From assembly GCA_028717805.1 (NCBI GenBank), contig JAQUNC010000019.1:1-42460 (forward strand): 42,460 bases of DNA, given 5' to 3'. The position numbers and the translations under genes were made by a program. Source of the stretch: Atribacterota bacterium (GTDB lineage: Bacteria; Atribacterota; Phoenicimicrobiia; Phoenicimicrobiales; Stramentimicrobiaceae). Under the pieces are notes generated by a model, which did not search any database, was not told where the DNA came from, and saw nothing but the letters and a program-made list of their open reading frames with translations. Shown piece after piece: positions 1 through 42,460 of this stretch (positions are counted from its first letter, which is position 1; each line of letters begins with the position of its first letter).

Positions 1-181
1 GAGATGAACCGAAATCCGTCTCTTTGCTCTCCCCTTAAAATTGACACCGAAATAGGCTGCCTCTGTGAGTGAGGGCAACCTGATAAAGTTAGATCAAAGC
101 ATCTGGCTGGGTGCTATTTGTTTATCAAGGTACAGGACCCCCCGGTTTAAACCAAAGAATGGTTCTACCTTAAGAAGGGCA
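1..181 (-). ncRNA. Structured transcript, 6S-like RNA or mRNA leader (unassigned)
   Basis: No reading frame is convincing here. On the minus strand the segment starts just after a strong promoter (188-216) and can fold into one extended structure. Bases 175-179 can close against 32-36, 121-131 pair with 78-87 over ten pairs with one bulge, and 110-114 pair with 99-103 in an apical hairpin. A closing stem, large internal loops and an apical stem over about 150-180 nt recall 6S RNA. No conserved 6S sequence could be confirmed. Because pdxT is followed by serS in Bacillus, this could instead be the leader of a gene beyond the window. I saw no T-box sequence. The 3' end is not defined. Confidence 0.35.
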
Positions 182-187
182 AATAAG

Positions 188-216
188 ATAGTAACAGAGA
201 TAGGGGGAGTTGTCAA
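188..216 (-). promoter_or_regulatory. Sigma-A type promoter, TTGACA-17-TACTAT
   Basis: On the minus strand a perfect -35 box TTGACA (211-216) is separated by 17 bases from TACTAT (188-193). The expected start is near base 181. It lies just downstream of the pdxT stop and reads away from it, so it would drive the structured segment at the left edge rather than pdxT. Confidence 0.6.
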
Positions 217-232
217 GAAAAATTATTAAAAT

Positions 233-802
233 TTATTGACACATTTTCAAAAAATATTGATGTATTCTCAAATCATTTCCCAATTCGGGATGGAAAGATG
301 AAACCAGAATATTTCCCTCTTTAGCCAATACGATATTTTGATTAAAAGAACACAATTTTTGGATATTTTCCCCAGTTTTGGTAATATAAGGAGCTCTAAT
401 AAAAATACCTTTAAATAGAGGGGGAGTGACTCCGGTAATTTCCAATTCAACTTCAAAACTCTCAATCTGCCTACCATAGGCATTTCTCCTGACAGTGATA
501 TCAATTAATCCTAAAGTAGGTTGATGTTGTCCTTCTACCTTTTTTGCTAATAAAATCATGCCAGCACAAGTTCCGAAAATAGGAATATTAGTTTGATTAT
601 AAAGATCAATGATTCTTTCATCCAATTGACTTCTATTCATTAACCTTCCAATGGCAGTACTTTCTCCACCAGGTATTATCAGACACTTTACCTGATTTAA
701 CTCAGATTTGTTTTTTACTGGTATCACTTCCTGTCCACATTGCTTAATCATCATTAAATGCTCTAAAAATGCACCCTGTAGTGCTAAAATCCCTACTTTC
801 AT
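233..802 (-). CDS. pdxT: Pyridoxal 5'-phosphate synthase, glutaminase subunit PdxT
   Basis: PdxT hydrolyses glutamine and passes ammonia to PdxS for de novo vitamin B6 synthesis. The 189-residue product has the class I amidotransferase hallmarks: the PGGEST oxyanion-loop motif near 44-49, the nucleophile Cys79 in GTCAGM, and the His171/Glu173 pair in the C-terminal HPE motif. The length is normal for the family. The start at 802 is chosen because AAGGAG lies nine bases upstream. A longer reading from TTG at 826 would bury that site. It follows pdxS by 80 bases on the same strand, so the two are probably one transcript. Confidence 0.95.
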   Translation of the reverse strand: MKVGILALQGAFLEHLMMIKQCGQEVIPVKNKSELNQVKCLIIPGGESTAIGRLMNRSQLDERIIDLYNQTNIPIFGTCAGMILLAKKVEGQHQPTLGLIDITVRRNAYGRQIESFEVELEITGVTPPLFKGIFIRAPYITKTGENIQKLCSFNQNIVLAKEGNILVSSFHPELGNDLRIHQYFLKMCQ

Positions 803-882
803 ATATAATTGCTCCTTCATTCTCAACCATTGTTCAACTATTTTACTCGTTTACTCATTAAGATATTATATGTACCAAATAA

Positions 883-1767
883 TTACCAGCCTCTTACCTG
901 CATCTTTTCTTCATCAGGGATTTTGTCTATAGAGATTCCTTTTATTGCCTGACCTAATCCTTCAGAAACTCTGGCGATAAGCTTTGGATCATTATAATGT
1001 GTAGTAGCTTCTACAATTGCTTTTGCCCTCTTTTCTGGATCCTCAGATTTAAAAATGCCAGAACCAACAAAAACACCGTCACAGCCTAATTGCATCATTA
1101 ACGCTGCATCAGCTGGTGTAGCGATACCCCCTGCTGCAAAATTGACTACTGGCAATCTACCTAAGGATGCAGTTTCCATTAGTAGTTCAAAAGGTGCACC
1201 GTACTCTTTGGCTTTAATGATTAATTCTTCTTTATCCAATCCCTTTATTGCTCTAATTTCCTCATTCATACAACGCATATGCTTTACTGCCTCTATAATA
1301 TTTCCAGTACCGGCTTCTCCTTTGGTTCTAATCATTGCTGCACCTTCCGCAATTCTCCTTAAGGCTTCTCCTAAATTCCTAGCACCACACACAAAAGGAA
1401 CTTTAAAATTATATTTATTGATATGATATTTTTCATCTGCCGGAGTAAGGACTTCGCTTTCATCAATATAATCAACCTCCAGTGCTTCTAACACCTGTGC
1501 TTCTACAAAATGCCCAATTCTGGCCTTAGCCATTACCGGAATGGTTACTGCTTCCATAATTTCTTTTATCTTCCTGGGATCTGCCATACGTGCTACACCG
1601 CCAGTAGCACGAATATCAGCTGGCACTCTTTCTAAAGCCATGACAGCCACTGCACCTGCATTCTCAGCTATTTTAGCCTGCTCTGCATTTACTACATCCA
1701 TAATTACTCCGCCTTTTAACATCTGAGCTAAACCTCTTTTAGTTTTTTCAGTAGATTTTTCTACCAT
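883..1767 (-). CDS. pdxS: Pyridoxal 5'-phosphate synthase, lyase subunit PdxS
   Basis: PdxS condenses ribose 5-phosphate, glyceraldehyde 3-phosphate and ammonia into PLP on a TIM-barrel dodecamer. The 294-residue protein has the family's active-site residues at their usual positions: Asp24, Lys81 in MAKARIGH and Lys149 in RTKGEAGTG. The phosphate-site glycines ([13 protein letters not shown]) are also present. GGAGG sits a short distance before the ATG. It is the first gene of the pdxST pair, lying just beyond the terminator of the por run. A TATAAT at about 1836-1841 could be its -10 box, but no good -35 accompanies it. Confidence 0.97.
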
Positions 1768-1879
1768 TCTTTAACCCTCCTCGTTTTCTTTTAGCGATAT
1801 ATCTCTCCTATGTTTCTTCTGCAACTAATTATATAATACTTGTAAACAAATTTTAAGTAGATAACGATAGTTAAATTAA

Positions 1880-1918
1880 TAGACTGCCCTAATCGAAAGA
1901 AAAGATTAGAGCAGTCTA
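1880..1918 (-). terminator. Strong hairpin closing the dnaX-por run
   Basis: Two arms at 1880-1894 and 1904-1918 form a nearly perfect stem of about 14 pairs with a nine-base loop. It lies between the porB stop and pdxS. On the minus strand an AT-rich tract (TTAATTTAAC) follows, so it is likely the terminator of the por genes, although the U-run is interrupted. Confidence 0.7.
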
Positions 1919-1995
1919 GTTTTCCAATAAACTATTTACCTTCCCTAAACAAGTAGAGAAAAATGTCATATTGTCGTTGCTTTTTACCTGTTATG

Positions 1996-2922
1996 TTATT
2001 GCTTCTCTCCACATAGAGTAAGCAGTCTTTCCCAGTTATCGTCAATATCTTGTTGTATTTCTTCTACTAGTGATTTATTCTCCGGGGTAAGAAGATGTTT
2101 ATATCTACCCTGTGGTTTCATCCATTCAGTCACTGGTAATCTCTCTTTTGGTTTATAGTTTAATTTCCATTTACCATTTTCTACTTCATACAATGGCCAA
2201 AAATTTGTTTGAACAGAAAGCTTAGCCATTTTGATAGTATCTTCTGAGGGAAAACGCCAACCTCTGGGACAGGGAGATAGCACATTCAAAAAGGCTGGCC
2301 CTTTGGTATAGAAAGCTTTATGTGCTTTATCAATTAAGTCATTCCAGCGCCAGATGGAAGCCTGTGTCACATAAGGAATTTTATGAGCTGCAATAATCCC
2401 GGTTAAATCCTTCCGGTATTGTGTTTTACCAGGAATTACTTTACCACATGGTGTAGTGGTAGTCCAGGCTCCACGAGGTGTAGCACTGGAACGTTGAATC
2501 CCGGTATTCATATAGGCTTCATTATCGTAACAGACATAGACAAAGTCATGACCTCTCTCTAAGGCACCAGATAAAGACTGTAAGCCAATATCATAGGTAC
2601 CACCGTCTCCACCAAAAGAAATAAATTTTATCTCTTTATCAATCTTTCCCTGTTTCTTGAGGGATTGATACATAGCCTCCACACCACTGATAGTAGCAGC
2701 TGCATTCTCGAAAGCATTATGAATGAATGATGAACGCCAGCTGGTATAGGGATAAATGGTAGTTGCTACTTCCAGACAACCAGTGGCACTGGCTACTACT
2801 ACAGGGTCATCACAGGCAGATAAAACCTGCCGAACAGCAATAGAAGCGCCACAGCCGGCACATAAACGATGTCCCGGGCTTAAAACATCCTGTTTCTTAG
2901 TTAATTCTTTTAATTTTGCCAT
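1996..2922 (-). CDS. porB: 2-oxoacid:ferredoxin oxidoreductase, beta (TPP) subunit
   Basis: This is the thiamine-pyrophosphate subunit of a four-chain pyruvate/2-oxoacid:ferredoxin oxidoreductase, which decarboxylates the 2-oxoacid to acyl-CoA and reduces ferredoxin. The 308 residues show the CAGCG motif (Cys21, Cys24), further candidate cluster ligands Cys49 and Cys218, and the TPP/Mg motif GDGGTYDIG at 105-113 followed by DNEAYMNTG. It lies 13 bases after porA and is the last gene of the run. The length and motifs favour a pyruvate-type enzyme, but 2-oxoisovalerate or another 2-oxoacid cannot be excluded from sequence. Confidence 0.9.
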   Translation of the reverse strand: MAKLKELTKKQDVLSPGHRLCAGCGASIAVRQVLSACDDPVVVASATGCLEVATTIYPYTSWRSSFIHNAFENAAATISGVEAMYQSLKKQGKIDKEIKFISFGGDGGTYDIGLQSLSGALERGHDFVYVCYDNEAYMNTGIQRSSATPRGAWTTTTPCGKVIPGKTQYRKDLTGIIAAHKIPYVTQASIWRWNDLIDKAHKAFYTKGPAFLNVLSPCPRGWRFPSEDTIKMAKLSVQTNFWPLYEVENGKWKLNYKPKERLPVTEWMKPQGRYKHLLTPENKSLVEEIQQDIDDNWERLLTLCGEKQ

Positions 2923-2935
2923 CTTATTTCACCAC

Positions 2936-4120
2936 CTATTCTCTTACTCCAAGATATTGTATTCTTTCTTTCGCCTTACCAAATTTCACAATTTCATCCA
3001 ATTGGTCATAAATCCCCGTGATATCTTGCTGGTTAATATCTCGTCCACCTAAACCAAAGATTATATTGATGTTCTGCGGTACCTTTCCAAATTCCATCAT
3101 TGCTGACCTAATTTCAGTAAAGAGAGGGCCTCCAAAACCTCCAAAAGAGACAGAACGATCCAATATTGCAATCGCCTTCAGATGTGACAGGGCTTGTGCA
3201 ATTTCCATATAGGGGAATGGTCTAAAAATTCTCGGTTTTAAAAGACCAACTTTTCTACCTTTGCCTCTTAAATCATCAACTACTGTCTTGGCAGTACCAG
3301 CAGCTGATGATAAAACAACAATGGCAGTTTCAGCATCTTCTAAATGATAAGATTCAAATAGACCGTATTCTCGACCTGAAATTTCCCTGAATTCCTTAGC
3401 AATTTCCAGTATAACCGGTTTAGAATTTTTTATATCTTCAGCCTGTTGATGCTTATGTTCGAAATAATAATCATAGAGATCCAGGGGACCAAAGGTTAAT
3501 GGTTTGTCAATATCAAGCAGTGGGTAATTTGGTTGATACTTGCCAACAAAATCATGGACAGTAGTATCATCTAAAAAATCAACCCTATCAATGCCGTGGG
3601 AGATGATGAATCCATCATACATAACCATAACTGGTAGTCTAACCTTCATATTTTCTGCAATACGAACTGCCTGAATAATGTTATCATAAGCTTCCTGAGC
3701 ATTTTCAGAATAAATCTGAATCCACCCCGCATCTCTAGCTGCCATAGTATCACTATGGTCACAATGGATATTAATAGGTCCAGATAATGCTCTATTAACT
3801 ACCGGCATAATGATGGGTAATTTGCTGGAAGCCGCAATATATAAAATTTCAAACATTAAAGCCAGTCCGTTTGCAGAAGTAGCAGTCATAACTCTACCGC
3901 CGGCAGCAGCAGCTCCAACACAGGCACTCATGGCACTATGTTCACTTTCTACAGTAATAAGCTCAGTATGAACCAGTCCATCTGCTACATATTCAGAAAA
4001 ACTCTGAACCAAGTCAGTCTGCGGAGTAATAGGATAAGCAGCTACAACATCAGGATTTATCTGTTTAAAAGCATAAGCAGCTGCTCCATTTCCCGTAATA
4101 GCTACTGTCTTAGTGCTCAT
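2936..4120 (-). CDS. porA: 2-oxoacid:ferredoxin oxidoreductase, alpha subunit
   Basis: The alpha chain carries the pyrimidine-binding half of the active site and the substrate pocket. The 394-residue protein opens with the family's nucleotide-like segment and the AYPITPQT motif. It has VESEHSAMSACVGAAAAGGR in the first domain and HCDHSDTMAARD at about 118-129, all typical of PorA. Domain II follows with a KPRIFRPFP motif. Its ATG overlaps the porD stop by four bases (ATGA), which implies translational coupling. Substrate choice is not resolved. Confidence 0.92.
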   Translation of the reverse strand: MSTKTVAITGNGAAAYAFKQINPDVVAAYPITPQTDLVQSFSEYVADGLVHTELITVESEHSAMSACVGAAAAGGRVMTATSANGLALMFEILYIAASSKLPIIMPVVNRALSGPINIHCDHSDTMAARDAGWIQIYSENAQEAYDNIIQAVRIAENMKVRLPVMVMYDGFIISHGIDRVDFLDDTTVHDFVGKYQPNYPLLDIDKPLTFGPLDLYDYYFEHKHQQAEDIKNSKPVILEIAKEFREISGREYGLFESYHLEDAETAIVVLSSAAGTAKTVVDDLRGKGRKVGLLKPRIFRPFPYMEIAQALSHLKAIAILDRSVSFGGFGGPLFTEIRSAMMEFGKVPQNINIIFGLGGRDINQQDITGIYDQLDEIVKFGKAKERIQYLGVRE

Positions 4121-4434
4121 TTTTTTACTCCCTCCTTTTCTCTAAATTCATTTTCATCTTTCATTTCAATAGCTTTTGCCGGGCATTCAGCAGCACAAAT
4201 GCCACAACCCTTACAATGCTTATAATCAATGCCCTTTATCTTGCCATCCTCTACTATAATTGAAGAATCCGGGCAAAAGACCCAGCAAATCAGGCAATGT
4301 GTACATTTTTGTTCATCTCTTACCGGTCTTTGAGAACGCCAGGAACCGGTCTCATACTGTTCGGAGTTTCCCGCTTCCAGAATCAAACCTCCTTTGGGAA
4401 TCTCTTTCCATCCCTTTTGTTTAATAGCGCTCAT
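4117..4434 (-). CDS. porD: 2-oxoacid:ferredoxin oxidoreductase, delta (2x[4Fe-4S]) subunit
   Basis: This small ferredoxin-like chain wires electrons out of the enzyme. In 105 residues it has two complete CxxCxxCxxxC cluster motifs, Cys44/47/50/54 and Cys74/77/80/84. The N-terminal arm carries the GGLILEAGNS and TGSWR motifs seen in PorD proteins. It overlaps porG upstream and porA downstream by four bases each. The order gamma-delta-alpha-beta is the standard one for the separate-subunit enzymes. Confidence 0.93.
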   Translation of the reverse strand: MSAIKQKGWKEIPKGGLILEAGNSEQYETGSWRSQRPVRDEQKCTHCLICWVFCPDSSIIVEDGKIKGIDYKHCKGCGICAAECPAKAIEMKDENEFREKEGVKK

Positions 4435-5003
4435 TCGCTTTTCACCTCCTGATATGCTCTTTCTATTGCTTTTACATTTCCCTCAATAACTTTTTGGCTA
4501 AACTTGCCGGAAAATTTACTCTTTATATCATTAATCACATTTTTTAACTTTAACAACCCTGTTGCCTTAATTAAGGCTCCAATCATCGGGGTATTGGGTA
4601 GTGGACGCCCCAACTCCTCTTGAGCAATTTTACTGGCATCAATAGTAAATATTTTTTTACCTTTTACAGCAAGTTTTTTTCTTATTTCAGCTGGAGTTTT
4701 ATTAGTATTGACCACAATTATGCCCTCATCAGGTAATCCTTCCGTAATATCAACGGTGCCAATTAGGGTTGGATCAAGTACTACTACCATATCTGGATTA
4801 GTTACATGACAGTGAATCTTAATTGGTTCATCACTTATCCTGGTAAAAGACTGAATGGGTGCACCCATCCTTTCTGGTCCATATTCAGGAAAGGCCTGAA
4901 TATACTTGTCCTCAGCCAGGGCAGAAGTGGCAAGCAACTTAGAAGCGGTAACGGCACCCTGCCCACCTCTGCCATGCCATCGAACTTCAATAATTTTTTT
5001 CAT
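4431..5003 (-). CDS. porG: 2-oxoacid:ferredoxin oxidoreductase, gamma subunit
   Basis: The gamma subunit of the four-chain enzyme, 190 residues. The opening RWHGRGGQGAVTASKLL is the hallmark of the family. FPEYGPERMGAPIQSF near 37-52 and the VVLDPTL motif follow. The start is placed at 5003, because an ATG 15 bases further upstream (5018) overlaps the GGAGG ribosome site that serves 5003 with eight-base spacing. recR ends 30 bases upstream, so the por genes appear to be an extension of the dnaX-ybaB-recR transcript. Confidence 0.93.
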   Translation of the reverse strand: MKKIIEVRWHGRGGQGAVTASKLLATSALAEDKYIQAFPEYGPERMGAPIQSFTRISDEPIKIHCHVTNPDMVVVLDPTLIGTVDITEGLPDEGIIVVNTNKTPAEIRKKLAVKGKKIFTIDASKIAQEELGRPLPNTPMIGALIKATGLLKLKNVINDIKSKFSGKFSQKVIEGNVKAIERAYQEVKSE

Positions 5004-5033
5004 AAGAAATACCTCCATTAATTATTTATCACC

Positions 5034-5648
5034 TTATTTTTCATTTTTAAAAATTTGCCTTCCTATTAAGGCTTGTGTTAAGGTTACTTCATCAGCATAT
5101 TCCAAATCGCCCCCTATGGGTATTCCATAGGCAATTCTTGTTACCTTTATACCTAAAGGTCTAACCAGCCTGGCAATATAGGAAGCAGTTACTTCTCCCT
5201 CGATATTAGGATTGGTAGCTAAAATAATTTCCGTTATTTTCTCAGTTTTTAAGCGAGAAATAAGATGATCAATAGTTAGATGATCTGGTTCTACTCCATC
5301 CAGAGGAGAAATGGCTCCCAGTAAAACATGATACAATCCCTTATATCCCCCTGTCTTTTCCAGTGCCATTAAATCTCGCGCTGTTTCTACAACACAAATA
5401 GTATCTCTCTGTCTGGTCTTTTCTTGACATATTTCACAGATATCCTGATCAGTAAGATTATGACAAATCTGACATCTTTTAATCTTCTCCTTGGCATTGA
5501 TAATAGACTGAGCTAATACTCCTGCTTCTTCTCTAGAAATATTTAGAATATATAATGCCAATCTCTGGGCAGTTTTGGGGCCGATACCAGGGAGTTTTGA
5601 TAATTCATCAATTAATATAGCTAATGGTCTTGCATATTGATAACTCAT
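5034..5648 (-). CDS. recR: Recombination protein RecR
   Basis: RecR acts with RecO and RecF to load RecA at gaps. The 204-residue protein has all the parts in order: the helix-hairpin-helix LPGIGPKTAQRLA at 19-31, a zinc finger with Cys59/62/71/74, the Toprim domain beginning DTICVVE, and the diagnostic C-terminal GIPIGGDLEYADE. It starts 13 bases after the ybaB stop, in the widely conserved dnaX-ybaB-recR order. Confidence 0.98.
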   Translation of the reverse strand: MSYQYARPLAILIDELSKLPGIGPKTAQRLALYILNISREEAGVLAQSIINAKEKIKRCQICHNLTDQDICEICQEKTRQRDTICVVETARDLMALEKTGGYKGLYHVLLGAISPLDGVEPDHLTIDHLISRLKTEKITEIILATNPNIEGEVTASYIARLVRPLGIKVTRIAYGIPIGGDLEYADEVTLTQALIGRQIFKNEK

Positions 5649-5661
5649 TTTTTATTAACCA

Positions 5662-5970
5662 TTAAAATAATCCTGGTAGATTCATACCACCAGTTAATTT
5701 CATTATTTCTTCATTTACCATTTCTTTAGATTGTCTAATCCCTTCATTGACTGCTGCCAGAACTAAATCTTCTAACATTTCTTTATCTTCAGAGTCAATA
5801 ATATCTGGCTCAATATGAATTTCTTTAATTTCCTGCTGTCCATTAATAACTAATTCTACCATGCCGCCTCCGGAGGTAACTTTTATTTCCTTAAGGGATA
5901 GCTCTTCTTTTAGAGCTTCCATTTTTTTCTGCATCTCTTGAGCCTGCTTCATTAAGAATTTCATATCCAT
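5662..5970 (-). CDS. Nucleoid-associated protein, YbaB/EbfC family
   Basis: A small DNA-binding dimer of the YbaB/EbfC family, usually encoded between dnaX and recR. The 102 residues contain the coiled N-terminal helix (KQAQEMQKKMEALKEEL), the GGGMVELVINGQQEI core and the C-terminal LTGGMNLPGLF tail of this family. The start at 5970 is preferred because GAGG lies nine bases before it. A TTG nine bases further up is less likely. It lies between dnaX and recR with gaps of 18 and 13 bases. Confidence 0.95.
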   Translation of the reverse strand: MDMKFLMKQAQEMQKKMEALKEELSLKEIKVTSGGGMVELVINGQQEIKEIHIEPDIIDSEDKEMLEDLVLAAVNEGIRQSKEMVNEEIMKLTGGMNLPGLF

Positions 5971-5988
5971 ATTTAACAACCTCTTTTC

Positions 5989-7677
5989 TTATTCTTTGCT
6001 TATCTCTCCACCAAATAAGTCACGAGCTCTTTTTAAAATATCATTCTCAGTCAAATTTTCCTCTTTATTGCTATCATTCTTTTTCTTCTCTCCCACTACC
6101 GGTTTAACCAAAGAATGGTTATCTTTTATTTTACCTTTATTCCTTTCTAAAGCAAAGCGTTTGTCTTCTTTGCTCTTATTTTCTTCGATAATACATTTCA
6201 ATTTAATTTCACAATTTGACTCTTCTTTTAAAATTGTCTCTACCTTTTCTTTATTTTCCTTTTTTTCCAGACTTTCTTTATGAAAAAGACAATCTGCTGA
6301 AAAACTAACAATTAATTGGTCATCCTCAATGCCAATGCTATTTCCAGCCATTAAAAAAGCATAAAGAGAAATTTTTTCCTTCTTTATTCTGGATAGCACT
6401 TTTGGCCATAATTTTTCAAGTTCATACTTTTTTTGGTTTTTCATATTTGTTGTGACTTTATCTTTAGAAGGATATTCATTTTTGTCTTTCTCTATTGCTG
6501 GCTGTATTTTTTCTACCTTTTTAACAGTAACACTTTTACTAATAATATCTGCGGCAAGAGATTCCTGTTGGGTAGATTTGTCTTTAGCATGAGTTAGCTT
6601 TACTATCATTAATTCCAATAAAACCCAGGGATAATGATGGAACCTTATCCTTTCCTCAATTATTTTTAATTCTTCTATAATATCAAATATGGTCTTAATA
6701 TCAGTATTTACTAACAATACCCAGATTTTGTTCAACTCTGAGCTTTCCAGGTATAGATGAGAATAAGGATTATCTTTGCCTAAAACTTTAAGAAGAGAAA
6801 CATTATGAGTATAAATAAGCAAATCCTGGACAAATTGATTTAGCTCTACTCCTTCTCTGACTAGTTTATTAATCAACTTAAGTCCTATCTCAGTATTATG
6901 ATTAATTATAGCCTCTATTAATTGCCAGAATATTTCACGTGGCATAAATCCTAAAATATCTCTGACCTCTTCGGGTGTAACCTTGTTTTCACTGTAAGTA
7001 ATAACCTGATCTAAGATACTTTCTGCATCTCTCATAGAACCAGTGGCACTTTCAGCAATTAAACGCAAAGAAGATAAATCAATATTTAGTTTTTCTTCTT
7101 CGGCAATTCTTTTTAATTTTTCTACCATCTCCTCAATGGAAATTCTATGAAAATAAAAACATTGGCAACGAGATAAAATTGTCTTAGGAACCTTATGAGA
7201 TGCAGTAGTAGCGAAAATAAATAACACCTGACTGGGGGGTTCTTCTAAAGTTTTTAACAAAGCATTAAACGCCTCATTAGTTAGCATATGCACTTCATCA
7301 ATAATATATATTTTGTATCTTCCCTCTGCGGGAGCAAAACCAATTTTACTTCTTAACTCTCTAATTTCTTCAATCCCACGATTTGAAGCTCCATCAATTT
7401 CCAATACATCCATAGATTGACCTTTATTAATACGGATACAACAGGAGCATTGGTTACAGGGATGCTCTGTAGGACCATTCTGACAATTGAGGGCTTTAGC
7501 CAAAATTCGAGCAGTAGTAGTTTTCCCAACACCACGAGGACCGGAAAAAAGGTAAGCATGAGAGATTCGATCCAGTTTAATAGCATTCCTTAGAGTCTGG
7601 GTGATATGATTCTGACCTACAACATCTTCAAAGGATTGAGGTCTCCATTTTCTATAGATGGATTGGTATTGAGCCAT
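5989..7677 (-). CDS. dnaX: DNA polymerase III subunits tau/gamma (DnaX)
   Basis: DnaX is the clamp-loader ATPase. Full length tau has 562 residues. Walker A GPRGVGKT is at 46-53, zinc-binding cysteines are at about 74/77/80, Walker B gives DEVH at 127-130, and an SRC sensor motif lies near 169-171. The AAA+ core and collar run to about residue 360, and a lysine-rich, poorly conserved tau tail follows. Inside the tail, at residues 471-473, is an A AAA AAG heptamer with a -1 frame stop two codons later. It could yield a 475-residue gamma form (separate entry). The gene follows the SRP RNA on the same strand. Confidence 0.97.
   Translation of the reverse strand: MAQYQSIYRKWRPQSFEDVVGQNHITQTLRNAIKLDRISHAYLFSGPRGVGKTTTARILAKALNCQNGPTEHPCNQCSCCIRINKGQSMDVLEIDGASNRGIEEIRELRSKIGFAPAEGRYKIYIIDEVHMLTNEAFNALLKTLEEPPSQVLFIFATTASHKVPKTILSRCQCFYFHRISIEEMVEKLKRIAEEEKLNIDLSSLRLIAESATGSMRDAESILDQVITYSENKVTPEEVRDILGFMPREIFWQLIEAIINHNTEIGLKLINKLVREGVELNQFVQDLLIYTHNVSLLKVLGKDNPYSHLYLESSELNKIWVLLVNTDIKTIFDIIEELKIIEERIRFHHYPWVLLELMIVKLTHAKDKSTQQESLAADIISKSVTVKKVEKIQPAIEKDKNEYPSKDKVTTNMKNQKKYELEKLWPKVLSRIKKEKISLYAFLMAGNSIGIEDDQLIVSFSADCLFHKESLEKKENKEKVETILKEESNCEIKLKCIIEENKSKEDKRFALERNKGKIKDNHSLVKPVVGEKKKNDSNKEENLTENDILKRARDLFGGEISKE
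6251..6267 (-). promoter_or_regulatory. Putative -1 frameshift/slippage site in dnaX
   Basis: Reading the minus strand in the dnaX frame, codons 471-473 are GAA AAA AAG, giving seven A residues and the X XXY YYZ heptamer A AAA AAG. After a -1 slip the next codons are GGA, AAA, then TAA at 6251-6253, so the product ends at about residue 475. E. coli dnaX uses the same heptamer and a nearby stop to make gamma. Slippage by RNA polymerase on the A run (Thermus-like) would also serve. I found no strong upstream SD-like stimulator and only a weak downstream AT hairpin. Confidence 0.55.
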
Positions 7678-7720
7678 TTACAATTTCCGTCACAATTCTG
7701 ATATAATTCTTGCAAAGAGA

Positions 7721-7990
7721 TGACCGTGCCCTATCCTCGATCTATCTTCCCAAGCGATATTGAAACAGTTAACTCCAACCAGGTTTCCCTGCGGCACCCA
7801 AAGAGTTTTACGTACCGCTGCTTCCTTCCAGACCTGACGGGATTAGTAATTCTTTGCTGCACAGGACCCAGTCTTCAACATCACTTATTCCAGTCAGACC
7901 TTGAAAAGATAAGACCTTAAATAGGCTTTCGATCCTGCTCTAGCGGATTGCAGGTTCAGGGCACCGCTAACTCCCCATCTAGCACGGTCA
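7721..7990 (-). ncRNA. ffs: Signal recognition particle RNA, long form with Alu domain
   Basis: About 270 nt. The ends pair (bases 7982-7989 with 7722-7729). Near the 5' end is the Alu-domain segment with GCGGTGCCCTGAACCTGCAA, almost the same as in Bacillus scRNA. In the middle is the universal SRP domain core, with CAGGTCTGGAAGGAAGCAGC on the minus strand around 7820-7840. Any reading frame over this interval is spurious. The RNA lies between tRNA-Ser(GGA), 14 bases upstream, and dnaX, about 43 bases downstream, as in Bacillus. Confidence 0.95.
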
Positions 7991-8003
7991 TCATTCCAAA
8001 ATA

Positions 8004-8097
8004 TGGCGGAGAGGGCGGGATTCGAACCCGCGAGACAGCTTTTGGCCGCCCAATCGCTCTCCAGGCGATCCCGTTATGACCACTTCGGTACCTCTCC
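8004..8097 (-). tRNA. tRNA-Ser (anticodon GGA)
   Basis: A 94-base class II tRNA with a seven-base acceptor stem (GGAGAGG/CCTCTCC), a long variable arm, a TTCGAAT T-loop and an encoded CCA. The anticodon loop CTGGAGA gives GGA. Its last 35 bases are identical to those of tRNA-Ser(CGA) at 18997-19091, which matters for the island proposed between them. Confidence 0.97.
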
Positions 8098-8338
8098 AAA
8101 AAGATATAACAATATTCCCTTTAGTTCAATCTAATATAGATGCAGACAGTCTTTAATTTTAATACATTTTGTTAAAAAAATCCACTTTTTCTATAATTTT
8201 CTGCTGGAAAAATTCTCCTGATTCTGTTCTGCTTAATAAAACCGGATGAAAAGCGATACAAATTTTATTTTAAGTTATACTGCTTTATTATCACAGATGT
8301 TGTAAAAGTTGATTTCAGCTGTTATTATATTGGCTTAA

Positions 8339-9013
8339 TTATCGATACTTGGTCACTCCAATCTGCTGGCAAAAGGAAATAATTTTACATTGTGAACACC
8401 ATGGTGATATAGGTTTACATATTTTTTGACCATGTGCTACTAAATAGGTGTTAAAAGAAATCCAGTATTTTTGTGGCAATATCTTCATTAAATCCTGTTC
8501 TGTTTCCGCAGGGCTTTTGGTCTTAACAAGACCAATGCGGTTAGATATTCGATGAACATGGGTATCCACAGTAATAGTATCAATATTAAAAGCAATACCC
8601 AGAACTAAATTTGCTGTCTTTCTACCAACTCCGGGTAATTGCATTAGATCGCTAATATTAGCAGGTACTGTTCTGTTATATTTCTTGATCAGAATATTGG
8701 CAAGATTTTTTATATTTTTTGACTTTATCCTATAAAATCCGACCGGATAAATTAAACTTATAATCTCCTCTTCAGTCATTCGGGATAAGCTTACTGCATC
8801 TGGTGCTCTTCTGAATAGCCTTTCTGTCGCCTGAGCAGTAATTTCATCTTTAGTACGAGAAGATAATACTGTACTTATTAAAACTCGATAAGAATATTCT
8901 TCTTGTTTTTTTATCTGATTAATCAAGGGGAGATGATCAAAAGCCAAAATCTCAGAATATAGCTTTTCCATTAACTTATCAAAATCTAAATCCCTGGCAT
9001 GAGGTAAAATCAT
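8339..9013 (-). CDS. nth: Endonuclease III (DNA glycosylase/AP lyase)
   Basis: Removes oxidised pyrimidines from DNA. The 224-residue protein has the HhH motif LPGVGRKTANLVLG at 126-139 with catalytic Lys132, the essential Asp150 in VDTHVHR, and the [4Fe-4S] motif C-x6-C-x2-C-x5-C at Cys199/206/209/215. GGAG lies nine bases before the ATG. It is preceded on the same strand by the flavodoxin-like gene with a gap of about 40 bases. Confidence 0.97.
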   Translation of the reverse strand: MILPHARDLDFDKLMEKLYSEILAFDHLPLINQIKKQEEYSYRVLISTVLSSRTKDEITAQATERLFRRAPDAVSLSRMTEEEIISLIYPVGFYRIKSKNIKNLANILIKKYNRTVPANISDLMQLPGVGRKTANLVLGIAFNIDTITVDTHVHRISNRIGLVKTKSPAETEQDLMKILPQKYWISFNTYLVAHGQKICKPISPWCSQCKIISFCQQIGVTKYR

Positions 9014-9055
9014 TTATATGTGCTCCAAATCTATAAAAACAATTATGGTGCTATT

Positions 9056-9586
9056 TTAGGCACTAAGAGACTGCACATAGGACACTATTTCTGCTATATT
9101 TTCCTTACAGGTAAAATCTACTGGTTTTTTATAAGCATTTAGCAATCCTTTGTCATCAGGTGTCAGAATCTTTTTTCTCTTTAATTTCATTTGTAGCAGT
9201 TTCATTAGAATTTTATCCCAAAGAGGTAATTTATTATAATTAAAACCGCCACGAAGATAATAGAATTTAATATATTCCTGTTCTTCTTTAGAAAAATTTT
9301 CATCTCTAACTTCCTTGATAACCTCTTGCCGGAAGGGGGATGCACCCACAGCAAAAACAATTACCTTCTTGTTTTTCAATTTATTGAGATTCTGGGTTAT
9401 TATTTTTACTCCTATAATCCCCACAGCATGAAGACTGCCACCATAAATAATGATATCATATCTCTCTAATTTTTTCTGTTTTACTTTATGGTAATCAAAA
9501 ATATCTGCTTTCAGTTCTTTAGCTATCCAGCGAGCATATTTTTCTGTGAATCCTGTTTTTGATTTGTATACTACTAAAATTTTCAT
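9056..9586 (-). CDS. Flavodoxin-domain protein
   Basis: A 176-residue protein with a flavodoxin fold, opening with MKILVVYKSKTGFTEKYA, whose S/T-x-T-G-x-T-like loop binds the FMN phosphate. YDIIIYGGSLHAVGI and VIVFAVGASP match the second and third strands and their loops. It resembles the HemG-like flavodoxin-5 group found in clostridia. The second half (LRGGFNYNKLPLWDKILMK) matches the usual extension of that group. The substrate is unknown. A role in haem synthesis should not be assumed, since no haem genes are nearby. The ribosome site is weak. Confidence 0.75.
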   Translation of the reverse strand: MKILVVYKSKTGFTEKYARWIAKELKADIFDYHKVKQKKLERYDIIIYGGSLHAVGIIGVKIITQNLNKLKNKKVIVFAVGASPFRQEVIKEVRDENFSKEEQEYIKFYYLRGGFNYNKLPLWDKILMKLLQMKLKRKKILTPDDKGLLNAYKKPVDFTCKENIAEIVSYVQSLSA

Positions 9587-9653
9587 TATGCTAACCTGTA
9601 CATTTCAACTTTATTCTTATAATTTTTATTTTGATCACCTATTGAAAACGTCA

Positions 9654-9994
9654 TTATGAAATGAATTTGGTTTCCCTGTCAGGTCTGGATACCTTGATGA
9701 CCATAAAGTAAAGATCTGTATCGCTCCCATTATACCAGCAGTGCACGATATCTTTAGGACTCTCGATTAATGTATTGGCTTCAACGGCTTTTTTCTCATT
9801 TCCTATTTCAACCACACCCCTGCCATATAAAACGTAAAAGCTACATCTACAGGTGTAATATGTTTTTTTAAAGATTGTCCTGGTCTTAATGTAATAACAG
9901 AAATGACTGCGTTCTCGGTGTTTTAGAGATTTCTGGCATCAACATTATGTGCAGTTTTCATGATAGGCATATCTGATAATTTTTTAATAATCAT
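9654..9994 (-). pseudogene. Cupin-domain protein, broken by a stop and a frameshift
   Basis: Starting at an ATG (9994) with GGGAG upstream, the minus strand encodes the front of a small cupin, then hits an in-frame TAA at 9923-9925 (codon 24). Beyond it the frame continues with ITLRPGQSLKKHITPVDVAF. A one-base shift is then needed near 9836-9838 to read on through YVLYGRGVVEIGNEKKAVEA to FMVIKVSRPDRETKFIS and a TAA at 9654. The total length of 341 bases is not a multiple of three, which confirms the shift. Intact homologues would be about 113 residues. The stop is TAA, so selenocysteine recoding is not an explanation. Confidence 0.75.
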
Positions 9995-10124
9995 ATATCT
10001 CTCCCTGATTTTTTATTTTACTATTAATATTTTAGCATATTCTAACATAATATTAATTTACAGAATATATAAGTAGTTTTTCAAAAGAATTTTAAGAAAA
10101 TAGGTAACGATTCTGGTTGAATCA

Positions 10125-10250
10125 TTAACAAACCAATGGCTCCGGCTGTAGCAATATAAACCTCTTTTGGCAGATTAAAGGCAGAGAGAAACATATGCTG
10201 CAATCCAATCCACAGGCTGAAAGTTTCTTTATAACCTGAGCATAATCCAT
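10125..10250 (-). pseudogene. Truncated DUF3795-type protein (41 codons)
   Basis: An ATG at 10250 preceded by AGAGGTGAT opens a 41-codon frame whose start (KKLSACGLDCSICFSLPLIC) has the cysteine pattern CGLDCxxC that begins DUF3795 proteins. The frame then loses resemblance and stops at 10125. Two intact DUF3795 genes lie immediately upstream in transcription order, so this is most likely a decayed third copy. Confidence 0.5.
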
Positions 10251-10280
10251 ATGATCACCTCTTATTAAGATAAAGACTTT

Positions 10281-10580
10281 TTATTTTTCCATTTGTTTCA
10301 TTCTTGAAACTCTTTCTTTGATTGATTGATCATGCTCTTCTTCAGAAATATTAGGATCTCTCAGGTTAGCATACTTTTTACAGGGAAGTTCAGGACATTG
10401 GCCACAATGAGAATATCTCTTTTCCATCACCGAGCATTGATATAGAGGGCATATTTTATCCGGAAAAGCCTCTTGTGCCCAGAAGGTAGATCCTCTAACA
10501 GCTTGACAGCCTGCACAATGGCTATTGAAATATTCACATTGGTCACATAATAATCCGCAAACGGATAAAACTTGAGTCAT
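10281..10580 (-). CDS. DUF3795 cysteine-rich protein (99 aa)
   Basis: A small cysteine-rich protein of the DUF3795 family, function unknown. The sequence has CGLLCDQCEYFNSHCAGC in the N-terminal third and CPLYQC and CGQCPELPCKKY further on. At least ten cysteines suggest bound metal or an iron-sulfur cluster. AAGGAGGAG is an excellent ribosome site. It follows the HEAT-repeat gene by 44 bases on the same strand, and a larger DUF3795 protein lies just beyond that. Confidence 0.8.
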   Translation of the reverse strand: MTQVLSVCGLLCDQCEYFNSHCAGCQAVRGSTFWAQEAFPDKICPLYQCSVMEKRYSHCGQCPELPCKKYANLRDPNISEEEHDQSIKERVSRMKQMEK

Positions 10581-10624
10581 ATTCGCTCCTCCTTAAAAAA
10601 TAATTGTCAATTTTTTATATCTGT

Positions 10625-11179
10625 CTATTTAAAAATCTTCTTGCATAGCATTAACGCCTTTTTCCTGGTGGCATCTCTGGGATTATTTTTTTGCTTTTCA
10701 ATGAAGGGTATTATTTTTCTTTTATCTGGTATCAAGCCCTTCAGCTTATTAAAAGCAATTAATGTTTTACCAATGGCAATATTGGTACATCCCGGTGTTT
10801 CAAGACGATAGTCTTCTATTTTAAGCAGTTCATTCATAATTCTATCTGAATGTTCTGATTTGTTCTTGGCGATTTCGGTCAGTGCCAGAATTGTATTATT
10901 AACTGTAATTAGCTTTCCACGTCTTAAAAAATCCAACAAACGAGGAAGAATGAAGCTAATCTTATCTTCCCGGTCTGCCTTGGACAGGTTTCCGATAACC
11001 CGGATCGCTGTCCATTTTATTATATTGTTTGAGCTATCAAGCAGTTCAATGAAAAAATCAATGTCCGGATAAAGTTGGCCAGGTTTCTCTTGGGAAACAA
11101 TAATGGATTGTTTAGCACAGGTATATTTAATCCTGGGATTCGTTGATGAAAAATCATTGAGATTAATTTCTTCCATCAT
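10625..11179 (-). CDS. HEAT/armadillo-repeat protein
   Basis: A 184-residue all-helical protein. Repeating units of about 35-40 residues (IDFFIELLDSSNNIIKWTAI; ILPRLLDFLRRGKLITVNNT; MNELLKIEDYR) and the alternation of helices with charged turns indicate HEAT repeats, usually protein-binding scaffolds. No catalytic motif is visible. Its ATG-ATG start directly abuts the stop of the DUF3795 gene upstream, with GGGGAG a few bases before. The two are therefore translated together and may act together. Confidence 0.65.
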   Translation of the reverse strand: MMEEINLNDFSSTNPRIKYTCAKQSIIVSQEKPGQLYPDIDFFIELLDSSNNIIKWTAIRVIGNLSKADREDKISFILPRLLDFLRRGKLITVNNTILALTEIAKNKSEHSDRIMNELLKIEDYRLETPGCTNIAIGKTLIAFNKLKGLIPDKRKIIPFIEKQKNNPRDATRKKALMLCKKIFK

Positions 11180-11740
11180 TTATTCTCCCCTTCTTATCTT
11201 TAGATAATATTTTTTCTTCCTGGCGATATCATCCAATATAGAATGAAGGTATCTGGATTTACCTTTTATATCCAGTCCAATAGATTTTTGCTTTGCCTCT
11301 GCTAATGCCTGTTCCAGCTCTCCGATCTCCAGAATAGTAGCTGCAATACAATAATAGCTTTTAGAACGTCCTTCATTAAACTTTGCCAACATCTCTCTTA
11401 ATGATTGCTCTCTCTTTTTCTGGACCTTCTCAAACGCTATAATACCTATTTCACAAATCAATGCAATGTCATCTTCTAATTTTTGGTAGCATTTGAATGA
11501 ATCTACCTTTTTCCCCGCATTTCGGTGATTTTTCCATCTTTCGCAGAAACTGCTATCAGCGCAATCCCAGCAAAATTCAAGTCCCTTTCTCTTAATGGCA
11601 CAGGCAATAAAAGGGCATCCCACTTTTATCCTGCCATCACTTTTACATCCCGGACAGCGGCTTTCGGTATTCATGTGATAATGCGGGCAAAGTCGGCAGG
11701 ATAGACCGCATATGCCAATCTCTCGATACTTTATTTCCAT
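11180..11740 (-). CDS. DUF3795-type protein with C-terminal helical extension
   Basis: A 186-residue protein whose first 90 residues are cysteine-rich and DUF3795-like: ICGLSCRLCPHYHMNTESRC, CPGCKSDGRIKVGCPF, CWDCADSSFC. A helical, charged region of about 100 residues (ALICEIGIIAFEKVQKKREQ onwards) follows. Function is unknown; metal or cluster binding is likely from the cysteine spacing. It is the first gene of a three-gene run with the HEAT protein and the short DUF3795 protein. The ribosome site (GGAAG) is modest. Confidence 0.75.
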   Translation of the reverse strand: MEIKYREIGICGLSCRLCPHYHMNTESRCPGCKSDGRIKVGCPFIACAIKRKGLEFCWDCADSSFCERWKNHRNAGKKVDSFKCYQKLEDDIALICEIGIIAFEKVQKKREQSLREMLAKFNEGRSKSYYCIAATILEIGELEQALAEAKQKSIGLDIKGKSRYLHSILDDIARKKKYYLKIRRGE

Positions 11741-11914
11741 AAACTACTTCCACACAATCTCTAAAATTTAATCAGACAATGGTTTCCAAGCTAAACTATC
11801 AGCCTGAATACATATTGACAACTAGTAAAATAAGTCGTATTAGGTGCAGTCCTTGATGCTTTGATTTTTAAAGATATAAAAATTTGATTAATTATATTAT
11901 ATCTCTGGGGACAA

Positions 11915-12601
11915 TTAAATATGACCATATAGCCATATACAAGGAATTAACCTGTATTTCACTTTTTTAGAATACCCTTTATAGCCTTCCAACTCCTTAA
12001 GTAAGGTTTTATCCTCCAATATAGTACGAATGATGAATATTATCATAACAAGAAAGGACATCAGTAAAGCGTAAATTGAACCTAAAGTCAGTGGTGTAGC
12101 TATCGCCATTACTATATAACCGACATAGCCGGGATGCCGTACATACCTGTATGGTCCTTCTGCTGCTATGCTGTGACCTCGCTCATCCTGAATACGGACC
12201 ATGGTAGAAAAGAATTTATTTGATACCATTGACCAGGTGAAGAGCATCGACCCTAAAAATACAGCAATAATGCCAAGAATATGAATACTATAATGCAAAT
12301 AGGGGCTCCAGCTAAACCGATAATCCAATCCAGAAAGAACATAGATTCCCAAGATTGGAACAATATTTATGCTCATCAATATTTTATCCCATTTTTTAAC
12401 ATTTTTCTTTTCTCTTCCTCTTTCTTCAATCACTTCCCTGGGCAGTACAGTATAATTAATCACTAAAATAAATATTCCGATGACGATAAAAATCCAAGCC
12501 CAATTCCAGCTCAGTGTCCCGGCAGAAACAAAAAGGATAATGCTCTGTATTAAAAGTGTTAGAAATACCTGTGCCATTCTTCTTACAATATCCATATTCA
12601 T
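11915..12601 (-). CDS. Isoprenylcysteine carboxyl methyltransferase-like membrane protein
   Basis: A 228-residue protein with five to six hydrophobic segments. The C-terminal half has the ICMT/PEMT family signature: EGPYRYVRHPGYVGYI at about 148-163, which binds S-adenosylmethionine, followed by RTILEDKTLLKELEGYKGY and the closing KVKYRLIP. It is probably a membrane methyltransferase of lipids or other small hydrophobic molecules. The real substrate of bacterial members is mostly unknown. AGGAG lies seven bases before the ATG. It stands alone, with more than 150 bases on each side. Confidence 0.8.
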   Translation of the reverse strand: MNMDIVRRMAQVFLTLLIQSIILFVSAGTLSWNWAWIFIVIGIFILVINYTVLPREVIEERGREKKNVKKWDKILMSINIVPILGIYVLSGLDYRFSWSPYLHYSIHILGIIAVFLGSMLFTWSMVSNKFFSTMVRIQDERGHSIAAEGPYRYVRHPGYVGYIVMAIATPLTLGSIYALLMSFLVMIIFIIRTILEDKTLLKELEGYKGYSKKVKYRLIPCIWLYGHI

Positions 12602-12765
12602 TTTTTGTCTCCTTTTATTTCTGAAAATCCATCCTTATCAAAAAAATTATTCACTTCTCTTGATGATATAAAAAACTCTGTTACCTATAGTCCCATGATT
12701 AAAAATAGTTATGATTTCAAAAACGCCAGGAATCAGGGAATCATCCTATAGGCAATAGCGATAAG

Positions 12766-13230
12766 TTATTTCCTGATTTTTACAACTTTACCATTGTTCT
12801 TTTTCTGCAACTCTTTCGGAGATATTTTTATAAGTGAGTATTCAGACCCTCCCCCAGTTAAAATAATATTTTTTTCCATAACAGCCGGATCAACAAGAAA
12901 TTCAGCCTGATATCCAAAAGAAGGCGTCCCACCACAGGGATAACCTGTTTTCTTTAAAATTTCATCAGGCGTGGCAGTACGCGGTCTTTCTATATTTAAA
13001 GCTCTCCCAACCCTGGAAGTACTTACCCTGTCATCGCCTTTCACGATAGCTACAATTAAATGATCTTCTGCATCAATCAAGCAGATATTTTTTACACAAT
13101 CATCAGGATCCACATTTGCTGCTCTGGCCGCTTCTAAAACTGAATGACATGATTGATCGAATTGTAGATATTCACATTGAATATGATTATCCTTAATAAA
13201 CTTTTGTAATTTTTTTTCATACTGATTCAT
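12766..13230 (-). CDS. YbaK/ProX-type aminoacyl-tRNA deacylase
   Basis: A 154-residue YbaK-fold protein, the family that hydrolyses mischarged tRNAs. The sequence shows VKNICLIDAEDHLIVAIVKG, the RVGRALN stretch and GYPCGGTPSFGY, the conserved glycine loop of the family. Which aminoacyl-tRNA is edited cannot be read from the sequence. The start at 13230 is chosen because GAAGGA stands six to seven bases ahead. The longer reading from GTG at 13245 includes that ribosome site. An imperfect hairpin (12731-12740 with 12769-12778) lies at the stop codon but has no U-run. Confidence 0.85.
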   Translation of the reverse strand: MNQYEKKLQKFIKDNHIQCEYLQFDQSCHSVLEAARAANVDPDDCVKNICLIDAEDHLIVAIVKGDDRVSTSRVGRALNIERPRTATPDEILKKTGYPCGGTPSFGYQAEFLVDPAVMEKNIILTGGGSEYSLIKISPKELQKKNNGKVVKIRK

Positions 13231-13270
13231 TTGTTTATCCTTCACTGTTTTTAAAATGTTTTATTTATCA

Positions 13271-13396
13271 TTAATCAATCCACTCCATAAAATCTTTTGG
13301 TGGGGTTTCTTCAATAAAGCTACAGGGGTAGACAGCTTTTTCAGTTTTGGTTTTGGGAGTCAGATACTGTCTTGAAATATCACTTTTTGTTATTTT
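13271..13396 (-). pseudogene. C-terminal fragment of an unidentified protein
   Basis: The minus strand holds a 41-codon open stretch with no start codon that ends in EETPPKDFMEWID and a TAA at 13271. It begins inside the palindromic repeat at 13355-13411, which also supplies the stop of the EFR1 gene. The composition looks like a natural protein C-terminus, but I do not recognise the family. Confidence 0.25.
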
Positions 13397-13411
13397 TCAA
13401 TTATAGACCCC
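13355..13411. repeat. Palindromic repeat, copy 1
   Basis: Minus strand reads GGGGTC ... AACAAAAAGTGATATTTCAAG, then ACAGTATCTGACTCCC. It is the same unit as at 18283-18340 in the opposite orientation, with the left arm partly diverged. It overlaps the last codons and stop of the EFR1 gene, so it was probably inserted there. Confidence 0.7.
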
Positions 13412-14286
13412 AATTTCCTTTGCTCTATAATATCTGTTACTGCAATAGAGGGATGGTGATAGTCTTTTCCCTCCAGTTTTCCCCAATGATGGATTGCCTT
13501 TTGCGGACACCATTCATCGCAAGCAAAACACATTTCGCAGTTATGCATCCAAAATGGTTTTCCATGGTCCATTTTGATGTTGCTAACAGGACAGACTTTT
13601 TCACATATCCCGCATCCAATGCATTTTTCTTCATTAAATTTTATACTCTTGTCCGATAAATGGACAAGTTGGGGATAGGTTAATTTTGAATCTTCCTTTT
13701 CCTGAGCATATTTCCTCATGGATCTCATTATTGGTTCCTTGGCAATCGATAATAGTCGTCCTAATGTGAAATTAAAAACATCCTGAATAATAATATCTCC
13801 TTTTTTCTTTTTTAATATCATTTCAATTATTAATTCTATCTTTTTTTCTGCTTTTGCCAATATTATTGAGGTGTCTCTTTCGATAGGAACTGGAATATGT
13901 TCATAATCTAAGTTATTCATTGGAAATCGGGCATAGAATCTACCATTTATTTCCCCGCCATGTGACCTCACAATTTTAACACAACGGTTAATCGTTGGAA
14001 ATGCATTTGGATAGGCATATCCACCATGGGTACATACGATAAAGTAATATTTGTTTTTTACATATTCTATCTTCCCAAGAAACTGCCTCACGATTTCTGG
14101 GATGCCATAAACCTGAGCAAGATATACGGGCAATACGATTCCGATTACCTCTTCTTTTATTTTAACCGTTTGTTGTTCTTTATATCTTACTACTGGATCT
14201 ATACATCCTCCTATACCCTCAGCAATTTTCTTAGCAGCTACGAGGGAGTTTCCTGTTCCAGTAAAGTAAAATATCCGAGCTTTCAT
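13390..14286 (-). CDS. EFR1-family ferredoxin-flavodoxin fusion
   Basis: A 298-residue protein joining an N-terminal flavodoxin-like domain (ARIFYFTGTGNSLVAAKKIA at the start; GIVLPVYLAQVYGIP) to a C-terminal 2x[4Fe-4S] ferredoxin. The two cluster motifs are CIGCGICEKVCPV and CEMCFACDEWCPQKAI. EFR1 proteins are common in anaerobes and are presumed electron carriers; partners are unknown. The start at 14286 has GGAG nine bases upstream. The longer reading from 14322 is unlikely. The last six codons and the stop lie in a palindromic repeat, so the original C-terminus may have been altered. Confidence 0.88.
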   Translation of the reverse strand: MKARIFYFTGTGNSLVAAKKIAEGIGGCIDPVVRYKEQQTVKIKEEVIGIVLPVYLAQVYGIPEIVRQFLGKIEYVKNKYYFIVCTHGGYAYPNAFPTINRCVKIVRSHGGEINGRFYARFPMNNLDYEHIPVPIERDTSIILAKAEKKIELIIEMILKKKKGDIIIQDVFNFTLGRLLSIAKEPIMRSMRKYAQEKEDSKLTYPQLVHLSDKSIKFNEEKCIGCGICEKVCPVSNIKMDHGKPFWMHNCEMCFACDEWCPQKAIHHWGKLEGKDYHHPSIAVTDIIEQRKLGSIIEK

Positions 14287-14520
14287 TCTTTTATTCTCCT
14301 TTATTCTCCTTAATGGAAGCATTTCAAATTACACCAAACATTTTTCATTTACCCGAAGTTACTGAAGGGAGCTTTTGATTAGAGGAAATTTTGGCGAAGG
14401 CGCTGGTCAACATAGCTGGATAAATGCTGTTGGCTGGACTTTGCTGGGAAAATTGTTTAAGCTCTAAAAATTCTTCATTCTTATTGGAGTTGGAGTTAAA
14501 ATAAAAAATAATAATCCTAA

Positions 14521-15162
14521 TCATTTTTGTACTTCATGTTTGATAACAACATACTGTTTTTTGATTACTTTACAATCCTTTAATTTCAAGGAGATAACGC
14601 CATCAATATTATCAAGATCGTTAGCAACAAAAATATTTTTAGGACTCATTCCTCCCGTCATTTGAGGAACAATGATCGTGACAATATTATCAACCAGCTG
14701 TTCTCGAAGCATATGGCCTAATAAACTACCACCACTGTCAATTCGTAATGTTTGAATTCCATACTTCTTTTCAACTATTAATAATGAGTCTTTTAGTTTG
14801 ACTCTGTGTTCCCCTGTAACAATATAATTAATATCCTCCTCTTCCAGTTTATTAAGATAATCAGTTTTGGTTTCCTTTGAGCAAAAAACAATAGGCTTAT
14901 CGTTCCACCAAGCTTGCTTTTTAATAATTGGCCAATTTTTTATTTTACCTTTACTATCAATGACAATTAATTGTTGATGGGAATATTTTTCAGTATTGTT
15001 TTCATCATAAGTTGCATCCAATATGGTTGTGCTGCCACAAATAATACCATCATATTGTGATTGTATAACGATACCATAGTAAATTTCCTGTAATTCTTGA
15101 GGATTTTTTATCCAATCAATCCGGGCATCTAAGCTCATTCCAATAATACAATCAATACGCAT
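14521..15162 (-). CDS. RibD C-terminal (dihydrofolate reductase-like) domain protein
   Basis: A 213-residue protein of the RibD-C/DHFR-like superfamily, which uses NADPH to reduce pyrimidine or pterin intermediates. MSLDARID near residue 9 matches the usual MSLDGRIA. DGIICGSTTI matches the nucleotide-binding turn, and RIDSGGSLLGHMLREQLVD matches the typical EGGxxLxxxLLxxxLVD segment. There is no deaminase domain and no riboflavin gene is near, so a riboflavin role is not implied. AGGAGG lies six bases before the ATG. Confidence 0.8.
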   Translation of the reverse strand: MRIDCIIGMSLDARIDWIKNPQELQEIYYGIVIQSQYDGIICGSTTILDATYDENNTEKYSHQQLIVIDSKGKIKNWPIIKKQAWWNDKPIVFCSKETKTDYLNKLEEEDINYIVTGEHRVKLKDSLLIVEKKYGIQTLRIDSGGSLLGHMLREQLVDNIVTIIVPQMTGGMSPKNIFVANDLDNIDGVISLKLKDCKVIKKQYVVIKHEVQK

Positions 15163-15239
15163 ACTTGGCCTCCTATTTATGTTCTCCGAATCACCAAATT
15201 CTCATTAAGAACCACTAGATGATCTTGTATTAAAATATA

Positions 15240-15620
15240 TTAATTGATTTTGTTAAAACTAATCTCTTTTAGTAAGGTCTGTTTTACTGGGCAATTGGTA
15301 ACAGATTCCTCTATTTTTTCCTTTTGATAATTATTTAACTCTGCATTAATGTTATATTCATAATTAAAGATTGTTTTGTCTTCAACATTTCTTACCAAAT
15401 TAACTCTAACCAGGATATTATCCGCCTTAATTCTTAAGTTATCTAAAGTCATTCTAATAGTGATATTTAAACAGGAAGCTAAGGCTGCTTCCAACAATTC
15501 ATGAGGTCTGATTCCTTCTTCAGAGCCACCTTTATCCCTGGTAGTATCTGAAAAAAGTTTACTATTTGAACTTTCTATAATACATTTATACCTTCTATCT
15601 GTATTTATACATTTAACCAT
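15240..15620 (-). CDS. OsmC/Ohr-family protein
   Basis: A 126-residue OsmC-type protein. The conserved pair of redox cysteines is present: one in HELLEAALASCLNITIRM (about residue 50) and one in ESVTNCPVKQTL (about residue 111). Such proteins reduce organic hydroperoxides, though many members are uncharacterised. AGAAGGA precedes the ATG by nine bases. It is separated from the RibD-like gene by about 80 bases and probably has its own control. Confidence 0.85.
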   Translation of the reverse strand: MVKCINTDRRYKCIIESSNSKLFSDTTRDKGGSEEGIRPHELLEAALASCLNITIRMTLDNLRIKADNILVRVNLVRNVEDKTIFNYEYNINAELNNYQKEKIEESVTNCPVKQTLLKEISFNKIN

Positions 15621-15709
15621 TTTTAAATATCCTTCTGTTAAATATTTATTTTTTCTAATACTATAATATATTAATCAATAGAACAATTATAAACAACAAA
15701 ACTTCTTTA

Positions 15710-15754
15710 GTCAGGCTTTGAAATATCACTTTTTTATATTTCAAGACCATATCC
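15710..15754. repeat. Palindromic repeat, copy 2
   Basis: A shortened version of the unit: GTCAGGCTTTGAAATATCAC, then six or so T, then ATATTTCAAGACC. The arms TTGAAATAT / ATATTTCAA pair perfectly. It begins eight bases after the stop of the broken E2 gene and might act as a terminator there. Confidence 0.65.
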
Positions 15755-15762
15755 CTTAATCT

Positions 15763-16164
15763 TCAATTTCCCTCCCAACCATATCCTCTTTCCACCAGTC
15801 TGGTAAGTTTAGACAGGGCTCTAACTGCAGGAGCACCATCAATGATATCGTGATCAACTAACACTGTAACATAAAGATATTCTCTGATCTCTACCCTTTT
15901 ATTTTTTACCCCAGGCTTTTTAATAATCGAGCCGATGGTAAAAGAAATAGGATAAATACTCGCTGGAAACAGGGAAGAGCATAATATATTCTGATTCTGC
16001 CTTCTTTTTTCATAAATCAGTTTTCGCGCTACCGTAACATCCAGTTCTATCAACGCCCTGACATACTGTTTCATATGACTGATAAATCCAATATCGATGG
16101 TCGCTAATTGACTGGCTGGAAATGTTTTTACGTGGTATTCACCAATATTTTTCACTCTATTCAT
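15763..16164 (-). pseudogene. E2-type acyltransferase with large internal deletion
   Basis: The 133-residue frame matches both ends of the 2-oxoacid dehydrogenase acyltransferase (E2 catalytic) family but not the middle. Residues 1-60 include GEYHVKTFPASQLATIDI and VRALIELDVTVAR. Residues 61-133 include YPISFTIGSIIKKPGV and the catalytic-type motif VDHDIIDGAPAVRALS. Stand-alone relatives are about 230-260 residues, so some 100 residues between residue 60 and 61 are missing. The deletion kept the frame. The start is uncertain: AAGG abuts the ATG, and a GTG three codons on has better spacing. Part of the fold is lost, so I call it a pseudogene, though a product may be made. Confidence 0.6.
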
Positions 16165-16179
16165 CCTTTCAGGAAAAGA

Positions 16180-16959
16180 TTAAATGTTGATATGTCCTAC
16201 TAAATAAGTTACCGCTTCTCCGGAGATTTTGACTTTTTCACCCAAATCAGTACAGAAAATTTTTCCACCTCTCTTCGATAACTGTAATGCTACGAATTCA
16301 TTTTTCCCCAACACTCTCTTCCAATAAGGTATTAAAGTACAATGGCTGGAACCAGTCACCGGATCTTCATCCACTCCCAGCTTCGGGGCAAAAAACCGGG
16401 AGACAAAATCCACCCCTTCTCCCCTGGCTGTTACAATTGTTCCCAATCCGTCCAGTTGCTTTAATGCCTCCATATCTAATGTTAAATTCCTGATTTCTTC
16501 TTCTGTTTTAAATACTGCCATATAATCCCTGGATAGGTACACCTCTTTCGGTCTCTTTCTCAGACCCTTTATAAGCAATTCTGGAGCATTACACGATTTT
16601 CCTTCCCGGGAAGGAAAGATCATAGCCAGATTACTCCCTTCCTTGCTTACCTCTAACCTTCCGCTTTTAGTCTGAAAGATAGCCCTTGTAATTCTTTTAT
16701 CCAGATAGGTAAAGATAACATAAGCGCTAGCTAAAGTAGCGTGTCCGCATAAGTCAACTTCCCCTTTGGGAGTAAACCAACGCAATTCATATTCATCATC
16801 CCTTTTTATAAAGAAAGCGGTTTCGGAAAGATTATTCTCTGCAGCAATGCTTTGCATTAAATTATCATTTATCCATTCTTTCAGAGGACATACCGCCGCA
16901 GGATTTCCCTTAAATTGCTCATTGGTAAAGGCATCTATTTGATAGATGGCTACTCTCAT
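16180..16959 (-). CDS. PhzF-family isomerase/epimerase-like protein
   Basis: A 259-residue PhzF-family protein. The opening (YQIDAFTNEQFKGNPAAVCP), the catalytic glutamate in LSETAFF (about residue 45), GEVDLCGHATLASA and the second-half GVDEDPVTGSSHCTLIPYW are all diagnostic. Outside phenazine clusters these proteins are isomerases of unknown substrate, and no phenazine gene is present here. The start at 16959 is used because GGGAGG lies six bases upstream. Earlier start codons overlap that site. The E2 remnant follows 15 bases downstream. Confidence 0.9.
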   Translation of the reverse strand: MRVAIYQIDAFTNEQFKGNPAAVCPLKEWINDNLMQSIAAENNLSETAFFIKRDDEYELRWFTPKGEVDLCGHATLASAYVIFTYLDKRITRAIFQTKSGRLEVSKEGSNLAMIFPSREGKSCNAPELLIKGLRKRPKEVYLSRDYMAVFKTEEEIRNLTLDMEALKQLDGLGTIVTARGEGVDFVSRFFAPKLGVDEDPVTGSSHCTLIPYWKRVLGKNEFVALQLSKRGGKIFCTDLGEKVKISGEAVTYLVGHINI

Positions 16960-17176
16960 TTTCATCCTCCCTGTCAATTATTTGTTATAAATGACTACAA
17001 ACTACTAATAGAATTATTTAATTACTGAACCTGGGTAACAGTTCTTTCTATAGCTGCATTTTTTGTACTGGCAGAAAAAAGTGCTTTGCTTATCCTGATT
17101 GATCAGATTGCACTATTCTCAATTTATCTAAAGTATTATTTTTCTATTCTATTATAGATTCTTATTTCTTCAACTA

Positions 17177-17557
17177 TTACTTCTTTTGGGCTGATGTTTT
17201 CGCTTTGATTTCTTTTACCCGGAATTCCACTATTTTCCTGATCAACCTTAAAGGTATTGGCTTATCGATAGGGAATTGAACTGAACCTTTCGCGTGTTTA
17301 TAGGATGATAGTTCGTCCTTGAATTTATCAATTCCAGAAGGTATGGGGTAAAATCCAATATGGCTCTTATAGGCTGCAAAGTGTACCAGATTCTCACTTA
17401 AAACAAATGTGGGCATCCGATATTTGATTGTTCCCTGTGCACCGGGTGCAGCTGCTTTAATTGTAGTTCTTATCTGCTTTAGAATTTCTTGTACTTTAGG
17501 TGGAAAGTTGACGATATATTCATCGATATCTTTGGGTGAATCCGGAACATTTTTCAT
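17177..17557 (-). CDS. DUF1801 (YdhG-like) protein
   Basis: A 126-residue protein of the DUF1801/YdhG family, sometimes called iron-chaperone-like because of its frataxin-like fold. The sequence shows IDEYIVNFPPKVQEILKQIR at the N-terminus, then AAPGAQGTIKYRMPTFVLS and HIGFYPIPSGIDKF, then KGSVQFPIDKPIPLRLIRKI, all in the order usual for the family. The role in the cell is unknown. GGAGAG lies six bases before the ATG. It stands alone between two gaps of roughly 150-220 bases. Confidence 0.85.
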   Translation of the reverse strand: MKNVPDSPKDIDEYIVNFPPKVQEILKQIRTTIKAAAPGAQGTIKYRMPTFVLSENLVHFAAYKSHIGFYPIPSGIDKFKDELSSYKHAKGSVQFPIDKPIPLRLIRKIVEFRVKEIKAKTSAQKK

Positions 17558-17702
17558 AGGCTTCTCTCCTATTTCCTGATTATTATGAAACTTATTTTAC
17601 CCGGTAGGGAAAATAGTTTAGTATTTTTTCCACTGCAAATAGGCTTTCCAGCTCCAGTTACAATATTTTATCTCATCTTTATTTTTTTCACATTATAGAA
17701 AT

Positions 17703-18221
17703 CTATAATTGCATTTTTAGCCAGGAGACAGTAGGAACTACCTTGGTTCCCTGCTTTCCCAGTTGTAAATTACAATCTGAAATAATCTTTTCCGCATTCT
17801 TATGGAAGGTGCTATGTCCATCGCTAATTAATATTGCTGAAAATCCCATCTCTAATGCACCAAGAACGGCTGCTTTAATACATCCATTGGAAACTAATCC
17901 GGTGATTACCACCTCTGTTATGTTAAACTCCTTAAGCAAAGTTAAAAAATGTGGTTCTCGAAAGACATTGACATTTTTCTTGTTTATAATTATGTCTGCT
18001 CCGGATAAATTCAGCTCTTCACATATTTGCCAGCCTTCAGTGTTTTCTTTTAAAAAAGACTGATTAGTATGTCTGATAAAAAATATGGGCTTATTCTTTC
18101 TGTGAAAAAAATCTATTAAGCTATTTACATTATTAATTAACTCTTGTTTTCTAAATACTTCTCTATTTAACAAGCCTTCTTTTTGCATATCAATCACCAA
18201 CAGTGCTTGCTTATTTCTCAT
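17703..18221 (-). CDS. Isochorismatase-family cysteine hydrolase
   Basis: A 172-residue cysteine hydrolase with the family's catalytic triad: Asp11 in LLVIDMQ, Lys81 in INKKNVNVF and Cys114 in GLVSNGCIKAA, just after the cis-peptide region. Members hydrolyse isochorismate, nicotinamide or other small amides; nothing here decides between them. AAGGAG stands upstream of the ATG. In Bacillus an isochorismatase-like gene (yaaI) also sits beside tadA, so this gene could be an old neighbour rather than cargo. Confidence 0.88.
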   Translation of the reverse strand: MRNKQALLVIDMQKEGLLNREVFRKQELINNVNSLIDFFHRKNKPIFFIRHTNQSFLKENTEGWQICEELNLSGADIIINKKNVNVFREPHFLTLLKEFNITEVVITGLVSNGCIKAAVLGALEMGFSAILISDGHSTFHKNAEKIISDCNLQLGKQGTKVVPTVSWLKMQL

Positions 18222-18282
18222 AAATATATTTTCTCCTTATCTTAAAAATGAATAAAAATATTTATTAATTATAGAATGTCTT

Positions 18283-18340
18283 GGGGGTAAGGTCTTGAAA
18301 TATAACAAAAAAGTGATATTTCAAGACAGTATCTGACCCC
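18283..18340. repeat. Palindromic repeat, copy 3 (most complete)
   Basis: Outer ends GGGGT and ACCCC enclose arms GTCTTGAAATAT(A)AC and GT(G)ATATTTCAAGAC, pairing 14 of 15 bases around a loop of six A. It directly abuts the tyrosine-recombinase fragment, whose reading frame begins at the repeat edge. The form (45-58 bases, palindrome, GGGGT ends) suggests a REP or MITE-like element. Confidence 0.75.
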
Positions 18341-18474
18341 TCAATGGCTTCTTAGAAAATGGCATGGATGTCAGATATGTACAGGAACTTTTGGAGCATC
18401 GGAATATCAGAACAACTCAGATTTATACCAAAGTAACATATCCAAAACTTAAAAACATTAAAAGTCCGCTATGA
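18341..18474 (+). pseudogene. Tyrosine recombinase (XerC/D-like), C-terminal fragment
   Basis: The plus strand reads [20 protein letters not shown], then [20 protein letters not shown], then SPL and stop. This is the extreme C-terminus of a phage-type integrase. The conserved His of the LLxH box and the nucleophile Tyr of the IYTKV segment are both present. The rest (about 250 or more residues with the Arg-Lys-His residues) is absent. The fragment starts exactly where palindromic repeat copy 3 ends. It is the only mobile-element enzyme visible in the block, and it lies about 500 bases from tRNA-Ser(CGA). Confidence 0.75.
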
Positions 18475-18529
18475 TTAAAAATGAAAAAATCCCACTTTTG
18501 GCCAAAAAAAAGTTCGAGCAAATATTTTT

Positions 18530-18784
18530 TCAGGTTCTATTGTGTTTGTCAGTATCTTCCTTGTTCATTGTCGCCGATTTATTTAATAAATTCTCTATTA
18601 AAACACCAAGAGCTTGGGCGATTTTTGCCATAGTTTGAACGCTTGGTTTATTAACTATACCGCTTTCGATCTTGGTAAGCTTTGTATTTTTTATATCCGC
18701 TTTCTTGGCTAAATCATTTCGCGTTAAGCCAAGTTTTACTCGCATTTTCTTGATATTTTTACCGATTGTTTTTCCACTTATCAT
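18530..18784 (-). CDS. XRE-family helix-turn-helix regulator
   Basis: An 84-residue protein that is almost entirely one XRE DNA-binding domain: IGKNIKKMRVKLGLTRNDLA, KKADIKNTKLTKIESG, then PSVQTMAKIAQALGVLIENL. It is the size of a phage or plasmid control repressor. An inverted repeat upstream (18796-18851) may be its own operator. It lies between the integrase fragment and tRNA-Ser(CGA), fitting a remnant of an integrated element. No partner toxin or excisionase gene is visible. Confidence 0.85.
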   Translation of the reverse strand: MISGKTIGKNIKKMRVKLGLTRNDLAKKADIKNTKLTKIESGIVNKPSVQTMAKIAQALGVLIENLLNKSATMNKEDTDKHNRT

Positions 18785-18795
18785 AATTTCAAAGT

Positions 18796-18851
18796 TTTGA
18801 TAGTATTGTAGTAAGATATATAATTATTGTTTTCATTTCTATACTATCAAA
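18796..18851. promoter_or_regulatory. Inverted repeat upstream of the XRE gene
   Basis: TTTGATAGTAT at 18796-18806 is matched exactly in inverse by ATACTATCAAA at 18841-18851. The 34-base spacer is AT-rich with several TATA-like stretches that could be a -10 region for the XRE gene starting at 18784. Two such half-sites around a promoter suit a repressor loop, but binding by this protein is only inferred. Confidence 0.45.
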
Positions 18852-18996
18852 TAAAATGGATTTAATAAATCATAAAAATTCGAAAAGCCTGCTTCTGGCG
18901 TTCCGCTTCGTGGAATAAAGACAAAAAATTAAATTTGTACCTAAATTCGACAGCTGAGTCCTCGCAGAGGACGAGCTAACCCTTTCTTTATCCAAT

Positions 18997-19091
18997 TGGC
19001 GGAGAGGGCGGGATTCGAACCCGCGAGACAGTTATTAGCCGCCTACTCGATTTCGAGTCGAGCGCCTTCAACCGGACTCAGCCACCTCTCC
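18997..19091 (-). tRNA. tRNA-Ser (anticodon CGA)
   Basis: A 95-base class II tRNA with acceptor stem GGAGAGG/CCTCTCC, a long variable arm, T-loop TTCGAAT and encoded CCA. The anticodon stem CTCGA/TCGAG frames a loop containing CGA. Downstream of its 3' end (18956-18971, inside the accessory block) is a small perfect hairpin GTCCTC-GCA-GAGGAC that may help end transcription. Confidence 0.97.
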
Positions 19092-19116
19092 TTATGACCT
19101 GATAATGACAGACATA

Positions 19117-19572
19117 TTATCTTCTATTCAGGAAAAACTTCTTCAATACTGCGCCGCATTCATCCTCCAGGATACCACCAATGACTTCTATCTCATGGTT
19201 AAACAGCTTTTTTTCAAAAATGTTAATAACACTGCCCGCAGCTCCTGCTTTAGGATCATATGCTCCAAAAATGAGTTTCTTTAGTCGGGCTTGAATGATA
19301 GCATAAGCACACATGGGACATGGTTCTAAAGTTACATACATTATTGCATCATCCAGATGCCAGCTATTTACTCTGGCACATGCTTCACGTAGTGCTATAA
19401 TTTCAGCATGAGCGGTGGGGTCATGGGTCATTTCCTTCTCATTAAATGCCCTGGCAATAATCTGTTCATCTAAAACGATTAATGCTCCAACCGGAACCTC
19501 TTCCCTGTAAAAAGCCTCCCAGGCCAGTTGAATCGCTTCTTGCATTATCATCTGGTGAATATTATCTATCAT
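19117..19572 (-). CDS. tadA: tRNA adenosine(34) deaminase TadA
   Basis: TadA converts A34 to inosine in tRNA-Arg(ACG), which is itself encoded at 19776-19849. The 151-residue protein has the zinc site and catalytic glutamate in HAEI (His55, Glu57) and PCPMC (Cys85, Cys88), in the usual spacing. In Bacillus tadA is next to the SRP RNA gene. Here tRNA-Ser(CGA) follows after 25 bases, and the SRP RNA is 11 kb away. Confidence 0.96.
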   Translation of the reverse strand: MIDNIHQMIMQEAIQLAWEAFYREEVPVGALIVLDEQIIARAFNEKEMTHDPTAHAEIIALREACARVNSWHLDDAIMYVTLEPCPMCAYAIIQARLKKLIFGAYDPKAGAAGSVINIFEKKLFNHEIEVIGGILEDECGAVLKKFFLNRR

Positions 19573-19634
19573 TAAACTACTCTACCTATATAAAGATAAG
19601 AAATATTTTTAACCTTAGCTAAGGCTAAGCTATG

Positions 19635-19664
19635 GTCAGGGGAGCTTACTCCCTTGAAATCCTT
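19635..19664. repeat. Short palindromic repeat, type 2, copy 1
   Basis: Starts GTCAGGGGAG and ends TTGAAATCCTT, with an internal stem GGGAG/CTCCC. The segment at 34965-34994 has the same length and 23 of 30 bases identical. Both lie in intergenic DNA upstream of a minus-strand gene. Two copies are too few to define a family. Confidence 0.3.
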
Positions 19665-19775
19665 TTATTACTTTTTCACTCTATTTTTATATAAAAACTT
19701 TTACTGACAATTTTTTAGAGTATAGAATATTTATTTTTCAGTTTTAATTTTCCAGATAGTATGATGTTAAAAAGG

Positions 19776-19849
19776 TGCGCCCGGAGGGACTCGAACCCCC
19801 AATCTACTGATCCGTAGTCAGTTGCTTTATCCAATTGAGCCACGGGCGC
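19776..19849 (-). tRNA. tRNA-Arg (anticodon ACG)
   Basis: A 74-base tRNA with acceptor stem GCGCCCG/CGGGCGC, T-loop TTCGAGT and an anticodon loop CTACGGA giving ACG, the substrate of TadA. The gene does not encode a full CCA: the discriminator A is followed by CCT and a T run (CCTTTTT), which can act as the terminator. Confidence 0.96.
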
Positions 19850-19891
19850 ATTTAGATGAGAGGATAATAATTAGCTCTAAAGCTAAATTAG

Positions 19892-19920
19892 ATTTTATTA
19901 TAATTTAATATCTTCGTCAA
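19892..19920 (-). promoter_or_regulatory. Promoter for tRNA-Arg, TTGACG-17-TAAAAT
   Basis: On the minus strand TTGACG (19915-19920) and TAAAAT (19892-19897) are 17 bases apart. Transcription would begin about 35 bases before the tRNA. A TATAAT inside the spacer is too close to the -35 box to be used with it. Confidence 0.45.
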
Positions 19921-19943
19921 ATGAAATAATATTATAGTAACAC

Positions 19944-19972
19944 TTGCCTTAAAAATTTCTCTTTATTATAAT
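19944..19972 (+). promoter_or_regulatory. Promoter for the thioesterase, TTGCCT-17-TATAAT
   Basis: TTGCCT (19944-19949) and a perfect TATAAT (19967-19972) are 17 bases apart on the plus strand. The expected start is near 19979, giving a leader of about 75 bases. It is divergent from the tRNA-Arg promoter. Confidence 0.6.
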
Positions 19973-20053
19973 ATAAAGCAATGTTGCATTCTGAGCATTT
20001 TGATAATTTTGATAATTAAAAATATTTAAAATTAGAATTTATATCAAGGAATT

Positions 20054-20821
20054 ATGAAACAGGCTTTTAATAAAACATTTGAAGTACATTCATATGATGT
20101 TTTAAATAATCAGCAATTAAATCCAGTTAAATTAATCGACTATTTTAATGATACTGCAGGACACCACTCTGAATCATTAGGCTATTCCATAGAAACCTTA
20201 TTTAAAAAAGGATATTCCTGGATACTACTCTCCTGGAATATCAGTATTAATAGATGGCCTCATTTAAGAGAGAGGATTGAAATCGAAACCTGGATTTCTC
20301 GGATTAAGAGATGTTTCGCTTATCGAGAGTTTTTAATAAAAAGCAATCAGAATGAGAGTATAATTAAGGCGTCTTCTCACTGGATCTTCTATAATATGAA
20401 TAAACAAAGACCAGCAAAAATACCTTTGGCATTATCAAATCTTTGGCTAATTAAACCAGTAGAAGCATGCTCCTTATCAATTATAAATTCATTCCTTCTC
20501 AGGGAACCTAAATATCAAAATGAAGAAAAAGAATATGTTGTTCAAATGCAAGATATTGATATCCTGGGTCATGTTCATAACTCCAGATATATAGGCTGGA
20601 TTATGGAAAACAAGCCCGAGATAATAAAACAGCATTATACCCTAAAACATCTACAGGTTTTATATCATCATGAAATTAAATATCCAGGAGAAATTATGGT
20701 GCAACAAAAAATATTCCCCCAGCAAGATAAATCAAAACAGCTGATATCTGATCAAATATGGGATAAAAATAAGCAGAGAGTTGCTACTGAGGTGGTAACT
20801 CAGTGGCAGCTTTTTAAATAA
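20054..20821 (+). CDS. Acyl-ACP thioesterase (FatA/FatB-like)
   Basis: A 255-residue double-hotdog protein that releases fatty acids from acyl carrier protein. The first hotdog has LIDYFNDTAGHHSESLGYSI and the W-rich segment GYSWILLSWNISINRWP. The second has DIDILGHVHNSRYIGWIMEN, matching the catalytic Asn/His region and W-x-x-E of bacterial acyl-ACP thioesterases. AAGGA lies only a few bases before the ATG. It is a single-gene unit on the plus strand with its own promoter. No other fatty acid genes are near. Confidence 0.85.
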   Translation: MKQAFNKTFEVHSYDVLNNQQLNPVKLIDYFNDTAGHHSESLGYSIETLFKKGYSWILLSWNISINRWPHLRERIEIETWISRIKRCFAYREFLIKSNQNESIIKASSHWIFYNMNKQRPAKIPLALSNLWLIKPVEACSLSIINSFLLREPKYQNEEKEYVVQMQDIDILGHVHNSRYIGWIMENKPEIIKQHYTLKHLQVLYHHEIKYPGEIMVQQKIFPQQDKSKQLISDQIWDKNKQRVATEVVTQWQLFK

Positions 20822-20905
20822 TATTATAATATTCCGGATAATTAATAAAGCTACTTATCAAATTAAAAAGGTAATTAAGATTTAAAAATCATTATTAACC
20901 AGAAA

Positions 20906-20929
20906 TTTAGAAAAAAAACGATTTCTAAA
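20906..20929. terminator. Possible bidirectional hairpin between convergent genes
   Basis: TTTAGAAA (20906-20913) and TTTCTAAA (20922-20929) pair perfectly around an eight-base loop, between the thioesterase stop and the M24 peptidase stop. The stem is AT-rich and the U-run is poor on the plus side, so its strength as a terminator is doubtful. Confidence 0.35.
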
Positions 20930-20952
20930 CTAATATTCTGAAAATAAACTAT

Positions 20953-22050
20953 TTATTTAATTACAATAATCTCCTTAGAAAAATTATTCAGGATATCAGA
21001 CTTACTATCTCCCACCACTACAATATCCTCAATACGTATTCCAAATCTATTCTTGAGATAGATACCAGGCTCTATACTGAAGGACATACCCTGCTCTAAG
21101 ATCTGTTTGTTGCCGGTCCTGATGTAGGGCGCTTCATGTACGCTGATACCAATGCCGTGTCCTGTTCTGTTGAGGAAGTACTGGCCATAGCCTGCCTGGG
21201 TAATGATATCCCGTGCTGCTTTATCCACATCCTCTGCGCTGACCCCTATTTTAACCTTTGCCTCAGCAGTTCTATTGGCTTTTAGGACGATGTGATAGAC
21301 CTGCTGTTGTTCCTCTGTGATGTTGCCAACAAAAACAGTTCTGGATATATCAGAACAATAGCCTTCATACTGACAGCCTAAATCTAAAATAATGATATCC
21401 TCTTTTTGGATGGTTCGGGAATCATCACAGTAGTGGGGCATAGAGCTATTGGGACCAGAGGCCACAATAGGATCAAAGGCAAGGCTAACTCCCCTTTGGG
21501 TAAATAGTTCCTTTATCTTCTTTTTGATATCTTTTTCGGTCCGGCCGGGATTGATGTATGCGATAGTCTCCCCCACCACCTCATCGGCTATCTGGGCAGC
21601 TAGCCTTAGTTTTTCTACTTCACTTTTCTCCTTTTTAATTCTTAGTGCCTCCAATAGCTCATGTCCACTGACAAAGTTGGCCGGAAGCCGATCTTTAAGT
21701 TCCAATAGGTCTACTCCTCTTATGGTGCTGTTGATGGCAATTGTTTTACCTGTCAGATGATACTTCCGGTTGGCTTGCTCAACTGCGTCTAAGAAATTTT
21801 CACTGTCTTTCCACATAAAGAGGTCTGCCTGGCCGGAGAGGTGTTTTTCAGCCTCCTCAAAATAAAGCTGTGGGGAGATATGAAAAGATTGGCCGTTTGA
21901 TAAAATAAAGAAGGCCTGGAATCTTTCGCAAATGCGGGGATTAAATCCAGTCAAAAAATCCAAATCAACCGAGGGACCAATTATGATGGCATCGATATTA
22001 TTGTTTCCCATTAACTTGCGAAGTTTATCAGTATATTTTTTATTAAACAT
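20953..22050 (-). CDS. M24-family metallopeptidase (Xaa-Pro aminopeptidase-like)
   Basis: A 365-residue creatinase/prolidase-like protein. Residues 1-130 form the creatinase N-terminal domain and the rest the pita-bread catalytic domain. The five metal ligands are present: Asp223, Asp234, His298, Glu327 and Glu341, in DLGCQYEGYCSDISRT, RTGHGIGISVHEAPY, SIEPGIY and RIED. These enzymes cleave X-Pro bonds, and some act on related amides. There is no signal peptide, so it is cytoplasmic. It follows the second permease gene by 59 bases on the same strand, which suggests it processes the imported substrate. Confidence 0.9.
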   Translation of the reverse strand: MFNKKYTDKLRKLMGNNNIDAIIIGPSVDLDFLTGFNPRICERFQAFFILSNGQSFHISPQLYFEEAEKHLSGQADLFMWKDSENFLDAVEQANRKYHLTGKTIAINSTIRGVDLLELKDRLPANFVSGHELLEALRIKKEKSEVEKLRLAAQIADEVVGETIAYINPGRTEKDIKKKIKELFTQRGVSLAFDPIVASGPNSSMPHYCDDSRTIQKEDIIILDLGCQYEGYCSDISRTVFVGNITEEQQQVYHIVLKANRTAEAKVKIGVSAEDVDKAARDIITQAGYGQYFLNRTGHGIGISVHEAPYIRTGNKQILEQGMSFSIEPGIYLKNRFGIRIEDIVVVGDSKSDILNNFSKEIIVIK

Positions 22051-22109
22051 TCCTATTCCCCTTCAATCTATATTTATATTTTTAAATACCCTATTCCTAT
22101 TTCCTATTT

Positions 22110-23411
22110 CTAAACAATTTCAAGACGTTTTCTCATGGCCTGAATCCTTTTATTCCAGGCATGTAGTCCTAAAGCAACTCCAATAACTCCATAAGAAATA
22201 AAGGCTCTGAAAAATTCTCCAATCTGGGCATCTCCAAAAAGATTGTTTCCAGCCTTAGGTGATACTATAAATAAGGTATGAAATAAAATTATACCCAGAA
22301 TGGCCTGACCACTAGTTGCCTTAGTAACAGATGCTCCTCCCAAAAGTATCGCAGCAATTGAAAAGGTAGCTATTTGCACATGACTTCCATAAGTGGAAAG
22401 GGTTCCAATATTCTGAAGAAAAATAATCTGTCCCCAGGCAGCAAAAACAGTAGAAATAACCATAGCAATTATTCTTGTTCTCTCTACGTTTATTCCTGAT
22501 ATCTTAGCAATTTCCATATCATGACCAACTGTTCTAAAGTCCTGCCCTAATTTAGTCTTCATAATCAATTCATTAAAACTCCACAGTGCTGCTATAAATA
22601 AAGAAGTTACAATTGGAAGCTTCACTGTTCTTAAAATTGATCCGGTCATAATTATATATAGACTTGCTGCGAGAACGAATATCATAATGATAATCTGGGT
22701 AGTAAATTTAAAATTATCTATTCCCTCATAACCCTTTTTTCTTTTTAAATAATAATCTATACATAGACCTATTAATAACGCTATAGATATTGCAACCAAA
22801 ACATTAAACAGGGGATATTTAAACACATCATCAAGAGCATATTTCAGTCCAGTCTCAGTTGCCAGATCTATAGTATTCCTGATACCAATTCCTCTGCTGA
22901 GTACCAGATCTGGATTCTTTATTGGAATTAGTGTTCCGACCAGAAAAAGAAGAATAAATTGGTAAACTCCATTGGCAAAAAATCCAGCAATCATACTGGT
23001 TATCATTTCCTGCCCTTTAGTTCTGTTAAGCAGCATAGCGGTTATTATCCCAAAAAGGATTGCTATGGGAGTTGCCAGCAAAAGACACATCATAAAACCA
23101 GGAAAGCCGGCGATTTTATAGTGAGTAACAATGATGATAGCAAATTGTCCAGCCATTGCTCCAATTACAATTCCAAAGTTAAGACCTAAACCAGCTATTA
23201 CCGGAATAACAAGGGCAAGAACCAGAAAAGAGTTTCTGGTTATTCTGGAGAGTAAGGTATTCAAAATAAACACCAGAGGTAATTTTGAGAAATATACTCC
23301 TGCCAAGCAGATTACAATAAATAATAAGGGAACACTATTATCAAATAGTAGTCTCCTTATTTTTACTAATAGTTTTGGTTGAGCTATTTTAATTTGATTA
23401 ACTTGAGCCAT
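22110..23411 (-). CDS. ABC transporter permease, BPD_transp_2 type (second)
   Basis: A 433-residue inner-membrane permease of the ribose/galactose/BMP group, with about ten hydrophobic segments. Typical features are RNSFLVLALVIPVIAGLGLN near the start, the motif GHDMEIAKISGINVERTRII, and the AAILLGGASVTKATSGQAI segment near the C-terminus. It forms a heterodimeric channel with the neighbouring permease. The start at 23411 has a GGGGGGTGA ribosome site eight bases upstream, inside the last codons of the first permease. Only one base separates the two genes. Confidence 0.9.
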   Translation of the reverse strand: MAQVNQIKIAQPKLLVKIRRLLFDNSVPLLFIVICLAGVYFSKLPLVFILNTLLSRITRNSFLVLALVIPVIAGLGLNFGIVIGAMAGQFAIIIVTHYKIAGFPGFMMCLLLATPIAILFGIITAMLLNRTKGQEMITSMIAGFFANGVYQFILLFLVGTLIPIKNPDLVLSRGIGIRNTIDLATETGLKYALDDVFKYPLFNVLVAISIALLIGLCIDYYLKRKKGYEGIDNFKFTTQIIIMIFVLAASLYIIMTGSILRTVKLPIVTSLFIAALWSFNELIMKTKLGQDFRTVGHDMEIAKISGINVERTRIIAMVISTVFAAWGQIIFLQNIGTLSTYGSHVQIATFSIAAILLGGASVTKATSGQAILGIILFHTLFIVSPKAGNNLFGDAQIGEFFRAFISYGVIGVALGLHAWNKRIQAMRKRLEIV

Positions 23412-23412
23412 T

Positions 23413-24462
23413 TTATGATTCACCCCCCATCTTAGTAAGCGCATAGAGGATTATCCCATTCTGGACTATCATTCTTAGCACTTCAGAGAGATTTCCTTCC
23501 GGGAACATCTGGTTTGCTACCGGTAAAGCAACAGTTAATAGCCCCTGGAATAAAAAAGTTCCTATAATGACGTGTGATATTTTTACCTTGGATGTGGAGG
23601 CTCCTCCGATTAAAACAGCTGCAACGGCAGGGAAAGCCATATAAAGGGGTGCTAAATATAATTGCAGGAAACCAAAACTAAGTGAATATACTATAATACC
23701 AACTGCTCCAATTATTGTTGATAGAATAGTTCCAATAATTCTGTTTTTATCTACATTGATACCGGTTGCTGCAGCAAATTTTGGATTAGCTCCTACTGTA
23801 ACCATTTCAATACCGCTTTTGCTTCTGGAAAAAAGCCATACCAGCCAGCAACACCCGATGAAAAATAGTAATAGCCCAGTTGGTATATATATTCCTCCGA
23901 TATTAAAACCCCATAATCTATTAAGGACCTCTCCAAAAGTTGACTCTAAAGATACCGTAACTCTTAAGCCCTTGCCGATAGGCCATCTCATTTCCGGATG
24001 AGTGAAAGGTAAGGTCACCCACCCTATCTGTAAAAAAGACACAATTGAGAAACCGGTGTAGGTTGCCACCAGCATTTCAGAACCTTTGATTTTATTAAGA
24101 AGAATACCGTATAACCAACCTGATATTATGGCAAAAGGCAAAGAAATAAGCACTGCTGAAATAAAACCATAACCAAGAACTGGCGAAGTCAGCCTAAATT
24201 CAATAGTCATAAGACTACCTAGTAATCCACAAATGATACCAATAGGTAAGGCAAAATTGGGGCCGGTACCACATTGAATAGCCGGCACCATCGCCAGAGC
24301 AAGCACTCCAAACATTCCAAATCTCCTGATTACATCAGAAGCCAGCAAACCTACAGGTAAACCAATAATAACGGCTGTGACACAAATGCCAATAAAAAGT
24401 AGGGTAATAATAAGCCTGGGAAGGCCAATATTGTTGATATATTTTTTGATTAATTCAATCAT
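23413..24462 (-). CDS. ABC transporter permease, BPD_transp_2 type (first)
   Basis: A 349-residue inner-membrane permease of the same superfamily as its neighbour. The motifs VTVGANPKFAAATGINVDKN and AAVLIGGASTSKVKISHVII match the conserved cytoplasmic loop and the penultimate helix of BMP/ribose-type permeases. N-terminal helices contain FGMFGVLALAMVPAIQCGTG. Its ATG overlaps the end of the ATPase gene by eight bases, indicating coupled translation. Confidence 0.9.
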   Translation of the reverse strand: MIELIKKYINNIGLPRLIITLLFIGICVTAVIIGLPVGLLASDVIRRFGMFGVLALAMVPAIQCGTGPNFALPIGIICGLLGSLMTIEFRLTSPVLGYGFISAVLISLPFAIISGWLYGILLNKIKGSEMLVATYTGFSIVSFLQIGWVTLPFTHPEMRWPIGKGLRVTVSLESTFGEVLNRLWGFNIGGIYIPTGLLLFFIGCCWLVWLFSRSKSGIEMVTVGANPKFAAATGINVDKNRIIGTILSTIIGAVGIIVYSLSFGFLQLYLAPLYMAFPAVAAVLIGGASTSKVKISHVIIGTFLFQGLLTVALPVANQMFPEGNLSEVLRMIVQNGIILYALTKMGGES

Positions 24463-26071
24463 TAATCATGGCCTCCTCTTGTTGCATTCTTCTATATTCT
24501 CCTGCCATCATCAGACCAAATTCTCGATCACTGTTGCTAGGTTTAAGTATTCCTTCAACCTTACCATTAGATATAATAGCAATCCTATCACAGATAGATC
24601 GTAGCTCTACCAATTCACTGGAAGTCATTATAATAGTCATACCTAATTCTGTATTTAGTTTAATCAGTAAATCAAGAACCAGTTTTTTTGCACCTATATC
24701 AATACCACGTGTAGGTTCAGAAACAAACAATACTTCAGGATTCAGGGTTAAAGCTCGGGCAACACAAACCTTCTGTTGATTACCTCCACTGAGCTGTCTT
24801 GTTAATTGCTGTGGTCGTATACATCTTATATCTAAATCTCTGATCATTTTATTCGTATATTCTCTTATTTCTTTATTATCTAATTGACTAAAAATCCCGA
24901 ATCTCTTCAAAAATTTACCCTTATTCTGCATAGCGGTAATCACAATATTTAGTTCAAGAGAATGATCCAACAACAATCCCATTCCCCTTCTATCTTCTGA
25001 AACAAAGGCAAGGCCTTTATTTATAGCTCCCCTGGTATTGTTCAAATCTAACTTCTCACCTTTAAAAAACACTTCACCCTTACTGGGATAAAGACCCATA
25101 ATTCCATTGGCAATGCCGACTTTACCCTGTCCGGCAAGTCCGCCAATACCAAAAATTTCACCTTTATAAATACTTAAATCTACCTCATTCACCCTTTCTC
25201 CGGGCATATCAACCTGTAAATTCTTGATTTCCAGAATTACCTCTTTATCTTTATGCTCCCTGGACTGATCAGATTTTCCTTTTAGATCAATTTTTCTTCC
25301 CACCATTATCTCAGCCAGTTCTATTACATCTGTATCCTTTTTTGCCTTGACTGCTACTAGCTCACCATCTCGTAAAACAGTAATATTATCTGCTGCGGAA
25401 ATAACTTCACTCAGCCTATGTGTGATGAAAAGAATAGCTATGCCTGTCTCAGCTAATCTTTTCATGGCTGATATAAGATTACTGGCTTCACTCTCAGCAA
25501 GTACTGCAGTAGGTTCGTCAAATACTAAAAGCTTAATGCCGGTCTTATCAATTTCCCGGGCAATTTCTATAAACTGCATATATCCCACAGGTAGCCCAGC
25601 AATGGTCACCCATTCATCAATATTGAGTCCTACTCTATTAAGGGCTTTTCTGGCATCTTCAGCCATAGCACTGCTATTGAGAGTTTTTAGTCTTTCACTT
25701 TTAAATACTTTACTAATTAAGTTATCCTGGGTAATCTCTCTATTAAGTTTTATGTTTTCGGTAATGGTAAAATTGGGTATGAGCATAAACTCCTGGTGTA
25801 CCATACCAATGCCCATGTTCATTGCTTCAAAGGGTGATTTTATATCTACTTTCTTACTATTAATGTAGACATTACCCGAATATCCACCAGTAGAATGAAT
25901 AACAGGCATGCCAAAAAGTATATTCATCAGGGTAGACTTACCGGCACCATTCTCTCCAATAAGGCCATGGATTTCTCCTTTGTTAACCGATAAATTTACT
26001 CCTTTCAGTACTTTATTGCCATAATACTCTTTCTGGATATTTTTCATCTGCAATACATACTCTTCTGCCAT
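24455..26071 (-). CDS. ABC transporter ATPase with two nucleotide-binding domains
   Basis: A 538-residue double ATPase of the RbsA/MglA/BMP type. The first domain has Walker A GENGAGKST (39-47), a family-typical altered signature LPVGYMQFIEIARE, and Walker B LLVFDEPTAV. The second has a degenerate Walker A (GGLAGQGK, lacking GKT/S), a canonical signature LSGGNQQKV and Walker B VLFVSEPTRGID. This division, with one catalytic and one degenerate site, is normal in the group. It starts 100 bases after the upstream substrate-binding gene, with a terminator-like hairpin between. AAGGTGAT precedes the ATG. Confidence 0.93.
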   Translation of the reverse strand: MAEEYVLQMKNIQKEYYGNKVLKGVNLSVNKGEIHGLIGENGAGKSTLMNILFGMPVIHSTGGYSGNVYINSKKVDIKSPFEAMNMGIGMVHQEFMLIPNFTITENIKLNREITQDNLISKVFKSERLKTLNSSAMAEDARKALNRVGLNIDEWVTIAGLPVGYMQFIEIAREIDKTGIKLLVFDEPTAVLAESEASNLISAMKRLAETGIAILFITHRLSEVISAADNITVLRDGELVAVKAKKDTDVIELAEIMVGRKIDLKGKSDQSREHKDKEVILEIKNLQVDMPGERVNEVDLSIYKGEIFGIGGLAGQGKVGIANGIMGLYPSKGEVFFKGEKLDLNNTRGAINKGLAFVSEDRRGMGLLLDHSLELNIVITAMQNKGKFLKRFGIFSQLDNKEIREYTNKMIRDLDIRCIRPQQLTRQLSGGNQQKVCVARALTLNPEVLFVSEPTRGIDIGAKKLVLDLLIKLNTELGMTIIMTSSELVELRSICDRIAIISNGKVEGILKPSNSDREFGLMMAGEYRRMQQEEAMIND

Positions 26072-26096
26072 TCGGTTATCACCTTCTTATCCAATC

Positions 26097-26131
26097 AAAA
26101 GGTAAGGTTACAAGAAGCAACCTTACCTTTT
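26097..26131 (-). terminator. Hairpin between substrate-binding gene and ATPase
   Basis: AAAAGGTAAGGTT and AACCTTACCTTTT pair perfectly over 13 bases around a nine-base loop, with TTTT completing the 3' arm on the minus strand. Partial termination here would make the periplasmic protein more abundant than the membrane parts, as in many ABC operons. The stem core AAGGTAAGG recurs at 27940-27976 after the second paralogue. Confidence 0.75.
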
Positions 26132-26170
26132 GCTATAAACTTCATTTCTTGACAATCTTAGTATAAGAAA

Positions 26171-27298
26171 TTAAAAAGTAAGGAAATCCATTAGTATTAC
26201 ATAATAATTATCATACTTAACGCCGCCTTCTTCCAGCTGGGTCAGATTAGCATCAACACCGGAATATTCCTTAAATTTCTCCATGAGTATGGGAATATTC
26301 ATTTTTTCTTTGAATTCTCCATGGATCCAGTCCTTAGCATACTCTGCGGAACCCTCAATAAACATCATGGCAACCGGAACTGGCCAGGTAGAAGTCCTTC
26401 CGGTCATTCCCTTTTCTGCCATAATCCTGGTAATCTCCTGGACTACATAATCAATATCTCCCTGTTTATCTGCCGGTATTTCAATACCCAGAGCCGAGGG
26501 AAATCCATGGTAAGGTGAGGGACAGCAGGGCTGTGGGTAGATAGCTCCGGTTGACACCACAGCACTAATCAAAGGCACCTGTTGAGAACAGTTTGTGCTG
26601 AAAAAGGCAGTATCCTTGCCATATTTATCTACCATCCTGGGAACATCTTCCAGTATAAATTGCTGTGAACCTGAAATACCTGCATCACCAGTAGGATCAG
26701 GAGAGGTAGCATCTACGAATTCCAGATCAATCTCTGCACATGTTTTCTTCATTAGTTCTCTTCTACCTGACAGAAGCGGATAAGACATATGCCTGGGGAA
26801 GGAATAATGGACAAATACTTTGGCACCCAGAGCCTTCGCTTGATTGGGGATTGCCACACCCATTCCCATCTCGTCCAGTTGTAATACTATATCGGCTCTG
26901 GTTGATATTACCGGAGGATCTTCCTGAGGCTGTCCGGCAATTATAAGCAGATCATTCCTTATTTCCTTTACGCTGTCTATACCCGGAGCTGTTCCCGGAA
27001 CTGCCTGGCAAATCACTAATGCTTTTAAATCCGGATCGGCAGCCATACTAACTAAATTAGCAATGGTAGTTTCCTGTTCGTCCATAAACTTATCAGGAAA
27101 TGTCATGTGGATTACATGTTCTGATCCATATTTAGCCAGAACATTTTGTGCTGCTCTATACTCTTCTTCATTCTGGGTAACCGTGTTCGTCATAATACCT
27201 ATTTTCCATTTATCCTGTCCCAGAGCAGAAAAGGTCATCACTGATAAAACAATTGCTGTTACTAAAACCAGAACCAAATATTTTCTAAAACTATTCAT
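26171..27298 (-). CDS. DUF3798 periplasmic substrate-binding protein, copy A
   Basis: A 375-residue secreted protein of the DUF3798 family, related to periplasmic sugar/BMP-type binding proteins. Residues 1-27 are a Sec signal peptide ending SALGQ, with no lipobox cysteine. The mature part has GIMTNTVTQNEEEYRAAQNV, SFPRHMSYPLLSGRRELMKK, DATSPDPTGDAGISGSQQFI and PQPCCPSPYHGFPSALGIE. The double cysteine and SPYHGFPSA are shared with copy B. Ligand unknown. It lies directly upstream of the transporter genes and has its own promoter. A ribosome site GGAGG precedes the ATG. Confidence 0.88.
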   Translation of the reverse strand: MNSFRKYLVLVLVTAIVLSVMTFSALGQDKWKIGIMTNTVTQNEEEYRAAQNVLAKYGSEHVIHMTFPDKFMDEQETTIANLVSMAADPDLKALVICQAVPGTAPGIDSVKEIRNDLLIIAGQPQEDPPVISTRADIVLQLDEMGMGVAIPNQAKALGAKVFVHYSFPRHMSYPLLSGRRELMKKTCAEIDLEFVDATSPDPTGDAGISGSQQFILEDVPRMVDKYGKDTAFFSTNCSQQVPLISAVVSTGAIYPQPCCPSPYHGFPSALGIEIPADKQGDIDYVVQEITRIMAEKGMTGRTSTWPVPVAMMFIEGSAEYAKDWIHGEFKEKMNIPILMEKFKEYSGVDANLTQLEEGGVKYDNYYVILMDFLTF

Positions 27299-27762
27299 TT
27301 AATTCCTCCAAATCTATTTTTTAATTTTTTGGGTACTTTAAATCCCTTCTAAAATTTAAAGATAATTAGAAACACAACTATTTTTGATATTACACCCCCT
27401 TATTTTAGATATTATTCTAATTGCTAATTGAATAAAAAGTTATGTTTTAAATATTTAAATTGGAAAAGTTATAAATATTCTATAAAAAATAAAATTGATG
27501 ATTTCTAATTTTTTCATATTGGGGAAGGTTTTTCGGAGTAAATTTTCTTTTTGGTCAGAATTATAGTGGGCTTTAAACCTATAATAACATATGTGCATTA
27601 TTTTATTTGCCTGACTCCCTCTTTTGATTTTTTTATCAACAATTTTAAAATTACTGCTTTAAAATAATATAGACGGCTTTGAATATTTACAAAAGAGTAG
27701 TGCTTCTAAATCTTAAAAAATTTGTTAGGTTTTAAATATTGTATTACTTTAAATATATTTTT
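27299..27762 (-). other. Long untranslated leader of substrate-binding copy A
   Basis: From the predicted start near 27756 to the ATG at 27298 there are about 458 bases with no credible ORF. The first 68 bases before the gene (27299-27366) are identical to those before copy B and can form a small stem (GGG/CCC around an AT palindrome). Further upstream the two leaders diverge. I recognise no riboswitch class here. Confidence 0.4.
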
Positions 27763-27792
27763 ATTATATTCAAAAAAATAATAATTTGTCAA
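27763..27792 (-). promoter_or_regulatory. Promoter of copy A, TTGACA-18-TATAAT
   Basis: Perfect -35 TTGACA (27787-27792) and -10 TATAAT (27763-27768) on the minus strand, 18 bases apart. The bases around it resemble those of the promoter of copy B (CATTGACAA; TTTGAATATAAT), so the promoter was duplicated with the gene. Confidence 0.7.
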
Positions 27793-27939
27793 TGACTGTG
27801 TTATTTATTATCAATTAAAAATTAGTAAGTCAAATCTATTGCCCTTTAATCTAAAATTAAAAATTGAAAGTATTAATGATGGCTTATCATGTCTCTGTTA
27901 TCCCTGTGTACTATTATTTCTCCAGATTCGAAGAAAAGT

Positions 27940-27976
27940 AAAAAGGTAAGGCCGCTTTTTGCAGCCTTACCTTTTT
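27940..27976 (-). terminator. Terminator after substrate-binding copy B
   Basis: AAAAAGGTAAGGC and GCCTTACCTTTTT pair over 13 bases around an 11-base loop, with A/T tracts on both sides. It is located 48 bases after the copy B stop and shares its stem core with the hairpin after copy A. It separates the two paralogues into independent transcripts. Confidence 0.8.
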
Positions 27977-28023
27977 TAAAGCCCTCAGCTGTTATATAGC
28001 TTTATATATCCTGGTTTAAAAGA

Positions 28024-29151
28024 TTAGAAAGTGAGGAAATCTAGTAATACGACAAAATAGTTATCGTAGGAAACTCCGCTCTCTTCCAAAGTCTTTAGAT
28101 TGATATCGACACCAGCGTATTCCTTAAATTTTTCAACCAGTTTTGGTAAAGATACCTTTTCTGTGAATTGGCCTTCAATCCAGGATTTTGCATATTCAGT
28201 GGAACCTTCAATAAACATCATAGCAACCGGTGCTGGCCAGGTAGAAGTCCTTCCGGTCATTCCCTTTTCTGCCATAATCCTGGTAATCTCCTGGACTACA
28301 TAATCAATATCTCCCTGTTTATCTGCCGGTATTTCAATACCCAGAGCCGAGGGAAATCCATGGTAAGGTGAGGGACAGCAGGGCTGTGGGTAGATAGCTC
28401 CGGTTGACACCACGGCACTGATTAGGGGAATCTGCTGCGAGCAGTTTGTGCTGAAAAAGGCAGTATCCTTGCCATATTTATCTACCATCCTGGGAACATC
28501 TTCCAGTATAAATTGTTGAGACCCTGAAATACCTGCATCACCAGTAGGATCAGGAGAGGTAGCATCTACGAATTCCAGACCAATCTCTGCACATGTTTTC
28601 TTTATTAATTCCCTTCTTGCCGAAAGAAGCGGATAAGACATATGCCTGGGGAAGGAATAGTGGACTAACACTTTTGCACCCAGAGCCTTTGCTTGATTGG
28701 GAATTGTAATGCCCATTCCCAGCTCATCAGAAGCAAGTACTAGATCAGCTCTGGCTGATATTACCGGTGGATCTTCATGGGGTACCGCTGTTATAATGAG
28801 AAGATCATCCCTAATCTCCTTTACAGTGTCTATACCAGGTGAAGTTCCCGGAACTGCTTGGCAAATAATTAATGCCTTTACATCCGGATCTGAAGCCATA
28901 CTTACCATATTAGCAATGGTGGTTTCCTGTTCATCCATAAACTTATCCGGGTAAGTCATTACTATTATATGTTCTGATCCATATTTAGCCAGAACATTTT
29001 GTGCTGCCCTGAACTCTTCCTCTCCTTGAGTAACCGTACCAGTCATAATACCTATTTTCCATTTATCCTGTCCCAGAGCAGAAAAGGTCATCACTGATAA
29101 AACAATTGCTGTTACTAAAACCAGAACCAAATATTTTCTAAAACTATTCAT
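28024..29151 (-). CDS. DUF3798 periplasmic substrate-binding protein, copy B
   Basis: A 375-residue paralogue of copy A, with the same first 37 residues including the signal peptide. Long blocks are identical in amino acids and in DNA (for example 28235-28410 against 26382-26557). Other parts differ clearly: GIMTGTVTQGEEEFRAAQNV, LASDELGMGITIPNQAKALG, and the C-terminus KSWIEGQFTEKVSLPKLVEK. Changes sit in the ligand-lobe regions and the tail, so the two may bind different ligands for one transporter. Its promoter and terminator make it a separate unit. A GGAGG ribosome site precedes the ATG. Confidence 0.88.
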   Translation of the reverse strand: MNSFRKYLVLVLVTAIVLSVMTFSALGQDKWKIGIMTGTVTQGEEEFRAAQNVLAKYGSEHIIVMTYPDKFMDEQETTIANMVSMASDPDVKALIICQAVPGTSPGIDTVKEIRDDLLIITAVPHEDPPVISARADLVLASDELGMGITIPNQAKALGAKVLVHYSFPRHMSYPLLSARRELIKKTCAEIGLEFVDATSPDPTGDAGISGSQQFILEDVPRMVDKYGKDTAFFSTNCSQQIPLISAVVSTGAIYPQPCCPSPYHGFPSALGIEIPADKQGDIDYVVQEITRIMAEKGMTGRTSTWPAPVAMMFIEGSTEYAKSWIEGQFTEKVSLPKLVEKFKEYAGVDINLKTLEESGVSYDNYFVVLLDFLTF

Positions 29152-29460
29152 TTAATTCCTCCAAATCTATTTTTTAATTTTTTGGGTACTTTAAATCCCT
29201 TCTAAAATTTAAAGATAACTATAATCTATTAATATTTCTTAAATATCGCACCTCCTTATAATCTTATTCTTTTTCAGAATAACTGCTGCAAAGAGAAGAA
29301 ATGCAAAATGTAGGAATCAAAATAGGTGATTTTTCAATTACCTTTATGTTTTGTATATTTAAAAATTAATAAACAGAGATAATCTATAAAAAGGCCATCA
29401 CTTTTAAGACTAATAAAAATTCAAACAGGTTTTATCTCACGGTTATTCACTTCTGATATA
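29152..29460 (-). other. Leader of substrate-binding copy B
   Basis: About 300 bases between the predicted transcription start (near 29454) and the ATG, without a plausible gene. The 68 bases next to the gene equal those of copy A. An AAGGAGGTG tract at about 29240-29250 looks like a second ribosome site, but no ATG follows it at useful distance. A GTG within it opens only a ten-codon frame. The remaining 29491-29733 is AT-rich and contains only the murD upstream region. Confidence 0.35.
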
Positions 29461-29490
29461 ATTATATTCAAATAATTAATTACTTGTCAA
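29461..29490 (-). promoter_or_regulatory. Promoter of copy B, TTGACA-18-TATAAT
   Basis: TTGACA (29485-29490) and TATAAT (29461-29466) on the minus strand with an 18-base spacer, the same layout as the copy A promoter. Confidence 0.7.
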
Positions 29491-29733
29491 TGACTACTAT
29501 TGTCTCTCTATCTTAAATGCTAAAAAAAGAAAGCTATATAAAGTACTTACTATTATATCTCATGAAACTATTTCTATCATTATTTATATCTCTTCCCTCA
29601 TAAAAAATTATTACCTTATAGTATAAATAATAAATTTTTTAAATATCATGATGAAATTACCAACTAAAATAACTAGAAAAAAATTATTTCTTTTTTTGAT
29701 TGATTTGATATAGTAATATTATTAATAATAGGG

Positions 29734-31161
29734 ATGATTTTAAAGGCAATGAGAAAAGAAATGGATTTGGAAAACAAAAAGATTACCGTAATGGGATTGG
29801 GTTTAAACCAGGGTGGCTTAGGTGTTACTCGGTTTTTAGCAAAATCAGGTGCACATGTTCTGGTGACTGACCTTAAAACAGGATATGAATTACAAGAAAC
29901 ATTGGATAAATTAAAGGAATACAACAATATCCAATTCGTCTTAGGCCAGCATCGAATTCAGGATTTTGTTAATACTGATATGATAATCCAGAATCCAGCA
30001 GTCCCACATAATTCAAAGTATTTACAAGTTGCCAGAACTCATGGTATTCCCATTGAAACGGATTTATCTTTATTTCTTAAAATTTGCCCTTCTCGAAATC
30101 TAATTGCTGTGGGAGGAACAAAGGGTAAAAGCACGGTTACCAATCTAATTTATCATACTTTTTATCAGTCTAAAAAGAATATTGTCCATGCCGGCAATAT
30201 TGGTATTTCTGTATTTGATATATTACCTGAAATTAAATCCAACACAATTGTTTTATTAGAAATTTCCAGCTGGCAGCTGGAAGGTCTTTCTCAAATATCC
30301 TTTCAGCCCCATATTGCCGTTTTAACCAACATTCTACCTGATCACTTAGACAGATATGGCAGTTTTATTGATTATGCTTGTTCTGAAAAATTAATCTACA
30401 AATTTCAGAATCAATCTGACTATCTGATTACCAATCTGGATAATCCTATCACCAGAAATATTGCTCAAGAAACTCCAACAAACATTTTCTGGTTCAGCAC
30501 CAAAAACAAAGTAACTCAAGGAAGTTATCTTGAAGAAGATAGATTAATCTTTAAATCAAAAAATGGATTAACAGAAATTTGCACTATCAGTGATATTCCA
30601 ATCCCCGGTCTTCATAATATTAGTAATATACTGGCTGCTTCAAATATCTTTTTTATCTACAAACTTCCTTTAACTTCCATCCAGGAAGGTATAAAGACCT
30701 TCCCAGGTGTACCAAACCGATTAGAAAAGATTAAAACCTTCCATGGAATTAATTTTTACAATGATACCTGTGCCACAACTCCTGATGCCACTATTGCTGC
30801 TATCCAATCATTAGAAGCAGAACCATTAATCCTGATTCTGGGAGGGAGAGATAAAAAACTAAACTATGATAAGTTGTGCCAGACTATTAAAAGGAAGAAA
30901 AACGTTATTAATATAATGATTTTGCAGCATCCAGCATATAATGCTTCTAAAATCATCTGGAACAATTTCCAAAAACTTAAGCTAAATAATAAAACTGAAC
31001 TCTGTTATTCTATGTCTGAGGCTGTCCAAAAAGCTTATCAGAAGGCAATTCCAGGAACAAACATCATTCTTTCACCGGCAGCTACCAGTTTCGGTATGTT
31101 CTCGAATGAATTTGAAAGAGGGAATTCTTTCCGACTTGCTATTAATAAATTAACCGGTTAA
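29734..31161 (+). CDS. murD: UDP-N-acetylmuramoyl-L-alanine--D-glutamate ligase (MurD)
   Basis: Adds D-glutamate to UDP-MurNAc-L-Ala in peptidoglycan synthesis. The protein, 466-475 residues, has the N-terminal Rossmann-like domain (KKITVMGLGLNQGGLG), the ATP loop GGTKGKST at about 127-134, the Mur ligase motifs EISSWQLEGL and LTNILPDHLDRYGSF, and a C-terminal domain with LILGGRDKKLNYD and SPAATSFGMFSNEFERG. The start is uncertain: ATG at 29734, 29749 or 29761 are possible, and 29761 fits the usual N-terminus best. It is alone on this strand, away from other cell-wall genes except lgt, and converges on the Ntn-hydrolase gene. Confidence 0.88.
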   Translation: MILKAMRKEMDLENKKITVMGLGLNQGGLGVTRFLAKSGAHVLVTDLKTGYELQETLDKLKEYNNIQFVLGQHRIQDFVNTDMIIQNPAVPHNSKYLQVARTHGIPIETDLSLFLKICPSRNLIAVGGTKGKSTVTNLIYHTFYQSKKNIVHAGNIGISVFDILPEIKSNTIVLLEISSWQLEGLSQISFQPHIAVLTNILPDHLDRYGSFIDYACSEKLIYKFQNQSDYLITNLDNPITRNIAQETPTNIFWFSTKNKVTQGSYLEEDRLIFKSKNGLTEICTISDIPIPGLHNISNILAASNIFFIYKLPLTSIQEGIKTFPGVPNRLEKIKTFHGINFYNDTCATTPDATIAAIQSLEAEPLILILGGRDKKLNYDKLCQTIKRKKNVINIMILQHPAYNASKIIWNNFQKLKLNNKTELCYSMSEAVQKAYQKAIPGTNIILSPAATSFGMFSNEFERGNSFRLAINKLTG

Positions 31162-31178
31162 AAATAACTTTTTTACTT

Positions 31179-32126
31179 TTATTCTATTTGAAGATGATCA
31201 TGTACCAAAATCTTCTTTTTACGAATCCATTTAAAACCTTCCTCCGGTGTGATAGTTAGCACTTCAACCAATCCACCTACTCCCGGCAGGTCACCTGGAT
31301 TTGCTTTAATCCCATCTGAAAATCTTTGAATAGCTGAAGTCGTTTCAATCATTAAAGTACAAAAATCAATGGCATCCTGAAGGGTCATGGTTCCCCACTG
31401 AATGACATATTCCAGGTTGTGAAGTTGCTGCCCAATTATTTCTTTGTCGATACTGTTGCCTATCTCTTCCATAAAGGGTAAGTTACCTATTCTTCCATCA
31501 AATCCCAGAACAATCCTGGATACCACATCAGTCTGACCAATCCAGTTCGCCCCATACTCTCTTCCCCTTTCCTTACTATCTCTGTTCTTCTTTTTATCAC
31601 CGGGTATTTGACAGGTAAAAACCTGAAAGGAATCATCACTGTTAATACCGGCAATAATGAAACTGATAGGGTCAATTCTCCCTATTCCGCTCCTGGTATG
31701 ACCATGGGAATCTATATAACGAAAATCAATGAAGGATTCTTTTCTCTTTATTTCTAATACTTTACATTGTTGCAACACCAATTCATTCTTTATGCGCTCC
31801 TCTGCTTGTATTAATTGATTCTGCCAATCATATTTTTCCTCAAATAAATGTATTAACCGGTCAGCATTACTTTCTACCGAGTTTTGATCTACTTGATTTC
31901 TCTGGACAAATTCCTTAATATAACTACCAATGCTCTTTGGTATACCATTCTCGGGCAAAAAAGCCAGTCCGGTAACGGCAATACCAATTTTTCCGCTTAA
32001 CTGTAAAAGTTTTGAGGCATTATCACTACCAATTCTAGCCATGCCTTTACGATTGCGGTATGATTGACGACTATCTGCTGCCAGAACAAGACCTTCTGGA
32101 ATGGTAGCATTAATTGCTAAGGACAT
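31179..32126 (-). CDS. Proteasome-beta-like Ntn hydrolase
   Basis: A 315-residue protein that aligns by eye to proteasome beta subunits. After Met removal, Ser1 would be the N-terminal nucleophile and GLVLAADSR places an Asp at position 17, as in the proteasome. SKLLQLSGKIGIAVTG corresponds to the K33 strand, with a five-residue insertion. ISFIIAGINSDDSFQVFTCQ matches the central strand pair, and TLQDAIDFCTLMIETTSAIQ the long helix. LPGVGGLVEVLTIT matches the last strands. Insertions of tens of residues enlarge it. The second residue is Ser, not Thr, and there is no propeptide. Substrate unknown. It is the last gene of a run behind two membrane proteins. Confidence 0.65.
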   Translation of the reverse strand: MSLAINATIPEGLVLAADSRQSYRNRKGMARIGSDNASKLLQLSGKIGIAVTGLAFLPENGIPKSIGSYIKEFVQRNQVDQNSVESNADRLIHLFEEKYDWQNQLIQAEERIKNELVLQQCKVLEIKRKESFIDFRYIDSHGHTRSGIGRIDPISFIIAGINSDDSFQVFTCQIPGDKKKNRDSKERGREYGANWIGQTDVVSRIVLGFDGRIGNLPFMEEIGNSIDKEIIGQQLHNLEYVIQWGTMTLQDAIDFCTLMIETTSAIQRFSDGIKANPGDLPGVGGLVEVLTITPEEGFKWIRKKKILVHDHLQIE

Positions 32127-32177
32127 TATTTGCTATTCTCCTTTCTTTAGATTTTAAAGAAACTTACCTATTGTATA

Positions 32178-32540
32178 TTATTGCACTTTCTTTCTTCTAT
32201 TGCTTAAGAAAATCCCAGCATACGCACCTATAAGACCTATTAAGCCAAAATAAAGTACCAGGGAAAAAAGATTCCCCCTAATAATAATTTCTGTATAATG
32301 GGCAGCTCTACTACCAAAAAGAGTTATTAGGTTTTGATGCCAGGTATTTTCAGAATAGGAAAAAAGAATCCTACAGAACACTCCACCAATTATTGCTCCC
32401 AAAAAACCAATCACTAAAGCCGGTTCCTTCTTAGCAGCCATAAATCCGGCTAAAGCACCTGAAAGGATAGGGCCAAACAATGGTAAAGTACCCAGTACTG
32501 CAGTAGCAACAATGGTCAGTAATAAAATAATGGTCACCAT
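32178..32540 (-). CDS. Small multi-pass membrane protein, unknown family
   Basis: A 120-residue protein with about four hydrophobic segments: residues 2-22, 24-40 (rich in Gly and Ala), 42-60, and 90-112. It ends in the basic tail SNRRKKVQ. The glycine-rich stretch GPILSGALAGFMAAKKEP is like those of DUF5518-type small membrane proteins, but I cannot assign it. It lies 26 bases after the DUF1461 gene and 51 before the Ntn-hydrolase gene, so these three are probably co-transcribed. Confidence 0.6.
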   Translation of the reverse strand: MVTIILLLTIVATAVLGTLPLFGPILSGALAGFMAAKKEPALVIGFLGAIIGGVFCRILFSYSENTWHQNLITLFGSRAAHYTEIIIRGNLFSLVLYFGLIGLIGAYAGIFLSNRRKKVQ

Positions 32541-32566
32541 AACCTATTCCTGTTCAACATTATTCT

Positions 32567-33271
32567 CTAATATCTAATCCTTTTACGATAACTAATCAGA
32601 ACAATACTGCTAATAAAGATTAAAAGCAGAGCGGTAAGAATAACCATACCAATTCCCAGTATTACAGCATCCTGCCAGAAATTAAGAGGATACATCCTAA
32701 TTAAATAATCGGTTTTGGGGTCCAGCATCCATGGTGAATTCCGGGGATCTCCAAAAACCAGATAATGGAACTTGGTAAAAAGATTATGAAAACCAAAAAA
32801 TATGGCAATTCCCAAACCAAGCAACGAACCAAGGGTTAAGATATTCCCATTTCTTAATCCCTTCCAAAAATAATACCATTTCTTTCTATTTCGGCTTACC
32901 ATGGTAAAAAGAAGATAACCTAAACAGTATAAAAGAGTAACGATTAAAACCTGAAATGCATAGTGGAAAAGCACCTTCACATCATTTAGGTGTTCTATTT
33001 CATAGACGTGGAATAGGTACATTGGTTTACCATTATTTTCTATCATCAACTGAGCATGGGCTACTTTATCGTTAAAAAATTGAATCAGATGACGGGTAAT
33101 CACCATTAATTGGTCATTGGTAAAACCAGTTACTTCGCTAATATGGTATTTCTGGTAAGCATACTCATAAAAAGGTAGAAAGTCTAATTCCAAAACTACT
33201 GCCGAAGAAATCAATAATATAGGGATTGAGATTATAAATATAAAATAGAATATAATACGCAGGTTATCCAC
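32567..33271 (-). CDS. Integral membrane protein, DUF1461 (TIGR01906) family
   Basis: A 234-residue membrane protein of the TIGR01906/DUF1461 family, function unknown. A first membrane helix is followed by the family's extracytoplasmic part (FYEYAYQKYHISEVTGFTND; then HLIQFFNDK and HLNDVKVLFHYA), and then three more helices with FHNLFTKFHYLVFGD and PLNFWQDAVILG. It starts with GTG, chosen because AAAGGA lies eight bases upstream. It is the first gene of the run leading to the Ntn hydrolase. Confidence 0.8.
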   Translation of the reverse strand: MDNLRIIFYFIFIISIPILLISSAVVLELDFLPFYEYAYQKYHISEVTGFTNDQLMVITRHLIQFFNDKVAHAQLMIENNGKPMYLFHVYEIEHLNDVKVLFHYAFQVLIVTLLYCLGYLLFTMVSRNRKKWYYFWKGLRNGNILTLGSLLGLGIAIFFGFHNLFTKFHYLVFGDPRNSPWMLDPKTDYLIRMYPLNFWQDAVILGIGMVILTALLLIFISSIVLISYRKRIRY

Positions 33272-33319
33272 CTCATTATTCCTTTAAATATTATGTTTTT
33301 ATATTATCGGGAAAATCCG

Positions 33320-33892
33320 CTATTGGGAGATGATTATTTCAGAAAGAGATCTTTTGGGTACATGATGCATTTGATTTTCATCGCGCCAATATTGGATATT
33401 TCCATGTGAACCTATTTCATCGATCTGAATTTTCTCTATCGGATAACCAATTGCCAGTACGTATAGAATTTCATATTGAGAAGATATATTAAGCAAAGTT
33501 CTCAATCTATCGCGAGCTACAGCACCAAATATGCAACCTCCTAAGCTTTTCTCAGTGGCACCCAGTAATATACTTTGGGCAGCTATACCAGGATCTATAC
33601 CAAAATTAGTAGCAATGTTATTATCACCTAAAATAATAATATAGGCTGTAGGTCTTTCTCCCTGGGCAGGTCCTTTCCAATCCTTCAAATAAGCAGCCCA
33701 GGCAAGAGTGCTAAATATAAGTTTATTGCTTTCCTTTGTATAGGATAAATAGTATTTTAGCGGCTGCCGATTAGCTGCAGAAGGAGATAATCTTGCTAAA
33801 TCAACTAAATCTACAAGCTCTTTTTTACTTATCTTCTTGCTTTCATCAAAACGACGATAACTGCGACTTTTTTTTATTAAATCACTTAACAT
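33320..33892 (-). CDS. Nitroreductase-family protein
   Basis: A 190-residue flavoprotein of the nitroreductase family. The N-terminal SRSYRRFDESKKISKKEL and LARLSPSAANRQPLKYYL bind FMN phosphate. The central GIAAQSILLGATEKSLGGCI helix and the VLAIGYPIEKIQ strand are typical. Electron donor and acceptor are not evident; many anaerobe members are uncharacterised oxidoreductases. AAAGGAGG precedes the ATG by about five bases. It is 48 bases from the DUF1461 gene on the same strand. Confidence 0.85.
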   Translation of the reverse strand: MLSDLIKKSRSYRRFDESKKISKKELVDLVDLARLSPSAANRQPLKYYLSYTKESNKLIFSTLAWAAYLKDWKGPAQGERPTAYIIILGDNNIATNFGIDPGIAAQSILLGATEKSLGGCIFGAVARDRLRTLLNISSQYEILYVLAIGYPIEKIQIDEIGSHGNIQYWRDENQMHHVPKRSLSEIIISQ

Positions 33893-33977
33893 GATTCCCT
33901 CCTTTAATTTTTACCTAAATTTACCTAATGATACTGAATCCTTCAGTATAGTAATTGCACTGACTAATATCTGAGTT

Positions 33978-34058
33978 TCATAAATTTAGATAACCATCAC
34001 TAAAAAGTAAAGCCACTAAAGCAATGATAGCTAAAAAAATTAAGAATTGGCTATTCAT
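33978..34058 (-). CDS. 26-residue single-span membrane peptide overlapping lgt
   Basis: A short frame whose ATG (34056-34058) overlaps the last codons of lgt. The lgt end supplies GGGAGGGAGAGA as ribosome site. The peptide has NSQFLIFLAIIALVALLFSD in its first part, one clear membrane helix, and ends GYLNL. Small hydrophobic frames can arise by chance in AT-rich DNA. The ribosome site and the lgt overlap are the arguments for it. Confidence 0.4.
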   Translation of the reverse strand: MNSQFLIFLAIIALVALLFSDGYLNL

Positions 34059-34923
34059 TCTCTCCCTCCCTGACTATGGGTAAATAAGTTTTGTCTTTTC
34101 TAATGAATATGATAAGCAGACCGACAACAATCATCAACAAAGACATGACCTGTGCAAGATTCATAAATTCCAGATATAATTTTACCATTCCGGATGGCTC
34201 CCTGATAAACTCAATAACAAAACGAATTATTCCATATCCTATCAGATAGACACTTAGAGTTAAACCATTAAACCATTTCTTTTTACGTAAGCTCCATAAA
34301 ATAATAAAAAGGACTATTCCCTCAAAAAATGCTTCATACAGTTGGCTGGGATGTCGTAATTGATGAGTGGGATCAGCGGGAAAATACATTCCCCAGGGCA
34401 GAATGGTTACCTTTCCATATAATTCTCCATTAATAAAATTACCAATTCTTCCAAAGGTATATCCAGCAGGAATTGCCGGAACAACTATATCTGCAAATTG
34501 CCAGTGGTTAAATTTACGAATATAGCAGAATAATATATATGCCAGGACCAGGGTAATCACCCCACCATGATAAGACATACCCAGGATACCGGTATAGCGC
34601 AAACCTTCCGAAAAATCAAAAGGTAAAATAATTTTCCAGGGATTTGCCAGGTAATAACCCAAATCAGAGGTGACAACATGTCCTACCCTGCCGCCAAGGA
34701 CAGCACTGATAATAGCCCAGAGTAGAAAATCGAAAACCATAGATTCTTCTAAAATCAATTTTTCAGAACGAATACGATATATTACCAGAAAAAAGGCAGT
34801 TAAAAAACCCACCGGATACATAAGTCCATACCAGTATATCTTAAACTGACCAAAAGATATCAGCACTGGATTAATATACTCAGGAATATGCGCCCACCAG
34901 CCTATTGCCATAACTTGTTCCAT
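34051..34923 (-). CDS. lgt: Prolipoprotein diacylglyceryl transferase
   Basis: Transfers diacylglycerol from phosphatidylglycerol to the lipobox cysteine of prolipoproteins. The 290-residue membrane protein has about seven spans, the GGRVGHV motif (about 79-85), the conserved His in MSYHGGVI, and the family signature FGRIGNFINGELYG. The C-terminal REPSG in the last periplasmic loop is also typical. AAAGG lies eight bases before the ATG. Confidence 0.96.
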   Translation of the reverse strand: MEQVMAIGWWAHIPEYINPVLISFGQFKIYWYGLMYPVGFLTAFFLVIYRIRSEKLILEESMVFDFLLWAIISAVLGGRVGHVVTSDLGYYLANPWKIILPFDFSEGLRYTGILGMSYHGGVITLVLAYILFCYIRKFNHWQFADIVVPAIPAGYTFGRIGNFINGELYGKVTILPWGMYFPADPTHQLRHPSQLYEAFFEGIVLFIILWSLRKKKWFNGLTLSVYLIGYGIIRFVIEFIREPSGMVKLYLEFMNLAQVMSLLMIVVGLLIIFIRKDKTYLPIVREGENE

Positions 34924-34964
34924 CTAATCAACCTTTCTGCTATTAATAGGTATCATTCAGAATT

Positions 34965-34994
34965 GTCAGAGGACTTCACTGCACTGAAATCCTT
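34965..34994. repeat. Short palindromic repeat, type 2, copy 2
   Basis: Starts GTCAGAGGACTTCA and ends TGAAATCCTT. The arms (GGACTTCA / TGAAATCC) pair over seven of eight bases, so it may also terminate the DHOD-like transcript on the minus strand. It shares 23 of 30 bases with 19635-19664. Confidence 0.3.
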
Positions 34995-35112
34995 CTATAT
35001 TAGTATATCGTAATATAATTTCTGGTTTATTATAATAGATAATAATGTTTTTAATCTATTTTTTACCCAGATATTTTTAAATATTTTAAACAATTATAAA
35101 CAATAGAGCGAA

Positions 35113-36111
35113 TTATTCAAGATGATATGACTGTAACACCTTCATATAATTTGCTCTTTCAAAAGCATCTGTTTCCTTCACATTCTGATGGCTTAATAAG
35201 CCTTTCAATTCACTAATAGACTGGTAATTATTCCTTCTTAACCATTCTTCAGTACCTTTTATAAGCATTTCGATATAAGGAATTCCTCTTTCTAATAACG
35301 CTGAGGTCATCATGGTTACTTGAGCTCCTGCCATTATACTTTTTAGAATATCCTCCACTGTATGAACTCCGCCAGTAACTGCTAAATCGGCCTTAACCTT
35401 ATTATACAAAATTCCTATCCATCTTAATCGTAATCGCAATTCAGAAGAGGTACTTAATTCCAGATTAGGAATAACTGACATCTCTAATAAATTAATATCA
35501 GGTTGGTAAAATCGATTAAATAATACCAATCCATTGGCTCCTTCCCTAACCAGTTTTTCGGCTAAGTGAACAATTGAATTGAAATAGGGACTGAGTTTTA
35601 ACGCTATGGGTATTTTTATATTTTGTCTTAATTCCCCTACCAGATCAAGATAAATTTTCTCTAACTCCTGGCAGGAAATATTAACTCTGGTTGGTAAATA
35701 ATAAATATTTAGCTCCAAGGCATCTGCGCCAGCTTCCTCAATCTTTTTAGCATAACGAATCCAACCACTATTAGATATGCCATTTAGGCTGCCGATAACC
35801 GGTATATCGACAGCCTTTTTCACTTTACTAATATATTCTACATATTCATCAGGTGAAAAATGGTAATCATTCGCATCAGGAAAATAGCTCAAAGATTCGG
35901 CATAACTCTCTGTGCCTTGAGTTAAGGCATAATCAAGTTCTTTCTCTTGTAGAATAACTTGCTCTTCAAATAGTGAATGCAAGACTACCGCCGCAATACC
36001 GCTTTTTTCCATCTGCTTGATGTTTTCGATATTCTCACATAACGGAGAAGCAGAGGCAACTAAGGGATTCTTTAATTTCATACCTAAATAACTGGTATTT
36101 AAATCAATCAC
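35113..36111 (-). CDS. Dihydroorotate dehydrogenase-like TIM-barrel protein
   Basis: A 332-residue FMN-type TIM barrel related to class 1 dihydroorotate dehydrogenases. The N-terminal LNTSYLGMKLKNPLVASASP, the phosphate-loop GGVHTVEDILKSIMAGA and the MMTSALLERG segment agree. The substrate motif around the catalytic base is altered: the usual N-x-S-x-P-N is replaced by NIYYLPT. True dihydroorotate oxidation is therefore doubtful. Such proteins often accompany PFOR in anaerobes, as here, 29 bases after nifJ. The start is GTG with AGGAGG eight bases upstream. Confidence 0.85.
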   Translation of the reverse strand: MIDLNTSYLGMKLKNPLVASASPLCENIENIKQMEKSGIAAVVLHSLFEEQVILQEKELDYALTQGTESYAESLSYFPDANDYHFSPDEYVEYISKVKKAVDIPVIGSLNGISNSGWIRYAKKIEEAGADALELNIYYLPTRVNISCQELEKIYLDLVGELRQNIKIPIALKLSPYFNSIVHLAEKLVREGANGLVLFNRFYQPDINLLEMSVIPNLELSTSSELRLRLRWIGILYNKVKADLAVTGGVHTVEDILKSIMAGAQVTMMTSALLERGIPYIEMLIKGTEEWLRRNNYQSISELKGLLSHQNVKETDAFERANYMKVLQSYHLE

Positions 36112-36140
36112 TTACTTATCCTCCTATTCTATCTTTTTAT

Positions 36141-39100
36141 TTATTTTTGAGAATTCTCATCCTTCGCCCATTTTTCATATATTTTCCAGCGATTCAATAC
36201 TTCCTCCTGAGCTCTCTTATGGTATTCTTTTGCAATTTCAGGTTTACTGTAGGTCAGGATTCTGTATCTATTCTCGGCATATATATATTCTTCTAATGGG
36301 ATGCTGGGGGCCTTGCTGTCCAGCACAAAAGGATTCTTACCTTCCTTCTTTAATTCTGGATTATAGTGCATTAAAGGCCAGTATCCGGAAGCTACTGCTG
36401 CTTTTTGTTGCTTTATGCTATTTTTTAAATCATAACCATGTCCAGCACAGGGACAATAAGCTACAATCAAAGAGGGACCTTGATAAGCTTCGGCTTCGCG
36501 AATGACTCTGATAGCCTGATTCATGTCTGCCCCTAAGACTATTCTCGCTACATAAACATGGCCGTAATTCACCGCCATCATAGCCAGGTCTTTTTTAGCC
36601 ATTTCTTTTCCACCTGCAGCAAATTTTGCCACAGCACCTAAAGGCGTTGCTTTGGACATCTGTCCACCGGTATTAGAATAAACCTCAGTATCTAAGACCA
36701 GGATATTTACATTCTGTTTCTGGGCAATTACATGATCTAATCCACCGTAACCAATATCATAAGCCCAGCCATCTCCACCTATTATCCAGACACTCTTTTC
36801 TATCAAAGCTTCTGCTAAGCTATCTAATTGTCTGGCTTCTTCTTTAGAGATGTTCTGTAATTTTTTATGTAATTGCTCTACCCTTTCCCTCTGTTTCTGA
36901 ATTTCCTTTTCATCAGTCTGTTTAGCTTCTATCAATTCCTTAACCAGGCTTTCGCCAATTTCATCTTTCAGCTGTGCTAATAGGTTAATAGCCATTTTCT
37001 TCTGCTGATCTACTGCCAATCTCATGCCATAGCCAAATTCGGCATTATCTTCAAAGAGAGAATTAGACCAGGCTGGCCCACGTCCATTCTGATTAAAGGT
37101 CCACGGTGTAGCAGGAAGGTTACCACCATAAATTGAGGAACAACCAGTTGCATTTGCTACAAGCATTCTATCTCCAAATAATTGACTGATAAGTTTTACA
37201 TACGGTGTTTCACCACAACCGGCACAGGCTCCGGAGAATTCAAATAAGGGCTGGGCAAATTGCAAATCTCTGATACGACTAAACTGTAGTTTTTCTCTCT
37301 CAACCAAGGGAATGCTTTCAAAAAATTGCCAGTTTTTCTTTTCCTGTTTTTGTATTTTGTCTACCGAAACCATATTAATAGCTTTCTTACCAGGCTTTTG
37401 CTTATTTTTAGCAGGACAGGTTTCCACACACAAACCGCAACCAGTACAATCTTCAGGAGAGATTTGGAGGGTAAACTTTTGCCCCTGAAATTCCTTGATT
37501 TTAGTGCCAGCAGATTTAAAGTTTTCCGGTGCATCAGCAAGCAAATCAGGAGAGTAGATTTTACTTCTAATTACTGCATGGGGACAGACAAAAGCACAAT
37601 TTCCGCATTGAATACAGATTTCGGGATCCCATTCAGGTATTTCCTGGGCAATATTTCTCTTTTCCCATTTGGTAGTTCCTGAGGGGAAAGTTCCGTCAGG
37701 TTCAAATGCACTTACCGGAATATCGTCTCCTTCCTGGGCAATCATCTTAGCAGTTACTTCACGGACAAATCTGGGAGCCTCAGCAGAAACAGTTTCTTTT
37801 TTGCTGATAGTACCATCAGCTTTGGGAGGTACTTTTATTTCCTGAATAGATTCTTTAGCCAAATCAACTGCCTGATTATTCTTATTAAGAATTGCCTCTC
37901 CCTTAGTTCCATAAGATTTTTTGATGAACTGTTTAATCTTAGCAATAGCAACATCCTCAGGCAATATCCTGCTCAACAGGAAGAATGCTGTCTGCATTAC
38001 GGTGTTAATTCTAACACCGAGACCAGTTTCCTTGGCAATTTGATAAGCATTGATAGCATATAGTTTAATCTTCTTGCTGATTATTTTTTCCTGAACTTCT
38101 TTGGGAATTTTATCCCAAACTTCTAGAGCAGGATATTGGCTATTCAACAGTAGTACAGCATTGTCTTCCGCATATTTCAAGACATCATATTTTTCCAGGA
38201 ATGAGAACTGATGACAACCCACAAAGTTTGCTTTTTGAATTAAGTATGGTGAATGAATAGGATCTTTGCCAAAACGTAAATGGGAAATAGTTAATGAACC
38301 TGCTTTTCTGGAATCATAGACAAAGTAACCTTGAGCATAATTATCTGTCTCTTCTCCGATGATTTTGATAGAACTCTTATTAGCACTTACCGTTCCGTCT
38401 GAACCTAATCCATAGAAAACGGCTCTAACCCTATTAGCTGGTTCGATATGGAAATGTTCTGGGTATTGAACGCTCTTATGGGTTACATCATCATTAATGC
38501 CAACGGTAAAGTGATTCATGGGCTTATCTTTCTTTATCTCATTAAATACTCCCATAACCATGGCAGGTGTAAATTCCTTAGATGATAATCCATATCTTCC
38601 GCCAAATACTTTTATTCTTCTTTCCATATTATTCTCGCTCATATATTCTTTAATACCAGATGAGATATCTATGTATAAAGGTTCGCCTGCACTGCCTGGC
38701 TCTTTGGTTCTGTCTAAGACACATAACTTCCTGGCGGTCTCAGGGATAGCTTTATATAGATGCTTCACTGAAAACGGTCTGAATAGTCTTACTTTTATCA
38801 GGCCTACCTTTTCACCTTTTCTTACCAGATATTCCACAGTTTCCTGAACCGTTTCACAACCTGAACCCATTAGTATAATGACATATTGTGCATCAGGAGC
38901 GCCTGCATATTGGAAGAGATGATATTCTCTGCCGGTAATCTCCTTGAATTCTTTCATCGTTTCCTCTACTATATCAGCGCATTTATCATAAAAAGGATTA
39001 CATCCCTCTCGTGCCTGAAAAAATACATCCGGATTTTGAGCTGTTCCCCTGATAAAGGGACGTTCCGGAGAAAGTGCGCGAGCTCTATGCTGATATATAA

Positions 39101-39695
39101 GATCATCATTAATCATCTTTTTCATCTCTTCATTTTCCAGTAGTTCTACCTTGGATATTTCGTGAGAAGTACGGAATCCATCAAAGAAATGTAGAAACGG
39201 CACTCTGGATTTCAGAGAAGCTGTCTGAGCAATTAACGGAAAATCCATGGCCTCCTGTACAGAGGCAGCTGCCAATAAAGCAAAACCTGTAGTTCTGGCA
39301 GCCATTACATCAGAATGGTCACCAAAAATAGATAAGGCATGTGTTGCCACTGAGCGGGCTGACACATTAAATACTGCAGGTGTCAATTCACCAGCAATTT
39401 TAAACATGTTGGGAAGCATGAGCAGTAATCCCTGAGAGGCAGTAAAGGTAGTAGTTAGTGCTCCTCTTTGTAGAGATCCATGAACAGCTCCGGCTGCTCC
39501 GGCCTCACTCTGCATTTCGGCTACAAAGGGAACTGCTCCCCAGATATTTTTTTTCTCCTGAAAAGCCCATAAATCAGCTAATTCTCCCATAACAGAAGAA
39601 GGGGTAATTGGATAAATAGTGATATTCTCGCTAAGGTGATAGGCAGTATGGGCAGCTGCCGTATTCCCATCTAAAGTAATCAATTTATGTGTCAT
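36141..39695 (-). CDS. nifJ: Pyruvate:ferredoxin (flavodoxin) oxidoreductase, single chain
   Basis: A 1184-residue single-chain PFOR, the usual full length, converting pyruvate and CoA to acetyl-CoA, CO2 and reduced ferredoxin. In order: the alpha-like domains (TLDGNTAAAHTAYHLSENIT, YPITPSSVMGE, FGDHSDVMAARTTG), the gamma-like domain (FYGLGSDGTVSANKSS onwards), two [4Fe-4S] motifs (CIQCGNCAFVCPHAV and CTGCGLCVETC), and the TPP domain. That domain has CAGCGETPY and GGDGWAYDIGYGG, plus SNTGGQMSKATP. AAAGG lies before the ATG. It is a second PFOR in this window beside porGDAB. Confidence 0.97.
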   Translation of the reverse strand: MTHKLITLDGNTAAAHTAYHLSENITIYPITPSSVMGELADLWAFQEKKNIWGAVPFVAEMQSEAGAAGAVHGSLQRGALTTTFTASQGLLLMLPNMFKIAGELTPAVFNVSARSVATHALSIFGDHSDVMAARTTGFALLAAASVQEAMDFPLIAQTASLKSRVPFLHFFDGFRTSHEISKVELLENEEMKKMINDDLIYQHRARALSPERPFIRGTAQNPDVFFQAREGCNPFYDKCADIVEETMKEFKEITGREYHLFQYAGAPDAQYVIILMGSGCETVQETVEYLVRKGEKVGLIKVRLFRPFSVKHLYKAIPETARKLCVLDRTKEPGSAGEPLYIDISSGIKEYMSENNMERRIKVFGGRYGLSSKEFTPAMVMGVFNEIKKDKPMNHFTVGINDDVTHKSVQYPEHFHIEPANRVRAVFYGLGSDGTVSANKSSIKIIGEETDNYAQGYFVYDSRKAGSLTISHLRFGKDPIHSPYLIQKANFVGCHQFSFLEKYDVLKYAEDNAVLLLNSQYPALEVWDKIPKEVQEKIISKKIKLYAINAYQIAKETGLGVRINTVMQTAFFLLSRILPEDVAIAKIKQFIKKSYGTKGEAILNKNNQAVDLAKESIQEIKVPPKADGTISKKETVSAEAPRFVREVTAKMIAQEGDDIPVSAFEPDGTFPSGTTKWEKRNIAQEIPEWDPEICIQCGNCAFVCPHAVIRSKIYSPDLLADAPENFKSAGTKIKEFQGQKFTLQISPEDCTGCGLCVETCPAKNKQKPGKKAINMVSVDKIQKQEKKNWQFFESIPLVEREKLQFSRIRDLQFAQPLFEFSGACAGCGETPYVKLISQLFGDRMLVANATGCSSIYGGNLPATPWTFNQNGRGPAWSNSLFEDNAEFGYGMRLAVDQQKKMAINLLAQLKDEIGESLVKELIEAKQTDEKEIQKQRERVEQLHKKLQNISKEEARQLDSLAEALIEKSVWIIGGDGWAYDIGYGGLDHVIAQKQNVNILVLDTEVYSNTGGQMSKATPLGAVAKFAAGGKEMAKKDLAMMAVNYGHVYVARIVLGADMNQAIRVIREAEAYQGPSLIVAYCPCAGHGYDLKNSIKQQKAAVASGYWPLMHYNPELKKEGKNPFVLDSKAPSIPLEEYIYAENRYRILTYSKPEIAKEYHKRAQEEVLNRWKIYEKWAKDENSQK

Positions 39696-39746
39696 TATTC
39701 TTTCCTTTCGTTTTATATCATATTTTTATTTTTATTTTTTTATGTT

Positions 39747-41921
39747 TTATTTTAAGTTATTCCTGATTCTCAAAGAATTCAGAATAACGGTAATGGAACT
39801 AAAAGCCATTGCTCCTTCTGCAATTGCCGGATGTAAAAGCCCTAACATGGCCATGGGTATGACCAGAGTATTATATAGAAAAGCCCAGAAAAGATTTTGT
39901 TTGATAATATTAAAAATACTTGCAGATATACTAATACTATAAATTAGACCATGTAGTCCTTCCCTTATTATAACTATATCAGCACTGTCTATAGCTAAAT
40001 CAGCACCTTTTCCCATAGCTACTCCTATATCTGCTCCTTTCAGGGAGGCAGCATCATTTATTCCATCCCCTATCATAAGTACCTTTTCCCCGGTACTTTG
40101 AAACTTCCTGACAATTTCCAGCTTCTCCTCAGGTTTAATACCCGCATATATTTTTTCAATGCCCACTTCATCTGCCACAACCCGAGCAATTATCTCATGG
40201 TCACCGGTTACCATTACCGGGGTGATGTTCAATTCTTTTAAACGATTAATCGCTTTCTCTGACTCACCTCTTATTCTATCAGCTAAAACAATAAAACCAA
40301 GTTTAACATTTTCTTTTAATACTTCAACTATGGTTTGACCTTTTTTAAAATATGGTAAATACTCTTCCCTTTCTTCCGGTTTGCCAACAAAGTATTTTAT
40401 TCCATTAAAATATGCTATAACTCCTTTTCCGGGAATTTCTTTTAAATTATTAATATTTTTGAAATTTTTCAAGTTGCCAGCAATAGCCTGGGCTAACGGA
40501 TGATGAGAATTACTTTCAATTGACGCCACCACATCCATCTCTTCCTGGCTAAGATTATGATTTATTACTGATGGATTGCCATGCGTTATAGTTCCGGTTT
40601 TATCCATTAATACATATGCTATATCTTTGGAGGTCTGTATTGCTTCAGCATTTCTTATAATTAATCCTTTTTTAGCCGCCAGTCCGCTTCCTGTCACCAG
40701 TGCCATTGGTGTGGCTAATCCTAAAGCACAGGGACAAGCGATGACAACAGTTGAAATAAAAACAAATATTGCAAATGAATAATTGTTGTCAGTAATTAAT
40801 ATCCATGGAAACATTTCCCTGGCATTTAATAAAAATGACTGATAATTGTTCAGGTTAAAATACCAGAAAATACCACTTATCACTGCTAAGAAAATAATAA
40901 TCGGTACAAACCAATTAGTTATCCTATCTGCCAATGCTTGTATTGGAACTTTTGTACCCTGGGCTTCCTTGATTAATTGTATCATCTGGGATAAAAACGA
41001 TCCTTCTCCAACCTTAGTAACCTTTATCAACAGTACACCGGTCAGATTTATTGAACCACCAATAACGTTATTTTCTTTTTCTTTCTTTTTGGGGATAGGT
41101 TCTCCGCTGATAAAAGATTCGTCAACTGACGAAATGCCCTCCATAACAACTCCATCCACAGGAATACGCTCTCCAGGTTTTACTTTAACAAGATAATCGA
41201 CTTTTATCATTGATATTGGCAAGGTAGTCTCTTTGTTTTCTATCAAAACCGTGGCCTCTTTTGCTTGAAGAGATATTAAAGCCTTGATGTCTTTCGCCGC
41301 TTTATCTCTCAGGTTAGATTCAATAAAACGTCCGCTAAGATGAATAGCCATAATCATGGCACCTAACGTTCCAAAAGATATTATAGGTAAAGCTGACCTG
41401 TTTAATATTGCAGTTAACCAAGAAGTTATCGAACCGATAGTAATAAGGGTATCCATGTTAGAATGAAAGTGTCTAAATGCTATCCAGGCACTTTTTATCG
41501 TAGATTTACCACAATAAAAGATAACCAGAGCCACAGCAAACACTTCTATCCACACAAAGCCTGGAATTTGATAACCAAACATATGAAAAATCATCATGAT
41601 TGATAAAGGAAGTGTTATAATCCAGGATAATATTAGGTTTTCTCTTACTTTTTTAAATCTTTTCTGCCCCAAATCATCATCTCTATTCTTTGAAATCCCA
41701 TATCCTGCACTTTCCACAGCCTTTTTTATTTCTTCAAAGGAAAGTTGGTGGTCACTTATCAGGTATGCAGATTCGGTAGCCAGGTTTACTGAGGCAAGTT
41801 TTACTCCCTCTATTTTTTGAAGATTCTCTTCTACTCGCCTTGCACAGTTTATACAGGTCATTCCTGTAATCTGAATACTTTTTTTAAAGTCTTTTGCTTT
41901 TGAATTATTTTTATTATCCAT
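39747..41921 (-). CDS. Cu(+)-type P1B ATPase (CopA-like)
   Basis: A 724-residue heavy-metal P-type ATPase. One N-terminal HMA domain has the metal site GMTCINCARR (Cys23, Cys26). Then come the paired helices, the actuator loop SGEPIP, the intramembrane Cys396-Pro-Cys398, the phosphorylation site DKTGTIT, the HP motif (SNSHHPLA) and the hinge GDGINDAASL. The last helices have the AFLYNTLVIP and MAFSSITVILNSLR motifs that mark the Cu(+) group. The start at 41921 is preferred because AGGAAAG is six bases upstream and the HMA domain begins at residue 16. It is likely a copper exporter. No copper regulator or chaperone is adjacent. Confidence 0.92.
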   Translation of the reverse strand: MDNKNNSKAKDFKKSIQITGMTCINCARRVEENLQKIEGVKLASVNLATESAYLISDHQLSFEEIKKAVESAGYGISKNRDDDLGQKRFKKVRENLILSWIITLPLSIMMIFHMFGYQIPGFVWIEVFAVALVIFYCGKSTIKSAWIAFRHFHSNMDTLITIGSITSWLTAILNRSALPIISFGTLGAMIMAIHLSGRFIESNLRDKAAKDIKALISLQAKEATVLIENKETTLPISMIKVDYLVKVKPGERIPVDGVVMEGISSVDESFISGEPIPKKKEKENNVIGGSINLTGVLLIKVTKVGEGSFLSQMIQLIKEAQGTKVPIQALADRITNWFVPIIIFLAVISGIFWYFNLNNYQSFLLNAREMFPWILITDNNYSFAIFVFISTVVIACPCALGLATPMALVTGSGLAAKKGLIIRNAEAIQTSKDIAYVLMDKTGTITHGNPSVINHNLSQEEMDVVASIESNSHHPLAQAIAGNLKNFKNINNLKEIPGKGVIAYFNGIKYFVGKPEEREEYLPYFKKGQTIVEVLKENVKLGFIVLADRIRGESEKAINRLKELNITPVMVTGDHEIIARVVADEVGIEKIYAGIKPEEKLEIVRKFQSTGEKVLMIGDGINDAASLKGADIGVAMGKGADLAIDSADIVIIREGLHGLIYSISISASIFNIIKQNLFWAFLYNTLVIPMAMLGLLHPAIAEGAMAFSSITVILNSLRIRNNLK

Positions 41922-41970
41922 TAATGACTTTCCTAATTGACATTTTGTAAACCGGAAGTACCGATAATTA

Positions 41971-42460
41971 TTATTTAGTAAGAGCTTCAAACCCGGCAAC
42001 AATGTCCAGCAACTCTTCGGTAATTGAATCCTGTCTTTGCTTATTAAACTGGGCATTCAGCTCTTCTAATTGTTCTTCAATATTCTGCTCTGCCTTGCGC
42101 ATGGCAATAAGTCTGCTGGCATTTTCACTGGCCATTGATTCAATGAACGCTTTATAGAGCGAAATATAGAAATACTGGCGGATAACCAGGTTAAACAAAG
42201 TGTCAGCTGGGATAGTATACAATGGTATGGAACGGGAAGGCCATTGCTTTGCTACCAACTCCCTGAGCCAATCAGGGTCTAAAGGATATAACTGAAAATG
42301 ACCTGGTTTAAAAGAAGAACTGCTTGTTGGACGGTTAAAAAAAAGATGGATATGTGATACCCTTTTCTGGAAACGCCATTTTTCTATTATTAAGAGTACC
42401 TCTTGAATGGTACTATCCAGATTATAGCGAAAATTAGGAAAATCAAGCTTATAATTTGTC
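41971..42460 (-). CDS. F-type ATPase gamma subunit, 3' part (runs off the edge)
   Basis: The open frame covers the last 162 codons of a gamma subunit and continues beyond the right edge. Visible segments are IHLFFNRPTSSSSFKPGHFQ, ASENASRLIAMRKAEQNIEE and the C-terminal RQDSITEELLDIVAGFEALT. The C-terminal helix contacts the beta barrel. Typical gammas end ARQASITQEIxEIVxG, whereas the ELLDIVAGFEAL form and the lack of a following atpD resemble the alternate F1Fo (N-ATPase) operons, where gamma is the last gene. It is followed 49 bases later by the copper ATPase gene. Confidence 0.85.
   Translation of the reverse strand, partial: TNYKLDFPNFRYNLDSTIQEVLLIIEKWRFQKRVSHIHLFFNRPTSSSSFKPGHFQLYPLDPDWLRELVAKQWPSRSIPLYTIPADTLFNLVIRQYFYISLYKAFIESMASENASRLIAMRKAEQNIEEQLEELNAQFNKQRQDSITEELLDIVAGFEALTK

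Follow-up and report, generated by a model that had tools for sequence, protein, structure and literature searches.

What does a proteasome-like protein do when it is encoded directly behind two membrane proteins, with no proteasome partner beside it? The question is raised by a gene for a 315-residue protein on the minus strand (31179..32126) of the window, by which we mean the whole 42,460-nucleotide stretch of Atribacterota DNA analysed here. A preliminary description had proposed an undescribed group of Ser-type N-terminal nucleophile (Ntn) hydrolases working at the membrane. We keep the enzyme and abandon the membrane: the product is probably a cytosolic, stand-alone Ntn hydrolase of the proteasome-like superfamily, of the published PMI type and most likely PMI-3. 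The open reading frame starts with ATG, about 10 bases downstream of a Shine-Dalgarno-like AAAGGAG, and is a real gene on which purifying selection acts strongly (with dS saturated, dN is 0.14 and 0.19 in comparisons with two relatives). Its convergent neighbour is a MurD-like ligase gene (29734..31161, plus strand), whose end marks the empty site in relatives. Beyond it, at 26171-29151, lies a tandem pair of similar genes of 375 amino acids each, the second a DUF3798 gene; the pair recurs in G004, a genome of the same genus.

The Pfam Proteasome model (PF00227) covers residues 10-55 with 15.7 bits, below its cut-off of 22.4, a score that is not defining for the superfamily because the divergent proteasome homologs described by Fuchs, Alva and Lupas likewise escaped ordinary searches (PMC8665760). 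A single-sequence search against solved proteasome chains gave no match. With a family profile, the best match in the PDB is the Thermoplasma proteasome beta subunit at a marginal E-value of 0.0044, in keeping with the likeness to that protein remarked on in the preliminary description. An AlphaFold2 model built from 18 sequences, distant relatives from viral contigs included (mean pLDDT 82, pTM 0.80; it supersedes an eleven-sequence model of pLDDT 64), presents the strand-helix order of proteasome beta plus two insertions. Foldseek searches of the PDB with this model returned 364 matches at E<=1e-3, the 50 listed being proteasome chains without exception; Anbu (5nyw) was among the matches of the first model. 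TM-scores against full chains are modest owing to the insertions, with a maximum of 0.67 by target among the matches listed. The protein is thus modelled with the proteasome-beta Ntn sandwich, the fold on which the earlier reading had been made to depend.

Both insertions can be placed in the model. One follows H1/H2 (residues 119-152; 31671..31772, minus strand) and is predicted to form three strands at 122-150; it is variable in sequence, with 3 of 34 positions invariant, and is missing from the alignment rows of the shorter relatives on viral or phage contigs. The other, between H3 and H4 (residues 211-240; 31407..31496, minus strand), is predicted to be helical from 211 to 236 and corresponds to insertion site 4 of the published survey (PMC8665760). 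A hydropathy scan of the protein found no stretch reaching the membrane-span threshold of 1.6, the maximum being 1.42.

Alignment identifies conserved counterparts of proteasome Thr1, Asp17, Lys33 and Gly47 in Ser2 (codon 32121..32123), Asp18 (32073..32075), Lys39 (32010..32012) and Gly53 (31968..31970), all on the minus strand. Ser2 and Asp18 are 16 residues apart, as Thr1 and Asp17 are, and Lys39 and Gly53 are separated by 14, as are Lys33 and Gly47; from Asp18 to Lys39 the chain is five residues longer than its counterpart in proteasome beta. All 13 close relatives carry Ser at position 2, an invariance on which the earlier reading had likewise been made to depend, and distant ones have Ser or Thr. 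Asp18 is invariant in the close family and kept in at least 90% of aligned rows, and Lys39 and Gly53 are found in 18/18 rows, distant relatives included. In every intact member seen, position 2 directly follows the start codon, so that there is no propeptide, an arrangement that one would expect for an N-terminal nucleophile. Spacing, fold model and conserved positions therefore agree with the Ser-type, propeptide-free, insertion-bearing Ntn protein of the preliminary description, for which catalysis is predicted.

Conservation is concentrated in two places. Among 13 relatives, 99 of 315 positions are invariant, and these cluster at residues 10-39 and 244-273, with 21 of 30 in each (permutation p 2e-4). 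Within the first segment lies a hyperconserved loop, residues 19-38 (SRQSYRNRKGMARIGSDNAS; 32013..32072, minus strand), which carries five basic residues and is probably mobile, given its low pLDDT. In the proteasome, the equivalent residues line the S1 pocket. A conserved, basic and putatively mobile loop at this position, beside the nucleophile, suggests a single narrow and perhaps acidic substrate.

Proteins of this kind were not, as first supposed, undescribed: 22 new proteasome-like groups were reported in 2021, and two of these, PMI-3 and PMI-4, are alone in combining an insertion after H1/H2 with one between H3 and H4 (PMC8665760). PMI-3, a "proteasome homolog with multiple insertions" represented by OGZ26396.1, comprises 28 sequences at nr90 and 11 at nr70 from Proteobacteria, other Bacteria and Euryarchaeota, whereas PMI-4 is a large group of 501 sequences at nr90, some of them in phages (PMC8665760). 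Our protein shares with PMI-3 the proteasome-like core, the Ser/Thr1-Asp17-Lys33-Gly47 positions, the lack of a propeptide, both insertions and the small size of the group; with PMI-4 it shares the Ntn core and the two insertion sites. Our phage-contig relatives have no H1/H2 insertion and so do not resemble PMI-4. Of the two groups PMI-3 is the better fit, given its small size and the OGZ prefix of its representative, one used for Parcubacteria MAGs; the prefix is a lead rather than a test. The assignment to the PMI type, most likely PMI-3, is made by the published insertion sites. In the literature searched we found neither a function nor an activity measurement for any PMI protein. The window protein is a new member of an already described proteasome-like group.

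To find relatives, 84,980 genomes were scanned with six exact short peptides, a procedure that detects only relatives sharing one of them, and the twelve related loci that we count (53-78% identical) are accordingly fewer than truly exist. They come from Atribacterota, Patescibacteria, WWE3, Omnitrophota, Clostridia, Dehalococcoidia and two further MAGs, a range that differs in composition from the one published for PMI-3. In the tree, the copies of Atribacterota family f2 fall among those of Clostridia, Omnitrophota and Patescibacteria, apart from those of family f1, with deep forks weakly supported; horizontal spread is plausible on this topology. Carriage as phage or plasmid cargo was considered and rejected: phage and plasmid records contain no match to the window protein, and viral contigs hold only distant relatives. 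Plasmid and phage searches with distant members yielded no new annotated loci, and PHROGs gave only a weak match to phrog_5990, a family of unknown function.

Several variants were seen among the relatives. A frameshift breaks the Ntn frame near the basic loop in G007 (L042 6455-6560), in mid-gene in a Dehalococcoidia MAG (L011 2890-3887) and in a distant relative in G040 (L045 7639-8345), through either real decay or assembly error. Two Ntn genes of the proteasome-like superfamily stand in tandem in G307 (L051 826-2544). A shorter subgroup of MSF type, with 242-245 amino acids, occurs in G210, G062 and G349 (L117, L118, L120); a gene resembling S-adenosylhomocysteine hydrolase, recognised by Pfam in L117 and by sequence likeness in the others, is adjacent in two of these genomes and no more than three genes away in the remaining one, and a metallophosphoesterase gene lies downstream in two of the three.

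The setting in the genome is not that of a proteasome. With the Thermoplasma beta subunit, its best PDB profile match, the protein shares the fold and the Ser/Thr1-Asp17 and Lys-Gly spacings; unlike that subunit, it has a Ser nucleophile, no propeptide and about 110 more residues, it does not reach the cut-off of the archaeal beta model TIGR03634 (12.8 against 224 bits), and its genome has no alpha subunit or matching ATPase. A profile search of this 97% complete genome found a single other PF00227 match, an HslV gene next to an HslU-type AAA gene on another contig (C31), and a search with the proteasomal ATPase OB domain (PF16450) found no match, so that no ARC, Mpa or PAN-type ATPase is detectable. 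The absence of an alpha subunit or ATPase partner asserted in the preliminary description holds beside the gene; elsewhere in the genome HslV has its HslU. The latter adjoins the HslV gene rather than ours, and the pair is the genome's own machinery for bulk degradation. HslV belongs to the same superfamily, has 176 amino acids and lies above the PF00227 cut-off, below which the window protein falls.

Our best guess is that the protein works in the cytosol as a Ser-Ntn peptidase or transacylase, acting on a narrow substrate and lacking a dedicated ATPase. Methionine aminopeptidase would remove Met1 and expose Ser2. The free amino group of Ser2, with Lys39 and Asp18, would activate the hydroxyl of that residue for attack on a substrate amide bond. 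The Gly53 backbone would provide the oxyanion hole, and the acyl-enzyme would be resolved by water or another amine. The basic loop 19-38, a low-confidence region of the model at the position of the proteasome substrate pocket, would probably select the substrate. A monomer or small oligomer seems probable: the sites of insertion point towards the pore of the ring and the interface between rings (PMC8665760), which makes a stacked double ring unlikely.

Hydrolysis is the default reading, and a connectase-like activity is possible, in which a second peptide would resolve the acyl-enzyme through its amine and the protein would act as a specific ligase or transpeptidase. Connectase is itself a proteasome-like family member with ligase activity and a mobile specificity element (PMC8665760); it carries extra elements, as our protein does, and is not a double-ring protease, as ours probably is not, and the hyperconserved, low-confidence loop described above would suit one fixed substrate. 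However, H1/H2 is missing from connectase, whose insertion lies at S3/S4, whereas the window protein retains H1/H2 and is extended at other sites, and no paired substrate gene is conserved in the neighbourhoods compared. We regard a dedicated ligase as unlikely.

A different lead comes from restriction-modification (R-M) genes. A PF01555 or PF02384 methyltransferase lies within 5 kb in 5 of 22 Ntn-bearing genomes, against 0.83 expected (P 0.001), the expectation being derived from gene density with hand-entered match counts and rounded genome sizes and with contig ends ignored, and the P value being optimistic because the idea arose post hoc from several of the same loci. The positives include the close-family members L007, L008 and L012. 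One of three loci found later is also positive: in G334 (L147 2447-10204), a distant Thr-type relative stands between a ThiF (E1-like) gene and the type I genes HsdR/HsdS. Relatives on viral contigs (L036 4093-5718, L041 3685-5277, L039 2001-4799) lie 0.3-0.8 kb from methyltransferase genes, of the N6_N4 type with an Mrr-like end or MmeI-like, and one distant relative (G040) is near PglZ. The window, however, shows no such association, and neither do L003, L009-L011 or the remaining members of Atribacterota families f1 and f2; most of the signal comes from the distant Thr-type group, and no PADLOC model matches the Ntn protein. A control set of 29 near-random viral loci contained no positive, a weak result that is not evidence, since the queries came from positive loci. 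It is thus quite improbable that the enzyme is a defence-linked protein of R-M islands, one that would process, activate or degrade a component upon challenge to, or loss of, the R-M genes. The broader reading, that PMI proteins are linked to R-M and related defence loci, where a protease recruited from the proteasome lineage would serve as regulator or effector, with the window copy orphaned or chromosomally settled, is tentative and unlikely.

The membrane reading, in which the Ntn protein acts in one operon with its two neighbours, fares far worse. The genes are as first described: a DUF1461 membrane protein (32567..33271, minus strand) and a four-span, 120-amino-acid hydrophobic membrane protein, DUF5518-like below cut-off (32178..32540, minus strand), precede the Ntn gene on the same strand with gaps of 26 and 51 bases, an order shared by G006 and G007. 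DUF1461 is now Pfam Lit, the lipoprotein intramolecular transacylase, whose structure and mechanism have been published (PMC8275575). The DUF1461 protein of the window scores 108.8 bits (E 4e-31) with Pfam Lit and 83.8 with TIGR01906 (cut-off 74.8), and does not reach the NCBI Lit equivalog cut-off. Lgt is encoded two genes upstream of it, with a nitroreductase gene in between (32567-34923), and the f1 genomes examined preserve this order, save G008 and G009, where the nitroreductase gene is missing.

Against the operon stands the inheritance of its parts. Three congeneric genomes (G001, G002, G004) have nitroreductase, Lit, four-span and MurD-like genes in intact succession without the Ntn gene; the compared genomes are drafts, and such contiguous empty sites are independent of completeness. 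Lit is kept in G008 and G009, from which both four-span and Ntn genes are absent, and in four genomes of the neighbouring family f2 (G011, G013, G018, G022) the Ntn gene occurs without any Lit match. In f2 another membrane protein, rich in TPRs, is encoded 27 bases ahead of the Ntn gene. We considered it as a partner, since it was found in 5/5 Ntn-bearing f2 genomes searched, and rejected it: a GNAT gene further upstream is equally distributed, TPR and GNAT genes occurring in the same six genomes, which indicates that the whole block is lineage-limited and travels together. In one of these, G010, all that is left of the Ntn gene behind the TPR gene is its last dozen or so codons, which abut the TPR stop codon (L138, reverse complement, about 4309-4352). 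No membrane neighbour is common to f1, f2 and other lineages in the neighbourhoods compared. Lit and four-span proteins are therefore bystanders, inherited independently of the Ntn gene; a complex of the three failed the co-inheritance test, and action at the membrane is very improbable.

Equally improbable is a catalytically dead scaffold, a state that proteasome alpha subunits show the fold can reach (PMC8665760) and that the alpha chains among the early Foldseek ranks might recall, since all catalytic positions are conserved and position 2 is held directly behind the start codon.

For the biology of the family, the locus adds Atribacterota members to the PMI-type proteins and shows, by sequence comparison, that carriage of the gene is optional, with at least one loss, as the empty sites and the one scar in G010 attest. 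The conserved surface is narrowed to the basic loop beside the nucleophile and to residues 244-273. A tempting membrane story is removed, and a checkable lead to restriction-modification is raised: the 2021 survey reported no suggestive genomic context for PMI proteins (PMC8665760), and the R-M link, if true, would be the first such clue for the group.
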